NCBI GenBank assembly: GCA_017532085.1
Contig: JAFXJT010000025.1
Coordinates: 1 to 61,401 of the forward strand
Direction: 5' to 3'
DNA: 61,401 nt
Origin: Oscillospiraceae bacterium
Lineage (GTDB): Bacteria > Bacillota > Clostridia > Oscillospirales > Ruminococcaceae
A program made the position numbers and the translations under genes. Under the pieces are notes generated by a model, which saw nothing but the letters and a program-made list of their open reading frames with translations, was not told the origin of the DNA and searched no databases. Shown here one piece after another: positions 1 to 61,401 of this stretch. The stretch's first letter is position 1. The number at the start of each line of letters is the position of its first letter.

Positions 1-223
1 ACAGCGGCTGCCCAGGCTGAACGATCCTCACGCCTCGGATATCCGACACTTCTGCTATATAATGCGTTGCCTGTTTCAACATACGACGGCGCTGTGACAA
101 ACGATAGATTTGGAATCCTGCAAACAATACTGCCGGAATCCCCAACAGTGCGCCGAAAAAAAGCACACCCATAACAATATAGATTGCCATAATAAACAGA
201 ACAACCAAAACGAACTCGTACAT
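1..223 (-). CDS. Partial small membrane protein (N-terminus only)
   Basis: This gene starts at ATG 223 and runs off the left edge of the window, so only the first 74 codons are visible. A GGTG-containing ribosome site (AAAGGTGAAAAATAAGG) lies directly upstream. The protein opens with a long hydrophobic stretch from about residue 3 to residue 40, enough for one or two membrane helices. A basic segment (SQRRRMLKQ) follows, then a start of a soluble region. It lies 34 bp downstream of uvrB on the same strand, so it is probably the last or a later gene of the radC-uvrB operon. I do not recognise a family and no function can be assigned from the fragment. Confidence 0.6.
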   Translation of the reverse strand, partial: MYEFVLVVLFIMAIYIVMGVLFFGALLGIPAVLFAGFQIYRLSQRRRMLKQATHYIAEVSDIRGVRIVQPGQPL

Positions 224-257
224 CCTTATTTTTCACCTTTCCAAAAACATCGCATCC

Positions 258-2225
258 TCATCCGTTTTCCCGCAGGGCTTTGATCTTGTCACGCAGATAT
301 GCTGCATGCTCGAATTCCAGCAGTTTTGCCGCTTCCTTCATCTGCTCGGTCAGCTTTTTGATCAGCGCTTCTTTTTCCTGACGATTCATCTGACGAGATA
401 CAACCTTTTCTGTTTTTTCCTTGCTGGTGATCTCCAGTACCTCACGAATTTCCTTCACGATCGTTTTGGGGACGATTCCGTGGGCTTCATTATAGGCAAG
501 CTGAATCGATCGACGACGCTCCGTTTCACGGATTGCACGCTCCATACTGCCTGTTACAGCATCCGCATACATGATTACCTCGCCCCCTGCATTACGGGCT
601 GCACGACCGATGGTCTGGATCAAAGAGGTTTCCGATCGCAAAAAGCCTTCCTTATCCGCATCCAGAATCGCTACCAGTGATACCTCCGGCAGATCCAGTC
701 CTTCCCGCAGCAAATTGATGCCCACCAGCACATCGAATTCTCCCAAACGAAGATCCCTGATAATCTCCATGCGTTCAATGGTATCAATATCATGATGCAG
801 ATACCGCACTCGCACCTGCATATTCAGCAGATAGGAGGTCAGATCCTCTGCCATTTTTTTGGTCAGTGTCGTAACCAGAACACGTTCATTGCGCTCTGTG
901 CGCTGATGAATCTGTGAAAGCAGATCTTCGATCTGTCCTTCCACCGGCTTGACGGTTACCCGCGGATCCACCAGTCCCGTAGGACGAATGACCTGCTCTA
1001 CAATGCTGTCGGTTCGCTCCTTTTCTAATGTGCCGGGCGTTGCGCTGACAAACATTGCATCCCGGATCCGTTCCGTAAACTCATTGAAGTTCAGCGGACG
1101 GTTATCAAAGGCACTGGGCAATCGAAAACCATAATCCACCAGCGTTTTCTTACGGGCATAATCTCCCGCAAACATTCCTCTCACCTGCGGAAGTGTGACG
1201 TGAGATACATCCACAATCAGCAGAAAATCATCGGGGAAATGATCCAGCAGCGTCATCGGACGAGCACCCGGCTTCCGCCGTGCCAATACGCGGGAATAGT
1301 TCTCTATACCGCTGCAAAACCCGATTTCACGCAGCATTTCAATATCATAATTGGTACGCTGCGCAATCCGCTGTGCTTCGATCAGCTTATTCTCCGATTC
1401 AAAAAATGCCACTCGTTCCGCAAGCTCTTGCTGCAGCTCGGCAATGGCAGCCTCCATCTTGTCCGATGAAACCACATAATGACTGGCAGGGAAAATAACG
1501 GTATGCTGCAAAATCGCTTTGACCTCACCGGTCACAATTTCGATCTCGGCAATCCGATCAATCTCATCCCCAAAGAATTCCACACGCAGCGCAATTTCCG
1601 TAGACTGCACCGGACAGATATCTACCACATCGCCATGCACACGGAAGGTGCCGCGATCCAATGCAATATCATTGCGCTGATATTGAATGGCAACCAATGC
1701 CTCCATCAGCTCTTCACGGGATTTTTCCATGCCCGGACGCAGTGAGATGGTCAGATGACGATATTCCTCCGGCGCACCCAGCGAATAAATACATGACACC
1801 GATGAGACAATGATGACATCGGAACGCTCTGCCAATGCCATGGTTGCCGAATGCCGCAGACGATCAATCTCGTTGTTGATTGAGGAATCTTTTTCGATAT
1901 AACTGTCTGTACTGGGAATATATGCCTCTGGCTGATAGTAATCATAATAACTGACGAAATATTCCACTGCATTTTCCGGAAAAAACTCCTTGAACTCGCT
2001 GCAAAGCTGTGCCGCAAGAATCTTGTTGTGCGCAAGCACTAAGGTAGGCTTATTCCGTGCCGCAATTACATTTGCCATGGTGAAGGTCTTGCCGGAACCG
2101 GTTACGCCCAGCAAAACCTGTTCTTTTTTGCCTTGTTCAAATCCCTTTACCAGCGCATCAATCGCTTTGGGCTGATCCCCTGTGGGCTGATAGGGAGCAT
2201 GTAACCGAAAGGGCTGCTGCTTCAA
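258..2225 (-). CDS. uvrB: UvrABC system protein B (excinuclease subunit)
   Basis: UvrB is the damage-verifying helicase subunit of nucleotide excision repair. It is loaded by UvrA and recruits UvrC. The 655-residue product has the Walker A motif GVTGSGKT near the N-terminus, the damage-binding beta-hairpin region ([14 protein letters not shown]), helicase motifs (SATPG, the QTIGRAARN motif VI) and a C-terminal UVR motif for UvrC contact. The length matches the family. I chose a TTG start because GGGAGG lies 7 bases before it and the protein then begins [18 protein letters not shown] as in homologues. An upstream ATG at 2273 would run 28 bases into radC and lacks support. The gene follows radC by 20 bp and is co-transcribed with it. 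Confidence 0.97.
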
Positions 2226-2245
2226 AGGATATTCCTCCCTGCTGC

Positions 2246-2947
2246 TTATGGTTTTCCGCCGCGTTCCATACAAAGAAAAGCTCCGCTTTCCCGCATGGAA
2301 ATCGCACCGTTTCTTCCTACTACAACATGATCAATCAAACGGATGGAAAGACTCTGCAAGCCTTGATAAAGATGTCTTGTTGCTGCAATGTCCTCTGCCG
2401 ATGCCACTGCCAGTCCATCCGGATGATTGTGCGCAATCATTACGGTATTGCAGTGTTCCAGAATCGCAAGCTCTGCAACTGCACGCAGCGACAGCGATAC
2501 GGAAGTGGTACTGCCGGTTTGCAGAATCTGACAGCTCTGCACACGCAGCATATCATCCAGACAGGCAAGGCGAATCACTTCCTTGCTCTCATACTGATAC
2601 AGCTTGCGAAAATACTCGCATGCCTTTTCATAGGAATCCAATGTAACGGATGTGGTATGCTCATCCATATCTGCGGCATACAGCGCCGGCAAGAGCTTTA
2701 ACAGTACCGCAGTATTTTCCGTAATCCCCTTGACACTGCACAGCGCTTTGTGATCTGCTGCAATAATACCGCTGATACTGCCGAACCGTTCCAGCAGCCT
2801 ATGGGCAATATCATTGGTATTGATCCTTGGAATCGCATAATACAACAGCATTTCCAACAGCTCATGCTGCCGGAATCCACTGCCGCCGCTTTTCAAAAAG
2901 CGTTCCCGCATTCGCTGCCGATGTCCATCATGCAGATGATCGCCCAT
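2246..2947 (-). CDS. radC: RadC family JAB/MPN-domain protein
   Basis: This 233-residue protein has an N-terminal helix-hairpin-helix-like region (about residues 10-75) and a C-terminal MPN/JAB metalloprotease-like domain. The domain has the metal-binding pattern HNHPDG followed by an aspartate ([11 protein letters not shown]). RadC was named as a DNA repair protein, but the family's biochemical role remains unclear, so function is inferred from name and from its neighbour uvrB. A GGAGG site lies 8 bases before the ATG. A sigma-A promoter precedes it. It is the first gene of a minus-strand operon with uvrB and a membrane protein. Confidence 0.93.
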
Positions 2948-2979
2948 TTTGCCGCCTCCATTCGTTGATAGTTCCTTTT

Positions 2980-3008
2980 ATTATACACTATTTTATCGGA
3001 ATTGGCAA
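2980..3008 (-). promoter_or_regulatory. Sigma-A-type promoter of the radC-uvrB operon
   Basis: On the minus strand TTGCCA (3008-3003) and a perfect TATAAT (2985-2980) are separated by 17 bases. The start codon of radC is about 33 bases downstream. Confidence 0.8.
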
Positions 3009-3017
3009 GTATGCAGC

Positions 3018-3057
3018 AAAAATGTTGCAGCCTCTGTCCCAAAGAAACAGAGGCTGC
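3018..3057 (-). terminator. Intrinsic terminator downstream of sigG
   Basis: An 11-bp perfect inverted repeat (GCAGCCTCTGT / ACAGAGGCTGC, 3027-3057) begins 9 bases after the sigG stop codon. On the minus strand it is followed by a T-rich tract (AACATTTTT). It separates sigG from the radC operon. Confidence 0.8.
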
Positions 3058-3066
3058 CGATGCCAT

Positions 3067-3840
3067 TCAAAGCTGTGCCTTGATTTTAGAAATAGCGCCT
3101 TTTTCCAAGCGGGATACCTGCGCTTGTGAAATTCCGATTTCCGTTGCCACCTCCACCTGTGTTTTGCCCTGCAGAAACCGTCGATACAAAATATTGCGTT
3201 CCCGTTCGCTCAAGGCAGCAATGGCATCCCGCACTGCCATTTCCCGCATCCAGCCATCCGCCTCGCTGCTGTCACTGATCTGATCCATCAGATAAAGCGT
3301 ATCACCCGAATCGGAATACAGCGGCTCATACAGCGATACCGGATCGGTAATGCTTTCCAGAGCAAGTACAACCTCGGCTTTTTCCGTCTCAACCGCTTCG
3401 GCAATCTGTTCAATGGTTGGCTCCTTGCCAAGCTCAGCAATCAGCTGCTCCTTTGCCTGCATCGCCTTATAGGCAAGATCCCGCATGGAACGGCTCACTT
3501 TGACAGAATGATAATCCCGCAGATATCTTCGCAGCTCACCCGAAATCATCGGAACACAATAGGTGGAAAACCGTACCTCTTTGGTCAGATCAAAATTGTT
3601 GACCGCTTTCATCAATCCGATTACCCCAATCTGAAACAGATCATCCACATCCTCCCCTCTGCCCGTAAACCGCTGGATCACACTGAGTACCAGCCGCAGA
3701 TTGCCTTGAATCAGACGATCTCTTGCGGCTTTGCTGCCGGTTTCCTGGATTTCTCGCAAAAGCGACATTTTCTCTTCCTCTGTCAGCACCTCCAGCTTTG
3801 CGGTATCAATGCCCGAAATCACTACCTTCTGATACGCCAT
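3067..3840 (-). CDS. sigG: RNA polymerase sporulation sigma factor SigG
   Basis: SigG directs late transcription in the forespore after engulfment. The 257-residue product has region 2 (GNLRLVLSVIQRF, then FSTYCVPMISGELRRYLRD), region 3 and a C-terminal region 4 helix-turn-helix (TQVEVATEIGISQAQVSRLEK). The N-terminus (VVISGIDTAKLEVL) matches the short leader typical of SigG rather than SigF or SigB. The ATG at 3840 has AGGAGG 7 bases upstream; an in-frame extension to 3960 is non-conserved. Unlike Bacillus, it is not next to spoIIGA-sigE here: it stands alone, diverging from alr. A candidate forespore promoter precedes it. Its presence with the spoIIIA operon in this window implies a sporulation programme. 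Confidence 0.92.
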   Translation of the reverse strand: MAYQKVVISGIDTAKLEVLTEEEKMSLLREIQETGSKAARDRLIQGNLRLVLSVIQRFTGRGEDVDDLFQIGVIGLMKAVNNFDLTKEVRFSTYCVPMISGELRRYLRDYHSVKVSRSMRDLAYKAMQAKEQLIAELGKEPTIEQIAEAVETEKAEVVLALESITDPVSLYEPLYSDSGDTLYLMDQISDSSEADGWMREMAVRDAIAALSERERNILYRRFLQGKTQVEVATEIGISQAQVSRLEKGAISKIKAQL

Positions 3841-3871
3841 CCCATGCCTCCTGTGTTTGAGTTTCTGGGAA

Positions 3872-3901
3872 TAGTATCGACGAAAGTTTGCCGATTCATG
3901 C
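3872..3901 (-). promoter_or_regulatory. Candidate forespore (SigF/SigG) promoter of sigG
   Basis: On the minus strand GCATGA (3901-3896) lies 16 bases before CGATACTA (3879-3872), which resembles the SigG-type pattern of a TGMATA/GCATA -35 and CATACTA -10. It sits about 30 bases upstream of the sigG start. No sigma-A promoter is obvious in the same gap. This is a pattern match only. Confidence 0.4.
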
Positions 3902-3981
3902 TCTGCAGAAAAAATCTTCTCCGCTTTCCGGACGAATCTGCGGTTTTTGCGGCGAAGCAATGCTGAATCTGCGGGAATCGC

Positions 3982-4010
3982 TTTACAAAATGCAAAAAAT
4001 ATGTTATACT
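3982..4010 (+). promoter_or_regulatory. Sigma-A-type promoter of the alr-ung-met operon
   Basis: TTTACA (3982-3987), a 17-base spacer and TATACT (4005-4010) lie 40 bases before the alr start. No SAM riboswitch or T-box-like leader fits in the short leader even though met genes lie downstream. Confidence 0.7.
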
Positions 4011-4050
4011 AATTTGATAAAACGATATACAGAAAGGATCGTCCGGATCT

Positions 4051-5271
4051 ATGAACGGAATCCGTAAACGCACATGGGCCGAAATCAATCTCGACCATGC
4101 TGCATGGAATTATCAGCAGGTACGCAAACATACCGATCAGAATGCTAAAATATGTTGTGTGATCAAAGCCAACGGCTATGGACATAATGCCATTCGATTT
4201 GCACAGCTCTATAAACAGCTCGGTGCGGATTGGCTGGCTGTTTCCAATCTGGAAGAAGCCTTGCAGCTGCGTCAGAACGGAATTACGCTGCCTGTCCTGA
4301 TCTTAGGCTATACTCCACCCGAATGTGCTGCCATACTGGCGGAACATCGCATTTCCCAATGCGTCTATTCCCGCACCTATGGCGAAACCCTGTCGCAGGC
4401 TGCAATGGCATCGGGTGTTCGCTTGATGATTCATCTGAAAATTGATACCGGTATGGGACGCATCGGATTCCAGCATCACAGCGGGCATTCCGAATGGAAG
4501 GATGCTTTTGCTGTCTGCCGTTTCCCTTGTCTGATTCCGGAAGGTATCTTCACCCATTTTGCCTCTGCTGACGAAGGCTGTGACGGCGAAGCCTTTACTG
4601 CACGCCAGTTTGCCGATTTCATGGATGCAATCGCACTGCTGGAAGCCAAAGGGATTCGATTTTCCTTGCGGCATTGTGCAAACAGTGCTGCCATTTTTGA
4701 ACATCCCGAATATCATCTGGATATGGTACGGGCAGGTATTGTGCTCTATGGCTTAAAGCCTTCTGCCCAGGTACGGAATCTGCCGGAGTTGAAACCCGTG
4801 ATGGCTCTGAAATCGGTCATCTCCCATATCAAAACCATCGCTCCCGGCGATACGGTCAGCTATGGCCGTACCTATCAGGCCGATTCTCCCAGAGTCGTAG
4901 CCACTGTCCCGATCGGCTATGCCGACGGCTTCTGGCGTGCCAACGCAAAAGGAGATTGCAAACTGCTCATCCGGGATCGTCTTTGCCCGCTGATCGGCAG
5001 AGTCTGCATGGATCAGCTGATGCTGGATATTACCGATGCACCCGGTCTTTGTGTGGGTGATACCGTCACCGTATTCGGTGATGATGCAGGTCTGTGTACT
5101 GCCGATGCGATCGCATTGCAAACCGATACCATCAATTATGAGATCGTTTGCTCTGTGGGAGAACGGGTTCCCCGCTTCTTCCTCCATCATGATATCATGG
5201 TAGGCGTATCCGATAATCTTCTGCAAACCGAATATGCACAAGGAGATGACTATGGTTCACATCGGAAATGA
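4051..5271 (+). CDS. alr: Alanine racemase
   Basis: This PLP-dependent enzyme makes D-alanine for peptidoglycan. The 406-residue product has the PLP lysine in VIKANGYGHN (K39), the second catalytic tyrosine in VSYGRTYQ (Y271), the PIGYADG segment and the CMDQ motif, in the usual order: an N-terminal TIM barrel then a beta domain. It is about 20-30 residues longer than typical at the C-terminus. The ribosome site AAAGGA is 12 bases from the ATG, which is long, but the protein starts at the conserved RTWAEINLDHAAWNY. The end overlaps ung by 20 bases, indicating translational coupling. Confidence 0.95.
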   Translation: MNGIRKRTWAEINLDHAAWNYQQVRKHTDQNAKICCVIKANGYGHNAIRFAQLYKQLGADWLAVSNLEEALQLRQNGITLPVLILGYTPPECAAILAEHRISQCVYSRTYGETLSQAAMASGVRLMIHLKIDTGMGRIGFQHHSGHSEWKDAFAVCRFPCLIPEGIFTHFASADEGCDGEAFTARQFADFMDAIALLEAKGIRFSLRHCANSAAIFEHPEYHLDMVRAGIVLYGLKPSAQVRNLPELKPVMALKSVISHIKTIAPGDTVSYGRTYQADSPRVVATVPIGYADGFWRANAKGDCKLLIRDRLCPLIGRVCMDQLMLDITDAPGLCVGDTVTVFGDDAGLCTADAIALQTDTINYEIVCSVGERVPRFFLHHDIMVGVSDNLLQTEYAQGDDYGSHRK

Positions 5272-5926
5272 CTGGGATGCTCTGCTTGCACCGGAATTTC
5301 AAGCCGAATCCTATCAAAAGCTGCGGCAGTTCCTCATTGCGGAATATCGCACCAAACAAATCTATCCGGATATGTATGATATCTTCAATGCCTTGAAATA
5401 TACACCCTATCACGCTGTGAAAGCGGTGATCATCGGACAGGATCCTTATCATAATCCCGGTCAGGCACATGGTCTGAGCTTTTCGGTCCGCCGCGGAATT
5501 GCTCCGCCGCCTTCTCTGGTCAATATCTTCAAAGAACTGAAGGATGATCTGGGCATTGATAATCTGCAAAAGCACGGCGAGCTGACTGCTTGGGCTCAGC
5601 AGGGCGTTTTGCTGCTCAATGCTGCTTTGACCGTGCGGGCAGGACAAGCCAACAGTCACCACGGTATGGGTTGGGAACAGCTCACCGATGCCATCATCCG
5701 TAAGCTCAATGACCGCCAACAGCCTATTGTCTTTTTGCTTTGGGGCTCCAATGCCAAAGCAAAATCCATATTGATTACCAATCCCAGACATCTGATTCTC
5801 AGCTGTGCGCATCCCAGTCCGCTTTCAGCTTATCATGGATTCTTCGGATGCAGGCATTTTTCCAAAACCAATGCATTTTTGACCCAAAACGGAATCTCTC
5901 CCATTGATTGGCATATTGCACCCTGA
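5252..5926 (+). CDS. ung: Uracil-DNA glycosylase, family 1
   Basis: Ung removes uracil from DNA and starts base excision repair. The 224-residue protein has the catalytic water-activating motif GQDPYH (D64) and the HPSPLSAYHGF motif (H187), plus the LLNAALTVR strand. The length is standard. I chose ATG 5252 because AAGGAG at 5240-5245 is 6 bases upstream. In-frame ATGs at 5234 and 5246 lie before or immediately against that site. The start lies inside the end of alr. Confidence 0.96.
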   Translation: MVHIGNDWDALLAPEFQAESYQKLRQFLIAEYRTKQIYPDMYDIFNALKYTPYHAVKAVIIGQDPYHNPGQAHGLSFSVRRGIAPPPSLVNIFKELKDDLGIDNLQKHGELTAWAQQGVLLLNAALTVRAGQANSHHGMGWEQLTDAIIRKLNDRQQPIVFLLWGSNAKAKSILITNPRHLILSCAHPSPLSAYHGFFGCRHFSKTNAFLTQNGISPIDWHIAP

Positions 5927-5960
5927 ATCTTATGCTCCATTACCGAAAGGATGAACTATT

Positions 5961-6821
5961 GTGAAAGCTATCGAATTGTTTCAAAAACGCTGTGTGTTTT
6001 CCTTTGAAGTCTTTCCGCCCAAGCCTACCACTCCCATTGAGCAGATTTACCATACCATCGGAGAACTGAAATCCCTTTCCCCCGATTTCATCAGCGTGAC
6101 CTATGGTGCTGGCGGTTCTACACCCGGCAGCTCTACTACCGATATCTGTGCCAATATCCAGAATCAACACGGTATTCTGTCTATCGCTCACCTGCCCTGC
6201 ATCAACGATACCAAAGAGGGCATTGCCGAAAAGCTGCGGCTGTTCAAAGAAAACGGTATCGAAAATATCCTGGCTCTGCGCGGCGATCGCAATCCCAATA
6301 TCGAACCCACCAACGCTTTTGCCCATGCCAGCGATCTGGTGGCTTTCATTCGTGAGCAAGGCGATTTCGATATCTGCGGTGCGTGCTATCCCGAAGGACA
6401 TCCCGAAGCACAGGATCTCGTGACCGATATCCGCAATCTCAAGCTGAAGGTGGATGCCGGTGTTTCGCATCTGATTACACAATTGTTCCTGCGCAACAAA
6501 TCCTTCTATCAATTCCGTGAAAAGCTTGCCATTGCAGGTGTGAATGTCCCCATCGAAGCCGGTATTATGCCGGTTACCAACAAGAATTCCATTGAACGAA
6601 TGGTGTCGCTCTGCGGTGCAAGTATTCCTTCTCGTTTATCCCGTTTGCTGGCTCGTTATTCCGATGATCCGCAGTCTCTGAAGGCTGCCGGTCTGGAATA
6701 CGCCATTGAACAGATTCTGGATCTGATTGCCAACGGTGTGGATGGCATCCATCTGTATACCATGAACAATGCCGATGTAGCAAAATATATTATGGATGCC
6801 ATTCTGGATGAACTGCCCTGA
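5961..6821 (+). CDS. metF: 5,10-methylenetetrahydrofolate reductase
   Basis: MetF reduces methylene-THF to methyl-THF, the methyl donor for MetH. The 286-residue TIM-barrel flavoprotein shows the family segments FSFEVFPPK, the FISVTYGAGG motif with GSST, the HLPC segment, LALRGD and the CYPEGHPEA segment. It starts at GTG, since no in-frame ATG precedes the conserved N-terminus; an AAAGG site is 11 bases upstream. Its TGA stop overlaps the next gene's ATG (TGATG). With the two following genes it forms a methionine-regeneration module. Confidence 0.95.
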   Translation: MKAIELFQKRCVFSFEVFPPKPTTPIEQIYHTIGELKSLSPDFISVTYGAGGSTPGSSTTDICANIQNQHGILSIAHLPCINDTKEGIAEKLRLFKENGIENILALRGDRNPNIEPTNAFAHASDLVAFIREQGDFDICGACYPEGHPEAQDLVTDIRNLKLKVDAGVSHLITQLFLRNKSFYQFREKLAIAGVNVPIEAGIMPVTNKNSIERMVSLCGASIPSRLSRLLARYSDDPQSLKAAGLEYAIEQILDLIANGVDGIHLYTMNNADVAKYIMDAILDELP

Positions 6822-7495
6822 TGTGTCAACAGAACGCTATGGTGACTGAAATCGCCCGTATGCTGGGATGTATGCATCCCGATGCTGCGCTGCAGGACAG
6901 AATCCAAACCGCTTTGGAGCAAGTGCAACAGGCTGCTCAACCACGTGCAGTCTGGCGGTATTTTCCCTTGGAACAACAGAACACTCCAAGTGTTGCCGGA
7001 ATCCATCTGATCGGATCCGATATTGCACGCCATCTCCTTGGCTGTCATGCTGTGGTGCTGATGGCAGCAACGCTTTCCGCATCCGCAGACAGCTATCTGC
7101 GCTGCGCTGCTTCGGAAGATTTAAGCTTCGGTCTCATTGCCGATGCCGCTGCCGGTGTCTTGGTGGAACAGCTTTGTCATGATACCGAAGCTGCCATCCG
7201 TGCACAAATCAAGTCTCCCTTTCTGACCGAACGCTTCAGTCCGGGCTATGGCGATCTGCCCATCACGCTGCAAGCCGATCTGCTGCGCTTACTGGATGCG
7301 CAGCGTACCATCGGTCTGACCGCCACGCCCCAATCCACATTACTCCCCATGAAATCGGTTACCGCAATCCTCGGCTGCTCCGAGCATCCCGTACAGGATG
7401 CCAGACGCTTCGGTTGCGGCAGCAGCTGCGCGCTTTGTCCCCATAAGCCATACTGTATGCAGCGGCGAACAGATGAATCTTCACTCGAACCTTAA
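6821..7495 (+). CDS. Stand-alone methionine synthase reactivation (AdoMet-binding) domain protein
   Basis: This 224-residue protein resembles the C-terminal activation domain of cobalamin-dependent methionine synthase, which binds AdoMet and flavodoxin-derived electrons to re-methylate oxidised cob(II)alamin. The recognisable segments are ERFSPGYGDLPITLQ, the TPQSTLLPMKSVTAILGCS segment and a cysteine-rich tail (GCGSSCALCPHKPYC) in place of the folded C-terminal end of E. coli MetH. It lies between metF and a metH that lacks this domain, so the two proteins presumably work as a split enzyme. The start overlaps the metF stop. A cysteine cluster of C-x2-C-x4-C type near the end may bind metal. 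Confidence 0.85.
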   Translation: MCQQNAMVTEIARMLGCMHPDAALQDRIQTALEQVQQAAQPRAVWRYFPLEQQNTPSVAGIHLIGSDIARHLLGCHAVVLMAATLSASADSYLRCAASEDLSFGLIADAAAGVLVEQLCHDTEAAIRAQIKSPFLTERFSPGYGDLPITLQADLLRLLDAQRTIGLTATPQSTLLPMKSVTAILGCSEHPVQDARRFGCGSSCALCPHKPYCMQRRTDESSLEP

Positions 7496-7513
7496 CCGGA
7501 AAGGAATGCTGAA

Positions 7514-9862
7514 ATGGATTTTACTTCCCTTCGTATGCAGGAATTTATCCTTCTTGACGGCGGTATGGGTACCATGCTCCACCTGACTGCCGGTGAAATA
7601 CCGGAAGCGCTCAATCTGTCTGATCCCGAACGGATCGCTGCGGTGCATCGTGCCTATTATGCTGCCGGTTCGCAGATTCTTTATGCCAATACCTTCGGTG
7701 CAAACCGACTGAAGCTCGCCGATACCGATCTGGATCCGGCTGCTTGCATCCGAGCTGCCATCCGCATCGCAAAGGAGGCAACCAACGGTGCTGCCTGTGT
7801 CGCTTTGGATGTGGGTCCTACGGGACAACTGCTTCAGCCCAACGGCATGCTCTCCTTTGAGGAAGCCTATGCTTGTTATCGGGAAGTCATGATCGCCGGT
7901 ACCGAGGCCGGCGCCGATCTGATCGTCATCGAAACCATGAGCGATCTGCTGGAAATGAAAGCCGCTCTGCTCGCTGCCAAAGAGCATTCTCATCTTCCTG
8001 TGCTTTGCACCATGACCTTTACCGAAACCGGCAGAACTTTTACCGGCTGTCCGGTTTCTGCCATGGCATTGACGCTGGAAGGTCTGCAGGCCGATGCCAT
8101 CGGCATCAATTGCTCTCTTGGCCCCAGAGAAATGCTGCCTATGATCCGTGAGCTGGCAGATTGGACCTCTTTGCCTCTGATTGTAAAGCCCAATGCAGGA
8201 TTGCCCGATCCTGTTACCGGCATCTATCATATCACGCCCGAAGAATTCGCCAATTATCTCTGCGCATTTGCCGATTGCGGTGTACAGTTCTTTGGCGGAT
8301 GCTGCGGTACAACACCCGATTATATTGCTGCTGTGCGGCAAAAACTGGAATCCAAACGACGTGCCAGAAGAATCTTCCATCCGCAGGCAGCCGTTTGCTC
8401 CGGCACAAAAACAGTGGTGCTGGATCAACCGAAAGTCATCGGTGAACGCATCAATCCCACCGGCAAAAAACGTATGCGGGAGGCTTTGCAGCAGGGAGAT
8501 CTGGACTATCTGCGCAGCGAAGCCATCGCTCAGACCCAAGCCGGTGCCGATCTGCTGGATGTCAATGTGGGAACGCCCGGCATCGATGAGCCGGTGATGC
8601 TTCCGGCTGCTGTTCGTGCCGTCATGGAGGTCAGCGATTTGCCGCTGCAGCTGGATTCTTCGGATCCTGCTGCGCTGGAAGCCGCTTTGCGCATCTATCC
8701 AGGAAAAGCAATTGTCAATTCCGTATGCGGCAAAGAAGCCTCTCTTGCAGCGGTTCTGCCGCTGGTAAAGCATTACGGTGCTGCTGTGGTGGGTCTGACT
8801 TTGGATGAAAACGGTATTCCCGCAACTGCCTCGGAACGCTTCCGCATTGCAGAACGGATTTTACAGCGTGCGCTTTCGCTGGGAATCCCGAAGGAAGATG
8901 TGTATATCGACTGCCTGACACTGACTGCCTCCACCGGTGAGAGCGGTCCTGTGGAAACAATCGCCGCCATGCGCCGTGTACGCATGGAGCTTGGCTTGCA
9001 GACAGTGCTCGGTGTTTCAAACATCAGCTTCGGGCTGCCGAATCGACCGCTGATTAATCGGAACTTTCTGAATATGGCGCTGTCCAACGGTCTGACGCTT
9101 CCCATCCTCAATCCCAAAGCGGAGGATATGATGGATACCATACGTACCTATCGGATGCTTGCGGGCTTTGATGTGAATTGCGCCGATTATATCGCACATT
9201 ATCAGGATACGGTCAATGCTTCTCCTGTGCCGCTCAGCAGCACGTTTTCTCTTTCGGAAGCCGTGGCGCATGGTATGAAGCAGGAGGCGGCTCGCCTTAC
9301 CAAAGAGGCATTGCTGTCCCAAGAGCCTATGACCATCATCAATGAGCATCTGATTCCGGCGCTGGATACCGTGGGCGCTCAATATGAAGCCGGTACGCTG
9401 TTCCTGCCTCAATTGATTCAAGCTGCTACGGCGGCGCAAAGTGCCTTTGCCGTGCTCAAGCAAAGCTTCACAGATCGCTCTGAGGCACAAAGCAAGGGGA
9501 CAATTGTCATCGCTACCGTTCAGGGAGATGTACATGATATCGGCAAAAATATTGTAAAGCTGCTGCTTGAAAATTACGGCTATACCGTCATAGATCTCGG
9601 CAAGGATGTTGCTCCCGAACACATTGTGGAGGCTGCCGTCCAATATCGTGTTTCACTGGTCGGACTCAGTGCACTCATGACGACAACGGTTCCTGCCATG
9701 GCTGCAACCATTGCACTGCTGCATGAACGGATGCCGCAATGCAAGGTCGTGGTAGGCGGTGCGGTACTCACCGAAGAATATGCCATGGAAATTGGTGCCG
9801 ACTGCTATGCTAAGGATGCCAAAGCATCGGTGGATTATGCCAAGATTGTATATGGCGAATAA
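7514..9862 (+). CDS. metH: Cobalamin-dependent methionine synthase (without reactivation domain)
   Basis: MetH transfers a methyl group from methyl-THF to homocysteine through cobalamin. Domain order in the 782 residues: homocysteine S-methyltransferase (about 1-290, zinc ligands in GINCSLGP and FFGGCCGTTP), pterin-binding domain (about 300-560, starting VIGERINPTGKKRM), then the helical cap and Rossmann cobalamin domain (about 570-782) with the cobalt-ligand motif DVHDIGKNIV. The fourth, AdoMet-binding domain of the 1200-residue enzyme is absent but encoded by the preceding gene. The ATG has GGAAAGGA upstream. It is the last methionine gene of the operon; dtd follows by 15 bases. Confidence 0.95.
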   Translation: MDFTSLRMQEFILLDGGMGTMLHLTAGEIPEALNLSDPERIAAVHRAYYAAGSQILYANTFGANRLKLADTDLDPAACIRAAIRIAKEATNGAACVALDVGPTGQLLQPNGMLSFEEAYACYREVMIAGTEAGADLIVIETMSDLLEMKAALLAAKEHSHLPVLCTMTFTETGRTFTGCPVSAMALTLEGLQADAIGINCSLGPREMLPMIRELADWTSLPLIVKPNAGLPDPVTGIYHITPEEFANYLCAFADCGVQFFGGCCGTTPDYIAAVRQKLESKRRARRIFHPQAAVCSGTKTVVLDQPKVIGERINPTGKKRMREALQQGDLDYLRSEAIAQTQAGADLLDVNVGTPGIDEPVMLPAAVRAVMEVSDLPLQLDSSDPAALEAALRIYPGKAIVNSVCGKEASLAAVLPLVKHYGAAVVGLTLDENGIPATASERFRIAERILQRALSLGIPKEDVYIDCLTLTASTGESGPVETIAAMRRVRMELGLQTVLGVSNISFGLPNRPLINRNFLNMALSNGLTLPILNPKAEDMMDTIRTYRMLAGFDVNCADYIAHYQDTVNASPVPLSSTFSLSEAVAHGMKQEAARLTKEALLSQEPMTIINEHLIPALDTVGAQYEAGTLFLPQLIQAATAAQSAFAVLKQSFTDRSEAQSKGTIVIATVQGDVHDIGKNIVKLLLENYGYTVIDLGKDVAPEHIVEAAVQYRVSLVGLSALMTTTVPAMAATIALLHERMPQCKVVVGGAVLTEEYAMEIGADCYAKDAKASVDYAKIVYGE

Positions 9863-9877
9863 GGAGGAACAACGATC

Positions 9878-10342
9878 ATGCGTGCTCTGATTCAAAGAGT
9901 AACCCATGCTGCCGTGACCGTTGAAGGCGTTCAAACCGGTGCTATAAAGCAAGGGTTGCTGGTGCTGCTGGGCGTCACGGAAAGCGATACCGAAGAAGAA
10001 GCACTGCTGCTGGCAGATAAGCTCTGCAAGCTGCGGATTTTTTCCGATGAAAACGATAAAACCAACTGTTCTGTCAATGACATCGGCGGCGGATTGCTTA
10101 TCGTTTCGCAATTCACACTCTGTGCCGATTGCCGCAAGGGTACCCGTCCCAGCTTTTCTCATGCCGGAAACCCTGAGGAAGCCAATCGCCTTTATGAATA
10201 CTTTATGGCGCTTTGCAGAGAACGTGTGCCGCAGGTGGAGCATGGCGAATTTGGTGCACATATGCATATTCAACTGGAAAATGACGGCCCCTTTACGATC
10301 TGGCTGGATACCGATGATCTGAAGCGGCCTCGGAATCACTAA
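9878..10342 (+). CDS. dtd: D-aminoacyl-tRNA deacylase
   Basis: Dtd hydrolyses D-amino acids mis-attached to tRNA, a proof-reading step. The 154-residue product has the two active-site signatures, [21 protein letters not shown] and the C-terminal NDGPFT, at the usual places and the usual length. AAGGAGG lies upstream of the ATG. It is the last gene of the alr operon, closed by a bidirectional terminator. A D-amino-acid link with alr is thematically apt, but co-transcription is the only evidence for it. Confidence 0.95.
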
Positions 10343-10387
10343 AAAAATACCGTATGCGGAACACTTTGGTTCTGCATACGGTATTTC
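10341..10387. terminator. Bidirectional intrinsic terminator between dtd and the pseudo-P-type ATPase gene
   Basis: A 17-bp stem (AATACCGTATGCGGAAC against its complement at 10369-10385, one G-T wobble) has a 6-base loop. Seven A residues on the left serve the minus-strand gene and a T-rich stretch on the right serves dtd. Confidence 0.88.
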
Positions 10388-10389
10388 TG

Positions 10390-13020
10390 TTATACTTCTT
10401 TCAGATGAACCGCCGAAAGCGTCAGCAGCGTGGAAATCAGATGAAACACCAGCAAAATTCCACCGCTGAGATCCTCATGGGCGCCGATGATCAGGAAAAT
10501 CAGCACATAAAGCAAGCCCAAACATGAGGATGCCGCCTGTAATACGACTCCCAGCATGGCTGCCCGACGAATCCGCTTGGCTCCGACAATGGTCTGCACA
10601 AAGCCGGGCAATCTGCCCGCACATACCATGGAAGGATTGGCATCATTCAAAGACTGCGTTTCGGCTTCAAAATCCGACTCCAGTCTTGCGGGGATCATTT
10701 TCAAAAGCTCCTCTGAAAATCCAAACATTTTGGCAATACGCCGCTGCGAAAGCAGCGCATCATTGCAGCGTACCAGCAGATAGATCCGTTCACGCTCCAG
10801 CTCATGCAGCCATCGCTTGATGCTTCTGCTGCTGTCCAGTCGGATAATGAACAATGCCGAAACGGTTCCGGATACGGAAAGATACAGTGCCTCATTGCCT
10901 CCTGCCGTCAGTTCCGATTCCTTGGAATATGCAGGCAATCCTGCAATACTGTGCTCCAGCATCATTTCCCGTGTGCCCAACAAGACACGCTTGTTATCCA
11001 GCCATCCGCCAATTCCTTTGCCGTCTTCATAGGCATAGTTTTCCACGGAAAGGATCAACTGCTGCTCTGCCATGATTGCACCGGCAAACAGATCCTTCAG
11101 GATACTGCCTGCATGCTTGGTCAGACTTGCCGCATATTGCAAAGATTCCTCAATCCGGCTTTCACCAATCACCTGGATGGAATGGAGCTTTGCACTGCCT
11201 TCCGGAAACAGCGTTGTCACATCTACCATAACGGTATTCACATCAAAGAAATCATCTACGCTCTGATATCCCAGCAGCAATCCGCTGTTGCGCACATAGC
11301 GCTTGGTACCGGTATCCATGGGCAGATTGGATACCAATGTGATCGAAGCACAGGCCGCTGCTGAAAAAAACAGTGCAAAAATCGATACGCCATAGCATAA
11401 CGCGCTTTCCAGTGCCTCGGAACGAAGCAAGGACAAAAACACCGATACCAACAGCGCCAGCAATGCCACAATCGGTACTGCTATGCGGCAGTATTTATCT
11501 GCCAGATCCGAAGAAAAGGTATAACGCAAAAAATCATTCAGATGCTTGGCAGGCTGCATGGTTGCCATAATCGGGAAATCGCCGCTGGTTCCTCGGGTCA
11601 GATTCTCTGCACGCTTTTCATCCTCAACATAATGAATGGCATATTTGGGGGTATCATCCGAGAGCACTTCGAAGTTTCGCTGCGCCCGACTCACAATCAG
11701 CTTTCTGGAAATGGCATTGATCCACACAGAAAGCAATGCTGTCGATATGTATACCGAAACCAATCGGTTTTGCAGCATGGCAGGATGTGCCATGGTAAGC
11801 ACGGCACTAAGCTCTGCCGAGCAAAGCGATAATGCTGCCAATGTATCACAATCGGCACGCAGCCGAAAGAGCTTCTTGAATCCGCTTTTCAGCAGCTCCC
11901 ACGAAACCGGAACCGCCAGCAGACCCAACAGAATCTGTATCGTCAGATAGCCCATCGGTGATTGCGCGGATGACATGAACACCGGAAGCGGAATCCCGGG
12001 AATCCAATCCAGCAGCGTCACCAGAATGCTGCAAAGCGTGATCATGCTCAACAGCATCACACGAAGAGTCAATGTATTCTGCAGCTCTGCGATATCCCGC
12101 TGAATGGTGAGCTTATCCTCTCGTTTCTGATAGGTCTTTTCCTGCTTTGGCAGATCCATGCGGGGACGACGCTCTGCATCATAGCGTACATCAATATCCA
12201 CTTCGGTTTCACTGCCGGAAGCCGCTTCGCCAAAGCTGATATGGGTATGCTCGGCCTTTTCCATATATCGGATCGGCGCAGATTCCTCATAAGGCTGCTC
12301 CATTAAGGCTTCGGGAATTCTTGCATTCTGCGGATGCCCTACCGCATCGTTTTTGGTTTTGCGCCGTTTGACCGCATTCGGCGCAGGATTCTCTTTTTCC
12401 AGCAGCGTATCCTTCTGATAGGGCATGGAATGGGATCGACGCTTTTTGCGTCCGGAAAGCTCCTTGGCACGTGTGGAATGACTCATGCGGCGAATCTTGG
12501 GCCGATATCGCTGCTCATCCTCCGAGGCACCGCCCTCCCGCAATACGGCATGATCATAGGCCTGCGACGTGGATCCGCTCCAGCGAGAACGTGCTGCCGG
12601 CTCCAGCGTTGCCATGGAATTCATAAAGGATACCTGCGGTTTGCGGATATCCGCCGGCGTAACGGTATCCACAGGCACCTCACTCCGCAAAGGAGCATCC
12701 TTTTTCCGTTTGCGAATGGGATTCCCGTAAGGATCTGTTTTGATCGCCCGACCGTTCTTTCCATATGCCGGTACTTTTTTCTTCTTCGTCTGCCTGACAG
12801 GCTCTGTTTTCAGAGCGCTTGGCTCTATCGGCGTTGTATGCTCTGCCTCCGGAGTTTCAGCGATTTCGGCAGCAGTCGCTTCTGCAGCAGATTGCTCTGC
12901 CGCCTCCTGCGGAATCTGCACCGCTTCTGATTCCCGTTTGCAGTTTTCAATCAACGCATCAATGGAATCACTGGTTTTGAATGACATATCTGTTTGGACT
13001 GCGCATTCCGCACAGACCAC
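10390..13020 (-). CDS. Large membrane protein resembling a catalytically degraded P1B-type ATPase
   Basis: I found no exact family name. The first 300 residues are hydrophilic: acidic-alanine rich near 30-60, then strongly basic. The rest follows the layout of a P1B ATPase: paired membrane segments at about 319-440, a short cytoplasmic loop, two segments at 512-563, a large cytoplasmic part at 570-810 and two closing segments at 821-872. The landmark motifs are replaced. The CPC helix reads SAAACAS (553-559), the DKTGT phosphorylation site reads DVTTL (D600), the TGES loop is missing and the TGDN position reads RCND (751-754). An N-domain-like stretch GKGIGGWLDNKRVLLG (668-682) remains. It is probably an inactive relative with a scaffold or sensor role. 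Start: GTG 13020; ATG 12987 is an alternative. It follows rlmB by 35 bases. Confidence 0.7.
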   Translation of the reverse strand: MVCAECAVQTDMSFKTSDSIDALIENCKRESEAVQIPQEAAEQSAAEATAAEIAETPEAEHTTPIEPSALKTEPVRQTKKKKVPAYGKNGRAIKTDPYGNPIRKRKKDAPLRSEVPVDTVTPADIRKPQVSFMNSMATLEPAARSRWSGSTSQAYDHAVLREGGASEDEQRYRPKIRRMSHSTRAKELSGRKKRRSHSMPYQKDTLLEKENPAPNAVKRRKTKNDAVGHPQNARIPEALMEQPYEESAPIRYMEKAEHTHISFGEAASGSETEVDIDVRYDAERRPRMDLPKQEKTYQKREDKLTIQRDIAELQNTLTLRVMLLSMITLCSILVTLLDWIPGIPLPVFMSSAQSPMGYLTIQILLGLLAVPVSWELLKSGFKKLFRLRADCDTLAALSLCSAELSAVLTMAHPAMLQNRLVSVYISTALLSVWINAISRKLIVSRAQRNFEVLSDDTPKYAIHYVEDEKRAENLTRGTSGDFPIMATMQPAKHLNDFLRYTFSSDLADKYCRIAVPIVALLALLVSVFLSLLRSEALESALCYGVSIFALFFSAAACASITLVSNLPMDTGTKRYVRNSGLLLGYQSVDDFFDVNTVMVDVTTLFPEGSAKLHSIQVIGESRIEESLQYAASLTKHAGSILKDLFAGAIMAEQQLILSVENYAYEDGKGIGGWLDNKRVLLGTREMMLEHSIAGLPAYSKESELTAGGNEALYLSVSGTVSALFIIRLDSSRSIKRWLHELERERIYLLVRCNDALLSQRRIAKMFGFSEELLKMIPARLESDFEAETQSLNDANPSMVCAGRLPGFVQTIVGAKRIRRAAMLGVVLQAASSCLGLLYVLIFLIIGAHEDLSGGILLVFHLISTLLTLSAVHLKEV

Positions 13021-13055
13021 TTCCTCCTCACCTGGTTACTTCCGCATCAGCGGTG

Positions 13056-13799
13056 TTACCGTGCACAGCGCTGCCTTACGACCTCATACATGAGTATGCC
13101 TGCGGCAACCGAAGCATTCAGTGAATTGACTTTTCCATACATTGGTAAGCTCAAAATACCATCACACTGCGCTTTCACAGGTGCACTGAGTCCATATCCC
13201 TCAGAGCCGATCAAAAGCCCTACTGCACCTTTCAGATCCGTGCGGGTATAGTCACTGCCATCCATATCTGCACCGAAAAACCAAAAGCCTTTCTTCTTCA
13301 ATGCAATCATTTCTGTCGCAAGATTTCCCACACGTGCAACCGGAATCCAGCTTGCGGCTCCGGCAGATGTTTTGAATACGGTTTGTGTCAAAGAAGCGCT
13401 CCGCCGTTTGGGGATGATCACACCATCGGCACCTGCCGCTTCCGCTGTACGCAGAATCGCACCCAGATTATGAGGATCCTCGATTCCGTCACAAAGAATC
13501 AGAAACGGTGCGGTGCCTTTTTCTTCACTGCGGCGCAGAATATCCGCAACAGAAGAATAGGCAGCACAAGCGCCCTGTGCGCATACTCCTTGATGATTGG
13601 CATTTTCCGTCATGGCATCCAGCTTACGGCTATCCACAGTTTTTACAACAATACCGCGCTTTTTTGCTTCGTGGCAGATGGCTCCCAGACTGCCTCCCAT
13701 GGCTGTTACAAAAATATGATCCAGCGGTGTATCGGCACGCAGTGCCTCCATAACCGCATTCCGTCCGTAGATATATTGTTCGTTGCTGCATTCTTTCAT
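13056..13799 (-). CDS. rlmB: 23S rRNA (guanosine-2'-O-)-methyltransferase, SpoU/TrmH family
   Basis: This is an RlmB-type 2'-O-methyltransferase of the SPOUT fold, probably modifying G2251 of 23S rRNA. The 247 residues show an N-terminal substrate-binding domain (YIYGRNAVMEAL) and the three knot motifs: DGIEDPHNLGAILRTAEA, GLLIGSEGYGLS and LPMYGKVNSLNASVAAGI. The start is ATG 13799, preceded by AAGGAACGATAAC; the open frame continues upstream without conserved sequence. It has its own promoter and is followed closely by the pseudo-ATPase gene. The exact target base is inferred from family resemblance. Confidence 0.92.
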   Translation of the reverse strand: MKECSNEQYIYGRNAVMEALRADTPLDHIFVTAMGGSLGAICHEAKKRGIVVKTVDSRKLDAMTENANHQGVCAQGACAAYSSVADILRRSEEKGTAPFLILCDGIEDPHNLGAILRTAEAAGADGVIIPKRRSASLTQTVFKTSAGAASWIPVARVGNLATEMIALKKKGFWFFGADMDGSDYTRTDLKGAVGLLIGSEGYGLSAPVKAQCDGILSLPMYGKVNSLNASVAAGILMYEVVRQRCAR

Positions 13800-13858
13800 G
13801 TTATCGTTCCTTTTTTCTGTACAAAGCATCTTTTCCTACTGTCAGATTACTTAAAAAT

Positions 13859-13887
13859 ATTATAACACACCCTTCCGAAAATAACAA
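13859..13887 (-). promoter_or_regulatory. Sigma-A-type promoter of rlmB
   Basis: On the minus strand TTGTTA (13887-13882), a 17-base spacer and TATAAT (13864-13859), about 60 bases before the rlmB start. Confidence 0.7.
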
Positions 13888-13924
13888 GAGACTTCGCAAT
13901 AAAATTTTACTGATTTTTTGCCGC

Positions 13925-14188
13925 TTACTTCAGCACAATGACCGTAATCAAAGCGCCGATCCCCGAACAGCATACGGTATGCAGAAGCAGCCGCAGCAAG
14001 GCTTTTCCCTTACGCTGCCGATTCTGCGGTGCAATCAAACGAATCCAATGCTCCGCCTCGCTGTTCACGGCGCGCGCCGGGATTCCGGTCAGATTGGGTT
14101 TCAGATAAAATACCGCCCGTTCAAAATATGCACTTTCCGGTGTTTGCAGCTCCACAACCGATTTGCTGACACCCTTAAGTCCGATCAT
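13925..14188 (-). CDS. Small hypothetical protein with a C-terminal membrane helix
   Basis: This 87-residue protein begins at ATG 14188, preceded by GGAGG at 7 bases. The N-terminal 60 residues are soluble with no recognised motif (ELQTPESAYFERAVFYLKP). A basic patch (RQRKGK) then leads into a single hydrophobic helix at the C-terminus (LLHTVCCSGIGALITVIVLK), suggesting a tail-anchored protein. It lies downstream of bioY but behind a terminator, so it may have its own weak promoter. No function can be assigned. Confidence 0.6.
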   Translation of the reverse strand: MIGLKGVSKSVVELQTPESAYFERAVFYLKPNLTGIPARAVNSEAEHWIRLIAPQNRQRKGKALLRLLLHTVCCSGIGALITVIVLK

Positions 14189-14259
14189 GATAACGCCTCC
14201 GCTTTCTTTTTGGAATATAGAATACTTTGCCCCTTTTTCGGAGAGAATATACCATTCCA

Positions 14260-14301
14260 ATGAAAAACGCATCGGAATTTTCCCAAAACTCCAATGCGTT
14301 T
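14260..14301 (-). terminator. Intrinsic terminator downstream of bioY
   Basis: On the minus strand AAACGCATTGGA pairs with TCCGATGCGTTT (one G-T wobble) and is followed by TTTTTCATT. It begins a few bases after the bioY stop. Confidence 0.7.
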
Positions 14302-14303
14302 GA

Positions 14304-14846
14304 TCAGATTCGTTTTTTGATGGCTCGGCTGACGCCAAATGCCAAAACAAGCTTCGCCAGATCGGGCAATACAAACGGAATCACCCCAATCATAAGCGCT
14401 GTCCGAATGGAGGTTCCCTCCATCAGCAGACAATACCAGACCGTTCCCAGGCCATAACAGCACAACAGTTCGATTCCCATCGCAATGCTCCGAGCCCGCA
14501 TCGTGCGCTGAGGCATCATCGTATCCAGAAGCCATTCCAGTGCTGCCATCAACAGAAATCCAAACAGATAACCGCCTGTCGGACCCAGCAGGATTCCAAT
14601 TCCGCCTTGAAAGCCGTGAAACATCGGCAATCCCACAGCACCCAGCATCAGATATGCCGCAACAGCCATCCATGCCTGCTTGCCTCCAAGCAGCAGCAAG
14701 GTGCAAAATACAGCAAAGCTCTGCATGGTCACCGGCACTGTCAAGGGAATGGTCAGCCATGCACATACTGACAGCAGCGCCGTGCACAGTGCACAGTATG
14801 TCAGCCGCTGTATCACGCTGTTTGACTTCATTCCCATGGATTTCAT
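14304..14846 (-). CDS. bioY: Biotin transporter substrate-binding subunit BioY
   Basis: BioY is the S-component that captures biotin for an ECF-type importer. The 180-residue product has about six hydrophobic segments and the diagnostic loop FQGGIGILLGPTGGYLFGF. The start overlaps the stop of the upstream CNNM/CBS gene (ATGA); ATG 14837 is an alternative with better spacing from AAGGA. No energising EcfAAT genes are nearby, so it would share a housekeeping module. Biotin uptake fits the need of acetyl-CoA carboxylase, whose carboxyltransferase genes lie in the fab operon of this window. Confidence 0.92.
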   Translation of the reverse strand: MKSMGMKSNSVIQRLTYCALCTALLSVCAWLTIPLTVPVTMQSFAVFCTLLLLGGKQAWMAVAAYLMLGAVGLPMFHGFQGGIGILLGPTGGYLFGFLLMAALEWLLDTMMPQRTMRARSIAMGIELLCCYGLGTVWYCLLMEGTSIRTALMIGVIPFVLPDLAKLVLAFGVSRAIKKRI

Positions 14847-16081
14847 TCCTTGGAGTCCCGTGGAGACAGCGTCAGCACAATGGTCTGGATTTTCTGCTCC
14901 TGCACTGCCAGAACCGTTGCCTCAAACCATGTATCGCTGCAGCGTTCACCCTCCTTGGCGATATGCCCCAACAGCTCGGTAATCCAGCCGCCCACCGAGC
15001 TTCGATCGGTTTCCGGCTGGTTCTCATCCAACGCAAGCGTTTCCCGCAACTCGGCAATGCTGCACTCGCCCATGATTTCATAGGTATGCTCGCCGGTCGG
15101 CCGGATCAGATGCACGATTTCATCGGCTTCATCATAGATCTCGCCTACCAGCTCTTCCAGAATATCCTCCAGCGTCACAATACCCTTGGTGCCGCCGTAT
15201 TGATCAATGACCGCTGCAATATGCGATTTGGAACGCTGCATTTTTCGCAATGCATCACTGATGCGTTCAAATTCCGGAAGCCGCAGAATCGGCTGCATGA
15301 TCGTTTGCAGATCACCATCTCCCTGCTCCAGCATCGCAAAAAAGTCTTTGTCCGTTACAAAGCCTGTAATATCATCGATGGTTTCACAATATACAGGCAA
15401 GCGTGAATAGCGTTCGCTCAAAAACAACTGCTTGATCTTCGGAATGGGCATTGCCTGTTCAATGGCTGTTACATTCACACGAGGCACCAGCACCTCGGAA
15501 ACAGAGATTTCATCAAACTCCAATGCCGAACGCACCAGATCACTTTCCTGTTCCTCCAGCACGCCCTCTTCCTCGATCTGCTCCACAATCACCTTCAGCT
15601 CATCCTCTGTCACAGAAGGATCGTCATCCTTGCTCTGCACCAGTCGGGAAAGCAGATTGAACAGCGCAATCAATGGGGTGAGCAGCCACATAAGTCCCCG
15701 CAGCGGTGCCGCAAAGAGCAGTGCAAGCTGTTCTGCATGAGATTTGGCATAGGATTTCGGCAGGATTTCTCCGAACACCAAAACCAGAACTGTCATAATC
15801 AGTGAGGAGATTCCTACTCCACCCTCTCCGAACCATGCGGTAAACAGAATCGTGCCGATGGAGGCAGAGAGAATATTCACCAGATTATTGCCAATGAGAA
15901 TCGCAGTCAGTGCCTTATCAAAGGATTCGGCAATGGCAAGTGCTCGTGCTGCCGTGGCGTCTCCATGACGGGCCCGATTCTTCAGCCGGATCTTATTTAC
16001 ACTGGAATATGCCGTTTCACAAGCGGAAAACAATGCGGAACATACGAGCAATATCAGAATCAACAGGATGTGTATGGGCAT
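14843..16081 (-). CDS. CNNM/CBS-domain membrane protein (HlyC/CorC family)
   Basis: Domain order in 412 residues: DUF21/CNNM transmembrane domain with four hydrophobic segments (about 1-140), acidic linker (DDDPSVTEDELKVIVEQIEEEG), two CBS repeats (about 200-320, including VPRVNVTAIE and DQYGGTKGIVTLEDILEELVGEI), and a C-terminal CorC/HlyC domain (about 335-410). Members are implicated in magnesium or cobalt homeostasis; older annotation calls them hemolysins. The transport direction cannot be read from sequence. Its ATG has AAGGAAAGGATT upstream. It is the first gene before bioY, to which it is coupled by a 4-base overlap. Confidence 0.92.
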   Translation of the reverse strand: MPIHILLILILLVCSALFSACETAYSSVNKIRLKNRARHGDATAARALAIAESFDKALTAILIGNNLVNILSASIGTILFTAWFGEGGVGISSLIMTVLVLVFGEILPKSYAKSHAEQLALLFAAPLRGLMWLLTPLIALFNLLSRLVQSKDDDPSVTEDELKVIVEQIEEEGVLEEQESDLVRSALEFDEISVSEVLVPRVNVTAIEQAMPIPKIKQLFLSERYSRLPVYCETIDDITGFVTDKDFFAMLEQGDGDLQTIMQPILRLPEFERISDALRKMQRSKSHIAAVIDQYGGTKGIVTLEDILEELVGEIYDEADEIVHLIRPTGEHTYEIMGECSIAELRETLALDENQPETDRSSVGGWITELLGHIAKEGERCSDTWFEATVLAVQEQKIQTIVLTLSPRDSKE

Positions 16082-16169
16082 GAATGATGGAATCCTTTCC
16101 TTTTCTGAGCAGGCTTGGCCGCTCTCTTTTCATGTTTCCTCAGCGATTGTTGCAATCATACATCTTAAT

Positions 16170-16198
16170 ATTATAGCAGAAATCAATTGCAATTGCAA
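16170..16198 (-). promoter_or_regulatory. Sigma-A-type promoter of the CNNM/CBS-bioY operon
   Basis: On the minus strand TTGCAA (16198-16193), 17-base spacer, TATAAT (16175-16170). It lies back to back with the promoter for the GtrA-like gene, leaving an 18-bp gap between the two -35 boxes. Confidence 0.78.
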
Positions 16199-16215
16199 GC
16201 ATAATTACAAAACAC

Positions 16216-16244
16216 TTGCCAAAATGAAAAAACTGTGGTATAAT
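16216..16244 (+). promoter_or_regulatory. Sigma-A-type promoter of the GtrA-like gene
   Basis: TTGCCA (16216-16221), 17-base spacer, TATAAT (16239-16244), 36 bases before the start codon at 16281. Confidence 0.82.
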
Positions 16245-16280
16245 CGGTACAACTTTGATATTCACACGGAGGATCCTTTC

Positions 16281-16838
16281 ATGCTGGAAGCATTACTGCA
16301 ATTTGCTTTGAAACTCTGTCCAAAGGCAATTCGCAATCTGTTCTATCGCTATGAAAGCGCTCTGCGCTATTGCTATTACGGTGCATGGACAACGCTCATT
16401 TCTGCTCTGACAAAGCTTCTTGGACAATGGCTGTTCGGCCTTGCCGGCTATACCATGGAAATGACGGTTCCCAATCTGCTGAACACCACATTCTCATGGA
16501 TCTGCGCTGTCAGCTTTGCTTTTGTCGTCAATAAAAAATACGTTTTTATGAGCAAAACCGATACAACCAAAGAATTGCTCTTTGAAATCGGTACGTTTGT
16601 GGGTGCCCGTGTGATTTCCTATTTCATGGAGCTGGGCATCATGTGGCTGACCACCGCTTACTGGAAATGGAATTATCTGCTGATGACCATTCTGGTGCAG
16701 TTTATCATTCTGGCGATGAACTATATCTTCAGCAAGCTGGTGGTGTTCCGGAAAGGTACCAAACAGAATCCCGATACCCCAAATACCACAAAGGATATCG
16801 CCCGTTCTGCAGCAGACGAATCCAGCAATCAGTCTTAA
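16281..16838 (+). CDS. GtrA-like four-helix membrane protein
   Basis: The 185-residue product has about four membrane segments and the GtrA pattern, including the conserved NKKYVF after the second segment and an end near MNYIFSKLVVFRK. GtrA proteins are thought to move or present lipid-linked sugars for cell-surface glycosylation. No glycosyltransferase partner is adjacent, so the substrate is unknown. ATG 16281 has GGAGG 8 bases upstream, directly after a strong promoter; the frame continues upstream through the promoter and cannot be coding there. The C-terminal tail is hydrophilic (KQNPDTPNTTKD). Confidence 0.85.
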   Translation: MLEALLQFALKLCPKAIRNLFYRYESALRYCYYGAWTTLISALTKLLGQWLFGLAGYTMEMTVPNLLNTTFSWICAVSFAFVVNKKYVFMSKTDTTKELLFEIGTFVGARVISYFMELGIMWLTTAYWKWNYLLMTILVQFIILAMNYIFSKLVVFRKGTKQNPDTPNTTKDIARSAADESSNQS

Positions 16839-16860
16839 CGCACTTCTAAGGAGGGTTCCC

Positions 16861-17649
16861 ATGGCATCAATTATTTCAGAAGACATCCGCTTTCATCTGA
16901 AAACCAAAACCGGTGATATCGGCAGATATGTGATTCTGCCGGGCGATCCGGGACGTGTCCCCAAAATCGCTGCGAAGCTCGATCATGCAAAATGCATTGC
17001 AAGCAACAGAGAATATACAACCTATACCGGTGAACTGGATGGCGTTCGGGTCAGTGTATGCTCCACCGGTATCGGCGGCGCTTCGGCTGCCATTGCTGTG
17101 GAGGAACTGATCCTGTGCGGTGCCGATACCTTTATCCGTGTGGGCACCAGCGGCGGTATGGATCTGAAAGTATTCGGCGGCGATCTGATCGTGGCATCTG
17201 CGGCGGTTCGCAGCGAGGGCACAAGCTATGAATATCTGCCGGATCACTATCCTGCTGTGGCGGATTTCCAAGTCGTAAGAGCTTTGCAGGATGCCGGCAA
17301 TGCACTCTCTACCGATCAGGACGGCAATCGCTGCCATGTGGGTGTTGTGCACAGCAAAGATAACTTCTATGGCGAAATTGATCCCGATACGACAGCTGTG
17401 GGGCAAAAGCTCAGGACCGCTTGGGATGCTTATGTCAAATGCGGCTGTCTCACCTCAGAGATGGAAGCTGCGGCGTTATTCTCTGTCGCCCTTTGCCGAG
17501 GGGTCCGCGCCGGTGCCGTGCTGACGGCTCTTTGGAATGTGGAACGTACCAAACAGCATCTGCCCGATTTCAACTGCGAAAGCAGCGAGCGTGCCATTCA
17601 ATGTGCTGTGAATGCCATCCGACTGCTCATTCAGCAGGACGCAAAATAA
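16861..17649 (+). CDS. udp: Uridine phosphorylase
   Basis: This enzyme splits uridine with phosphate to uracil and ribose-1-phosphate (pyrimidine salvage). The 262-residue protein belongs to the NP-I phosphorylase family: phosphate-loop GDPGRV, the IRVGTSGGM segment, the SKDNFY segment and the ribose-binding SEMEAAALFSVA. These features fit uridine rather than purine substrates, but sequence alone does not prove specificity. TAAGGAGG precedes the ATG. It follows the GtrA gene by 22 bases and ends at a bidirectional terminator. Confidence 0.92.
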   Translation: MASIISEDIRFHLKTKTGDIGRYVILPGDPGRVPKIAAKLDHAKCIASNREYTTYTGELDGVRVSVCSTGIGGASAAIAVEELILCGADTFIRVGTSGGMDLKVFGGDLIVASAAVRSEGTSYEYLPDHYPAVADFQVVRALQDAGNALSTDQDGNRCHVGVVHSKDNFYGEIDPDTTAVGQKLRTAWDAYVKCGCLTSEMEAAALFSVALCRGVRAGAVLTALWNVERTKQHLPDFNCESSERAIQCAVNAIRLLIQQDAK

Positions 17650-17671
17650 ACGATTCTTCAAAAGAAATGAT

Positions 17672-17718
17672 CAAAAAACCAGCCGCACAGTCCGATTTCT
17701 GTGAGGCTGGTTTTGTTT
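17672..17718. terminator. Bidirectional terminator between udp and the anti-sigma gene
   Basis: AAAACCAGCC-G-CACAG (17675-17690) pairs with CTGTG-A-GGCTGGTTTT (17699-17714), with one internal mismatch. An A run lies on the left and a T-rich stretch on the right. Confidence 0.85.
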
Positions 17719-17729
17719 CTGCCGACGCA

Positions 17730-18068
17730 TTACCGATTGCGGTTATTTGATGCAATCGTTTTCCAGATAAAAATGATCGCGGTGGTGATCATGGCTGCCG
17801 TGATCACAGTCTGCGAGGTCATCGTTACAATACGACGACGACGCATTCTGCGGGAAAGAGAGGCAAACAAGGCTCCTGTTTCCGGTTCCGATTCGTGCTG
17901 CTTCTCCTTGGACTCCAACTGCATGGAATGCGTATATTGCTTATAATAATTACGACACTCAGGACAATTGCGCAGATGCAGCCGCATTTCCTGACAAGTC
18001 GCTTCACTGGCAATGCCATCATAATACACAGGAATCAGATCCTGTATCACATCACACTTCATATGCAT
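17730..18068 (-). CDS. Zinc-finger anti-sigma factor
   Basis: This 112-residue protein has an N-terminal zf-HC2/ZAS domain (C5, then H31-x3-C35-x2-C38), a basic stretch (RRMRRRR) and one membrane helix (about 81-102) near the C-terminus. This layout is usual for membrane anti-sigma factors that hold an ECF sigma factor until a signal releases it. It overlaps the end of the sigma gene by 17 bases, with GGAGG 8 bases before ATG 18068, so the pair is translationally coupled. The extracytoplasmic part is only about 10 residues, too short to be a sensor domain by itself. Confidence 0.85.
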   Translation of the reverse strand: MHMKCDVIQDLIPVYYDGIASEATCQEMRLHLRNCPECRNYYKQYTHSMQLESKEKQHESEPETGALFASLSRRMRRRRIVTMTSQTVITAAMITTAIIFIWKTIASNNRNR

Positions 18069-18561
18069 TTTTTAATGCCTCCAATACCATTTTCTTTGCA
18101 CGGAAATACAATACCTTCGCCGAGCTTTCTGTAATATGCATTGCTTTCGCAACCTGCGAAAACGGCAGGTCTGCATAGATCCGCAGAATCACAGCTTCCC
18201 GATATTTTTCAGGCATCTGTCCGATGATTCCTCGAATCGTTTCCGCAATATCCTTTTTCTGCAACGCAAGCTCAGGGTTTGCATCCTCATTCTCGCATAC
18301 AAGATCAGTCACCATATCCAGATTGGTGGATTGCAGATCCTGCCGATGCTTTTTCAGATGCTTGTAATACGTATGCTTGGCAATGGATGCCAGCCATGTA
18401 AACACTTCACTGTTGCCTTGATAGCGATGCATGGAGGTGAACGCCTGATAAAATGTTTCCTGCGTCAGTTCCTCGGCGGTATCCGCATGATCGCACAAAC
18501 GATATAAAAATGCGTATACACGTTGATAGTACTCTTTATAGAGCACTTCAAACTCAGGCAT
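18052..18561 (-). CDS. ECF-family RNA polymerase sigma factor
   Basis: This 169-residue sigma-70 family protein carries region 2 (about 5-70, FLYRLCDHADTAEELTQETF) and region 4 (about 110-165, with the helix-turn-helix LPFSQVAKAMHITESSAKVLYFRAKK), without regions 1 and 3. AAGGAGG precedes the ATG. It is coupled to its anti-sigma factor and diverges from the fatty-acid synthesis operon across 223 bp. A TGTAACC motif 50-56 bases upstream of the start on this strand, repeated on the other strand before fabH, suggests autoregulation and control of the fab operon. This is inferred from pattern only. Confidence 0.9.
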   Translation of the reverse strand: MPEFEVLYKEYYQRVYAFLYRLCDHADTAEELTQETFYQAFTSMHRYQGNSEVFTWLASIAKHTYYKHLKKHRQDLQSTNLDMVTDLVCENEDANPELALQKKDIAETIRGIIGQMPEKYREAVILRIYADLPFSQVAKAMHITESSAKVLYFRAKKMVLEALKNAYEV

Positions 18562-18588
18562 TGACCTTCCTCCTTACATCATATTGGT

Positions 18589-18617
18589 TTGTATTTCATT
18601 TTACAATAAAGGTTACA
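18589..18617 (-). promoter_or_regulatory. Candidate autoregulated ECF promoter of the sigma gene
   Basis: TGTAACCTTT (18617-18608 on the minus strand) looks like the AAC-containing -35 of ECF promoters. An ATACAA sequence lies 16 bases after TGTAACC. The predicted start of transcription would leave a leader of about 20 bases including AAGGAGG. Confidence 0.45.
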
Positions 18618-18673
18618 GACGATTTGTGAACAAATTGTAAATTTTGACGTTTGTCATTTTTTTGTCATTTTTT

Positions 18674-18702
18674 TGTAACCTTTTGAAAAAAACAGAGACT
18701 AA
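18674..18702 (+). promoter_or_regulatory. Candidate ECF-type promoter of the fab operon
   Basis: TGTAACCTTTT begins at 18674. GACTAA (18697-18702) lies 16 bases after TGTAACC. The same TGTAACCTTT motif precedes the divergent ECF sigma gene. No good sigma-A promoter is visible just upstream of fabH. A T-rich direct repeat (TTTGTCATTTTT twice) lies immediately before it. Confidence 0.4.
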
Positions 18703-18718
18703 TTTATCAGAGTGCCCT

Positions 18719-18759
18719 TTTGGCAGAGAACCTACACTGGCCTCTTCTCCTCTGCCAAA
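18719..18759 (+). promoter_or_regulatory. Inverted repeat in the fabH leader
   Basis: TTTGGCAGAG (18719-18728) and CTCTGCCAAA (18750-18759) form a perfect 10-bp inverted repeat with a 21-base loop, 25 bases before the fabH start. There is no T run after it, so it is not a terminator. It could be an operator or an mRNA structure. It does not resemble the FapR operator. Confidence 0.5.
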
Positions 18760-18784
18760 TGCGATAGAAAGGAATCACGATAAC

Positions 18785-19741
18785 ATGAGCTTTCGATTTT
18801 TAGGTACCGGTGCTTATGTGCCGGAAACCATCGTTACCAATGATGCGCTTTCCAAGCTGGTGGATACCGATGACGAATGGATCACCCAGCGTGTCGGGGT
18901 CAAGCGCAGACATATTTCAAAGAATCAGACGGCTGCGGATATGGCAACAGAGGCTGCAAAACGTGCTCTGGAAAACGCCGGTGTGCTTCCTGCCGAGCTG
19001 GATCTGATTCTGGTTGCAACGGTCAGCTCGGAAACCGCTGCGCCCTCTGCTGCTTGTCTGGTACAGAGAAATATCGGTGCAGCTTGTATGGCATTTGATA
19101 TCTCGGCTGCTTGTGCAGGATTCCTTTTTGCGCTGGAAACCGCAAATGCATACTTTATGACCCGCAAGATCAAGAAAGCTTTGGTCATCGGTGCCGAACG
19201 GCTCAGCCGCCTCGTGAACTGGTCAGACCGCTCTACCTGCGTGATCTTCGGTGACGGCGCCGGCGCTGCGGTTCTCGGTGAGGGCAATGCTTATCTGGAT
19301 TCCACCTTCACCGTAACCGGTGATGATACCGTGCTCCGAATCCCGAATTATGCCGGCAAAAGTCCCTATTGGGAGGGCAAATCCGAAGATCCCTTCATCG
19401 AAATGCAGGGACAGGCTACCTTCAAGTTCGCTGTGCAGTCGATGGTGCGGGATATCAAGCTGCTGCTGGAACGCAATCATCTCTCGACAGAGGATATCGC
19501 CTGTATTGTCCCGCATCAGGCAAACAGCCGCATCATTGAGCTGGCTGCCCGTAAGTTGGGCATCCCCTATGAGCGCTTTGTGCTGAATATCACCGAATAC
19601 GGCAATACTTCCGCTGCAAGTGTGCCCATCGCGCTGGATGAAGCAGCCAGAAAAGGAATCCTGCAAAAAGGCGATAAATTTATTATGGCCGGCTTCGGCG
19701 GCGGATTGGCAAGCGCTGCCAATCTGATGATCTGGGAATAA
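18785..19741 (+). CDS. fabH: Beta-ketoacyl-ACP synthase III
   Basis: FabH starts fatty-acid synthesis by condensing acyl-CoA with malonyl-ACP. The 318-residue product has the catalytic triad of a thiolase fold: C110 in DISAACAGF, H244 in VPHQANSRII and N274 in EYGNTSAAS. I placed the start at ATG 18785, where the protein begins SFRFLGTGAYVPE and AAAGGAATC is upstream. A longer frame to 18644 runs through the leader and hairpin and is not conserved. It is the first gene of the FASII operon. Confidence 0.95.
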   Translation: MSFRFLGTGAYVPETIVTNDALSKLVDTDDEWITQRVGVKRRHISKNQTAADMATEAAKRALENAGVLPAELDLILVATVSSETAAPSAACLVQRNIGAACMAFDISAACAGFLFALETANAYFMTRKIKKALVIGAERLSRLVNWSDRSTCVIFGDGAGAAVLGEGNAYLDSTFTVTGDDTVLRIPNYAGKSPYWEGKSEDPFIEMQGQATFKFAVQSMVRDIKLLLERNHLSTEDIACIVPHQANSRIIELAARKLGIPYERFVLNITEYGNTSAASVPIALDEAARKGILQKGDKFIMAGFGGGLASAANLMIWE

Positions 19742-19800
19742 CCTGTCAATCGGCAGGTATCCATATATTCTATTTTTTTATGATAAAGGAGATTATTACC

Positions 19801-20025
19801 ATGGTACAGGAAAAACTGATTGCACTGATCGCTGAGAACATTGATTGTGATGCTGCTGAGCTGAATGCTTCCACTGAATTTGAGTCTCTGGGCATCGATT
19901 CGCTGGATATCGCTGAGCTGCTGATGACGGTTGAGGATGAGTTCGGTGTATCTGTTGAGATGGATCCTGCTCTTAAGACCATCGGTGATCTGACTGCTAA
20001 GATCGAAGAAGGTCAAAACGCTTAA
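19801..20025 (+). CDS. acpP: Acyl carrier protein
   Basis: ACP carries growing acyl chains on a 4'-phosphopantetheine. The acidic 74-residue product has the attachment serine in GIDSLDIAELL (S34). AAAGGAGA precedes the ATG at 19801, and the in-frame upstream ATG at 19780 is part of the leader. It lies between fabH and fabK in the FASII operon. Confidence 0.96.
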   Translation: MVQEKLIALIAENIDCDAAELNASTEFESLGIDSLDIAELLMTVEDEFGVSVEMDPALKTIGDLTAKIEEGQNA

Positions 20026-20055
20026 TTCAGAAACCAGTAAGGAAAGGAACCGTTT

Positions 20056-21003
20056 ATGTTAAGCTCTCCAATTTGTGAACGTATCGGAATACAATATCCT
20101 GTTTTTCAAGGCGGTATGGCTTGGATCTCGGATGCAAAACTGGCTGCTGCCGTTTCGGAAGCCGGCGGATTGGGTATTATCTCCGGTGTGCGGGAAAGCG
20201 CCGAGGCACTCCGTGAACAGATCCGATTGGCACGCACTCTGACCGATAAGCCCTTTGGTGTCAACATCATGCTCATGAGCCCGCTGGCTGAGGAAATCGC
20301 TGCCGTAGTTGCTCAGGAGCGCGTGGCTGTGGTCACAACCGGTGCGGGAAGTCCTGCAAAATTCATGCCCATGTGGCAGGAAGCCGGCATTGCTGTGATT
20401 CCCGTGGTAGCCTCCGTTGCCATGGCGCAGATCGCAGAACGCACCGGCGCTGCTGCTGTCATTGCCGAAGGACAGGAATCCGGCGGTCATATCGGAGAGC
20501 TTACCACAATGGCTCTGGTGCCTCAGGTTGCCGCTGCAGTTTCCATCCCCGTATTGGCTGCAGGCGGCATCGGTGATGGCAGAGGCATGGCGGCTGCCTT
20601 TATGCTGGGCGCTGTCGGCGTACAGATGGGCACCCGCTTCCTCGTTGCCGAAGAGTGCAGCATCCATCCGAACTACAAAGCTGCTGTGCTCAAAGCAAGC
20701 GATGTTTCAACCGTTACCACCGGCAGACGCTTCGGCGGCAATACTTGCCGGTGTATCAAAAACCAATTTTCCCGTAACTTTTTGCAGCAGGAATATGCTC
20801 CTGATGCGACGGCAGAATCCATTGCCGATCTGGGCGTTGGCGCTTTGCGTCGTGCTGTGGAGGGAGATGCCAAAACCGGCTGCCTCTTAGCCGGTCAAAT
20901 CAGCGGTATGGTGCGTCAGCAAGAACCTGCCGCAGCGATCGTACAATCTGTCTGCAATGAGGCGGAACTGCTTTTGAAAGGAGCGCAGCAATGGGTAAAA
21001 TAG
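20056..21003 (+). CDS. fabK: Enoyl-ACP reductase II (FMN-dependent)
   Basis: FabK performs the last reduction of each elongation cycle and replaces FabI in many Firmicutes. The 315-residue TIM-barrel flavoprotein begins CERIGIQYPVFQGGMAWISD, has the FMN-phosphate segments AAGGIGDGRGMA and GVQMGTRF, and the QESGGHIGE loop. The nitronate monooxygenase family is similar, but the position between acpP and fabD settles the assignment. AAGGAAAGGAACC precedes the ATG. The stop codon overlaps the start of fabD by 13 bases. Confidence 0.94.
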   Translation: MLSSPICERIGIQYPVFQGGMAWISDAKLAAAVSEAGGLGIISGVRESAEALREQIRLARTLTDKPFGVNIMLMSPLAEEIAAVVAQERVAVVTTGAGSPAKFMPMWQEAGIAVIPVVASVAMAQIAERTGAAAVIAEGQESGGHIGELTTMALVPQVAAAVSIPVLAAGGIGDGRGMAAAFMLGAVGVQMGTRFLVAEECSIHPNYKAAVLKASDVSTVTTGRRFGGNTCRCIKNQFSRNFLQQEYAPDATAESIADLGVGALRRAVEGDAKTGCLLAGQISGMVRQQEPAAAIVQSVCNEAELLLKGAQQWVK

Positions 21004-21908
21004 CATTTGTTTTTTCGGGTCAGGGTGCACAGCACAGCGGAATGGGCAAAGCATTCTATGATCAAAGCCCGGCAGTGCGTGCCATATTCGATGCCGCAGA
21101 AGCCATGCGTCCCGGTACGCTGCAGCAATGCTTCGATTCCGATGCGGAAACGCTCAAGCAGACCCAAAATACACAGCCTTGTCTGTATCTGACCGATCTG
21201 GCTGCTGCACTGGCTTTACAGGAAGCCGGTATCCAAGCCGATGGTCTTGCCGGATTCTCTCTCGGAGAGATTCCTGCTCTGGCATTCGGCGGTGCCTATT
21301 CTGCCCAAGAAGGCTTTGCCATCGCCTGCAAGCGAGGAGAAGCCATGGCAAAGGCTGCCGCTGCTGCCCCGGCATCTATGGTGGCTGTTCTGAAACTGGA
21401 AAAATCTGCGGTAGAGGCACTTTGTCATGCACATGAAGGTGTCTATGCCGTCAATGATAACGCACCCGGTCAAGTGGTATGTGCAGGACGTTCCGAAGCA
21501 CTGCCTGCCTTTACCGAGGATGTCAAAAAAGCAGGCGGTCGTGCTTTGCCTCTGGCTGTGGGAGGAGGCTTCCACTCTCCGATGATGCAGCCCGCCGCCG
21601 AGGAATTCGGAGAAGCACTGCAGCAATATCCTTACACCAAGCCTGCTCTGCCCGTTTACGGCAATACCTATGCCGAGCCCTATGGCGAAAACGGGCATGC
21701 ATGGATGCAGGCGCAGATTCATAATCCTGTGCGCTGGGTGGATACCATACGCCGTATGGTCAGTGAGGGCTATGACATCTTCATCGAATGCGGTGTGGGC
21801 AATACGCTGACAAAGCTGATTGGCAAAATTGATCCCTCTGTTCGGGCATTTGCTGTGGAAGATCCGGAATCTATGGCAAACGCCATAGCCGCATTGAAGG
21901 AGGCATAA
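20991..21908 (+). CDS. fabD: Malonyl-CoA:ACP transacylase
   Basis: FabD loads malonate from CoA onto ACP. The 305-residue protein has the N-terminal FVFSGQGAQHSGMG, the nucleophile motif GFSLGE (S90) and the catalytic histidine in GGGFHSPMM (H195). AAAGGAG lies upstream of the ATG inside the end of fabK, so the genes are translationally coupled. The length is normal. Confidence 0.95.
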   Translation: MGKIAFVFSGQGAQHSGMGKAFYDQSPAVRAIFDAAEAMRPGTLQQCFDSDAETLKQTQNTQPCLYLTDLAAALALQEAGIQADGLAGFSLGEIPALAFGGAYSAQEGFAIACKRGEAMAKAAAAAPASMVAVLKLEKSAVEALCHAHEGVYAVNDNAPGQVVCAGRSEALPAFTEDVKKAGGRALPLAVGGGFHSPMMQPAAEEFGEALQQYPYTKPALPVYGNTYAEPYGENGHAWMQAQIHNPVRWVDTIRRMVSEGYDIFIECGVGNTLTKLIGKIDPSVRAFAVEDPESMANAIAALKEA

Positions 21909-21911
21909 TCT

Positions 21912-22649
21912 ATGAACTTAAACGGAAAAACTGCCGTTGTCACAGGCGGCTCCAGAGGAATCGGCAGGGCAGTCTGCATTGCCCTTGCCCAAGCCGGTGC
22001 CAATGTGATTCTGCTGTATGCCGGCAATGCGCAAAAGGCTGAGGAAACTCTGGCTCTGCTGGATGCCTATCCCGGCAAAGCTGCCGCATTTTGCTGTGAT
22101 GTCTCCGATTTTGCACAGACCAAAGAAATCTTCTCTGAAATCCACAAAGCCTATGGCTCCATTGATATTGTCGTCAACAACGCCGGCATTACCAAGGATA
22201 AGCTTATGCTTTCCATGAAGCCCGAGGAATTTGAAGCTGTGCTGAATGTCAATCTGACCGGTGCATTCAATGTGCTCAAGCAGGTCTATCCGATTATGGC
22301 AAAGCAGCGCAGCGGTAAGATTATCAATATCAGCTCTGTTGCCGGATTGATGGGCAATGCGGGTCAGGTCAACTATGCAGCATCCAAGGCAGGTCTGATC
22401 GGTATGACCAAAAGCATTGCATAAGAGCTTGCTCCGAGAGGCATCTGCTGCAATGCGATTGCTCCCGGCTTTATCGAAACCGATATGACAGAAGCATTCC
22501 AGGATAAGCCTGAGGTGCTCGGTGTCATTCCCATGAAGCGTATGGGCAAGCCTGAGGAGGTTGCAGCTCTGGTTGCATTTCTCGCTTCCCCCGCCGCCGA
22601 TTATATCACCGGTGAAGTGATCCGGATTGATGGCGGCATGGCAATGTAA
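21912..22649 (+). pseudogene. fabG: 3-oxoacyl-ACP reductase FabG interrupted by an in-frame TAA
   Basis: FabG reduces 3-oxoacyl-ACP with NADPH and is normally essential. The frame from ATG 21912 encodes the Rossmann start TAVVTGGSRGIG, the NNAGIT segment and the catalytic residues S142, Y155 and K159. It then meets TAA at 22422-22424 (codon 171). Past the stop the same frame continues for 74 codons with a normal FabG C-terminus (PGFIETDMT, GEVIRIDGGMAM) to TAA at 22647-22649. The full product would be 245 residues. Homologues usually have lysine at the stop (SIAKELAPRG), so one A-to-T change from AAA would explain it. No frameshift is present. The truncated 170-residue form lacks the C-terminal helix and strand of the fold. 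It may be a recent mutation, a sequencing error, or a codon that is read through. Confidence 0.9.
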
Positions 22650-22676
22650 TCCTACCATTTGAAAGGAAGAAAAATC

Positions 22677-23906
22677 ATGAAACGTGTTGTTGTTACCGGT
22701 ATCGGTGCTGTGACGCCTGTGGGAAATACGGTTCCTGCATTCTGGGAAGCGATTCTGAACGGAACCAATGGAATCGCTCCGATTACCGCTTTTGATGCTT
22801 CCGAATACAACTGGAAGCTGGCTGCCGAGGTCAAGGCGTTTGATCCCGCAGCAGTGCTCGATAAGATGACTGCCAGAAAAACCGATCGCTTTGTACAATT
22901 TGCCTTGGCTGCCACCCAAGAGGCTATGGCGGACAGCGGCATCGAAGGCACCTTGGAGCCGGAAGAACTGGGTGTTTATTACGGCTCCGGTATTGGCGGC
23001 TTTACGACACTTTGCGCACAGCATATTGCTATGCTGGAGGGCGGTCAGCGTAAGGTACAGCCCCAGTTTATCAGCAAAATGATCTATAATATCGCAGCCG
23101 GCAATATTGCCATCCGCTTCCATGCCAAGGGTGCCAATATGGCAGTTTCCACTGCCTGTGCTACCGGCACCACTGCCATCGGTGAGGCCTATCGTGCCAT
23201 CGCTATGGGAGCGCAGACGGCAATCATCTGCGGCGGCAGTGAAGCTGCCATTACGCCGTTGGCTCTGGTTGGCTTCGGCAATGCTATGGCGCTTAACAGT
23301 GCTGAGGATCTCAATATGGCTTCCATCCCCTTCGATGCCCGCAGAGGCGGCTTCGTCATGGGCGAAGGTGCCGGTACTCTGATCCTTGAAGAATATGAGC
23401 ACGCTGCTGCACGCGGTGCCAAAATCTATGCAGAGGTCTGCGGCTATGGCGCAACCTGCGATGCCCATCATGTCACAGCACCCGATCCCGAGGCTTCACA
23501 AGTGGCAAGAGCCATTACCCTGGCTTGCGGTGATCTTTCTGTGGATCCTTGCGAAATCTATGTCAATGCGCATGGCACAGGCACACCGATGAATGATCGT
23601 ACCGAAACCATGGCGCTGAAAAAAGCCTTCGGTGAGGATGCCGCTAAGCTGCATATCAGCTCTACCAAATCCATGACCGGTCATATGCTGGGTGCAGCCG
23701 GTGCTGTTGAAGCCATTGCTGCCATCCTTGCTTTGCAGAATGATATCGTTCCGCCGACCATCAATCTGCAGGAAGCAGATCCCGACTGCGATCTGGATTA
23801 TACGCCCAACACCGCTGTGAAAACACCGATCTCTCTTGCTGTTTCCACTTCTCTGGGCTTCGGCGGTCACAATGCCTGTGTTGCTTTCAAGAAGGTGCAG
23901 GCATGA
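22677..23906 (+). CDS. fabF: Beta-ketoacyl-ACP synthase II
   Basis: FabF elongates acyl-ACP chains. The 409-residue product has the nucleophile C161 in STACATGT, the first active-site histidine in VNAHGTGTPMND, and the second in KSMTGHMLGAAG, plus the C-terminal LGFGGHNA. ATG 22677 starts the conserved KRVVVTGIGAVTPVG; GAAAGGAAG is upstream. The stop overlaps the start of fabZ by 4 bases. In many clostridial operons accB follows here; it is absent. Confidence 0.96.
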   Translation: MKRVVVTGIGAVTPVGNTVPAFWEAILNGTNGIAPITAFDASEYNWKLAAEVKAFDPAAVLDKMTARKTDRFVQFALAATQEAMADSGIEGTLEPEELGVYYGSGIGGFTTLCAQHIAMLEGGQRKVQPQFISKMIYNIAAGNIAIRFHAKGANMAVSTACATGTTAIGEAYRAIAMGAQTAIICGGSEAAITPLALVGFGNAMALNSAEDLNMASIPFDARRGGFVMGEGAGTLILEEYEHAAARGAKIYAEVCGYGATCDAHHVTAPDPEASQVARAITLACGDLSVDPCEIYVNAHGTGTPMNDRTETMALKKAFGEDAAKLHISSTKSMTGHMLGAAGAVEAIAAILALQNDIVPPTINLQEADPDCDLDYTPNTAVKTPISLAVSTSLGFGGHNACVAFKKVQA

Positions 23907-24325
23907 ATCGACAGGAACTGATGCAGATTCTTCCGCATCGGGATACCATGCTGCTGCTGGATGAAGCTTCCGTTGTGGATCAGGTTGCACACGGCAAGCT
24001 GGAAATCAAAGGCGATGAGTGGTTCTTAAATGGGCATTTCCCCAACGAACCCATTGTACCCGGTGTGATTTTATGTGAAATCCTTGCCCAATCGACCTGT
24101 GTTCTGCTGCAGGATCAGATCAAAGACAGCGCCTCTGTCAGAACCCTGTATACAGGACTCAATCATGTACGGTTCCGCAATCCGGTAAAACCCGGTGATG
24201 TGTTCCGCACAGAATGTGTCATTACCAAGGCAAAAGCACCCTTTTATTTTGCAAGCGGCAAAGGCTATGTCGGTGATCGTCTCTGCATCAGTGCAGAGTT
24301 CTCATTCGCTGTCCAAACGCTGTAA
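23903..24325 (+). CDS. fabZ: 3-hydroxyacyl-ACP dehydratase
   Basis: FabZ dehydrates 3-hydroxyacyl-ACP. The 140-residue hot-dog-fold protein has the conserved ILPHRDTMLLLD start and the active-site helix region GHFPNEPIVPGVILCEILAQ. It is coupled to fabF by an ATGA overlap. Only one dehydratase gene is in the cluster, as in other FabK-type Firmicutes; no isomerase for unsaturated fatty acids is seen here. Confidence 0.95.
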   Translation: MNRQELMQILPHRDTMLLLDEASVVDQVAHGKLEIKGDEWFLNGHFPNEPIVPGVILCEILAQSTCVLLQDQIKDSASVRTLYTGLNHVRFRNPVKPGDVFRTECVITKAKAPFYFASGKGYVGDRLCISAEFSFAVQTL

Positions 24326-24336
24326 AGGAGTCATCC

Positions 24337-25173
24337 ATGGACAAATTGATTCATAAGGTGAAAGAAGCACTGCACTTTGATACCAAAAAAGATGAACGTC
24401 TCATCTGCAAGCACTGTGAAGCCGATCTCTCGAAAAAGAGTCTGATGAAGCATCATATGATCTGTACCGAATGCGGCAGCTATTTCCGCATCGCTCCCAG
24501 AGACCGAATCAAGCTCATCTGTGACGACGGTACATTCAAAGAAATGTTCTCTGCCATTGAAAGCAAGAATTTTCTCGATTTCCCCAAGTATGACCAGAAG
24601 CTCGCACAGGCAAAGGAACAAACCAATGAAAAAGAGGCTGTGCTTTGCGGCAGAGCAAAAATCGGAAATGTACCTGCCTGTATCTTTGTAATGGATTCTC
24701 GTTTTATTATGGCAAGCATGGGCTCTGCAGTGGGCGAAAAAATCACCCGATTGTTTGAATATGCCACAAAACAAAAACTGCCCGTTGTCGGTTTTTGCTG
24801 CTCCGGCGGCGCCAGAATGCAGGAAAGCATTCTTTCTCTGATGCAGATGGCAAAAGTCAGCGGTGCAGTACAGCGCCACGGACAGGAAGGCAATCTCTAT
24901 CTGCCGGTTCTCACCGATCCTACCACCGGCGGCGTTACCGCAAGCTTTGCGATGCAGGGCGATATCATCCTTGCAGAGCCGAAGGCTCTCGTAGGCTTTG
25001 CCGGTAAGCGTGTCATCCAGCAAACCGCAAATGCTGCGTTCCCCGATCATTTTCAAACCGCTGAGTTCCTGCTGGAACACGGCTTCCTAGATGCCATCGT
25101 GGAACGTGAAAATATGAAGGAAACCATTACGCTGCTTTGTGCACAGCATCGAAAGGCAGGAAGAACCGCATGA
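24337..25173 (+). CDS. accD: Acetyl-CoA carboxylase carboxyltransferase, beta subunit
   Basis: AccD with AccA moves the carboxyl group from biotin to acetyl-CoA, giving malonyl-CoA. The 278-residue protein has the N-terminal four-cysteine zinc ribbon (C24, C27, C43, C46) and the crotonase-like core with CCSGGARMQESILSLMQM and LTDPTTGGVTASFAMQGD. AAAGGAG precedes the ATG. It ends overlapping accA. The partner genes accB and accC are not in this operon. Confidence 0.96.
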   Translation: MDKLIHKVKEALHFDTKKDERLICKHCEADLSKKSLMKHHMICTECGSYFRIAPRDRIKLICDDGTFKEMFSAIESKNFLDFPKYDQKLAQAKEQTNEKEAVLCGRAKIGNVPACIFVMDSRFIMASMGSAVGEKITRLFEYATKQKLPVVGFCCSGGARMQESILSLMQMAKVSGAVQRHGQEGNLYLPVLTDPTTGGVTASFAMQGDIILAEPKALVGFAGKRVIQQTANAAFPDHFQTAEFLLEHGFLDAIVERENMKETITLLCAQHRKAGRTA

Positions 25174-25961
25174 GCAAGAGCATTTATCAGCAATTCAAAA
25201 ACGCCCGTGCAGGTGCACGCCCCACAGCTTCTGCCTATATCGCCGAGCTGTTCGATAAGCGGATCGATCTCCACGGTGACCGCCGCTTTGCCGACGATGC
25301 TGCGATCATTGGCGGTATCGGTTATCTGGGCGGTATCCCCACGACTTATATCGGCATCGAAAAAGGTACCGATCTGCAATCCAGAATGGATCACAATTTC
25401 GGATGTCCCAAGCCGGAAGGCTACCGCAAGGCGCTTCGTTTGATGAAACAGGCTGAGAAATTCCATCGCCCTGTGGTCTGCTTTGTGGATACTATGGGTG
25501 CGTTCTGCGGCGTGGATGCCGAAGAACGCGGACAGGGAGAAGCCATCGCTGAAAATCTTGTGGAAATGATGGGATTGCGTACTCCGGTTATCTCCGTGAT
25601 CATCGGAGAAGGCGGCAGCGGCGGCGCTTTGGGTCTGGCTGTGGCAGATCGTGTGTATATGCTGGAAAACGCTGTGTATTCCGTGATTGCTCCCGAAGGC
25701 TGCGCCAATATTCTCTGGAAGGATGCTCAGCGTGTGGAGGAAGCCTGCGAAGCGCTGCATATTACTGCCAAGGATATGAAAGCGTTTCAGGTTGCAGAAA
25801 CCATCATCCCCGAAGATTTTGTCCACTTTGATATGATGTGTGAGAATCTCAAGCGCACTTTGGTGGAGGATATTTGTCATTTGTCCTCGATGCGCAAATA
25901 TGATCTGCTGGAAAACCGCTATCATCGCTATCGTGCCTTCGGTGTTTACCGCGAGGAATAA
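25170..25961 (+). CDS. accA: Acetyl-CoA carboxylase carboxyltransferase, alpha subunit
   Basis: AccA completes the carboxyltransferase with AccD. The 263-residue product has the family segments LHGDRRFADDAAIIGGIG, CFVDTMGAFCGVDAEERGQG and IIGEGGSGGALGLAVADRV. It starts in an ATGA overlap with the accD stop. It lacks the long N-terminal extension of the E. coli protein, as is usual in Firmicutes. It is the last gene of the FASII operon and is followed by a strong terminator. Confidence 0.95.
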   Translation: MSKSIYQQFKNARAGARPTASAYIAELFDKRIDLHGDRRFADDAAIIGGIGYLGGIPTTYIGIEKGTDLQSRMDHNFGCPKPEGYRKALRLMKQAEKFHRPVVCFVDTMGAFCGVDAEERGQGEAIAENLVEMMGLRTPVISVIIGEGGSGGALGLAVADRVYMLENAVYSVIAPEGCANILWKDAQRVEEACEALHITAKDMKAFQVAETIIPEDFVHFDMMCENLKRTLVEDICHLSSMRKYDLLENRYHRYRAFGVYREE

Positions 25962-26022
25962 TTCCGGCGCTTGGCTCCAAATACGAGACGCTCTTTGGCT
26001 GCCTGCCGCAAAATGTTTTATG

Positions 26023-26077
26023 ACAAAAGAAAACCGGCCCTTGCCTAAAACTGGCAAAGGTCGGTTTGTTTGTTTTT
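26023..26077. terminator. Terminator of the fab operon, facing mtaD
   Basis: AAACCGGCCCTTGCC (26031-26045) pairs with GGCAAAGGTCGGTTT (26053-26067) with two G-T wobbles and is followed by GTTTGTTTTTT. The AAAAGAAAA on its left could serve the converging mtaD operon. Confidence 0.85.
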
Positions 26078-26137
26078 TGTCGGAAAGCCATAGCACTTTC
26101 ATCGCAATATCCACTCAAAATATGCAATACAAAAGCA

Positions 26138-27406
26138 TTACTGCGTCAGACGCTTTGTTCGCTTTTGTGCCTCTGCATAAACAGCTTGCGGATACAATCC
26201 GCAGAAATATTCACCGTTTTCATACAGAATCTTACCGGCACACATGGTCAGTGTGATATCCTGCTTGCCGCCGCTGAACACCAATCCGCGCACAATATCA
26301 TGCTCCGGCTGCAGATTGGGATGGGTCAGGTCGATCACAATCAGATCTGCCTGCTTTCCCACCTCCAAGGTATCGCAATCCCACAGACCCATGGCTCTTG
26401 CGGCACCTGCGGTTGCTGCTTTCAGCATGGATGTGGCAGGCAATGCCGCAGCATCATTGCAGCGGATACGCTGCAAGACGGTTCCCAGATACATCTCTCG
26501 GAACATATCCAATGCATTGTTGCTGGCAGGACCATCGGTACCCAGTGCAAGATGCACGCCTTCCCGTTCACAATCCGTCAGCGGCGCAATACCGCTTGCA
26601 AGCTTTGCATTGGATGCCGGACAGCTCACAAGCCACAATCCATTGCGGCGAAATACTGCCCGATCTGCCTCATCAAGCCATACACCATGGAAACCGCCGC
26701 CGCCATGCTCCCAAAGACCAAGCTCCTCAAAATGCACCGCCGGACTGCATCCGTTTCGCTCGATACATTCCTGATGCTCCTTTTGCGTCTCGCTGATATG
26801 CATATAGACCGGTGCATGCTCTGCCTGTGCAAGCTTTGCAATCTCTCGGCGCAATGCCGGAGAACTGGTGTATTCGGCATGAAAACCCAACCGATAGGTC
26901 ACAAGCGGATGATAGTTCCGAAACTGCTGATATTGCTGATATAACCGATCAATATCCTCTGCATCGCCGCTGACGCCGCTGCATAATACAGTACGCATTC
27001 CGCATTCGATGCTTGCCTGTGCCGTTGTTCCGGGTGTCAGATACATATCAAAGGCTGCAGTGGTACCCGAAGAAAGATACTCTAAAATGGCAAGCTGTGT
27101 AAAGACATACACATCCTCTTCCGAAAGCTTTGCCTCATAGGGAAATACCTTCTCAAACAGCCATTCCTGCAGCGGAACATCCTCTGCAAATGCACGCAGA
27201 AAAGTCATGCCGGAATGGGTATGGGCATTTTTGAAGGATGGCATCAGAAGGTTGCCCTGCAAATCAATTTCACGCTCAAATGCAGGCAATTGCTCCGGTT
27301 CTTCTCCTACCAATGCAATGCGATCGCCATCTGTCCAGAGAGCACCTCGCTGCACGGTACAGTCGTTGGCAAGTGTCAGAATTCTGCCGTTATAAAAACG
27401 AATCAT
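26138..27406 (-). CDS. mtaD: 5'-methylthioadenosine/S-adenosylhomocysteine deaminase-like amidohydrolase
   Basis: This 422-residue metal-dependent hydrolase deaminates adenosine derivatives (MTA, SAH or adenosine). The signatures are the metal site NAHTHSGM, the conserved SGTTAAFDMY, the HISETQKEHQECIE segment, a metal or proton-transfer histidine in GGGFHGVWLD and the catalytic aspartate in LALGTDGPASNN. A beta-sandwich formed by both termini follows the family. AAAGGAG precedes the ATG. It is the last gene of ahcY-pnp-mtaD, which suggests action on adenosine released by AhcY or on SAH itself. The gap to pnp is 18 bases. Confidence 0.88.
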   Translation of the reverse strand: MIRFYNGRILTLANDCTVQRGALWTDGDRIALVGEEPEQLPAFEREIDLQGNLLMPSFKNAHTHSGMTFLRAFAEDVPLQEWLFEKVFPYEAKLSEEDVYVFTQLAILEYLSSGTTAAFDMYLTPGTTAQASIECGMRTVLCSGVSGDAEDIDRLYQQYQQFRNYHPLVTYRLGFHAEYTSSPALRREIAKLAQAEHAPVYMHISETQKEHQECIERNGCSPAVHFEELGLWEHGGGGFHGVWLDEADRAVFRRNGLWLVSCPASNAKLASGIAPLTDCEREGVHLALGTDGPASNNALDMFREMYLGTVLQRIRCNDAAALPATSMLKAATAGAARAMGLWDCDTLEVGKQADLIVIDLTHPNLQPEHDIVRGLVFSGGKQDITLTMCAGKILYENGEYFCGLYPQAVYAEAQKRTKRLTQ

Positions 27407-27424
27407 TGCATGCTCCTTTCACAA

Positions 27425-28270
27425 TCAGGCGTTGTCGTTTGCCTCATGAATGGCACTGAGCACCCGCTGCACCAATGCGCAAAACTGAGGTGCCACCGCA
27501 TCCGCAGCCTCTTTGACCTCTTCATGGGTCAGAGGTGTGGGACTGATGCCGGCTGCCAGATTGCTGATGCAGGATACTCCGCAGATCTCCATGCCGCAAT
27601 GCCGTGCCGCAATGGCTTCAATGGCAGTACTCATGCCCACTGCATCGGCACCTAAGGTACGGAACATCCGGATCTCTGCCGGAGACTCATAGGCAGGTCC
27701 CGGTGTCTGAACATAAATGCCCTCTTTCAGAGGAATGTTCTCCTCCATGGCTGCTCTGCGAAGGATGCCTTGCAGCCGCTTGCTGTAAATCTCACTCATA
27801 TCCGGGAACCGTACTCCAAGTGAATCCATGTTTTTGCCGCGCAGCGGAGACGGCACAAATGTAGAAATATGATCGGTGATCATCATCAGATCGCCTGCAT
27901 GAAAATCATAATGAATTCCGCCTGCCGCATTGGTCAGAAACAACACCTTTGCGCCAAGCAGATGCATCAGACGAATCGGCAATACAGCATCGGCAGGATC
28001 ATATCCCTCATATAAATGCACTCTGCCCTGCATGATCACCACCGGCACACCCTCGGCATAGCCGAATACAAATCTGCCGGCATGACCTGCCACCGTGGAT
28101 TGCGGAAATCCCGGGATTTCTTGATACGGCAACACTTCCCGAATCTCAATGGTATCGGCAAATCCACCCAGTCCCGAGCCGAGAATCAATGCAATCTCCG
28201 GCTGAAACGAAATCCGCTCCTTTACATATTGCAGACAATACTGCAGTTTTTCTTCTGCTATCATATTCAT
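27425..28270 (-). CDS. punA: Purine nucleoside phosphorylase
   Basis: This trimeric-type PNP releases the purine base from guanosine or inosine with phosphate. The 281 residues have the phosphate-binding ILGSGLGGFAD, the GHAGRFVFG motif, MQGRVHLYEGY, the FLTNAAGGI segment and the base-site region with GPAYESPAEIRMFRTLGADAVGMST. AGGAGG precedes the ATG. Between ahcY and mtaD it would complete the route SAH to adenosine to inosine to hypoxanthine plus ribose-1-phosphate. Confidence 0.94.
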   Translation of the reverse strand: MNMIAEEKLQYCLQYVKERISFQPEIALILGSGLGGFADTIEIREVLPYQEIPGFPQSTVAGHAGRFVFGYAEGVPVVIMQGRVHLYEGYDPADAVLPIRLMHLLGAKVLFLTNAAGGIHYDFHAGDLMMITDHISTFVPSPLRGKNMDSLGVRFPDMSEIYSKRLQGILRRAAMEENIPLKEGIYVQTPGPAYESPAEIRMFRTLGADAVGMSTAIEAIAARHCGMEICGVSCISNLAAGISPTPLTHEEVKEAADAVAPQFCALVQRVLSAIHEANDNA

Positions 28271-28285
28271 AACCGCTCCTCCTGT

Positions 28286-29530
28286 TCAGCCCTCCCAGCC
28301 TGCAAGATATGCAGCCTGTTCTTCGGTCAGGGTATCAATCGCAATGCCCATAGATTGCAGCTTGCGCCATGCTACGTTCTGATCCACTGCACGAGGCACC
28401 GAAATCAGTGTTTCGGTCATCTCCTTGTGATGCTTTACCAGATATTCCGCACTCAGCGCCTGGATCGCAAAGCTCATATCCATAATCTCAGCAGGATGTC
28501 CGTCTCCTGCGGCAAGATTCACCAATCTGCCTTCGGCTATCACATAGACCGTATTGCCGTTCGGAAGCGTATAGCCCATAATATGATTGCGGGCAGGAAA
28601 TGCATTGACTGCAATCCTGCGCAGACAAGCCATATCCACTTCCACATCAAAATGACCTGCATTGCACAAAATCGCGCCGTCCTTCATCCGCAGGAAGCTG
28701 TTTTCCGTGATCACCTTGTCACAGCCCGTAACCGTCACAAAGAAATCACCGATTGCGGCGGCTTCTTCCATCTTCATGACATGGAAGCCATCCATCACCG
28801 CTTCAATCGCCTTTACAGGATCAATCTCAGTCACAACCACGTTAGCACCCATGCCCTTGGCCCGCATTGCTGTTCCCTTACCGCACCAGCCATAGCCTGC
28901 AACAACTACGGTCTTGCCTGCCACAATCAGATTGGTCGTGCGATTGATGCCATCCCACACCGATTGTCCCGTTCCATAACGATTATCAAACAGATGCTTG
29001 CAGTCTGCATCATTCACCAGCATCATGGGAAAGCGCAGTGCGCCTTGTTTTGCCATTGCCTTTAAGCGCAGAATGCCTGTTGTGGTCTCCTCACAGCCGC
29101 CAATCACATTGGCAAGCAGCTGCGGATACTCCGAATGAATCAGCGATACCAGATCGCCGCCGTCATCAATGATAAAATGCGGGGCAATCTCAATCACCCG
29201 ACGCGTATGGGCACGATACTCTTCTTCGGTGGCTCCATGCCATGCAAATACATGCAAACCGCCATGCACCAGCGCTGCTGCAATATCATCCTGCGTGGAA
29301 AGCGGATTGGAGCCGGTAATATACATCTCGGCACCGCCTGCTGCCAGCACCCGACAAAGATATGCTGTTTTTGCCTCCAGATGAATGGAAAGGGCAATGC
29401 GCAATCCCACAAAAGGTTTTTCCTGTGCAAACTCCGCCTCAATGCTGCGCAGCAAGGGCATATTGCCCTTCACCCATGCTATTTTCTGTTCTCCGCTTTC
29501 CCAAAGCAGAGGATTCCGAATTTCACTCAT
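28286..29530 (-). CDS. ahcY: S-adenosylhomocysteine hydrolase
   Basis: AhcY splits SAH, the by-product of methyl transfer, to homocysteine and adenosine, relieving product inhibition of methyltransferases. The 414-residue NAD-dependent protein has GCEETTTGILRL, the VNDADCKHLFDNRYGTGQS segment, the Rossmann motif VVVAGYGWCGKGTAMRAKGMGA and the C-terminal DMSFAIQALS. It lacks the insertion of the longer eukaryotic-type enzymes. The start is ATG 29530 because the region before it is non-conserved; AAAGGAACG lies upstream. Homocysteine produced here feeds MetH. Confidence 0.95.
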   Translation of the reverse strand: MSEIRNPLLWESGEQKIAWVKGNMPLLRSIEAEFAQEKPFVGLRIALSIHLEAKTAYLCRVLAAGGAEMYITGSNPLSTQDDIAAALVHGGLHVFAWHGATEEEYRAHTRRVIEIAPHFIIDDGGDLVSLIHSEYPQLLANVIGGCEETTTGILRLKAMAKQGALRFPMMLVNDADCKHLFDNRYGTGQSVWDGINRTTNLIVAGKTVVVAGYGWCGKGTAMRAKGMGANVVVTEIDPVKAIEAVMDGFHVMKMEEAAAIGDFFVTVTGCDKVITENSFLRMKDGAILCNAGHFDVEVDMACLRRIAVNAFPARNHIMGYTLPNGNTVYVIAEGRLVNLAAGDGHPAEIMDMSFAIQALSAEYLVKHHKEMTETLISVPRAVDQNVAWRKLQSMGIAIDTLTEEQAAYLAGWEG

Positions 29531-29583
29531 ATCCGTTTCGTTCCTTTCTGCTGTCGCTGCCTGCGAACAGCGATACTTTTTAT

Positions 29584-29612
29584 ATTTTACCATATTCCCC
29601 TGCTATTTGCAA
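29584..29612 (-). promoter_or_regulatory. Sigma-A-type promoter of the ahcY-pnp-mtaD operon
   Basis: On the minus strand TTGCAA (29612-29607), 17-base spacer, TAAAAT (29589-29584). The leader of about 50 bases contains one small hairpin (CGCTG/CAGCG) and is too short for a known SAH riboswitch. Confidence 0.75.
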
Positions 29613-29698
29613 GAGAAACCCATCAAAATACTATTTTTCCCGCCGGCTCATACAAAACACAGCACTTGCGGCAGATGGATTCACTGTGAAAAAAGTCC

Positions 29699-29727
29699 TT
29701 GACGAATTGCGTAAAATGTAGTAAAAT
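29699..29727 (+). promoter_or_regulatory. Sigma-A-type promoter of pduL
   Basis: TTGACG (29699-29704), 17-base spacer, TAAAAT (29722-29727), about 75 bases before the pduL start. Confidence 0.78.
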
Positions 29728-29801
29728 GAATGATGTATCGGCGGTGCCATCCGCATCGGTGCCACCATGCCATTATCACTATTTTTAGGAGGATGTTCCA
29801 A

Positions 29802-30377
29802 ATGAAATTCATCGTAGAAACTTCTGCTCGTCACGTACATGTGACTGCTGAAACACTGTCTGTTCTGTTCGGTGAAGGTGCTACCCTTACCCCCAAAAAG
29901 GATCTTTCCCAGCCCGGTCAGTTTGCTTGTGAAGAGCGTGTTTCCATTGTCGGTCCCAAGAATACACTGAACAATGTTTCCATTCTGGGCCCTGTCCGTT
30001 CCGCAGATCAGGTTGAGATTTCCGCTACCGATGCCCGTTCCATCGGCGTGGCAGCGCCGATCCGTGAATCCGGTGATGTCGCTGGTTCTCCCGGCTGCAA
30101 GCTGGTAGGTCCCTGCGGTGAGGTTGAAATCTCGGAAGGTGTGATCGTTGCAAAGCGTCATATCCACATGACACCTGCTGATGCCGAGGCTCTGGGCGTT
30201 CAGGATAAGCAGATCGTATGGGTCAAGCTGGAAACACCCGATCGCAGCGCTGTTCTGGGCGATACTGTGGTGCGTGTATCCGATCAATTTTCTCTGGCAA
30301 TGCATATTGACACCGATGAATCCAATACTGTATGCGGCGGCCGTGATCTGACAGGCGAAATCATCACCATCAACTGA
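29802..30377 (+). CDS. pduL: PduL-type phosphate acyltransferase
   Basis: PduL exchanges phosphate and CoA on short acyl groups (propanoyl or acetyl), allowing ATP formation with an acetate kinase. The 191-residue protein has two homologous halves with the zinc-binding motifs SARHVHVT (H11, H13) and KRHIHMTPADAEALG (H120, H122), and the SILGPVR and CGGRDLTGEI segments. AGGAGG precedes ATG 29802. There are no microcompartment shell genes nearby and no N-terminal encapsulation extension, so it is likely a cytosolic acetate-pathway enzyme. Confidence 0.92.
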   Translation: MKFIVETSARHVHVTAETLSVLFGEGATLTPKKDLSQPGQFACEERVSIVGPKNTLNNVSILGPVRSADQVEISATDARSIGVAAPIRESGDVAGSPGCKLVGPCGEVEISEGVIVAKRHIHMTPADAEALGVQDKQIVWVKLETPDRSAVLGDTVVRVSDQFSLAMHIDTDESNTVCGGRDLTGEIITIN

Positions 30378-30390
30378 TTGTATATTCGTG

Positions 30391-30424
30391 CACGTGCGGA
30401 TTCTGCTTTTTGTGCAAATCCGCA
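30391..30424 (+). promoter_or_regulatory. Stem-loop between pduL and pncB
   Basis: CGTGCGGATT (30391-30400) and AATCCGCACG (30415-30424) form a perfect 10-bp stem with a 14-base loop. No T run follows. It lies 14 bases after the pduL stop in a 165-bp gap and may stabilise the pduL message or act in the pncB leader. A weaker TGTTGG/CCAACA pairing follows at 30466-30499. Confidence 0.5.
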
Positions 30425-30542
30425 CGACTTGCATTCCAAACCATCGGCTGCTATCCCAAATAACTTCTGTTGGCTTATGTTGAAACAGCGGATGCCCAAC
30501 ACCCGGGAACTGCCGGCATTGAAATCATCAGTGAGGTGCTGT

Positions 30543-32021
30543 ATGGAGAATAAACATCAACTGTCCCAAGGCTGCGCTGCACGCAATCTGACCATGCTCA
30601 TGGACTTTTATGAGCTGACCATGGCAAACGGCTATCTGGAAAACCATCGGGGAGATACTGTCACCTGCTTCGATCTGTTTTTCCGCAAAGTCCCCGATCA
30701 GGGCGGCTATGCGATTATGGCAGGTCTTGAGCAGGTCATCACCTATCTGCAGCAGCTTCGTTTCTCGGATGAGGATCTTGCATATCTGCGAAGCAAGCAT
30801 CTGTTTTCCGAGGCCTTTTTGACATATCTGGCGAATTTCCGATTCACCTGCGATGTCTGGGCAATCCCGGAAGGTACACCGATCTTCCCCAATGAACCGC
30901 TTCTGACTGTACGTGGTCCCGCGATTCAGGCACAGCTCATTGAAACCATGCTGCTGCTTTCCATCAATCATCAAAGCCTGATTGCCACAAAAGCCAGCCG
31001 TATTGTCCGCTCTGCACAGGGCAGACCGGTCATGGAATTCGGCTCCCGCCGTGCCCATGGCTATGACGGTGCCATCTATGCGGCAAGAGCTTCCTATATC
31101 GCCGGCTGCTCCGGCACTGCTTGTGCTCTGGCAGAACGGGATTTCCGGGTGCCTGCCATGGGTACCATGGCGCATAGCTGGATTCAGCTCTTTGATTCGG
31201 AGCTGGAAGCCTTCCGTGCTTATGCAGCAGTGTATCCCGATCAGTGTACGCTGCTGGTGGATACCTATAACGTCATCAAATCCGGTGTTCCCAACGCCAT
31301 TACCGTTTTCAAAGAGCTGGCTGCCCAAGGACATCGTCCCTGCGGTATCCGTATTGACAGCGGTGATATTGCCTATCTTTCCAAAAAAGCCCGCACCTTG
31401 CTGGATGAAGCAGGCTTTGAAGACTGCAAAATTATTGCATCCAACTCGCTGGATGAATACCTCATCCGTGATCTGCTGGTGCAAGGAGCAAAAATCGACA
31501 GCTTCGGTGTGGGAGAACGCCTTGTCACTTCCCGCTCCGAACCGGTATTCGGCGGCGTATATAAGCTGGTTGCTGCTGCTTCCAATGAGAATGAAACGGA
31601 TCTGATCCCTAAAATCAAGCTCTCGGAAAATGTAGCAAAGATTACCAATCCCGGTTTCAAAACCGTATGGCGGCTCTTTGACCGTGAAACCGGCATGGCA
31701 ATCGCTGATGTCATTACACTGGTCGATGAAATCATTGATGACACCAAGCCTTATGTCATCTTTGATCCCGAATTTACCTATAAAAGAAAAACGCTCACCG
31801 ATTTCATTGCCAAAAAATTGCAGGTGCCGATCTTTGAAAAGGGTGTGTATGTCTATGATGCACCTACGCTCTCCGAAATCCGTCAGCACTGCGCAGAGCA
31901 GCTCGATACCATTTGGGATGAAGTCAAGCGATTTGAAAATCCCCATGCTTATTATATGGATCTTTCTGAGCCGCTGTGGAAACTGAAGCGTGAATTGCTC
32001 GATCGCTATTTTGCGGTTTGA
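30543..32021 (+). CDS. pncB: Nicotinate phosphoribosyltransferase
   Basis: PncB joins nicotinate to PRPP to make NaMN for NAD. The 492-residue product has the N-terminal LMDFYELTMANGYL, the MEFGSRRAHG segment with the conserved arginines and histidine, the DTYNV region and RIDSGDIAYLSKKARTLLD. I chose ATG 30543 because GAGGTG precedes it and homologous sequence starts at NLTMLMDFYEL; the longer frame crosses the intergenic stem-loop. It follows pduL at 165 bp and precedes the glycosidase-like gene by 34 bases. nadK also lies in this window. Confidence 0.93.
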   Translation: MENKHQLSQGCAARNLTMLMDFYELTMANGYLENHRGDTVTCFDLFFRKVPDQGGYAIMAGLEQVITYLQQLRFSDEDLAYLRSKHLFSEAFLTYLANFRFTCDVWAIPEGTPIFPNEPLLTVRGPAIQAQLIETMLLLSINHQSLIATKASRIVRSAQGRPVMEFGSRRAHGYDGAIYAARASYIAGCSGTACALAERDFRVPAMGTMAHSWIQLFDSELEAFRAYAAVYPDQCTLLVDTYNVIKSGVPNAITVFKELAAQGHRPCGIRIDSGDIAYLSKKARTLLDEAGFEDCKIIASNSLDEYLIRDLLVQGAKIDSFGVGERLVTSRSEPVFGGVYKLVAAASNENETDLIPKIKLSENVAKITNPGFKTVWRLFDRETGMAIADVITLVDEIIDDTKPYVIFDPEFTYKRKTLTDFIAKKLQVPIFEKGVYVYDAPTLSEIRQHCAEQLDTIWDEVKRFENPHAYYMDLSEPLWKLKRELLDRYFAV

Positions 32022-32055
32022 TCTTGTTTTGTTTTTTTAGGAGGAAGATATTGCC

Positions 32056-33498
32056 ATGAATCCCCAATTGCATCGCATTCATATGGGGCCCGCAATCTGT
32101 GCCGCAGATCTCAGTGATGGCAGTGAACGCGGCGAATATGTTTGCCAGGATTATATCCTGCGAAAACTGGGCAGACCCCATCGCAGCATCAATCTGATGT
32201 ATTGCTATTATCCTCTGGACAAAGGCTGGCCCGGACGTGCAAGCGTTGTTCACGCAAGCCCCGATATCAGCTTTGCTTGGGATTTTCCCTATGATGACTA
32301 TTTCCCCTATACCGGAGGCAAGGGCGGCGATCTCGACAGCGAAGTGTTCCGGCAAATGCAGGATATCCGTGCCCATGGACAGGATGTCACCCTGACGCTT
32401 ACCATGGATCCCCATGTCAGCGATGACCATCTCATTGCCATTGCCGAGGATCTGCGCCCCTATGGCAGACTGATGCTGCGGCTCAATCATGAAGCAACCG
32501 GCAATTGGTTTTCCTTCAACAAACGCTGCTCCTATCAAGAAGTTGCGGATTTCTTCGTCCATGCAAGCACGATGATCCGTGCCCATGCACCCAATGTCCA
32601 GACCATCATCTGCATGGGCGGCATTGAGGATCCCGACAGCAGCGAAATCGTAAAAGAACAGGAGTTTGCACAAACCATCCCCGCTGCCGATATCTGGTCG
32701 GTGGACAAATATATGGCCCTGCACTGGGGCTGGCCCTATGATACCGCTGAACCGGGCGGCAGCTCTCACAGCAGAAGCAGCTATGCTCAGACCTATGCAT
32801 TGACCCATCGCTCCTATCTGCGTTTTACACAGCTCAACGGCGGTGTGCCGAAGCCTATGATGATGAGCGAGTTCAATGCCGATGGCGATGTCACCGGTCC
32901 CTATGCGCAATGCGATATGGTGGATGGATTCTTTCGTCTCGTAAAAGAAGAAAAAGAACCGTGGCTTTCTGCCATCACCTTCTATCAGTTCCGTGACAGA
33001 GGCAGATTGGGACTCGAAACAGAAGACCCCAACAACAAAAACGTTGGCATCGAACAGCCGATTCTGCATACATATAAAAAATGGCTGCACGATGATCTGT
33101 TTTTGCCTGTCATCACCGATTGCGGTACTGCTGCGCTGCCGGCCACGCTGCGCTGGGGCGGCGCTGAGGATGCCGAAGGTCTTGCAATGACCATCCATTT
33201 CGAGGGCAATCCTCATTTCTGTGAGCTGGTATTTGATGATGACGGCAATTATATGCTGGAACTCAACGGTACTTGGTTCCATAAGGCTCCCAATACCAAA
33301 TTTGTGGATCTGATGCCCGCTTTCTTTGAAAAACCGCTGCAGGCTGCCTGCGATCTGACATTGCGCTTGTTTGCTCCGCCCGCTTCGGGAAAGAATGATC
33401 TGACATTACCCGATGGTCTGCAAAATGCGTATGCTGCTGTCTCTGCACTGCCTGCACTGCGCATCTTATATACTCCTGTGGAGGCTTCCTGTGATTAA
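32056..33498 (+). CDS. Cytoplasmic TIM-barrel glycoside-hydrolase-like protein (GH26-like)
   Basis: I do not recognise the exact family. The 480-residue protein has features of clan GH-A hydrolases: an acid/base-like E146 in LMLRLNHEATGNWFSF, reminiscent of the RPLHE..G.WFWW motif of GH26, and a nucleophile-like E272 in PMMMSEFNADGD after another strand. The part beyond about residue 350 looks like a beta-rich accessory domain. There is no signal peptide (start MNPQLHRIHMGPA), so it acts inside the cell or is exported unconventionally. TAGGAGGAAG precedes the ATG. It overlaps a HAD phosphatase gene by 8 bases, so the two are coupled. Substrate unknown. Confidence 0.6.
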   Translation: MNPQLHRIHMGPAICAADLSDGSERGEYVCQDYILRKLGRPHRSINLMYCYYPLDKGWPGRASVVHASPDISFAWDFPYDDYFPYTGGKGGDLDSEVFRQMQDIRAHGQDVTLTLTMDPHVSDDHLIAIAEDLRPYGRLMLRLNHEATGNWFSFNKRCSYQEVADFFVHASTMIRAHAPNVQTIICMGGIEDPDSSEIVKEQEFAQTIPAADIWSVDKYMALHWGWPYDTAEPGGSSHSRSSYAQTYALTHRSYLRFTQLNGGVPKPMMMSEFNADGDVTGPYAQCDMVDGFFRLVKEEKEPWLSAITFYQFRDRGRLGLETEDPNNKNVGIEQPILHTYKKWLHDDLFLPVITDCGTAALPATLRWGGAEDAEGLAMTIHFEGNPHFCELVFDDDGNYMLELNGTWFHKAPNTKFVDLMPAFFEKPLQAACDLTLRLFAPPASGKNDLTLPDGLQNAYAAVSALPALRILYTPVEASCD

Positions 33499-34342
33499 GC
33501 GGCAGACAGATCGGTTGTTTCTTTCCGATCTGGACGGTACGCTGCTCATGCCCGATGCAACCCTATCGGATTATGCCTATACGCAGCTGTCGATCCTGCT
33601 GCAAAGAGGACTCCCCTTTACCGTTGCGACGGCTCGCACAATGTACTCTGTCTTGCCGATTCTCCGAGGATTGCCGCTGCAGTATCCAATGATTCTGCAA
33701 AACGGCGCTGTCTTATATGATCCCGTGGAACAACGAATCTGCCATGCCGCCGTGATCAGACCGGATGCCTGCTGCGCTGTGTTCGCCGCAATGGAACAGG
33801 CAAATGCCAACGGCTTTGTCTACTGTATGGAAGATGGTTTGCTGCGCTGCTGCTATACTCAGCTGACCAATCCTGCCATGGAACGCTTTTACAAAGAACG
33901 ACGGGATCGCTATGAAAAACCTTTTCGACAGGTGGAAACACTGTCTGTGCTTTCCTCTGCCGAGGTGGTGTATCTTTCCATAACCGATACCGAAATCCGG
34001 CTGCGTCCTTTGGCAGAAGCCTTAAAGACTGTCAGCGGAATCGCTGTGACCTTCTATCGGGATGTGTATGAAACGGATCGATGGTATCTGGAGCTCTCAG
34101 CCGATACCGCTACCAAATATCACGGTGCGATGCTGCTGCGTCAGCAGCTTGGCTGCCGTCATATTACCGGCTTTGGGGATAATGATAACGATTTGCCCCT
34201 GATGCAGGCTTGCGATTTGAGAATCGCTGTAGCCAATGCAACACCTGCTCTGCGTGCTGCTGCCCATCGAATGATCGGCAGCAATACCGAAGATGCAGTG
34301 ATACAATATTTACAGCAACAATTCCCTTGCAAATCCACTTGA
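33491..34342 (+). CDS. HAD-superfamily hydrolase, Cof/IIB type
   Basis: This 283-residue protein is a Cof-like phosphatase, probably acting on sugar phosphates or other small phosphoesters. It has the HAD motif I LSDLDGTLL (nucleophile D), motif II TVATART, a type IIB cap, a motif III lysine in ATKYHGAML, and motif IV GFGDNDNDLPLM. It starts at GTG 33491, with GGAGG 6 bases upstream, inside the end of the glycosidase-like gene. The long frame upstream of the GTG is out of frame with that gene and not conserved. The pairing suggests the phosphatase acts on a phosphorylated sugar linked to the hydrolase's product. Confidence 0.85.
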   Translation: MIKRQTDRLFLSDLDGTLLMPDATLSDYAYTQLSILLQRGLPFTVATARTMYSVLPILRGLPLQYPMILQNGAVLYDPVEQRICHAAVIRPDACCAVFAAMEQANANGFVYCMEDGLLRCCYTQLTNPAMERFYKERRDRYEKPFRQVETLSVLSSAEVVYLSITDTEIRLRPLAEALKTVSGIAVTFYRDVYETDRWYLELSADTATKYHGAMLLRQQLGCRHITGFGDNDNDLPLMQACDLRIAVANATPALRAAAHRMIGSNTEDAVIQYLQQQFPCKST

Positions 34343-34366
34343 ATTTTCAAACAAAGGAGAAAAAAC

Positions 34367-36094
34367 ATGAAAAAGCTCATGCTTGGCAACGAAGCATTCG
34401 CCAGAGGCTTGTTTGAAGCCGGCTGCCGATTTGCTTCCAGCTATCCGGGTACACCTTCTACCGAAATTACCGAAGAAGTTGCCAAATTCAACGAAGTCTA
34501 TGCCGAATGGGCGCCCAATGAAAAGGTTGCTCTGGAGGCCGCTCTGGGTGCTTCTCTGGCAGGCGCAAGAAGCTTTGCCGCTATGAAGCACGTTGGTCTG
34601 AATGTGGCTGCCGATCCGCTGTATACCGCGGCTTACACCGGTGTCAACGGCGGTCTGGTCATTGCGGTTGCCGATGATCCGGGAATGCATTCCTCTCAGA
34701 ACGAACAGGACAGCCGCCATCACGCCATAGCCTCCAAGGTGCCTATGCTGGAGCCTGCCGACTCTCAGGAATGCAAGGACTTTGCTGCACTGGCTTTCAG
34801 CCTCTCTGAGGAATTCGATACCCCTGTCATTGTGCGCACCTCTACCCGTGTGGCACACTCCCAAAGCGCTGTGGAGCTTTGCGAGCGTCAGGAACAGCCT
34901 CTGCGTCCCTATGTGAAGAATCCTGCCAAATATGTCATGATGCCTTCCAACGCAAAGGGCCGCCATGTGGTGGTGGAAGAACGCAATGAAAAGCTCATTG
35001 CCTATGCGGAAACCGCTGCCATCAACCGTATGGAGGATTATGGTGCCGAGATCGGTGTGATCACCTGCGGCGCTGCCTATCAATATGCAAAGGATGCGCT
35101 GGGAGATCAGGCGAATTATTTGAAAATCGGCATGACCAATCCGCTGCCTAAGCAGCTGTTTGTCGATTTCGCCGCAAAATGCAAAACATTGTACATCATT
35201 GAAGAACTGGACGGCATTCTGGAAGCACACTGCAAGGCTTTGGGTATCGCTTGCAAGGGCAAGGAAATCTTTGGCTGTATCGGTGAGCTGAATCAGGCCA
35301 TTATCGCAGAAAAACTGTTGGGCAGAACCCTGACTGCCACCCCCTATCCCGAACAATTGCCGGTACGTCCTCCTGTCATGTGCGCCGGATGTCCTCACCG
35401 TGGTGTGTTTTATCTGCTGGCAAAGCACAAGATTACCGTTTCCGGTGATATCGGCTGCTATACCTTGGGTGCTGCTGCTCCTCTTGCCGCAATGGACTGG
35501 ACCATTTGTATGGGTGCTTCTGTTTCCGCACTCCATGGCTACAACAAAGTATTGGGTGCCGATTCCGAGCAGAAATCCGTTGCTGTCATCGGTGATTCCA
35601 CCTTCATGCACAGCGGCATTACCGGTCTTGTGAACATCAGCTATAACGCATCCAACACCACTGTGATCATTCTGGATAACTCCATTACCGGCATGACCGG
35701 TCATCAGCAGAATCCTACCACCGGCAAAAACCTCAAGGGCGATCCCGCTGCAAAGGTTTGTCTGGAGGATCTGTGCCGTGCCGTGGGCATTCGACGTGTC
35801 CGTGTGGCAGACCCCTACCATCTGGCAGAGATGGAACAGGCAATTACCGAAGAACTGGCTGTCAATGAGCCTTCTGTGATCATCAGTCGTCGTCCCTGTG
35901 CACTGCTCAAGCATGTGAAGCACAATGCACCTCTTGCCATTGATGCCGAAAAATGCAGAAGCTGTAAGATGTGCCTGAAGCTGGGCTGTCCTGCCATCTC
36001 TATGAAGAACGGCAAGGCTTGTATTGATCATACCCAGTGCGTTGGCTGCGGTATCTGCAAGGAGCTGTGCAAGTTCGATGCCATCGGGCAGTGA
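34367..36094 (+). CDS. iorA: Indolepyruvate:ferredoxin oxidoreductase, alpha subunit
   Basis: IorA with IorB interconverts aryl pyruvates and aryl-acetyl-CoA using ferredoxin and thiamine diphosphate. The 575 residues show the pyrimidine-binding domain at the start (GLFEAGCRFASSYPGTPSTEI), the thiamine-diphosphate domain (CAGCPHRG, GDIGCYTLG, the GDSTFMHSGITGL segment with a conserved NS), and C-terminal two [4Fe-4S] motifs (CRSCKMCLKLGCP and CVGCGICKELC). AAAGGAGA precedes the ATG. It is followed by iorB, paaK and an ACT protein. Confidence 0.95.
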   Translation: MKKLMLGNEAFARGLFEAGCRFASSYPGTPSTEITEEVAKFNEVYAEWAPNEKVALEAALGASLAGARSFAAMKHVGLNVAADPLYTAAYTGVNGGLVIAVADDPGMHSSQNEQDSRHHAIASKVPMLEPADSQECKDFAALAFSLSEEFDTPVIVRTSTRVAHSQSAVELCERQEQPLRPYVKNPAKYVMMPSNAKGRHVVVEERNEKLIAYAETAAINRMEDYGAEIGVITCGAAYQYAKDALGDQANYLKIGMTNPLPKQLFVDFAAKCKTLYIIEELDGILEAHCKALGIACKGKEIFGCIGELNQAIIAEKLLGRTLTATPYPEQLPVRPPVMCAGCPHRGVFYLLAKHKITVSGDIGCYTLGAAAPLAAMDWTICMGASVSALHGYNKVLGADSEQKSVAVIGDSTFMHSGITGLVNISYNASNTTVIILDNSITGMTGHQQNPTTGKNLKGDPAAKVCLEDLCRAVGIRRVRVADPYHLAEMEQAITEELAVNEPSVIISRRPCALLKHVKHNAPLAIDAEKCRSCKMCLKLGCPAISMKNGKACIDHTQCVGCGICKELCKFDAIGQ

Positions 36095-36194
36095 TGCAGC
36101 GGGATACCACTGCAATTCACATTCACCCAAAGGCGCATTTATCCATAGTGGAAGATCAATCGTAAAGTCTGAAATCCGATAAGGAGTTAATATC

Positions 36195-36770
36195 ATGGAA
36201 ACAAAATCAATTATGATCGTCGGTGTGGGCGGACAGGGCTCTTTGCTTGCCAGCCGTATTCTGGGCAATGTGCTGCTGCAGCAGGGCTATGAAGTCAAGC
36301 TCAGCGAAGTGCATGGTATGTCTCAGCGCGGCGGTTCCGTTGTGACATATGTGAAATACGGCGATGCTGTGCACTCTCCCACCATCGAAAAAGGTGAGGC
36401 AGATATCATCATCTCCTTTGAGCTGCTGGAGGCTGCTCGCTGGGCCGGCTGCTTAAAGCCGGGCGGCAGCATTGTAACCTCTACCCAAACACTGGATCCG
36501 ATGCCTGTGATTACCGGTGCGGCAAGCTATCCCCAGGAAATCGTTGCAAAGCTCAAGGGCATGCAGCTGGATGTCACCGCTGTGGATGCACTGGCTCTTG
36601 CTGAGCAGGCAGGCAGCGCTAAGGCTTCTAATGTGGTGCTGATGGGCGTGGTATCCAAAAAAATGGAGATCGATGAGACGGTGTGGCAGAAGGCTCTGGA
36701 GCAATGTGTGCCTTCCAAATTCCTCGACATGAACAAAACTGCTTTTGCATTGGGTCGTGCTGTCCTTTAA
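36195..36770 (+). CDS. iorB: Indolepyruvate:ferredoxin oxidoreductase, beta subunit
   Basis: This 191-residue gamma-type domain subunit completes the oxidoreductase. It shows the nucleotide-fold start IMIVGVGGQGSLLASRILG and the SEVHGMSQRGGSVVTYVKYG segment. ATAAGGAG precedes the ATG. A 100-bp gap after iorA contains no recognisable promoter, so it is presumably co-transcribed with iorA. Confidence 0.94.
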   Translation: METKSIMIVGVGGQGSLLASRILGNVLLQQGYEVKLSEVHGMSQRGGSVVTYVKYGDAVHSPTIEKGEADIIISFELLEAARWAGCLKPGGSIVTSTQTLDPMPVITGAASYPQEIVAKLKGMQLDVTAVDALALAEQAGSAKASNVVLMGVVSKKMEIDETVWQKALEQCVPSKFLDMNKTAFALGRAVL

Positions 36771-36838
36771 TTTGAAATGCGAACATCGCAAACCATACTG
36801 CGATATCTCTGAAATAAAACATGAAAGGATCATTCTGA

Positions 36839-38143
36839 ATGGAACGCTATTGGAACCAAGAAATCGAATGCATGTCCCGTGAGGACATGAAAAAGCTGCA
36901 GGATGAACGTCTTGCGGCACAGGTGAAGCATGTGTATGAAAACGTGCCCTATTACCGTGATCTGATGGACAAGAAGGGTGTGACCCCCGATGACATCCGT
37001 TCCACTGACGATCTGCACAAGCTGCCCTTCCTCACCAAAGCCGATCTGCGGGATGCTTACCCCTATGGTCTGCTGGCAAAGCCTCTCTCCGAGTGTGTGC
37101 GGATTCAATCCACCAGCGGTACCACCGGCAAGCGTGTTGTTGCATTCTATACCCAGCATGATATTGATCTGTGGGAAGATTGCTGCGCAAGAGCCATCAC
37201 AGCAGTGGGCGGCACCGAAGAGGATGTTTGTCAGGTTTGCTATGGCTATGGCCTGTTCACAGGCGGTCCCGGTCTGAATGGCGGCTCCCATAAGGTCGGC
37301 TGTCTGACACTGCCGATGTCCTCCGGCAACACCGAACGACAGATCCAGTTTATGCGTGATCTGGGTTCTACGATCCTCTGCTGCACACCCTCCTATGCGG
37401 CATATATCGGAGAAACGCTCCATGAAATGGGATTCACTCCCGATGATATCAAGCTGAAGGCAGGCATCTTCGGTGCCGAACCTTGGACAGAAGAAATGCG
37501 CCGTGAAATCGAGAAATCTCTCGGTCTCAAGGCATATGATATCTATGGTCTGACCGAAACCAGCGGTCCCGGCGTTGCCTTTGAATGCAGCGCACAAAAT
37601 GGTATGCATATTAACGAGGACCACTTCTTCGCAGAAATCATTGATCCCGAAACCGGCGAGGTGCTCCCGGAAGGCTCCAAGGGTGAATTGGTATTCACAA
37701 GTCTCACCAAGGAAGCGTTCCCTCTGCTTCGTTACAGAACCCGTGATATCTGTGTGCTGACCAGAGAAGCCTGCTCCTGCGGCAGAACGCTGATCAAAAT
37801 GTGCAAGCCCATGGGCAGAAGCGATGATATGCTGATCATCCGCGGTGTCAATGTATTCCCCTCTCAGATCGAGACCGTTCTCATTGAGCAGGGATATTCC
37901 CCCAACTATCGGATCGAAGTGGATCGGATGAACAATACCGATACCCTTGATGTGTTCGTTGAGCTGACGCCTGAGCAGTTCTCCGATACCGTGAAGGATC
38001 TTCAGTCCAAGGAAAGAGAGCTTGCCGGTGCCATGAAAACCATGCTCGGTATCAATCCCAAGATTCATCTCGTATCTCCCAAAAGCATTGCCAGAAGCGA
38101 AGGCAAGGCAGTGCGTGTGGTAGATAAGAGAAAGCTCCACTGA
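36839..38143 (+). CDS. paaK: Phenylacetate-CoA ligase (aryl-CoA ligase)
   Basis: PaaK activates phenylacetate or a similar aryl acid to the CoA thioester with ATP. The 434-residue adenylate-forming enzyme has the N-terminal VPYYRDLMDKKGV, the P-loop IQSTSGTTGKRVV, the YGLTETSGPGVAFEC segment, the hinge aspartate in YRTRDICVLT and a C-terminal domain ending in the catalytic-lysine region EGKAVRVVDKR. AAAGGATCATTCTGA precedes the ATG. Its position between iorB and a tandem ACT protein is common in anaerobes that process aromatic amino acids. Confidence 0.94.
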   Translation: MERYWNQEIECMSREDMKKLQDERLAAQVKHVYENVPYYRDLMDKKGVTPDDIRSTDDLHKLPFLTKADLRDAYPYGLLAKPLSECVRIQSTSGTTGKRVVAFYTQHDIDLWEDCCARAITAVGGTEEDVCQVCYGYGLFTGGPGLNGGSHKVGCLTLPMSSGNTERQIQFMRDLGSTILCCTPSYAAYIGETLHEMGFTPDDIKLKAGIFGAEPWTEEMRREIEKSLGLKAYDIYGLTETSGPGVAFECSAQNGMHINEDHFFAEIIDPETGEVLPEGSKGELVFTSLTKEAFPLLRYRTRDICVLTREACSCGRTLIKMCKPMGRSDDMLIIRGVNVFPSQIETVLIEQGYSPNYRIEVDRMNNTDTLDVFVELTPEQFSDTVKDLQSKERELAGAMKTMLGINPKIHLVSPKSIARSEGKAVRVVDKRKLH

Positions 38144-38183
38144 TCCGATCGTTCCATTTCAAGTGATAAAGGAGGCTTTTGTT

Positions 38184-38615
38184 ATGAATACCATTCAACA
38201 GATTTCTGTATTTGTCGAGAATAAGCAAGGCAGTCTGACGGCTGTTACCACTGCTCTGTATGAGAATCAGATTGATATGCGTGCGCTCAATCTCGCAGAC
38301 ACCTCCGATTTCGGCATTTTGCGTCTGATCGTCAATAAGCCCGAGGAGGCCTGCAAGGTCATTCAGAATGCCGGCTATATCGTCAGCATGACTCCCGTTG
38401 TGGGTGCAAAGGTCGATGATACGCCCGGCGGTCTGGCAAAAGCAATGTGTGCCATCGTGGATGCCGGACTGAACATCGAATATATGTATGCGTTCGTCAA
38501 TCGTGAGCCCAATTGCGCCAATGTCATCTTCCGTACCGACGATAACGAGCGCTGTATCACCGCTTTGCAGAATGCCGGTGTGACCGTGGTGCCCGATTCC
38601 GAAATCTATACGTAA
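38184..38615 (+). CDS. Tandem ACT-domain protein
   Basis: This 143-residue protein is two ACT domains back to back (about 1-70 and 72-143). Each starts with a QISVFVENKQGSL-like or GGLAKAMCAIVDAGL-like segment. ACT domains bind amino acids, so it probably senses an aromatic amino acid and adjusts PaaK or IorAB, but that link is contextual. AAAGGAGG precedes ATG 38184; an in-frame ATG at 38163 comes before the ribosome site. No DNA-binding or catalytic domain is present. Confidence 0.88.
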   Translation: MNTIQQISVFVENKQGSLTAVTTALYENQIDMRALNLADTSDFGILRLIVNKPEEACKVIQNAGYIVSMTPVVGAKVDDTPGGLAKAMCAIVDAGLNIEYMYAFVNREPNCANVIFRTDDNERCITALQNAGVTVVPDSEIYT

Positions 38616-38701
38616 TCTGTCACCCCGGTGCCGCTTTTGTGCAATATGCTGTACTTTTTTCTGCACTTTACACAATAATCACCAAATGCGTCGCTTTCCT
38701 C

Positions 38702-38729
38702 TTGACATTTTTGGAGAATCGTGTATAAT
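38702..38729 (+). promoter_or_regulatory. Strong sigma-A promoter with a long leader for the zinc-ribbon gene
   Basis: A consensus TTGACA (38702-38707) and TATAAT (38724-38729) are separated by 16 bases. The remaining 186 bases to the start codon at 38916 hold small stem-loops (GCTGTG/CACAGC and TTGTC/GACAA) but nothing I recognise as a named riboswitch. The gap from the ACT gene to this gene is 300 bp. Confidence 0.82.
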
Positions 38730-38915
38730 AAGAGTATGGTTTTTTTCTGCTGTGAACGGCTTGGACGCACAGCTTCTTAAACGGTGCAGGCATTTCGCCC
38801 CATTCGTTTTTATTACATAATCTGGAGACGGTTTTGCTGCAGAGGATCTTCTTGTCATTGGACAAACAAACATTGCTGCCGCAGGTTTCCTTATCATTGA
38901 TTAGGAGTGTGTTTC

Positions 38916-39356
38916 ATGGGACTGTTTGATCGCATGACCGATATCGGCAAGGGTGCTTCCGAAAAGGTCGCAAATATTTCTGAGGTCAATAACCTCAAGC
39001 GCAAGATTCTTTATGAAGAGGAGCGTATTGTGGAAATTTTTGCCGATCTTGGCAAAAAGTATTACAAAAATCCCGATGAGGATCCTGCTGTGTTCCGTGC
39101 GCTGTGCGATGATATTGACGCTCGCCGCCGCCGTATCAAAAAGATGAAGTTTGAGCTGAACACGCTGCGCGGCTATAAAATGTGCCCCAAGTGTGATGCC
39201 GAAAATACGGAAAAGAACATCTTCTGCGGTGTTTGCGGTGCCAGACTGCCCGATCCCGAGGATGAGGATTTCACCTCTCTGGAAGAAAACGATTACTATA
39301 CCGAAAGCAGCAATCAGTTCTTCAATGCTGACAGCACCGGTAATATCGGTCTGTAA
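38916..39356 (+). CDS. Zinc-ribbon protein of unknown function
   Basis: This 146-residue protein has a helical N-terminal region of about 85 residues with coiled-coil character (LKRKILYEEERIVEIFADLGKKYY and a basic RRRRIKKMKFELN). A C-terminal zinc ribbon follows (CPKCDAENTEKNIFCGVCG, C-x2-C...C-x2-C), then an acidic tail. The layout recalls small zinc-ribbon scaffold proteins of Clostridia. TTAGGAG precedes ATG 38916. It is a single-gene unit with its own strong promoter and terminator, implying substantial expression. No function assigned. Confidence 0.75.
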   Translation: MGLFDRMTDIGKGASEKVANISEVNNLKRKILYEEERIVEIFADLGKKYYKNPDEDPAVFRALCDDIDARRRRIKKMKFELNTLRGYKMCPKCDAENTEKNIFCGVCGARLPDPEDEDFTSLEENDYYTESSNQFFNADSTGNIGL

Positions 39357-39377
39357 TTGTATCTGCTTACGATCTGC

Positions 39378-39419
39378 AACGGTCAGGTCTTCCCTTTACG
39401 GAAGGCTTGACCGTTTTTT
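39378..39419 (+). terminator. Intrinsic terminator after the zinc-ribbon gene
   Basis: AACGGTCAGGTCTTCC pairs with GGAAGGCTTGACCGTT (two G-T wobbles, 5-base loop) and is followed by TTTTTT. Confidence 0.88.
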
Positions 39420-39431
39420 CTTTTTTCTGCG

Positions 39432-39460
39432 TCATATCTTGTCCTTGTGGGGCATAGGAT
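39432..39460 (+). promoter_or_regulatory. Predicted mother-cell sigma-E promoter of the spoIIIA operon
   Basis: TCATATC (39432-39438), exactly 14 bases, then CATAGGAT (39453-39460). This closely matches the sigma-E pattern KMATATT-N14-CATACAMT. It lies 32 bases before spoIIIAA, which is known to be sigma-E controlled in Bacillus. No sigma-A promoter is seen in the gap. Confidence 0.7.
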
Positions 39461-39492
39461 AAAACAGCTCATTACGAAAGGCGGCTGTTCCT

Positions 39493-40422
39493 ATGAATCA
39501 GACAAGCAGTTTCAGCAAGGCTGTTCCTTATTTCCCTGTGCCGTTGCGCAGCGCTTTGGAGATGCTCTCTCCGCGGGACATCCCCAAGGTGCAGGAAATC
39601 AGGCTGCGTGCTCAGCGCTCAATGCGTATCGTTCTTGGCGGCACAGAACGTGTGTTAACCTCTGTGGGCACGCTCTCCGATCGCCCCGATGCAGGCATTA
39701 CGGTGACCCGTGTTCTGCTGGATGCCATGTTCAAAAATATCTGCGAGCATTCCGTGCACAGCTATCAGCGGGAATTGCGCCAAGGCTATATTACCATAGC
39801 AGGCGGAAATCGTGTCGGATTATGCGCTTCGGCAGTGATGCAGCAAGACGAAATCGAAACCATTCGCTATATCAGCGGAATGAATATCCGGATTGCGTCT
39901 CAGATGGAAGGCTGCGCTGAGGAGCTGTATCGGCGTGTGTGTTCCCAAAAACCCTGCGGTATCCTGCTGGCAGGACCGCCCGCAAGCGGAAAAACAACGA
40001 TGCTGCGAGATCTGTGCCGGATTCTGGGCGGATTGTATCGCATCAGTGTGGTGGATGAACGCAGCGAGCTTTCAGCGATGCAGCATGGCGTATCACAATT
40101 CCATCTGGGAGAAATGACCGATGTGTTTGATGGCTATCCAAAGGCAGTGGGCATCCAGATGGCAGTGCGGGTCATGTCTCCGCAGATCATGGTCTGCGAT
40201 GAGATCGGCGATCTGGCGGAAACCGATGCCATGCTGCAGGCGCTTCATACCGGTGTGCGGCTGATCGCCTCTGCCCATGCCGGCAGTATGCAGGAGCTCA
40301 GCGCAAGACCGCAAATCCGCCGCTTGATCGAAGCAGGTGCCTTTCAATATGCCGTTTTATTGGGCAGCGGCAGTCAATGCGGTCAGATCCTTGCGGTCAG
40401 ACGCTTTCTTCAGGATCTATGA
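39493..40422 (+). CDS. spoIIIAA: Stage III sporulation protein AA (ATPase)
   Basis: SpoIIIAA is a secretion-type ATPase of the feeding-tube complex that links mother cell and forespore. The 309-residue product has the Walker A GPPASGKTTML and a Walker B-like MVCDEIGD, and the conserved start QEIRLRAQRSMRI. It is the first of eight contiguous spoIIIA genes behind a predicted sigma-E promoter. Its end overlaps spoIIIAB by 4 bases (ATGA). The ribosome site is AAAGG, weak and 12 bases away. Confidence 0.95.
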   Translation: MNQTSSFSKAVPYFPVPLRSALEMLSPRDIPKVQEIRLRAQRSMRIVLGGTERVLTSVGTLSDRPDAGITVTRVLLDAMFKNICEHSVHSYQRELRQGYITIAGGNRVGLCASAVMQQDEIETIRYISGMNIRIASQMEGCAEELYRRVCSQKPCGILLAGPPASGKTTMLRDLCRILGGLYRISVVDERSELSAMQHGVSQFHLGEMTDVFDGYPKAVGIQMAVRVMSPQIMVCDEIGDLAETDAMLQALHTGVRLIASAHAGSMQELSARPQIRRLIEAGAFQYAVLLGSGSQCGQILAVRRFLQDL

Positions 40423-40910
40423 AGCTGTTCGGACTCCTGCTGCTGCTGATCGCTGCGGTATCATGCGGATGCCATGCGGCAGATGGTCTGCGCAAACGTG
40501 TCATCCGTCTGCAGCAGCTTCGCAGAATGCTCAATGCCATTACCATACATCTGCGCTATACGCTGCCTACCGTTCAGGATCTGCTGAAGCTGCTTTCAGA
40601 AGATCCCGATTATACCGCTTTGCCTTTTTTGTATCAAGCCGCTGCGGATCCTTCCGATTTCCCTGCCGCATGGCAAAAAGCCATCTCGGAAAGCCATGGT
40701 CTTTCCCACGAGGAAGTGACGCTGCTGCATCGTCTTGGCCATACGCTGGGTACCACCGATCTGGAAGGGCAGCTTTCTGCTCTGGCACTCTGCGATCAAC
40801 AGCTTGCGGCATTGCAGCAGAAGGCTGCGGCACATGCGGATTCCCATGGCACACTCTATCGCACCATGGGTGTCCTCACAGGATTGTTTCTCGTAATCCT
40901 GCTGTTCTAG
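40419..40910 (+). CDS. spoIIIAB: Stage III sporulation protein AB
   Basis: The 163-residue protein has an N-terminal hydrophobic helix (MKLFGLLLLLIAAVSCGCHAA), a cytoplasmic helical middle and a C-terminal hydrophobic segment (YRTMGVLTGLFLVILLF). This is the SpoIIIAB layout, related to the F domain of type II secretion GspF. The ATG overlaps the spoIIIAA stop. Identification rests on membrane pattern and position in the operon. Confidence 0.9.
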   Translation: MKLFGLLLLLIAAVSCGCHAADGLRKRVIRLQQLRRMLNAITIHLRYTLPTVQDLLKLLSEDPDYTALPFLYQAAADPSDFPAAWQKAISESHGLSHEEVTLLHRLGHTLGTTDLEGQLSALALCDQQLAALQQKAAAHADSHGTLYRTMGVLTGLFLVILLF

Positions 40911-40935
40911 TTTTCCTATCAAGGAGCTTCCCGTT

Positions 40936-41133
40936 ATGGAAATAGATCTGATTTTCAAGGTCGCCGGAATCGGTATCATTGTGGCGATTCTGAATCTGGT
41001 GCTCAAGCGCGCCGAGCGTGAGGAACAGGCAATGCTCACGACACTGGCCGGTCTCATCGTTGTATTGATGCTCATCATCGGAGAAATCGAAACCTTGTTT
41101 GAAACAGTCAAAACGGTATTCGGCTTATGGTAA
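40936..41133 (+). CDS. spoIIIAC: Stage III sporulation protein AC
   Basis: This 65-residue membrane protein has two hydrophobic helices and the family start DLIFKVAGIGIIVAILNLVLKRA. It is part of the SpoIIIA complex in the mother-cell membrane. CAAGGAG precedes the ATG. It overlaps spoIIIAD by 7 bases. Confidence 0.93.
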   Translation: MEIDLIFKVAGIGIIVAILNLVLKRAEREEQAMLTTLAGLIVVLMLIIGEIETLFETVKTVFGLW

Positions 41134-41534
41134 CAGCATTGCAAATCGCAGGACTCTGCATCATTGCGGTATTGTTTACCAAGCTCCTGCGGCAGCATGC
41201 ACCGGAGCACGGCGTTTTGTTATCTCTGCTGCTTGCCTGCGGCGTTATGACCTGTGCCATGCTTTCTCTTTCACCGCTGCTGGTGCAGTTGGACAGGCTG
41301 CTGTCTGCCGGCGGATTGTCAAGTGATCAGATTGCCGTGCTCAGTAAAGCCATCGGCATCAGCTGCATCACACAGCTCGCTGCGGATGTGTGCAAGGATG
41401 CCGGTGAATCTGCTTTGGCAACTGCTGTAATGCTCACAGGAAAAGCCGCTTTGCTGCTGTTGGCGCTGCCCTCTGCGCAGATGCTGCTGGCTTTATTCCA
41501 GGAGGTGCTTTCATGCGTACCGGTTCTCTCCTGA
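41127..41534 (+). CDS. spoIIIAD: Stage III sporulation protein AD
   Basis: This 135-residue membrane protein has about four hydrophobic segments, resembling SpoIIIAD and paralogous to SpoIIIAC (both start with a QIAG/KVAG-type helix). No ribosome site is visible before ATG 41127, which lies inside the end of spoIIIAC, so translation is probably coupled. It overlaps spoIIIAE by 22 bases. Confidence 0.9.
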   Translation: MVTALQIAGLCIIAVLFTKLLRQHAPEHGVLLSLLLACGVMTCAMLSLSPLLVQLDRLLSAGGLSSDQIAVLSKAIGISCITQLAADVCKDAGESALATAVMLTGKAALLLLALPSAQMLLALFQEVLSCVPVLS

Positions 41535-42649
41535 TCCTGATTCTGCTGCTGTTTGTGTTCCGGCAGCAAGAACCCGTATCTGCACAGGAGCTTACGGATC
41601 CGCTTGCCTATCTTGCAGATGCTGCCGGTTCTGAGGCTTTGCAGCTCCCCGATGATGCACAGACAATGCTGGATACCTATGGCATCTCCGCAGAAGATCC
41701 CACCTCTTTGCTTTCCCTTTCCCCTGCCGATTGCTTCCATGCCATCGGTGATATGATTCTGGAAGCGGCTGTCACACCGCTGAAGCTGCTTGGAGTGCTG
41801 CTGACACTGACCATGGTTTGTGCAGGTCTGGGCGGCTTGGGCGACAGCCTTTCCCAGGAAAAAGGAATCCGCCGTCTGTTTGAGATGCTCTGCATTCTGC
41901 TGTGCATCGGCACTGCTGCGAAACCTCTGTGCAGCTGTCTGAACGATGCGGCAGCTGCGCTCTCGGAGGGCAATGTGTTTATGATAAGCTTTATTCCGCT
42001 GTTTGCCTCCTTTCTGGCAGCAGGCGGTCATGTGGCAACCGGCGCGGGCTATCAGATCTTTCTGTTGTTTCTCACCGAAGGCATTGGTCTGCTGACCGGC
42101 AAGCTGCTGTTTCCGCTTTTGCAGATGAGCACTGCGCTGGGCATGGCAGACAGCCTCAATCCAACCATGCGGCTGAATGGATTGGTCAATGGATCCCGAA
42201 AAGCGGTGGTTTGGATTCTCGGCACTGTGATGGCTTTGTTTGCCGCACTGCTGTCGATCCGAAGCTTTGTTGCCTCTGCCGCAGACGGCTTATCTGCCAA
42301 AACCGCCAAGCTGCTCAGTGCGGGATTGATTCCTGTGGTTGGCAGTGCGGTTTCCGAAGCCTATACCACTGTGCAGGGCAGCATCGGACTGCTCCGAAGC
42401 GGTTTCGGTGTGATCGGCATTCTGACGATTGCGTGGCTGCTTCTGCCGCCGTTGATTACGGTGGGCTTATATCGGATCCTGTTTGCTGCAGCCGGTCTGG
42501 TGGCTGATCTGAGCGGATCGGATTGTCTGACCAGATTATATCGGAACGCTGAGGCAGTGCTTTCGGCAGTCTTTGCCATTCTGATCAGCTACGGTATGAT
42601 GATGATTCTATCCACGGCACTGATGCTGCTGCTGCTCAAAGGCACATAA
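41513..42649 (+). CDS. spoIIIAE: Stage III sporulation protein AE
   Basis: This 378-residue protein has an N-terminal signal-like helix and about seven or eight further membrane segments, as in SpoIIIAE. Recognisable parts are PLKLLGVLLTLTMVCAGLGG and a conserved SRKAVVWILGTVMALFAALL region. The GGAGG site (41501-41505) lies in the end of spoIIIAD. It is a polytopic component of the channel complex in the outer forespore membrane. Confidence 0.92.
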   Translation: MRTGSLLILILLLFVFRQQEPVSAQELTDPLAYLADAAGSEALQLPDDAQTMLDTYGISAEDPTSLLSLSPADCFHAIGDMILEAAVTPLKLLGVLLTLTMVCAGLGGLGDSLSQEKGIRRLFEMLCILLCIGTAAKPLCSCLNDAAAALSEGNVFMISFIPLFASFLAAGGHVATGAGYQIFLLFLTEGIGLLTGKLLFPLLQMSTALGMADSLNPTMRLNGLVNGSRKAVVWILGTVMALFAALLSIRSFVASAADGLSAKTAKLLSAGLIPVVGSAVSEAYTTVQGSIGLLRSGFGVIGILTIAWLLLPPLITVGLYRILFAAAGLVADLSGSDCLTRLYRNAEAVLSAVFAILISYGMMMILSTALMLLLLKGT

Positions 42650-42667
42650 TACAAGGAGGACACGCAT

Positions 42668-43132
42668 ATGCAAACAATCGAAACTGCTATTCTGGCTGCC
42701 TGCAGCATTGCGTTGGGATTATCGCTTGCAGAAGGCATCATCCCCATGGAACGCTTCGGCAAACAAATCCGATGGCTGTTTTCGCTTATGCTGATGATCG
42801 GTATGCTGACTCCGCTGCGGACATGGGATGCGGCCGCTTTCCGGGAGAATCTGCAAACCAACAATCCGCAGTCATCCATGGAGGATCTGCAACATGCCGC
42901 AGATACTCTGCTGTGCGACAGCATCGAACAACAACTGATTGCCACACTCAACCAAAAGCTTTCCGAGCATAAGGCACCCTGCACCGTGCAGGCGCTGGAT
43001 GTGCATATTCAAGAGGATGGCAGCATAGTTATCTATGAGGCTGCAATCAGCGGAAATATCCTCACGGGCAGCGTATATTTGCATGAATGGCTTGGCGCGG
43101 ATCTGAACATCACCGCATGGGAGGAGGAATGA
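42668..43132 (+). CDS. spoIIIAF: Stage III sporulation protein AF (short form)
   Basis: This 154-residue protein starts with two membrane helices (ETAILAACSIALGLSLAEGI and WLFSLMLMIGMLTPL) followed by a soluble region ending at AWEEE. The organisation fits SpoIIIAF, which forms a ring in the complex. It is shorter than the roughly 200-residue Bacillus protein. AAGGAGG precedes the ATG. It is nearly continuous with spoIIIAG. Confidence 0.85.
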   Translation: MQTIETAILAACSIALGLSLAEGIIPMERFGKQIRWLFSLMLMIGMLTPLRTWDAAAFRENLQTNNPQSSMEDLQHAADTLLCDSIEQQLIATLNQKLSEHKAPCTVQALDVHIQEDGSIVIYEAAISGNILTGSVYLHEWLGADLNITAWEEE

Positions 43133-43134
43133 AT

Positions 43135-43683
43135 ATGGACCTGCAAGCAATTCGCATGCGATGGCGTTCCTATTACAAAAAACATGGGGTTTCTCTGCTG
43201 GTGGGAGTCGGTCTTTTGGGGATCGGCTGCATTGCCCTTTCCGATTGGCTGCCCGCTTCCCATGCATCACAAGCCCCATCTGCACAGACAGAAGCATCCG
43301 CTCTTGAGCAGGATTATGCTCTGCTGCTGGAACAGCGTCTTGGCAATCTGTTAATGCAGCTGGAAGGCGTAGGTCATGTACAGGTCATGGTGACCGTCAG
43401 CAGCACCGCTGCACAAATCTATGCAGAGGAAATCAAGGCTTCGGAAAATGATCGCGGATCCCAATCGGAACAGCATCCGGTGATTACCAGAAAAAACGGC
43501 GATGAGGCGCCGCTGATTGAAAAAACCGAATATCCTGTTGTACAAGGTGTGATCGTGCTTTGCAGCGGCGGACATCGTGCTGCAATCAAAGAACAGGTTA
43601 TCAAAGCAGTTTCTACCGTATTGAATATCCCTGCAGCCGATATCTATGTCGGCAAATATGATCCCAATTATCAATCGCCCTAA
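43135..43683 (+). CDS. spoIIIAG: Stage III sporulation protein AG
   Basis: SpoIIIAG forms a large ring in the intermembrane space. The 182-residue product has one N-terminal helix (GVSLLVGVGLLGIGCIALSDW), a spacer and the ring-building motif region GNLLMQLEGVGHVQVMVTVS, with a second strand region EYPVVQGVIVLCSGG. I chose ATG 43135 since GAGGAGG ends 7 bases before it; an ATG at 43129 overlaps the site. Confidence 0.92.
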   Translation: MDLQAIRMRWRSYYKKHGVSLLVGVGLLGIGCIALSDWLPASHASQAPSAQTEASALEQDYALLLEQRLGNLLMQLEGVGHVQVMVTVSSTAAQIYAEEIKASENDRGSQSEQHPVITRKNGDEAPLIEKTEYPVVQGVIVLCSGGHRAAIKEQVIKAVSTVLNIPAADIYVGKYDPNYQSP

Positions 43684-43704
43684 GCGGCAGAATGGAGCGT
43701 TTTT

Positions 43705-44298
43705 ATGAAAAAACCTGCAATCATCATCGGAAAAAAACAGATTGTGTTCAGTTGTTTGTCTCTGGTGCTGGGAGTTGCTGTCTATCTGAACTATGTGCTC
43801 GCCGGCGAACATGGTCTGATCCCCGGCGGATCTGCCAATCTGAAGGACAACAGCAGCCAGAATACCGCTGCCGATCAAGGCGGATACGGTGCTGCCGAGC
43901 TGGTAAACGGTAATACGGAATCCGATTATTTCGCACAGGCAAGACTCGAAAAACAGACAAGCCGTGATACAGCAGTGGAAACTCTCCAAAGCATCATCGG
44001 CGGCGGAGATCTCAGCAAAGAGGAAATGGTCACCAATGCACTGGATGCTGTTACGCTTTCCCAGCTCATTGAAAGCGAAAGTGTCATTGAAAGTCTGATT
44101 CTTGCACAGGGCTTCAGCGATTGTGTGGTCTATCTGGATGGCACCTCGGCTAAGGTCGTGGTGGAAAGCAACGGACTCAATGCCTCGGAAGCGGCTGCCA
44201 TCAAGGATATTATCCTCAGTGAAGCGGAAGTGCCTGCCGAAGGCATCCGTATTTTTGAAGTTGCTTCCGGTCAGCCCGCCGATGAAACCGCACCATAA
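43705..44298 (+). CDS. spoIIIAH: Stage III sporulation protein AH
   Basis: SpoIIIAH is the mother-cell partner of forespore SpoIIQ. The 197-residue protein has one N-terminal membrane helix (about 12-32), a glycine/serine-rich linker, then a YscJ/FliF-like ring-building domain (SDYFAQARLEKQTSRD followed by CVVYLDGTSAKVVVES). It is the last gene of the operon. Its C-terminus ends acidic. A weak AT-rich stem at 44300-44327 may terminate transcription. Confidence 0.93.
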   Translation: MKKPAIIIGKKQIVFSCLSLVLGVAVYLNYVLAGEHGLIPGGSANLKDNSSQNTAADQGGYGAAELVNGNTESDYFAQARLEKQTSRDTAVETLQSIIGGGDLSKEEMVTNALDAVTLSQLIESESVIESLILAQGFSDCVVYLDGTSAKVVVESNGLNASEAAAIKDIILSEAEVPAEGIRIFEVASGQPADETAP

Positions 44299-44339
44299 GA
44301 AAAATCTTTTTGATTGCTCCGATTTTTTTGAAAAAAAGG

Positions 44340-44368
44340 TTGTGTTATCGAAAAAAATTTGCTATAAT
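44340..44368 (+). promoter_or_regulatory. Sigma-A-type promoter of the Asp23-nusB operon
   Basis: TTGTGT (44340-44345), 17-base spacer, TATAAT (44363-44368). Transcription from here would give a leader of about 110 bases before the Asp23-family gene. Confidence 0.7.
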
Positions 44369-44387
44369 AATTATGTATGAATATTAG

Positions 44388-44444
44388 GACGGATCAACGG
44401 GCATCCAAGCGTATCGTTTTTGTACCGCTGCCCGTTGCTGCGTC
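44388..44444 (+). promoter_or_regulatory. Structured leader (possible attenuator) before the Asp23-family gene
   Basis: GACG-GAT-CAACGGGCA (44388-44403) can pair with TGCCCGTTG-CTG-CGTC (44429-44444), giving 9 plus 4 bp around a symmetric 3x3 internal loop. The sequence TTTTGTG follows. It could be an attenuator or a binding site in the leader of the nusB operon. It does not match a named element that I know. Confidence 0.45.
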
Positions 44445-44488
44445 TTTTGTGTCCTGCATTGTCAGCACAATAGAATGGAGGTTTTTTT

Positions 44489-44830
44489 ATGAGCAATCAG
44501 TATCCGAAAAAAGCATCAACCGCAGGTTCTGTGAAGATTTCCGAGAATGTGATCCGCTCAATTACACGGATCGCTGTCATGGAGGTCGAGGGCGTTGAGC
44601 GTCTGCCGGAACAAAAATGCAATCTGTTTTGCTGCAGCAGCCCTGTTTCCATTCGTATTGCAGGCGATATGGCTGAAATCACAGTGCATATCATCCTCAG
44701 CAGCGGCTTCCGTCTGCCTCGTGTGGCAGAACAGGTGCAGTGCAATGTCAAGGAAAATGTGCAGAACATGACCGGCGTGATCGTTTCAAAGGTTCATGTG
44801 ATTGCTGATGGCATCTGCTTTGCCTGCTGA
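44489..44830 (+). CDS. Asp23/Gls24-family envelope stress protein
   Basis: The 113-residue product has the Asp23 pattern: an SVKISENVIRSITRIAVMEVEGV start, a short loop (here with cysteines NLFCCSS), a VHIILSSGFRLPRVAEQVQ middle and a C-terminal VSKVHVIADGI. YqhY-type relatives lie beside nusB or accBC in Firmicutes. The exact role is unknown; YqhY in Bacillus is linked to acetyl-CoA carboxylase control. ATGGAGG lies before the ATG. nusB follows 20 bases on. Confidence 0.85.
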   Translation: MSNQYPKKASTAGSVKISENVIRSITRIAVMEVEGVERLPEQKCNLFCCSSPVSIRIAGDMAEITVHIILSSGFRLPRVAEQVQCNVKENVQNMTGVIVSKVHVIADGICFAC

Positions 44831-44850
44831 TCCCGGGAAAGGAACAGACT

Positions 44851-45279
44851 ATGCATCAAGTAACAAGACGTGAAATCAGAGACAGCGCATTTAAGCTGCT
44901 GTTTGAAAAGCTCCTGCGGGAGGATCCTATCGAAATACTCTATGAAATCGCTGAGGAAATCGAGGATTTCATTGTAAACGATGATGTGAAGGCACTGGTA
45001 AACGGTACGCTGGCTCATGCCGATGAGCTGGATGCTATTATCGGCAAATACAGCAAATCCCGTGAAATCAACCGAATCCCCGCCATCAATCGTACCATTC
45101 TGCGTATTGCTTTGTATGAAATCCTCTACGATGACGGTACGCCGATCAATGCTGCCATCAATGAAGCGGTCGTTCTCGCCAAGGAATACACCTATCAGGT
45201 GGATGTCAGCTTCATCAACGGTCTGCTGGGCGCTTATGCCAAGGAGTATGCTGCCGAGCATCCCACAGAAGCGCTATGA
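44851..45279 (+). CDS. nusB: Transcription antitermination factor NusB
   Basis: NusB binds boxA RNA with NusE (S10) for rRNA antitermination. The 142-residue all-helical protein has the RREIRDSAFKLLFEKLL start, the INRIPAINRTILRIALYEILYDDGTPINAAINEAVVLAKEY segment and the VSFINGLLGAY end. GGGAAAGGAAC precedes the ATG. It overlaps the next gene by 4 bases. Confidence 0.95.
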   Translation: MHQVTRREIRDSAFKLLFEKLLREDPIEILYEIAEEIEDFIVNDDVKALVNGTLAHADELDAIIGKYSKSREINRIPAINRTILRIALYEILYDDGTPINAAINEAVVLAKEYTYQVDVSFINGLLGAYAKEYAAEHPTEAL

Positions 45280-46241
45280 ACTATCTTGGATTGGATACCA
45301 GCAATTATACGACCTCCTGCGCATGGCTCGATGCAGAGCAAAACAGCATTCTGCAAAAAAAGAAGCTGCTGCCTGTTCCGGAAGGACAAGCCGGTCTGCG
45401 GCAAAGCGATGCGGTGTTTCATCATACAAAGCAGCTTCCCGATTTGCTGGAGGCGTTATTCGCAGAATGCGGCGGACACAATCCCGATGCCATTGGCGTT
45501 TCAACGGCGCCCCGTTCCATGGAAGGCTCCTATATGCCCTGCTTTCTGACCGGTCATGGTACGGCACGTGCACTGGCCGCTGCAACCGGCTGCAAGCTCT
45601 ATGAAACCTCGCATCAGATGGGGCATATTCTGGCTGCACTGTATTCGGCCGATCGGCTGGCTTGGCTGTCGCCTATCCGCAAGCCTTTTTTGGCATTCCA
45701 TGTCAGCGGCGGTACCACCGATTGCGTTCTGTGCAAGCCCCATCCGCAGGAATGCCTGCAGATTACACCGGTTTCGGCTTCGCTGGATCTGAAAGCAGGA
45801 CAGGCTGTCGATCGTGTGGGACAGATGCTGGGACTCTCTTTCCCGGCAGGCCCTGCACTGGAAACGCTGGCTCTGGACAGCAGCAGTACCAAGCATGCTG
45901 TGGTCAAGCTCAAGGATGGCTGCTGCTCTCTCTCGGGATTGGAAAACCAATGCCGCACGATGCTCCAAAAAGGGAATCCTCCCTGTGACATCGCCAAATA
46001 TTGTCTGAATACCATCGCCGCAGTCCTGCTCGAAATGACAAAGGCTGCGGTTGCACAATATCCGGATGCTTCTGTGCTCTATGCCGGAGGCGTCATGTCC
46101 AACAAGCACATCCGGCAGATTCTGCAGACTCTGCCAATGGAAACTGCGTTTGCACAACCGGCATTCTCCGCCGATAATGCCGCAGGCGTTGCGCTGTATG
46201 CTGCTCTGCGCCACAGAGGTGAATCCATATGCCTGTATTGA
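45276..46241 (+). CDS. TsaD/Kae1-like paralogue (peptidase M22 family)
   Basis: The 321-residue protein has the actin-like fold of TsaD: start YLGLDTSNYTTSCA, the metal site ETSHQMGHILAAL (H113, H117), the nucleotide region LAFHVSGGTTDC, the SLDLKAGQAVDRVG segment and the metal aspartate in FSADNAAGVALYAAL. TsaD makes the t6A modification of tRNA, but this form is divergent and located between nusB and xseA, as in other Clostridia that also have a conventional TsaD. It is therefore probably a paralogue with a different substrate. Start coupled to nusB. Confidence 0.82.
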   Translation: MNYLGLDTSNYTTSCAWLDAEQNSILQKKKLLPVPEGQAGLRQSDAVFHHTKQLPDLLEALFAECGGHNPDAIGVSTAPRSMEGSYMPCFLTGHGTARALAAATGCKLYETSHQMGHILAALYSADRLAWLSPIRKPFLAFHVSGGTTDCVLCKPHPQECLQITPVSASLDLKAGQAVDRVGQMLGLSFPAGPALETLALDSSSTKHAVVKLKDGCCSLSGLENQCRTMLQKGNPPCDIAKYCLNTIAAVLLEMTKAAVAQYPDASVLYAGGVMSNKHIRQILQTLPMETAFAQPAFSADNAAGVALYAALRHRGESICLY

Positions 46242-47428
46242 CTGTCAGTCAGCTCAACCATTATGTCTCTCTGCGTTTTGCAGAGGATCCGGCTCTGAGA
46301 ATGGTTCTGCTGCGTGGAGAAATCGCTAATTTTACGCAAAATTTCCGTTCGGGACACTGCTATTTTTCCTTGCGGGATGAAGAAGCCTCTGTCCGGGCAG
46401 TGATGTTTCGCTCCCATGCAGCAAGACTCCAGTTTGCACCGCAAAACGGAATGGTCGTGCTGCTTCAAGGCGCAGTGACTGTCTATGAACGGGATGGTGT
46501 CTATCAGCTGAATGTCACCGATATGCAGCCCGATGGCGTCGGTGCACAGGCGCTTGCTTTGCAGCAGCGCCGTGAAAAACTCAGAAAGCTTGGGTATTTT
46601 GATCCCGAACACAAAAGACAGCTGCCCTCTATGCCGAAAAAAATCGGTATTGTTACCTCTCGCAGCGGTGCCGCTTTGCAGGATATGCTGCAGATTCTGA
46701 CCCGCAGATATCCTTTGGGTTCCGTTTGTATTTATCCCGCAACGGTACAGGGCGAACAAGCGCCCCGCTCCATTGCCGAGGCACTGACCATCGCCGGCAA
46801 TGATGGCTGCGATGTCATTTTAATGGGCCGAGGCGGCGGTTCTTCCGAGGATCTTGCGGCGTTCCAATCCGAAGAAGTCGCCCATGCGGTCTATCACGCC
46901 AAGGCTCCTGTGGTCAGCGCAGTAGGCCATGAAACCGATCACTGCATTGCAGATGAAATTGCCGATCTGCGTGCACCGACTCCCTCGGCGGCTGCAGAGC
47001 TCGCTGTGCCGGATATCCGTGCGCTGATGCAGCTTTGTGAGCAGCGTATGACCGCTCTGAACAGCGCGTTTCTCTCCCTTTGCAGCAGCAAGGAGGCCGC
47101 TTTGGAGCGCTTGAAAAATCGCTTGGAATTGCAGGCGGTGGATCGGCAGGTTGTATTGCAGGAAGAACGATTCTCCAAGCTGATGCTCCGTTTCCGAAAT
47201 GCCATGGAGCAGAGGCTTGCACAATATCATCAGCAATGGATTCATGTCACCGATCGGCTGGAGGCAGTCAGTCCCGTTGCAATTCTCAGACGAGGCTATG
47301 CACTGGTCTATCGGGAGGACACTTTGGTCCGTTCTGCGGATATGCTGCAGATCGGTGATACTTTGACCATTCAATTGGCTGACGGCCGCTGCAAGGCTGC
47401 TGTGACGGAATCTCTGCCCGATGCGTAA
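46229..47428 (+). CDS. xseA: Exodeoxyribonuclease VII large subunit
   Basis: XseA is the catalytic subunit of exonuclease VII. The 399 residues have the N-terminal OB fold (LTVSQLNHYVSLRF, LLRGEIANFTQNFRSGHCYFSL) and the catalytic core with KIGIVTSRSGAALQD, the VILMGRGGGSSEDLAAF segment and the GHETDHCIADEIADLRAPTPSAAAEL segment, then a long coiled-coil. GAGGTG precedes the ATG inside the previous gene. It pairs with xseB 15 bases on. Confidence 0.95.
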   Translation: MPVLTVSQLNHYVSLRFAEDPALRMVLLRGEIANFTQNFRSGHCYFSLRDEEASVRAVMFRSHAARLQFAPQNGMVVLLQGAVTVYERDGVYQLNVTDMQPDGVGAQALALQQRREKLRKLGYFDPEHKRQLPSMPKKIGIVTSRSGAALQDMLQILTRRYPLGSVCIYPATVQGEQAPRSIAEALTIAGNDGCDVILMGRGGGSSEDLAAFQSEEVAHAVYHAKAPVVSAVGHETDHCIADEIADLRAPTPSAAAELAVPDIRALMQLCEQRMTALNSAFLSLCSSKEAALERLKNRLELQAVDRQVVLQEERFSKLMLRFRNAMEQRLAQYHQQWIHVTDRLEAVSPVAILRRGYALVYREDTLVRSADMLQIGDTLTIQLADGRCKAAVTESLPDA

Positions 47429-47443
47429 GGAGGAAATCCGATT

Positions 47444-47680
47444 ATGAAATTTGAAAAGGGAATGCAGCAGCTCTCGGAGATCACCGCAAAGCTGGAAGCA
47501 GGCGGTCTCTCTCTGGAAGAAGCTGTGGCGCTCTATGGCGAAGGCGCAAAACTTGCCGCTCAATGCCGCAAGGAGCTCGAACAAGCCAAGCTTTCGGTCA
47601 CTGAATATCAAAACGCAATGAAATCAAAGGAGGCGCTGTCCGATGACGCAAACCATCTTTCGGACACAAATGCAGAATAA
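47444..47680 (+). CDS. xseB: Exodeoxyribonuclease VII small subunit
   Basis: This 78-residue helical protein has the standard FEKGMQQLSEITAKLEAGGLSLEEAVALYGEG pattern of XseB, which coats the XseA coiled-coil. AAGGAGG precedes the ATG. The C-terminal end overlaps ispA by 38 bases, slightly more than usual. Confidence 0.94.
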   Translation: MKFEKGMQQLSEITAKLEAGGLSLEEAVALYGEGAKLAAQCRKELEQAKLSVTEYQNAMKSKEALSDDANHLSDTNAE

Positions 47681-48536
47681 TATTGCTCTGATTGAGCAAA
47701 CCATCGATAGAATGCTGCCGCAGACCAACGATGCTCCCCAGCAAACCCTGCTGGATGCCATGCGGTATTCTCTTTCCGCCGGCGGCAAACGAATCCGCCC
47801 TACGCTGGCACTGGAGTTTTGCAGACTCTGCGGCGGATCCGATCAGCAGGTGCTTCCCGCTGCCTGCGCACTGGAGCTGCTCCACACTGCCACCCTCATC
47901 CATGACGATATGCCCGAAATGGATAACGATGCCCTTCGTCGAGGCAAGCCATCCTGCCACGTGGCATTTGATCCTGCAACCGCTTTGCTGGCAGGCGATA
48001 CCTTATTTGCACTCCCCTTTGAATGGATCGCTGCGGCAGAGGGCGTTGCCGATGCACATAAGGTAGCACTCTCGCTGGAGCTTGCAAAGGCAACCGGATT
48101 CTATGGCGCCTGCGGCGGTCAGCAGATGGATCTGCAGAATGAATCCCGCCAGGATGTCACGCTGGAAGAACTCAAACAAATGTATGCCTATAAAACCGGC
48201 GCACTGATCATTGCCGCTTGCCGTATGGGCTGCATCGCTGCCGGCGCAGATAACAATATGCTGGAGCTGGCAACACAATATGCCGCAAGATTGGGTCTTG
48301 CCTTCCAGATCGTTGACGATATTCTGGATGTTACCAGCACCGAAGAACTGCTCGGAAAACCCATTGGCAGTGATCTGGAGCAAAACAAAAATACCTTTGT
48401 CTCGCTGTATGGACTGGAACAGGCACAGCAGGAGGCAAAGCTGCTCACCGATGAAGCGCTGGCTCTGCTGCAGCAACTGCCCGGTTCCGATTTCCTGACG
48501 GAATTAACAAAGCTGCTTTTGTCCCGTAAATCTTAA
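47643..48536 (+). CDS. ispA: Polyprenyl (farnesyl/geranyl) diphosphate synthase
   Basis: IspA builds C10-C15 prenyl diphosphates from IPP and DMAPP. The 297-residue protein has the first aspartate-rich motif in LIHDDMPEMDND and the second in FQIVDDILDVTS, plus the GGKRIRP segment. Product chain length cannot be read safely. GGAGG lies 9 bases before the ATG, which is inside xseB; an alternative start at 47670 would shorten the product by 9 residues. It precedes dxs, so the pair makes isoprenoid precursors. Confidence 0.93.
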   Translation: MTQTIFRTQMQNNIALIEQTIDRMLPQTNDAPQQTLLDAMRYSLSAGGKRIRPTLALEFCRLCGGSDQQVLPAACALELLHTATLIHDDMPEMDNDALRRGKPSCHVAFDPATALLAGDTLFALPFEWIAAAEGVADAHKVALSLELAKATGFYGACGGQQMDLQNESRQDVTLEELKQMYAYKTGALIIAACRMGCIAAGADNNMLELATQYAARLGLAFQIVDDILDVTSTEELLGKPIGSDLEQNKNTFVSLYGLEQAQQEAKLLTDEALALLQQLPGSDFLTELTKLLLSRKS

Positions 48537-48573
48537 AAGAAACTGCCCATTCGGCAGGGAGATTGAAATTCGC

Positions 48574-50466
48574 ATGAGTATTGAACGTCAACTGAAAATG
48601 ACAGAGCCTGTATCTCTGCATACCTTGCAGCTCCCGGCACAGCTCAAGGAGCTCAATCCTGCACAATGTACAGCACTCTGTTCCGAGATCAGAGAGCTTC
48701 TGATCCAAACGGTTACCCAAACAGGCGGACATCTCGCATCCAATCTGGGTGTGGTGGAGCTGACCCTGGCACTGCATCGCAATTTTCAGTCGCCGGATGA
48801 TCGGATCGTCTGGGATGTAGGTCACCAGACCTATGTCCATAAGCTGCTCACCGGCAGATTGGATCGGTTTTCCACACTGCGTCAGGAGAATGGTATTGCC
48901 GGCTTTCCCAAGCCAGCGGAATCGCCTCATGACAGCTTTGTCACCGGTTACAGCGGTACGGCTGTCTCCGCAGCCTGCGGTATGGCAGATGCCATGCGCA
49001 TCAGCGGCAGTCCCCATTATGCCGTTGCCGTGGTGGGAGATGGTGCCGCAACCGGCGGTATGTTCTATGAGGGTCTCAATAACGGCGGAAAATCCCGCAA
49101 TAATCTTATCGTGATTCTCAATGACAACAACTGTGCTATCTCCAAAAACGTAGGCGCTGTCGCAAAGTATCTTTCCAGCATCCGCAATAAAACGGAATAT
49201 GTCCGTACCAAATGGGCTGTGGAACGTGCTCTGGGACATACGCCTGTGATCGGAAAGCCCATTGCCGGTGTGCTGAAAAATACCAAAGATACCATCCGCA
49301 AGAATGTGATCAAAAATGCTACCATGTTCGATCAAATGGGATTTGTCTATCTCGGTCCTGTGGATGGACATGATATCGAAGCGCTGGATGAAGTGCTGGA
49401 GGTTGCCAAAAGCTATCATCGGCCGGTGCTGGTGCATATCAACACCATAAAAGGCAAGGGCTATGCTCCCGCAGAACAGAATCCCGGTGAATATCACGGC
49501 ATTCCGAAAATTGATCTGATGTCCAAGCATCCGGAGGTTTCTGCCGATGAATGCTACTCTACGGTATTCGGACAGGAACTGGCAAAGCTTGCTGCCAAGG
49601 ACAAGCGGATCTGTGCCGTAACCGCTGCCATGAAATATGGTACCGGTTTGCAGTTCTTCTCCGCCATGCATCGGGATCGCTTCTTCGATGTGGGCATTGC
49701 CGAAGAACATGCCGTAACCTTCTGTGCCGGTCTTGCTTCCATGGGCATGACGCCTGTTTTTGCTGTGTATTCCACGTTTTTGCAGCGTGCCTACGATCAG
49801 CTGCTCCATGATATTGCCATTGCCGGTTATCATGTGGTGCTGGGGATTGATCGTGCCGGCATCGTCGGTGAGGACGGTGAAACCCATCAGGGTATCTTCG
49901 ATATCGCTATGCTTACAACCATCCCCAAGATCAAAATCTATTCTCCCGCAACCTATGAGGAGCTGCGCCTTTGTATGCATCAGGCGCTGTATCAGGATCA
50001 TGGATTGGTTTGCGTCCGTTATCCCCGTGGTGCGGATCATGTACAATTTGAACGCAAATATGTCAACACCACCTATGTGCATCTGCCCGCAGACAATATT
50101 CTGCTGATCACCTATGGCAGACTGACTTCGGCGGTGTATGAAGCAAGAGCTGCTCTTAAAACACAACAGATTTCCTGTGGCATGCTCAAGCTCAACACAG
50201 TGTTCCCCATCCCCGAAGAGGCAGTGAAAATCGCAATGCAGTATCAGCACGTAGTCTTTTTGGAAGAAGGCTATGCAGAAGGCGGTATTGCTGAGAAATT
50301 CGCTGCACTCCTCCTGGAAAAAGAGTTTCAGGGATCCTATCATTGCCGTGCGATCCATGATTTTGTACGTCATGCACCGGTGCCTCGCTGTCTCGATTTC
50401 ATCGGTCTTTCCGCCGAAGAAATCACGGCTTTTGTTACGGAGGTCATCCATGACAATGCGCTTTGA
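48574..50466 (+). CDS. dxs: 1-deoxy-D-xylulose-5-phosphate synthase
   Basis: Dxs condenses pyruvate and glyceraldehyde-3-phosphate at the start of the non-mevalonate isoprenoid pathway. The 630 residues have the TPP site VVGDGAATGGMFYEGLNN, the GGHLASNLG start, the DVGHQTYVHKLLTGR segment and the catalytic glutamate in FDVGIAEEHAVTF. AGGGAG lies 12 bases before the ATG; starting at 48598 would lose little. It is followed by tlyA with a 17-base overlap. Confidence 0.96.
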   Translation: MSIERQLKMTEPVSLHTLQLPAQLKELNPAQCTALCSEIRELLIQTVTQTGGHLASNLGVVELTLALHRNFQSPDDRIVWDVGHQTYVHKLLTGRLDRFSTLRQENGIAGFPKPAESPHDSFVTGYSGTAVSAACGMADAMRISGSPHYAVAVVGDGAATGGMFYEGLNNGGKSRNNLIVILNDNNCAISKNVGAVAKYLSSIRNKTEYVRTKWAVERALGHTPVIGKPIAGVLKNTKDTIRKNVIKNATMFDQMGFVYLGPVDGHDIEALDEVLEVAKSYHRPVLVHINTIKGKGYAPAEQNPGEYHGIPKIDLMSKHPEVSADECYSTVFGQELAKLAAKDKRICAVTAAMKYGTGLQFFSAMHRDRFFDVGIAEEHAVTFCAGLASMGMTPVFAVYSTFLQRAYDQLLHDIAIAGYHVVLGIDRAGIVGEDGETHQGIFDIAMLTTIPKIKIYSPATYEELRLCMHQALYQDHGLVCVRYPRGADHVQFERKYVNTTYVHLPADNILLITYGRLTSAVYEARAALKTQQISCGMLKLNTVFPIPEEAVKIAMQYQHVVFLEEGYAEGGIAEKFAALLLEKEFQGSYHCRAIHDFVRHAPVPRCLDFIGLSAEEITAFVTEVIHDNAL

Positions 50467-51178
50467 TCTGGCATTGGTCACACGTGGTCTGTGCGATACC
50501 CGCTCACGGGCGAAAATGTGTATCTGCGAAGGTCACGCAGCCATCAACGGCATCGTCTGCACAAAGCCTGCTCAGCCCATTGCAGAATCGGATGTGCTGG
50601 AGATCACAGAGGCTCTGCCCTTTGTAGGCAGAGGCGGTCTGAAGCTTGCCCATGCGCTCACGCAGTTCAAGATTTCTCCCAAAGGTCTGCAATGCCTCGA
50701 TATCGGTGCTTCCACAGGCGGCTTTACCGATTGTATGCTGCAAAACGGTGCAGCCCATGTTTTGGCTGTGGATGTGGGACATGATCAGTTGGCAGAGGTG
50801 CTGCGCCGTGATCCTCGTGTTACCGTGATGGAAGGTACGGATATCCGCAGCCTTGCTCCCGATTCCAAAGGATTGCCTGCCGCATTTGCAAGCTGTGATG
50901 TCTCTTTCATTTCCCTGACCTATATTCTGCCCTTGCTGCCGCCCCTGCTGACAAGCGGTGCTATGGCAGTCTTGCTGGTCAAGCCCCAGTTTGAAGCAGG
51001 ACGCAAAGCCATCGGGAAAAACGGCATCGTGCGTGACAGCAAGGTGCACGCACAGGTATTGCGGAATATTCGGGATGCTGCTGTGCAGGTCGGTCTGATT
51101 CCCATTGCCGATTGTCCCTCGCCCATTGCCGGCGGCAGCGGAAATACCGAATTTCTCTTGCTGCTGCAAAAACCGTAG
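50450..51178 (+). CDS. tlyA: TlyA family rRNA 2'-O-methyltransferase
   Basis: The 242-residue protein has an N-terminal S4 RNA-binding domain (about 3-62, RFDLALVTRGLCDTRSRAKMCICEGH) and an FtsJ-like methyltransferase domain with the SAM motif CLDIGASTGGFTDCML and VKPQFEA. It probably methylates rRNA cytidines, as TlyA proteins do, though family members vary. GGAGG lies 6 bases before ATG 50450. The cluster position between dxs and nadK is typical for Firmicutes. Confidence 0.92.
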   Translation: MTMRFDLALVTRGLCDTRSRAKMCICEGHAAINGIVCTKPAQPIAESDVLEITEALPFVGRGGLKLAHALTQFKISPKGLQCLDIGASTGGFTDCMLQNGAAHVLAVDVGHDQLAEVLRRDPRVTVMEGTDIRSLAPDSKGLPAAFASCDVSFISLTYILPLLPPLLTSGAMAVLLVKPQFEAGRKAIGKNGIVRDSKVHAQVLRNIRDAAVQVGLIPIADCPSPIAGGSGNTEFLLLLQKP

Positions 51179-51237
51179 CGCCAATCGTTCGGGTTTGCTC
51201 CAAGCGCTATCTCATACGAAGAAGGATGGTCAATGCT

Positions 51238-52128
51238 ATGAACATTGCGATTTGGCCGAATCTCAAAAAGAAAAATGCCTTTCAGACGGCAATTCTGGTG
51301 TGCCAGCTGCTGATGAAGCATCAGGCTGTGCTGTGGATGGAGGATTGCTATCAGAATCAGTTTTCCGAACTGCCATCCATCCATTATCTCCCGCGGGAAC
51401 AGCTCATGGAGCATGTGGATTTCGCCGTCGCCATCGGCGGTGACGGTACCATTCTGCGCTGTGCCGGTGCGATTCTCGGAAAAAATGCAAAGCTTGTGGG
51501 CATCAATACCGGCAGACTCGGCTATATCGCTGCGCTGGAAGCCAATGAGCTTTCCCTGCTCGAACAGCTGTTCACCGGCGATTATTCCGTCAGCCATCGG
51601 ATGATGCTGCAAACCACCTTCCAAGGCGGCGAATCCGATGGTGTCACTTATCATGCGCTCAACGATGTGTATGCTTCCCGATTAAGCGGGAAAATCTGCG
51701 ATTTTTCTGTTTTTGTGGATGAACTGCTCATCGGTACATATCGGGCAGACGGCATCATTCTGTCAACTCCCACCGGTTCCAGTGCCTATGCGCTTTCTGC
51801 CGGCGGCCCTGTGATGGAACCCTATTTATCGCTGATTGAAATGAATCTGATCTGTCCCCATTCCTTGTATGCAAGACCGATGCTGTTTGCACCGCAGCGC
51901 TCCATCCGCGTAACCTATCGGGTCTCTGACCGAGGCGGTCTGGGCGTTCATGTGGATGGACAAAGCAAGGTGACCATCCGTCAGGGACAGTCCTTTTCTG
52001 TCACCCGTTCTCCCTACACCATGCCGCTGGTGGATTTCAAGGGCTATGCTTTCTATGATGCCCTCAACGGTAAGCTGATGCAGCCCCTGAAAAGCGTCAG
52101 CTCGGATCTGCTGCTGCAAAAGGAGTAA
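51238..52128 (+). CDS. nadK: NAD kinase
   Basis: NadK phosphorylates NAD to NADP. The 296 residues show the active motif AVAIGGDGTILRCAG, the NTGRLGYIAALEANE segment, NDVYASR, and TPTGSSAYALSAGGP. The start is ATG 51238, where AAGGATGG lies upstream and homologous sequence begins. argR follows by 3 bases. NADP made here supports FASII reduction, and pncB in this window supports NAD synthesis. Confidence 0.95.
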   Translation: MNIAIWPNLKKKNAFQTAILVCQLLMKHQAVLWMEDCYQNQFSELPSIHYLPREQLMEHVDFAVAIGGDGTILRCAGAILGKNAKLVGINTGRLGYIAALEANELSLLEQLFTGDYSVSHRMMLQTTFQGGESDGVTYHALNDVYASRLSGKICDFSVFVDELLIGTYRADGIILSTPTGSSAYALSAGGPVMEPYLSLIEMNLICPHSLYARPMLFAPQRSIRVTYRVSDRGGLGVHVDGQSKVTIRQGQSFSVTRSPYTMPLVDFKGYAFYDALNGKLMQPLKSVSSDLLLQKE

Positions 52129-52131
52129 TGC

Positions 52132-52575
52132 ATGACCAATAAACGACATGAATGTATCCTGTCTCTGATCCTTCAGCAGGATATTACAACGCAGGAACAA
52201 TTAAAAGATCTGCTGGCAGCACAAGGATTCTCTGTGACACAGGCTACCATTTCCCGCGATATCCGACAACTGCAGCTGAGAAAAGAACCGGCTCCTTCCG
52301 GCGGACACCGCTATTGCCGTCCCACAGCAGGGAATGCACAGCGCATCTTTACCGATATGGTGAAGAAAGTGGACTATGCAGTCAATACCGTTGTGCTGCT
52401 CTGCCATGCCGGCACCGCTCAGGCCGCCTGCGCAAAGCTCGATGCGCTGGAGCTGCCCGAAATCGTCGGAACCATCGCCGGAGATGATACCATTTTTGTA
52501 CTGACCCGCTCCGAACAGCATGCCCGAAAGCTGGTCGCTGACTTACAGTCCCATATCTGGGGGTCGTCATGTTAA
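52132..52575 (+). CDS. argR: Arginine repressor
   Basis: ArgR/AhrC binds arginine and controls arginine metabolism genes. The 147-residue product has an N-terminal winged helix (DITTQEQLKDLLAAQGFSVTQATISRDIRQL) and a C-terminal hexamerisation/arginine domain ending with GTIAGDDTIFVLTRSEQHA. AAAAGGAG precedes the ATG. It overlaps recN by 7 bases. Position before recN is conserved in Firmicutes and says nothing about the target genes. Confidence 0.95.
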   Translation: MTNKRHECILSLILQQDITTQEQLKDLLAAQGFSVTQATISRDIRQLQLRKEPAPSGGHRYCRPTAGNAQRIFTDMVKKVDYAVNTVVLLCHAGTAQAACAKLDALELPEIVGTIAGDDTIFVLTRSEQHARKLVADLQSHIWGSSC

Positions 52576-54248
52576 AGGAATTATCCATCGAAAATCTGGC
52601 GGTGATCCCTGCCGCTGTGATCCCGCTGGAAGGAAAGCTGAATGTGTTTACCGGTGAAACAGGTGCCGGTAAATCTATTCTCATCCACGGAATTCAGGCG
52701 GTGCTGGGGCAACGCATCCGTAAGGATATGGTGCGAAGCGGCTGCAAAAAAGCAGTCATCTCTGCACTGTTCTCTCCCATTGCCGAGGATACTGCTGCGA
52801 TTCTTGCAGAGTATGGCTACGACGCTGAGGATGGCAATCTGCTGCTGAGCCGTGAAATCTCTGCCGATGGCGGCAGTATCGGTCGTGTCAATGGCCGTAC
52901 TGCACCTGTGACGGTATTGCGTCTGCTGGGCGAAACACTGGTCAATATCCACGGTCAGCACGATAATCAGATTCTCCTGCGCCCCGAACGGCATCTGGAG
53001 GTGCTGGATCGCTTCGGAGATGACGATACCCTGCTGCAGGCCTATCGTACAGAATTCCAAGCCCTGCAATCCGTTGCAAGACAGCTCAACCAAATGAAAA
53101 AAGAGGAGCTTCATAAGGCAAATCGGCTCAAAGCACTGCGCACTGTCATCGAAGATATCAGCCCATTGGATATCCAGCCCGATGAAGATACCCTGCTGGA
53201 ACAACAGTTTCTCGCTGCCAGCCGTGCCGAGGAAACCGCCGCACTCACCGAAACCATCCGAAGGATGCTCACGGATGGGGATGAGAATATCTCCGATGCA
53301 CTGGCTTCTGCCTGCGCTCTGCTGCAGCAGCTCGCTGCCAAATCCGAGGACGCTAAGTCTCTTGCCGATCGGCTGCAGACTGTGAATATCGAACTGCGGG
53401 ATATTGCCGATGAGCTTTCTGCTTTCGGCGGCGATATGCTTTCTCCCGCTGCCTTTGCTGCCCTTGAAAAACGCCGCAATGCGCTGAATACCCTCATGGT
53501 ACGCTACCATACCGATGCGGATGGTCTGCGCAGACAACTGGAGGATGCCGCTGCCGAAATCGAACACATCGAACAATCTGCCGATGCCATGGAACAGCTC
53601 GCTGCCGAAAAACAACGGCTGCTGCATAGCGTTACGGCACATGCCAAGGCCCTTACGGCACACAGAACAAAACTCGCTGCGCAATTTGCCAATCGTGTGG
53701 GCGAAGAACTCGCCAATCTGGATATGCCCAGAGTGCAGCTGGTGGTTTCTCTGACCCAAGGAAAACTGACACCCAATGGGATGGATCATGCGGAGTTTTT
53801 GATCTCCGCCAATCCCGGCGAGCCGCCAAAGCCCATTGCACAAATCGCTTCGGGCGGTGAGCTTTCCCGTATGATGCTGGCTCTGAAGGCCGTGATTGCA
53901 CAGCGGGATGCCATTCCAACCTTGATCTTCGATGAAATTGATACCGGTGTCAGCGGTCGTGCCGCCCAGAAAATCGGTATCAAGCTGCGGGAAATCGCTA
54001 TGCACCGTCAGGTCATCTGCGTGACCCATTTGGCACAGCTTGCGGTGCAGGCACAGCATCATCTGCTGATCGAAAAGCAAAGTGATGATACTTCGACCCA
54101 AACAAAGGTCATACCGCTGGATTCCACCGGACGCATCCGAGAGATTGCCCGTATTATGGGCGGCAGTCATGCCTCGGATCTCTTGCTCCAAACAGCCGAG
54201 GAATCGCTGCGGGAAGCGCAAAAACAAGAATTTTTTTCGAATTCTTGA
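52569..54248 (+). CDS. recN: DNA repair protein RecN
   Basis: RecN is an SMC-like ATPase acting early in double-strand break repair. The 559 residues show Walker A FTGETGAGKSILIHGI, a central coiled-coil of about 160-360 broken by a globular hinge, and C-terminal signature ASGGELSRMMLALKAV and Walker B IFDEIDTGVSGRAAQKIG. The start at ATG 52569 overlaps argR. It is the last gene of the run; the L10 promoter follows 9 bases after its stop. Confidence 0.96.
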   Translation: MLKELSIENLAVIPAAVIPLEGKLNVFTGETGAGKSILIHGIQAVLGQRIRKDMVRSGCKKAVISALFSPIAEDTAAILAEYGYDAEDGNLLLSREISADGGSIGRVNGRTAPVTVLRLLGETLVNIHGQHDNQILLRPERHLEVLDRFGDDDTLLQAYRTEFQALQSVARQLNQMKKEELHKANRLKALRTVIEDISPLDIQPDEDTLLEQQFLAASRAEETAALTETIRRMLTDGDENISDALASACALLQQLAAKSEDAKSLADRLQTVNIELRDIADELSAFGGDMLSPAAFAALEKRRNALNTLMVRYHTDADGLRRQLEDAAAEIEHIEQSADAMEQLAAEKQRLLHSVTAHAKALTAHRTKLAAQFANRVGEELANLDMPRVQLVVSLTQGKLTPNGMDHAEFLISANPGEPPKPIAQIASGGELSRMMLALKAVIAQRDAIPTLIFDEIDTGVSGRAAQKIGIKLREIAMHRQVICVTHLAQLAVQAQHHLLIEKQSDDTSTQTKVIPLDSTGRIREIARIMGGSHASDLLLQTAEESLREAQKQEFFSNS

Positions 54249-54256
54249 AAAAGTGC

Positions 54257-54285
54257 TTGACAAATGAGATGAGATGTGATATACT
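54257..54285 (+). promoter_or_regulatory. Sigma-A promoter of rplJL
   Basis: TTGACA (54257-54262), 17-base spacer, TATACT (54280-54285), directly after recN. Confidence 0.85.
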
Positions 54286-54301
54286 GATAAAGCTGTGATT
54301 G

Positions 54302-54444
54302 TGATCATTATGACGAATCCCGTATTCCAAAGACAGTCGGCATAGCGTATGCTTGGAAGTCCGACCGAGGAGTGCCGGCTGATTTCTACGTGAAAACGAA
54401 CGAACATCATCCGCCTCTCCATGTATTCGGGAGAGGCTTTTTTA
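54302..54444 (+). ncRNA. Ribosomal protein L10 leader
   Basis: The leader carries the conserved pieces of the L10 autoregulatory element: AAAGACAG near the start, the CCGACCGAGGAG loop region, ACGTGAAAACGAACGAAC, and a terminator-like hairpin (GCCTCTCC/GGAGAGGC, 54413-54437) followed by six T. In other Firmicutes, L10-L12 complex binds here to repress rplJL. Boundaries are approximate. Confidence 0.85.
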
Positions 54445-54498
54445 TTGCCTCCGGCGTCAGAATCATGTTTCGCAAGCCCAAATTCGGAGGTGAATACA

Positions 54499-55005
54499 AT
54501 GCCGAGTGAGAAGATTCTGCAGCAAAAGCAAGCCAAGGTTGAGGCTTTGACCGAACAGCTCAAGAATGCTGTTTCCTGCGTTCTCGTTGACTACAAGGGC
54601 ATCAGCGTAGCTGATGATACCAAGCTTCGTCGGGAGCTGCGTGAAGCAGGCGTTTCCTATTCTGTTCAGAAGAATACTCTGCTGCGTTTTGCACTGCACA
54701 ATGTTGGTTATGAGCAGTTCGATGATGTACTGGAAGGTACTACCGCAATTGCAATTTCCGACAACGATCAGACTGCTGCCGCTCGTATTCTGGGCGCATA
54801 TGCTGAGAAGTCTGACGGTAAGTTCCAGCTCAAGGCAGGTTTCGTAGACGGCGAGGTATACGATGCAGCCGGTGTTACGGCTCTGTCCAAGGTACCTTCC
54901 AAGGATGTCCTGCTGGCACAGTTGGTTGGCTCTCTCCAGGGTCCTTACCAGAAGCTGGCCGCAACGCTCCAGGCTCTTGTGGACAAGAACGAAAGCGCTG
55001 CTTAA
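54499..55005 (+). CDS. rplJ: 50S ribosomal protein L10
   Basis: L10 anchors the L7/L12 stalk on the ribosome. The 168-residue protein has the family start KILQQKQAKVEALTEQLK, the VLVDYKGISVADDTKLRRELREAG segment and an alanine-rich C-terminal helix. GGAGGTG precedes ATG 54499. A frame extending left overlaps the leader hairpin and is not coding. The rplKA and rpoB genes that often flank it are absent. Confidence 0.96.
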   Translation: MPSEKILQQKQAKVEALTEQLKNAVSCVLVDYKGISVADDTKLRRELREAGVSYSVQKNTLLRFALHNVGYEQFDDVLEGTTAIAISDNDQTAAARILGAYAEKSDGKFQLKAGFVDGEVYDAAGVTALSKVPSKDVLLAQLVGSLQGPYQKLAATLQALVDKNESAA

Positions 55006-55053
55006 TTACTTGTTTCTACCAAATCAATTTTTATTATGTAAAGGAGAATTATC

Positions 55054-55425
55054 ATGGCTTCCGAAAAGACTATGAAGTTTATCGAAGATATCAAGGCTCT
55101 CTCCGTTCTGGAGCTGAAAGAGCTGGTTGACGCTATTCAGGAAGAGTTTGGCGTTACTGCTGTTGTTGCTGCTGCAGGTCCTGCTGCAGGCGGCGAGGCT
55201 GCTGCTGCTGAAAAGACCGAGTTCGATGTTGTTCTGACTTCCTTCGGTGATGCTAAGATGGGCGTTATCAAGGCTGTTAAGGATGCTCTGGGTCTGGGCC
55301 TGAAGGAGGCTAAGGCTGCTGTTGAGGGTGCTCCCTGCACTCTGAAAGAGGCTGTTTCCAAGGCTGATGCTGAGGCTCTGAAGAAGACCCTCGAGGATGC
55401 CGGTGCTACCATCGAGCTGAAGTAA
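55054..55425 (+). CDS. rplL: 50S ribosomal protein L7/L12
   Basis: L7/L12 forms the flexible stalk that recruits translation factors. The 123-residue acidic alanine-rich protein has the N-terminal dimerisation part ([20 protein letters not shown]), a hinge of alanine and glycine, and the C-terminal [24 protein letters not shown] fold. AAAGGAG precedes the ATG. A strong terminator ends the operon. Confidence 0.97.
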
Positions 55426-55439
55426 TCTTACTTTTGCCA

Positions 55440-55482
55440 AAACCAAAACACGCTGCTTGACCATCAAGCAGCGTGTTTTTTG
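55440..55482. terminator. Bidirectional terminator between rplL and the GH18 gene
   Basis: AAAACACGCTGCTTGA pairs perfectly with TCAAGCAGCGTGTTTT (55464-55479) with a 3-base loop. T runs follow on the plus strand and an A-rich stretch lies on the left. Confidence 0.9.
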
Positions 55483-55489
55483 TTTCTTC

Positions 55490-56683
55490 TCACAACAGCA
55501 GACGCTTCAGCAATACCAGATCTGCTGCATGAATCAGACCATCTCCATTGAGATCTCCGTTTTTCCAAGTATGCAGTACACCGCTTCCTACCAGATAATG
55601 CTGCAGCATGACTGCATCTGCTATGGAACAGATTCCATCTCCATCCACATCTCCGGGTATTGCCTGCGATACAGAAAGCGCCTCATGGATCACCGCAAGC
55701 AGAGAATACTCCCCTGCCGCATCTTGTGAGATCTCCCAGATCATCATGCCGCCGTATCCTTTGGCAAGCTCTGCTTTTTCCCGCATCGTATCGGCACCGT
55801 TGTAGGCAATTCCTTGATAGGTATCCCCCGTAAAATTGGCAGGATCCTTCTCAATCAATGCAGAAAAAGATTCATAGGAATTCCAGTCCAGACTGCCGTT
55901 GCTCTGATATCCTCGGCCATAGAAGGGCACGCCCAAAACCAGACGCTCTTTGGCTATCCCTCGCTGTTCATGAAAATATTCCAGCGAGCTCTTGGCAAAC
56001 TCCATGGATGCATGAGAAACCGGATCGGAATCGTTGTCATATGCCATCACATTTACAAAATCAAACAGCGAAAAGGTTTCTTTCGTGACCTTTACCGCAA
56101 CCCACTGGGCAGTCGCTGTGGATAATGCATAGCCCCGTTCATCACACAGCGCACGCAAGGATGCAACCCAATCGCCATAGTAATTCCAGATGGCATGATC
56201 CGCACTCAGCTCAATGTCAAGATCAATGCCATCCAGCTGATGCTTCTCGCAATATGCCATGATCTTTTCATTGAAGGCAGCCATTTCCTCCGGTGTATCC
56301 AGCAGCGGAAGATAACCCTCGCAGCCGCCGAAGCCTCCCAGCGCTGCCATCACTTTGACATCGGAAGCATGTGCCTGTTCCACAATCTGCGCCAGCGCTT
56401 CATCCGGTATGTAACAAAATAAATTGCCCTGGGCATCCGGATTGCAAAATGCAAGATCCAGATGCGTCAATGCACCAAAATCTACGTTTTTGTACGCCGA
56501 ATATGTCCAATCCGGCAGATACCCTACCACACGGGGTCTTTGCTGATCAATGTCTTGTCCCTCGGCAAGCGCCTTCTCTTGCTGCTCCAAAGAAGGCGCA
56601 ATCGTCTCAGCAGAAACCGGAATGCCAATCGTGATACCGCACAGCAGTGACAGAATCACAGAACATACTTTCATCCCTTTCAT
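55490..56683 (-). CDS. Secreted GH18 glycoside hydrolase with dockerin
   Basis: The 397-residue product has a signal peptide (cleavage likely after A25 of VSA-E), a GH18 catalytic domain (about 50-335) with the catalytic signature DGIDLDIE (D151, D154, D156, E158), and a C-terminal dockerin (343-397) made of two calcium-loop repeats (GDVDGDGICSIADAV and GDLNGDGLIHAADLV). GH18 enzymes cleave chitin, peptidoglycan or N-glycans; the specificity is not readable. The dockerin suggests attachment to a cohesin scaffold. AAGGGAGGAAGG precedes ATG 56683. It diverges from a PL11 gene that also carries a dockerin. Confidence 0.9.
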   Translation of the reverse strand: MKGMKVCSVILSLLCGITIGIPVSAETIAPSLEQQEKALAEGQDIDQQRPRVVGYLPDWTYSAYKNVDFGALTHLDLAFCNPDAQGNLFCYIPDEALAQIVEQAHASDVKVMAALGGFGGCEGYLPLLDTPEEMAAFNEKIMAYCEKHQLDGIDLDIELSADHAIWNYYGDWVASLRALCDERGYALSTATAQWVAVKVTKETFSLFDFVNVMAYDNDSDPVSHASMEFAKSSLEYFHEQRGIAKERLVLGVPFYGRGYQSNGSLDWNSYESFSALIEKDPANFTGDTYQGIAYNGADTMREKAELAKGYGGMMIWEISQDAAGEYSLLAVIHEALSVSQAIPGDVDGDGICSIADAVMLQHYLVGSGVLHTWKNGDLNGDGLIHAADLVLLKRLLL

Positions 56684-56739
56684 AGAATCCTTCCTCCCTT
56701 TCATGGCAATGCATGGTAAGATATCCAAACCATAGACCT

Positions 56740-56769
56740 ATTATACCATATTTCCATCGGATTCGTCAA
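56740..56769 (-). promoter_or_regulatory. Sigma-A-type promoter of the GH18-dockerin gene
   Basis: On the minus strand TTGACG (56769-56764), 18-base spacer, TATAAT (56745-56740), about 60 bases before the start. Confidence 0.75.
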
Positions 56770-56812
56770 TGGATAATGTTGTATTGTGCTAGGAACATAG
56801 CACAGTTTGAAA

Positions 56813-56841
56813 TTGACGAAAGAAATGATCCCGATTATAAT
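56813..56841 (+). promoter_or_regulatory. First promoter of the PL11-dockerin gene
   Basis: TTGACG (56813-56818), 17-base spacer, TATAAT (56836-56841), giving a leader of about 200 bases. The 364-bp gap between the GH18 and PL11 genes holds three promoters and no other recognisable element. Confidence 0.7.
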
Positions 56842-56965
56842 TAGAATAGCAATCTTTGCGAATGCTGCGGATTGTGGATGCCATACGCCGCTATCCCCTG
56901 TCTTTGGCGGATCTGTGCACATCTGCACATGATGCAATCAGTAAGAAAGATGACGCAAAACTGCA

Positions 56966-56994
56966 TTTACTTTTTTCATCGGATACGATATAAT
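56966..56994 (+). promoter_or_regulatory. Second, proximal promoter of the PL11-dockerin gene
   Basis: TTTACT (56966-56971), 17-base spacer, TATAAT (56989-56994), about 54 bases before the ATG. Confidence 0.65.
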
Positions 56995-57047
56995 GGTATC
57001 GGTGAACCATGATCTCCCCAATCTCATGAAAGAAAAGGTGATTTGAA

Positions 57048-59648
57048 ATGATTCGATACGGCAAACGATTCCTTGCTGCCGCAGCAGCACTCGTATTGAC
57101 CGCCGCCGCCGCACCGATGGATTGGAATGCACAATCTTCCAAGGCTGCCGCCGTTCCGATTATGGAATATCTGGACAGAGGCATTTCCGCAGTCAATACC
57201 GGTTCCGGTATGCTGGTCAGCTGGCGCTTCCTCGCCAATGATGCAGATCATACCGTATTCAAGCTCTATCGCGGCGATGAACTCATCTATACCAGCGATG
57301 CCAATATGGCAACCTGCTATCTGGATCAGGGCGGCAATGCTTTCTCCATCTATCGTGTGGATACTGTGGTGGACAACACGGTGATCTCGTCCGATACCTG
57401 CACGCTCGCCACAAACAGCAACTATTTCAACATTCCCATGGATGTGCCTGCCGGCGGATCGGATTATTCCTATTCTCCTGCCGACTGCTCTACCGGTGAT
57501 GTGAACGGCGATGGTGTCTATGAAATCTTTGTCAAATGGGATCCTTCCAATGCAAAGGATAATTCTCAGTCCGGCTATACCGGAAATGTGTACATTGATT
57601 GCTATACCTTAACCGGTCAGAAGCTCTGGCGAGTGGATCTGGGACGGAATATCCGTGCCGGTGCCCACTATACCCAGTTCCTCGTTGCAGACTTCGACTG
57701 CGACGGCAAGGCGGAAATGACCTGTAAAACTGCTGATGGCACAGTGGATGGTGTCGGCAGAGTCATCGGTGATGCTTCCAAGGATTATCGCAACAGCGGC
57801 GGCTATATCCTCAGCGGCCCCGAATATTACACCCTCTTTGATGGTGCTACCGGTGCAGCACTCGATACCGTCAACTACGAATATCCGCGCGGAGAAGTCT
57901 CGAAATCTACTTGGGGCGATGATTACGGCAACCGCTGTGACCGCTTCCTCGGTGCTGTGATGTATTGCGACGGTGAGCATCCCAGCGCTGTCTCGGTCAG
58001 AGGCTACTATACCCGTATGACTGCTGTGGCTTATGATGTCATCAACAAAAAGCTGGTCAAGCGCTGGGGCTATGATACAGGCTATAATGCATCGGCTCCC
58101 GGTTACAGCGACGGCAACCATAACTGTATGCCTGCCGATGTGGATGGCGATGGCCGCCAAGAGCTCATTCTGGGCGCTGTTTGTATCGACGACAACGGAA
58201 AGGTGCTCTGGTGCAATGAGCTGGGTCACGGCGATGCGATGCATCTGAGCGACTTTTTGCCCAACAGACCCGGTCAGGAGCTGTGGGTTTGCCATGAACA
58301 TGCTCCCTATGGCGTTTCTTTGATCGATGCCGCAACCGGCAACCGGATCTTCCATTATACCCACTCCAAGGATACCGGACGCTGCGCTGCCGGCAATATC
58401 TATGCAGGCAATCCCGGTGCGGAATTCTGGGGCGCACAATCCGGCAGTGTATATAACGGCTCCGGACAGACCATCGGTGATACCCGTCCGGCTATGAACT
58501 TCCTCATCTATTGGGATGGCGATCTGGAACGTGAGCTGCTGGATTGGATCAATGTTTCCAAATACAACAATCCCAGCAGTATTACTACGATCTTCACTGC
58601 AGATGGCTGTGACTCCAATAACGGCACCAAATCCACCCCCAATCTGACCGCCGATCTGTTCGGTGACTGGCGTGAAGAACTGATTCTGCGTACCAGCGAT
58701 AACAAATCTCTGCGTGTTTACTGCGCAACCGGTACTACGGAGCACCGTATTACCACGCTGATGCATGATGCACAGTATCGTATGCAGGTGGCTGCTGAAC
58801 AGACCTCCTATAATCAGCCGCCGCATCCAAGCTTTTATCTTGGCTCTGATGCCTCTCTGCCGGCTCGTCCTGTGATCACCATCAACGGCGAAGGCACTGC
58901 TACCACTGCTCCCACCATCTCCGGTGAGCTGATTGACTCGCTGGTCATCAACGATTACGCCAACCGTACCAACTGGCATATCCAGCAGAATCTGGGCGTT
59001 GGCAGCAAGATCTTCGGTGACCGTGATTTCACTTATATCTCTGTTCCGGATGCTTTGCTGGGCGCTGAATATGTTCAGCCTGCCTGTGATTCCAAAACCT
59101 TTACCGGAATTCAGAGTCAAGGTATTGCTGCCAAGGATCTCATCGTCTATGTGGCATTGGATACACGTCTGTCGCCCATTCCCGATTGGGTCAGCAGCTG
59201 GCAGAAAACTTCTATGACCGTTGCTACCAGCAATGATGTCACCATGGCGCTCTATGAAAAGAAATTCAAAGCCGGTGATGCCATTACGCTCGGCTCCAAT
59301 ACCACTGGCTATAATGTCATCAATTATGTGGTCTTTGCAATGGAAGATATCGTGGAAACCACTACAACTACAACGACCACGACCACCACGACGACCACCA
59401 CAACGACCACTACGACCACCACCACAACCACCGAGCCTCTCACGCCTTCCTTAAAGGGTGATGTCAACTGTGACGGCCTTGTCAAGATTGATGATGTGGT
59501 ACTGCTCAACCGCTATGTGGGCGAGGATACGACAATCACCATTACTTCACAGGGTATTGTCAACGGCGATTGCGATCTTACCGGTAATCTGAATGCCGAG
59601 GACAGTACAATGATCCTCCGCTATCTTGCAAGACTGGACTCACTCTGA
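57048..59648 (+). CDS. Secreted rhamnogalacturonan lyase (PL11) with C-terminal module, Thr linker and dockerin
   Basis: The 866-residue protein starts with a signal peptide (LAAAAALVLTAAAAPM). A polysaccharide lyase family 11 catalytic region follows, about 38-630 (VPIMEYLDRGISAVNTGSG, the FKLYRGDELIY domain, calcium loops such as GDVNGDGVYEIFVKWD and DFDCDGKAEM, and a DVDGDGRQELILG loop). Next come an unnamed beta-rich module (about 640-765), a run of 25 threonines (771-795) and a dockerin (about 800-866) with DVNCDGLVKIDDV and DCDLTGNLNAEDS. PL11 enzymes cleave the rhamnogalacturonan-I backbone of pectin by beta-elimination. The upstream gap carries two promoters. A terminator follows. Confidence 0.92.
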   Translation: MIRYGKRFLAAAAALVLTAAAAPMDWNAQSSKAAAVPIMEYLDRGISAVNTGSGMLVSWRFLANDADHTVFKLYRGDELIYTSDANMATCYLDQGGNAFSIYRVDTVVDNTVISSDTCTLATNSNYFNIPMDVPAGGSDYSYSPADCSTGDVNGDGVYEIFVKWDPSNAKDNSQSGYTGNVYIDCYTLTGQKLWRVDLGRNIRAGAHYTQFLVADFDCDGKAEMTCKTADGTVDGVGRVIGDASKDYRNSGGYILSGPEYYTLFDGATGAALDTVNYEYPRGEVSKSTWGDDYGNRCDRFLGAVMYCDGEHPSAVSVRGYYTRMTAVAYDVINKKLVKRWGYDTGYNASAPGYSDGNHNCMPADVDGDGRQELILGAVCIDDNGKVLWCNELGHGDAMHLSDFLPNRPGQELWVCHEHAPYGVSLIDAATGNRIFHYTHSKDTGRCAAGNIYAGNPGAEFWGAQSGSVYNGSGQTIGDTRPAMNFLIYWDGDLERELLDWINVSKYNNPSSITTIFTADGCDSNNGTKSTPNLTADLFGDWREELILRTSDNKSLRVYCATGTTEHRITTLMHDAQYRMQVAAEQTSYNQPPHPSFYLGSDASLPARPVITINGEGTATTAPTISGELIDSLVINDYANRTNWHIQQNLGVGSKIFGDRDFTYISVPDALLGAEYVQPACDSKTFTGIQSQGIAAKDLIVYVALDTRLSPIPDWVSSWQKTSMTVATSNDVTMALYEKKFKAGDAITLGSNTTGYNVINYVVFAMEDIVETTTTTTTTTTTTTTTTTTTTTTTTTEPLTPSLKGDVNCDGLVKIDDVVLLNRYVGEDTTITITSQGIVNGDCDLTGNLNAEDSTMILRYLARLDSL
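59358..59432 (+). repeat. Threonine-codon tandem repeat (linker of the PL11-dockerin protein)
   Basis: Twenty-five successive ACN codons (ACC, ACA, ACG, ACT mixed) encode an uninterrupted threonine linker between the accessory module and the dockerin. Mixing of synonymous codons limits slippage. It resembles the Thr/Pro-rich linkers of Ruminococcus cellulases. Confidence 0.9.
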
Positions 59649-59684
59649 GCGTCTGCACGATCGTTTCCCTTGTGCATGAATCCG

Positions 59685-59726
59685 AAGCCCCCCAATCCAT
59701 GAACCTTGGATCGGGGGGCTTGTTTT
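59685..59726 (+). terminator. Intrinsic terminator of the PL11-dockerin gene
   Basis: AAGCCCCCCAATCCA (59685-59699) pairs with TGGATCGGGGGGCTT (59707-59721), one mismatch, followed by GTTTTG. The rest of the 226-bp gap to the next gene shows no clear promoter. Confidence 0.85.
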
Positions 59727-59874
59727 GCTGTCCAATGCCCGATGCAATATGCATCTTTCACAAAACAAAGCTGTTGAAATGATGCACTCCTACAAAATCG
59801 CAGTCTGACTGCATCGAATCGGCGCTCCGATTTGTATGCCATATAGAAACGCAAAACCGAAAGGAGTGTGGCAT

Positions 59875-61374
59875 ATGAAACAGAAACACAAACATCTCTT
59901 GATTGCTGCTCTTGGAATCTGCCTGATTGCCGGCGGTACTGCCTTGGGCATTGCATGGAGTCATCAGCATCCATCGCCGCAGAATACGGATTCTTCCCAA
60001 GCAAGCGGCAGCAGCCAAATCCAATCCTCGCCCGAACAGATCAACGGAGACAGCCCCTTGCTCAATGCCAAGCTGACAGGAGAAGCGGATGTACCGGGTC
60101 TGCCCTCCAAGATGATCAGAACCGAAAACGGTTTTTACTATTTCGGAAAAACTGCCGATCAGAATGGAAACGGTTTTCTTCGATTCGTTCTCAAATATGC
60201 CGACAAGCAAAGCGGCGAATGCGTTGTGGTATGTGCAAAGCCGGAATGCACCCATCTCAATGAATATTGCACCGCACGCAATACGCGGTATCAGGCTGCC
60301 GGCGACGAAGCCGTTTACTATGATGGCTATTTGTATCAGATGGTCACCAAATATCCCGCAGATCACGAAACTCCAACAGCCTCGCCCGATGGCATCACCA
60401 ATGATTATGAGGGCGCTGAGCCGATTCTGATCCGGTATGCGCCCGATGGTACCGCTTTGGAAGAATTGGTTTCCTTTGAAGGAACGCTCAGTGAAACGCT
60501 CAAGGATTTCGATGGAACAGGCAGGATTGTGGCACATAAAGGTGCACTTTGGATCTCTGCCAGTTTTACAAAATCACTCTCAACCGTTGATACTTCCGGC
60601 TCCTCGTCCACAGACTATTTCAGTCAATATGGCATTTATCATTATGAAATCAGCAGCGGCAAACTGACCTGCGTGCTGAGCACAGAAACGCTTTTGAAAA
60701 ATACGAGCTTTGCCCCCTTTACCCAGCTCAATGCATTGGGCGATTATGTGTATTGCCTGAAAGGCAAGGCCGATTGGAAAGATCCCTTAAACAAATACAG
60801 CGGCGTGATCCGTATCCATGCCGAAACCGGCGCTGTGGAAGATTGGCTCCCCGATGCACTGGATTATGCCATCTGCGAGGATTATATCCTGTATACCATG
60901 GAAAAATATGTGACCAATGCTGCAGGCTATTCCGTTCCAAAAGCAGTGTTCTATCTCTATGATCTGAAAACAGGAGAAAGCAAACCCTTCCTAAAAGATA
61001 CCTACTGGTTGTATCCGCAATTTACCTGTACGAAGGAATGGATCATCTTCACCAATATTGAGGACGGTTCGCCCGCTTTGATGCCTCTGAAGGTATATGA
61101 TCTGCAGGGCAATCTGCTGAAAGAATGCCCCATTCCCCTTCTGCAATGGGAGTTCACCGATGACGGCCGTGAAATCCCTGTGGGCAATGCCTATGAACAA
61201 CTGGAAACACTGGGCTTTGTGGCGGCTGATGGTGATACCCTGTATCTCGGTTCTTCTGATGATGCGCTGTGCGATTGCAGCATTCCCGATCTGCTGGCAG
61301 GTAATGCAGAATGGACCATGCGCTATAATGACAGCGAACCGGCAATGATGTTTGGTTACCCCTCTAAACCGTAA
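59875..61374 (+). CDS. Exported beta-propeller-like protein of unknown function
   Basis: I do not recognise a named enzyme. The 499-residue product has an N-terminal membrane helix (about 7-28) without a lipobox, and a Ser/Gln/Pro-rich spacer (30-60). The remainder consists of repeated beta-strand blocks such as GFYYFGKTAD, GYLYQMVTK, DYVYCLKGKAD and DTLYLGSSDD, like the propellers of Clostridia cell-surface proteins (DUF5050-like). A cysteine cluster (C116, C120, C125, H127, C132) recalls a motif common in that group and may bind metal or form disulfides. AAAGGAG precedes ATG 59875. It may be a surface protein anchored by its helix. Confidence 0.7.
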   Translation: MKQKHKHLLIAALGICLIAGGTALGIAWSHQHPSPQNTDSSQASGSSQIQSSPEQINGDSPLLNAKLTGEADVPGLPSKMIRTENGFYYFGKTADQNGNGFLRFVLKYADKQSGECVVVCAKPECTHLNEYCTARNTRYQAAGDEAVYYDGYLYQMVTKYPADHETPTASPDGITNDYEGAEPILIRYAPDGTALEELVSFEGTLSETLKDFDGTGRIVAHKGALWISASFTKSLSTVDTSGSSSTDYFSQYGIYHYEISSGKLTCVLSTETLLKNTSFAPFTQLNALGDYVYCLKGKADWKDPLNKYSGVIRIHAETGAVEDWLPDALDYAICEDYILYTMEKYVTNAAGYSVPKAVFYLYDLKTGESKPFLKDTYWLYPQFTCTKEWIIFTNIEDGSPALMPLKVYDLQGNLLKECPIPLLQWEFTDDGREIPVGNAYEQLETLGFVAADGDTLYLGSSDDALCDCSIPDLLAGNAEWTMRYNDSEPAMMFGYPSKP

Positions 61375-61401
61375 CAGCAGCGTCTTACACACAATCAAGC
61401 A

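Follow-up and report, generated by a model that had tools for sequence, protein, structure and literature searches.

Two described situations lie close to the one reported here. The first is the spurious pseudogene, an otherwise intact gene that carries an internal stop codon. According to the part of the study available to us, spurious internal stops become more frequent at low coverage, vary with the choice of assembler and go along with the overall error of an assembly (Cooley and Wright, 2024, PMC11017572); Illumina assemblies are reported there to have generally the fewest of them, which would count against attributing a stop to an error if the platform were Illumina. The second is a deletion of fabG1 in E. 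faecalis: the strain lives but requires oleic acid, and, in the accessible portion of the report, the two paralogues do not take the place of the lost gene (PMC13293336). Our literature searches found no paper on premature stops in metagenome-assembled genomes and none on stop readthrough in essential genes of metagenomes.

Here, we describe an in-frame TAA in the fabG gene of a type II fatty acid synthesis (FASII) operon from an Oscillospiraceae bacterium. As with the spurious pseudogenes, an internal stop is found in an otherwise intact gene, there are several such cases in the draft, and they are apparently more numerous than in relatives; unlike them, the case is known from a consensus sequence, whereas the paper, as far as it was accessible, deals with RefSeq and reassembled isolate genomes. 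Should the stop be real, the likeness to E. faecalis would be that the operon fabG is lost and that paralogues give no replacement, and the difference that the deletion was engineered, in a different organism, and needs oleic acid, in so far as the excerpt of that report describes it.

The window, the whole stretch of DNA analysed, is 61,401 nucleotides long and makes up one entire contig of a draft genome, which totals 1.98 Mb over 82 contigs and has a completeness of 83.44%. It contains an operon in the order fabH-acpP-fabK-fabD-fabG-fabF-fabZ-accD-accA, which is set out below together with the parts of fabG. "Stop-free" refers to the sense frames aligned to the nearest relative, G011; bit scores are given with the family cut-off where they fall below it.

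18644..19741, + strand: fabH, ketoacyl-ACP synthase III; TIGR00747 and NF006829 above cut-off; aligned part stop-free; true start uncertain, as the family match begins at residue 48
19801..20025, + strand: acpP, acyl carrier protein of 74 amino acids in an open frame ending in TAA, seen in translation; too short for the stop comparison with G011
20056..21003, + strand: fabK, enoyl-ACP reductase; TIGR03151 416.7 bits (below the 453.1 cut-off); stop-free
20991..21908, + strand: fabD, malonyl-CoA:ACP transacylase, ending in TAA; TIGR00128 234.9 bits (below the 260.9 cut-off); stop-free
21912..22649, + strand: fabG, whole frame, with an in-frame TAA inside
21912..22424, + strand: part of fabG up to and including the in-frame stop; TIGR01830 profile positions 1-163 of 239; dN/dS 0.111 against G011
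22422..22424, + strand: in-frame TAA, placed by the sequence, the list of open reading frames, the profile match and the relatives
22425..22649, + strand: open frame of fabG after the stop, 74 codons and the normal TAA; TIGR01830 profile positions 165-239 of 239; dN/dS 0.044 against G011
22677..23906, + strand: fabF, ketoacyl-ACP synthase II; TIGR03150 above cut-off; ATG with a Shine-Dalgarno (SD)-like motif; stop-free
23903..24325, + strand: fabZ, hydroxyacyl-ACP dehydratase; NF000582 98.6 bits (below the 113 cut-off); stop-free
24337..25173, + strand: accD; TIGR00515 327 bits, above cut-off; stop-free
25137..25961, + strand: accA; PF03255 357.5 bits; stop-free

The acpP product, with the family's DSLD motif, is what we take to be the acyl carrier protein. 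A sequence-only reading of this DNA had pointed to the in-frame TAA within an otherwise intact operon and to a normal FabG C-terminus encoded after it, and both statements are borne out. The open reading frame of fabG is closed by TAA after 170 codons, and 74 open codons then lead to the normal TAA of the gene. Residues 8-170 of the first part correspond to positions 1-163 of the TIGR01830 profile, and residues 1-73 of the second part, in the same frame, to positions 165-239, the end of the profile; the C-terminal IRIDGG segment is present. As the profile positions are consecutive across the TAA, the frame is continuous and the stop position alone is missing. The whole TIGR01830 profile is thus matched in one frame, which is interrupted at 22422, and PF13561 likewise matches over the whole frame (233.4 bits) with one TAA inside. 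Queries from sampled relatives aligned across the stop in a first homology scan (four queries) and in a scan restricted by codon use (five), the best being that from G011, with 100% and 97% identity over 30 residues on the two sides; alignments of this kind indicate that the gene frame is more than chance. The first part contains what we presume to be the cofactor-binding start and the catalytic S-Y-K residues. Judged by these family matches, the predicted product would normally, and most likely, be a reductase of ketoacyl-ACP. The best named database matches are distant (58% identity over the first 170 residues). The intact FabG of G011 has matches among solved chains, 3osu and 1i01 being two of them.

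Is the stop shared with relatives? Of 100 genomes searched at the DNA level, this one among them, 64 gave matches; G011 is the sole close homologue (78% identity over nearly the whole of fabG), the remaining matches being of lower identity or short pieces. The fabG of G011, which lies in the same operon, is intact. Within the genus, a short-chain dehydrogenase/reductase (SDR) match was found in all 30 genomes, this one included, and exceeded the family cut-off in 28; in the other two (G013 and G025), whose best matches score 212 and 214 bits and in which fabG has no DNA match, the operon-type fabG was not seen by SDR profile or DNA search. Among the SDR matches listed for the 30 genomes, a stop lies only inside that of the window, and none lies in any match listed for the other 29, so that the stop is not conserved. 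The residue at the stop position was read from 28 aligned, distinct FabG rows of the genus, family and order, for which 43 loci were tried and 38 gave a usable frame. It is R in 21 of the 27 other rows and K in six, including the nearest relative. The lysine that had been expected there from homologues is therefore found, notably in G011, but arginine is the commoner residue.

The age of the stop can be approached from the constraint on the two parts of the gene. Against G011, fabG is constrained on both sides of the stop and bears no other lesion; its two dN/dS values, 0.111 before and 0.044 after, stand beside a range of 0.020-0.128 for 16 other genes of the window, and all these ratios are rough since dS in fabG, about 1.2, is near saturation. 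At otherwise invariant columns of the FabG alignment, private changes number two before the stop and none after it. If half of dS is assigned to this lineage, the constraint-free share of this branch is at most about 9-16%. An old pseudogene was considered and rejected, as constraint after the stop is not relaxed. Strong constraint in this part means instead that the stop is very young, is unreal or is read through.

We regard it as probable that the TAA is a base error of the assembly or consensus, a judgement drawn from the sequence. It would be a single-base error in the draft, arising from a read error, from low coverage or from a minority-strain base taken into the consensus, and in the organism fabG would most likely be intact and would serve as the ordinary ketoacyl-ACP reductase of its operon. 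An error fits best because the assembly is a draft, no decay is seen after the stop and five other genes of the same assembly are judged to be cut by assorted stops. The sequence-only reading had left three options, namely another reductase covering the step, a decoded stop and an error; it is the last that accords best with the results, while the first two have found no support.

The five genes other than fabG, each judged to be cut by a single in-frame stop (TGA, TAA, TAG, TAG and TAG), were found in 669,145 bases, or 34% of the assembly, by scans for stops inside coding-like frames and by homology, an earlier coding-frame scan having covered the first 372,054 bases. They are as follows.

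C9:15021 (L175:15021-15023): histidine kinase; TGA inside the HisKA domain, with the HATPase domain after it; W in G011, where the frame is intact
C18:17766 (L194:17766-17768): GH9 cellulase carrying CBM3 and dockerin; TAA late in the catalytic domain, preceded by profile positions 3-427 of 444; G011 has Y here and an intact frame
C16:2441 (L192:2441-2443): DUF4317 protein; TAG, profile positions 1-82 before it and 87-369 of 370 after it
C18:11996 (L194:11996-11998): pilin-backbone-like surface protein; TAG; the second cut gene on C18
C10:35133 (L186:15133-15135): membrane protein; TAG; the frame is a single open one in G011

The last two are the least certain, since Pfam assigned a family neither to the two parts of the membrane protein gene nor to the first part of the pilin-like gene. 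Against an error, none of 46 ABC-transporter and 12 HATPase matches held a stop within its matched domain. The variety of stop codons, found in unrelated genes, speaks for scattered base errors rather than recoding. A draft in which assorted stops fall in unrelated genes that otherwise look intact, a core gene among them, shows the pattern that base errors in a poorly covered consensus give. We infer that the stops of this assembly come from sequencing or assembly rather than from mutation.

Three relatives, G011, G014 and G015, served as controls. The homology scan, restricted to frames with coding-like codon use, replaced one that had been spoiled by antisense shadow frames. Among the bases it covered, it found four stops in 189,675 of this genome and one in 409,433 of the three relatives together (binomial P 0.038, with few events judged by eye). 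The sites listed numbered 16 in this genome and 8, 2 and 7 in G011, G014 and G015, of which four, none, one and none, respectively, were kept by eye; those dropped were judged to be upstream extensions, gene junctions and wrong frames. For one dropped cluster, three sites with a change of frame at L218 of G011, the frame used turned out to extend a Mur ligase gene upstream, across the end of the preceding gene. The one control site kept (G014 L229:781) shares its frame with other stops and looks like a decayed gene, and it was still counted.

A scan by coding score gave five stops in 669,145 bases here and one in 1,115,747 in the three relatives (P 0.031, again with few events judged by eye). 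The rows past the filter were 26, 7, 6 and 4 in the same order of genomes, and those judged to be interruptions were five in this genome (fabG and the kinase, cellulase, pilin-like and membrane protein genes) and one in the relatives together. The latter (G011 L204:811) has a TGA with 65 and 69 codons on its two sides, only the second part matching a family, and weakly. It appears to be a short AAA-like remnant with a TGA, likely an interrupted gene. In a smaller control of 119,089 bases from five relatives, five rows passed the filter and none was taken for an interruption. A different filter, run on this genome alone, yielded the DUF4317 case, which lies outside the like-for-like comparisons; with all methods pooled there are six cases here and two in the relatives (P 0.036), this genome having been searched with one filter more. 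The excess of stops is thus to be read as one of few events judged by eye, with P between 0.03 and 0.04, in a genome searched more intensively than its controls.

Frameshift candidates within the homology-covered bases numbered none here, and two, one and none in G011, G014 and G015; the larger of the G011 candidates was an artefact of upstream extension. The lack of a frameshift candidate in this genome is what substitution noise would lead one to expect. Counting five or six of the stops as errors would imply about 3.0 or 3.6 substitutions per 10,000 bases, as estimated from the 62 of 2196 one-base changes of fabG that make a stop and an assumed coding share of 88%. On the error reading, the case is a reminder that, when an essential gene of a draft assembly has a single stop, the assembly's own rate of internal stops needs to be considered first.

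It is possible, though we think it unlikely, that the TAA is a genuine and very recent nonsense mutation of the sampled strain or subpopulation. The chain of 170 residues, which lacks the end of the fold, would then be inactive and the FASII cycle incomplete, and the cells would live on fatty acids of their habitat. The undecayed flanks of the stop fit a very young mutation as well, and the other cut genes, which are of dispensable kinds, could likewise be genuine young pseudogenes. Moreover, the viability of the E. faecalis deletion described above provides a precedent, and the statement that FabG is normally essential would be too strong if it were meant to hold always, given growth with oleic acid in the part of the report consulted (PMC13293336). 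Against a null allele, the other compared genes of the operon are free of stops and constrained, no stop was seen among the matches listed for the 29 other genus genomes, and a null allele of FASII would be expected at low frequency in a population. A real stop would be significant as the mark of a wild strain without FASII elongation, dependent on fatty acids from its habitat.

It is very improbable that full-length FabG is made by decoding of the TAA, whether through a suppressor tRNA or through programmed readthrough. It would mean that a core enzyme of lipid synthesis is made through a TAA read as sense, perhaps as a control on fatty-acid synthesis, and the strong constraint on the frame after the stop is what readthrough would require. 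However, fabD, acpP and fabG itself all use TAA as their ordinary terminator, TGA and TAG occur besides TAA in the other cut genes, and the fabG stop is common to no relative among the matches listed. No UUA anticodon was listed by ARAGORN on the loci of 34 tRNA matches, which argues weakly in the same direction because tRNAs for Ile, Asn and Gln were also unlisted; two weak tRNA matches on C31 were not called tRNAs by this program. Given a real stop, a decoded stop in a core enzyme is much less likely than a lost FASII.

Replacement of FabG by another reductase, with the decay of fabG just begun, is extremely improbable. Two other SDR genes were located (C26:37168-37908 and C48:15159-15725), a fourth, weak match being counted in the tally, and the C26 gene adjoins one for a phosphopantetheinyl transferase, which would suit this view. 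The C26 protein has T at the position of what we take to be the catalytic serine of FabG, and its NNAG and DINLTGAF stretches differ; the C48 protein is more distant from FabG than that of C26. Matches of 145-175 bits like C26, grouped by score and not as orthologues, occur in 22 of the 29 other genus genomes among the matches listed, each beside a stronger match, and being so widespread they make the C26 gene no special replacement. A FabG-like paralogue of G011 (C38:15396-16100) has no counterpart among the matches listed in this incomplete genome, and fabG itself shows no decay. The search for a second FabG elsewhere in the genome that had been proposed thus found no canonical one in a genome 83% complete, and a covering reductase is not supported by the sequences compared. 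On C26 (L116:2456-3924), the phosphopantetheinyl transferase gene lies directly before the divergent SDR gene.

Finally, that FabG is made as two associating chains, the second starting after the stop, is barely conceivable: both parts are intact and constrained, as it would demand, but no relative among the matches listed has a split fabG, and no start with a ribosome site lies close after the stop, the first in-frame ATG being 20 codons on, in a conserved region and with no SD-like motif. The lack of a ribosome site for the downstream part, as stated earlier, thus applies near the stop; later starts with a chance SD-like motif occur 30 (GTG), 34 (ATT) and 48 (CTG) codons on, all inside conserved sequence.
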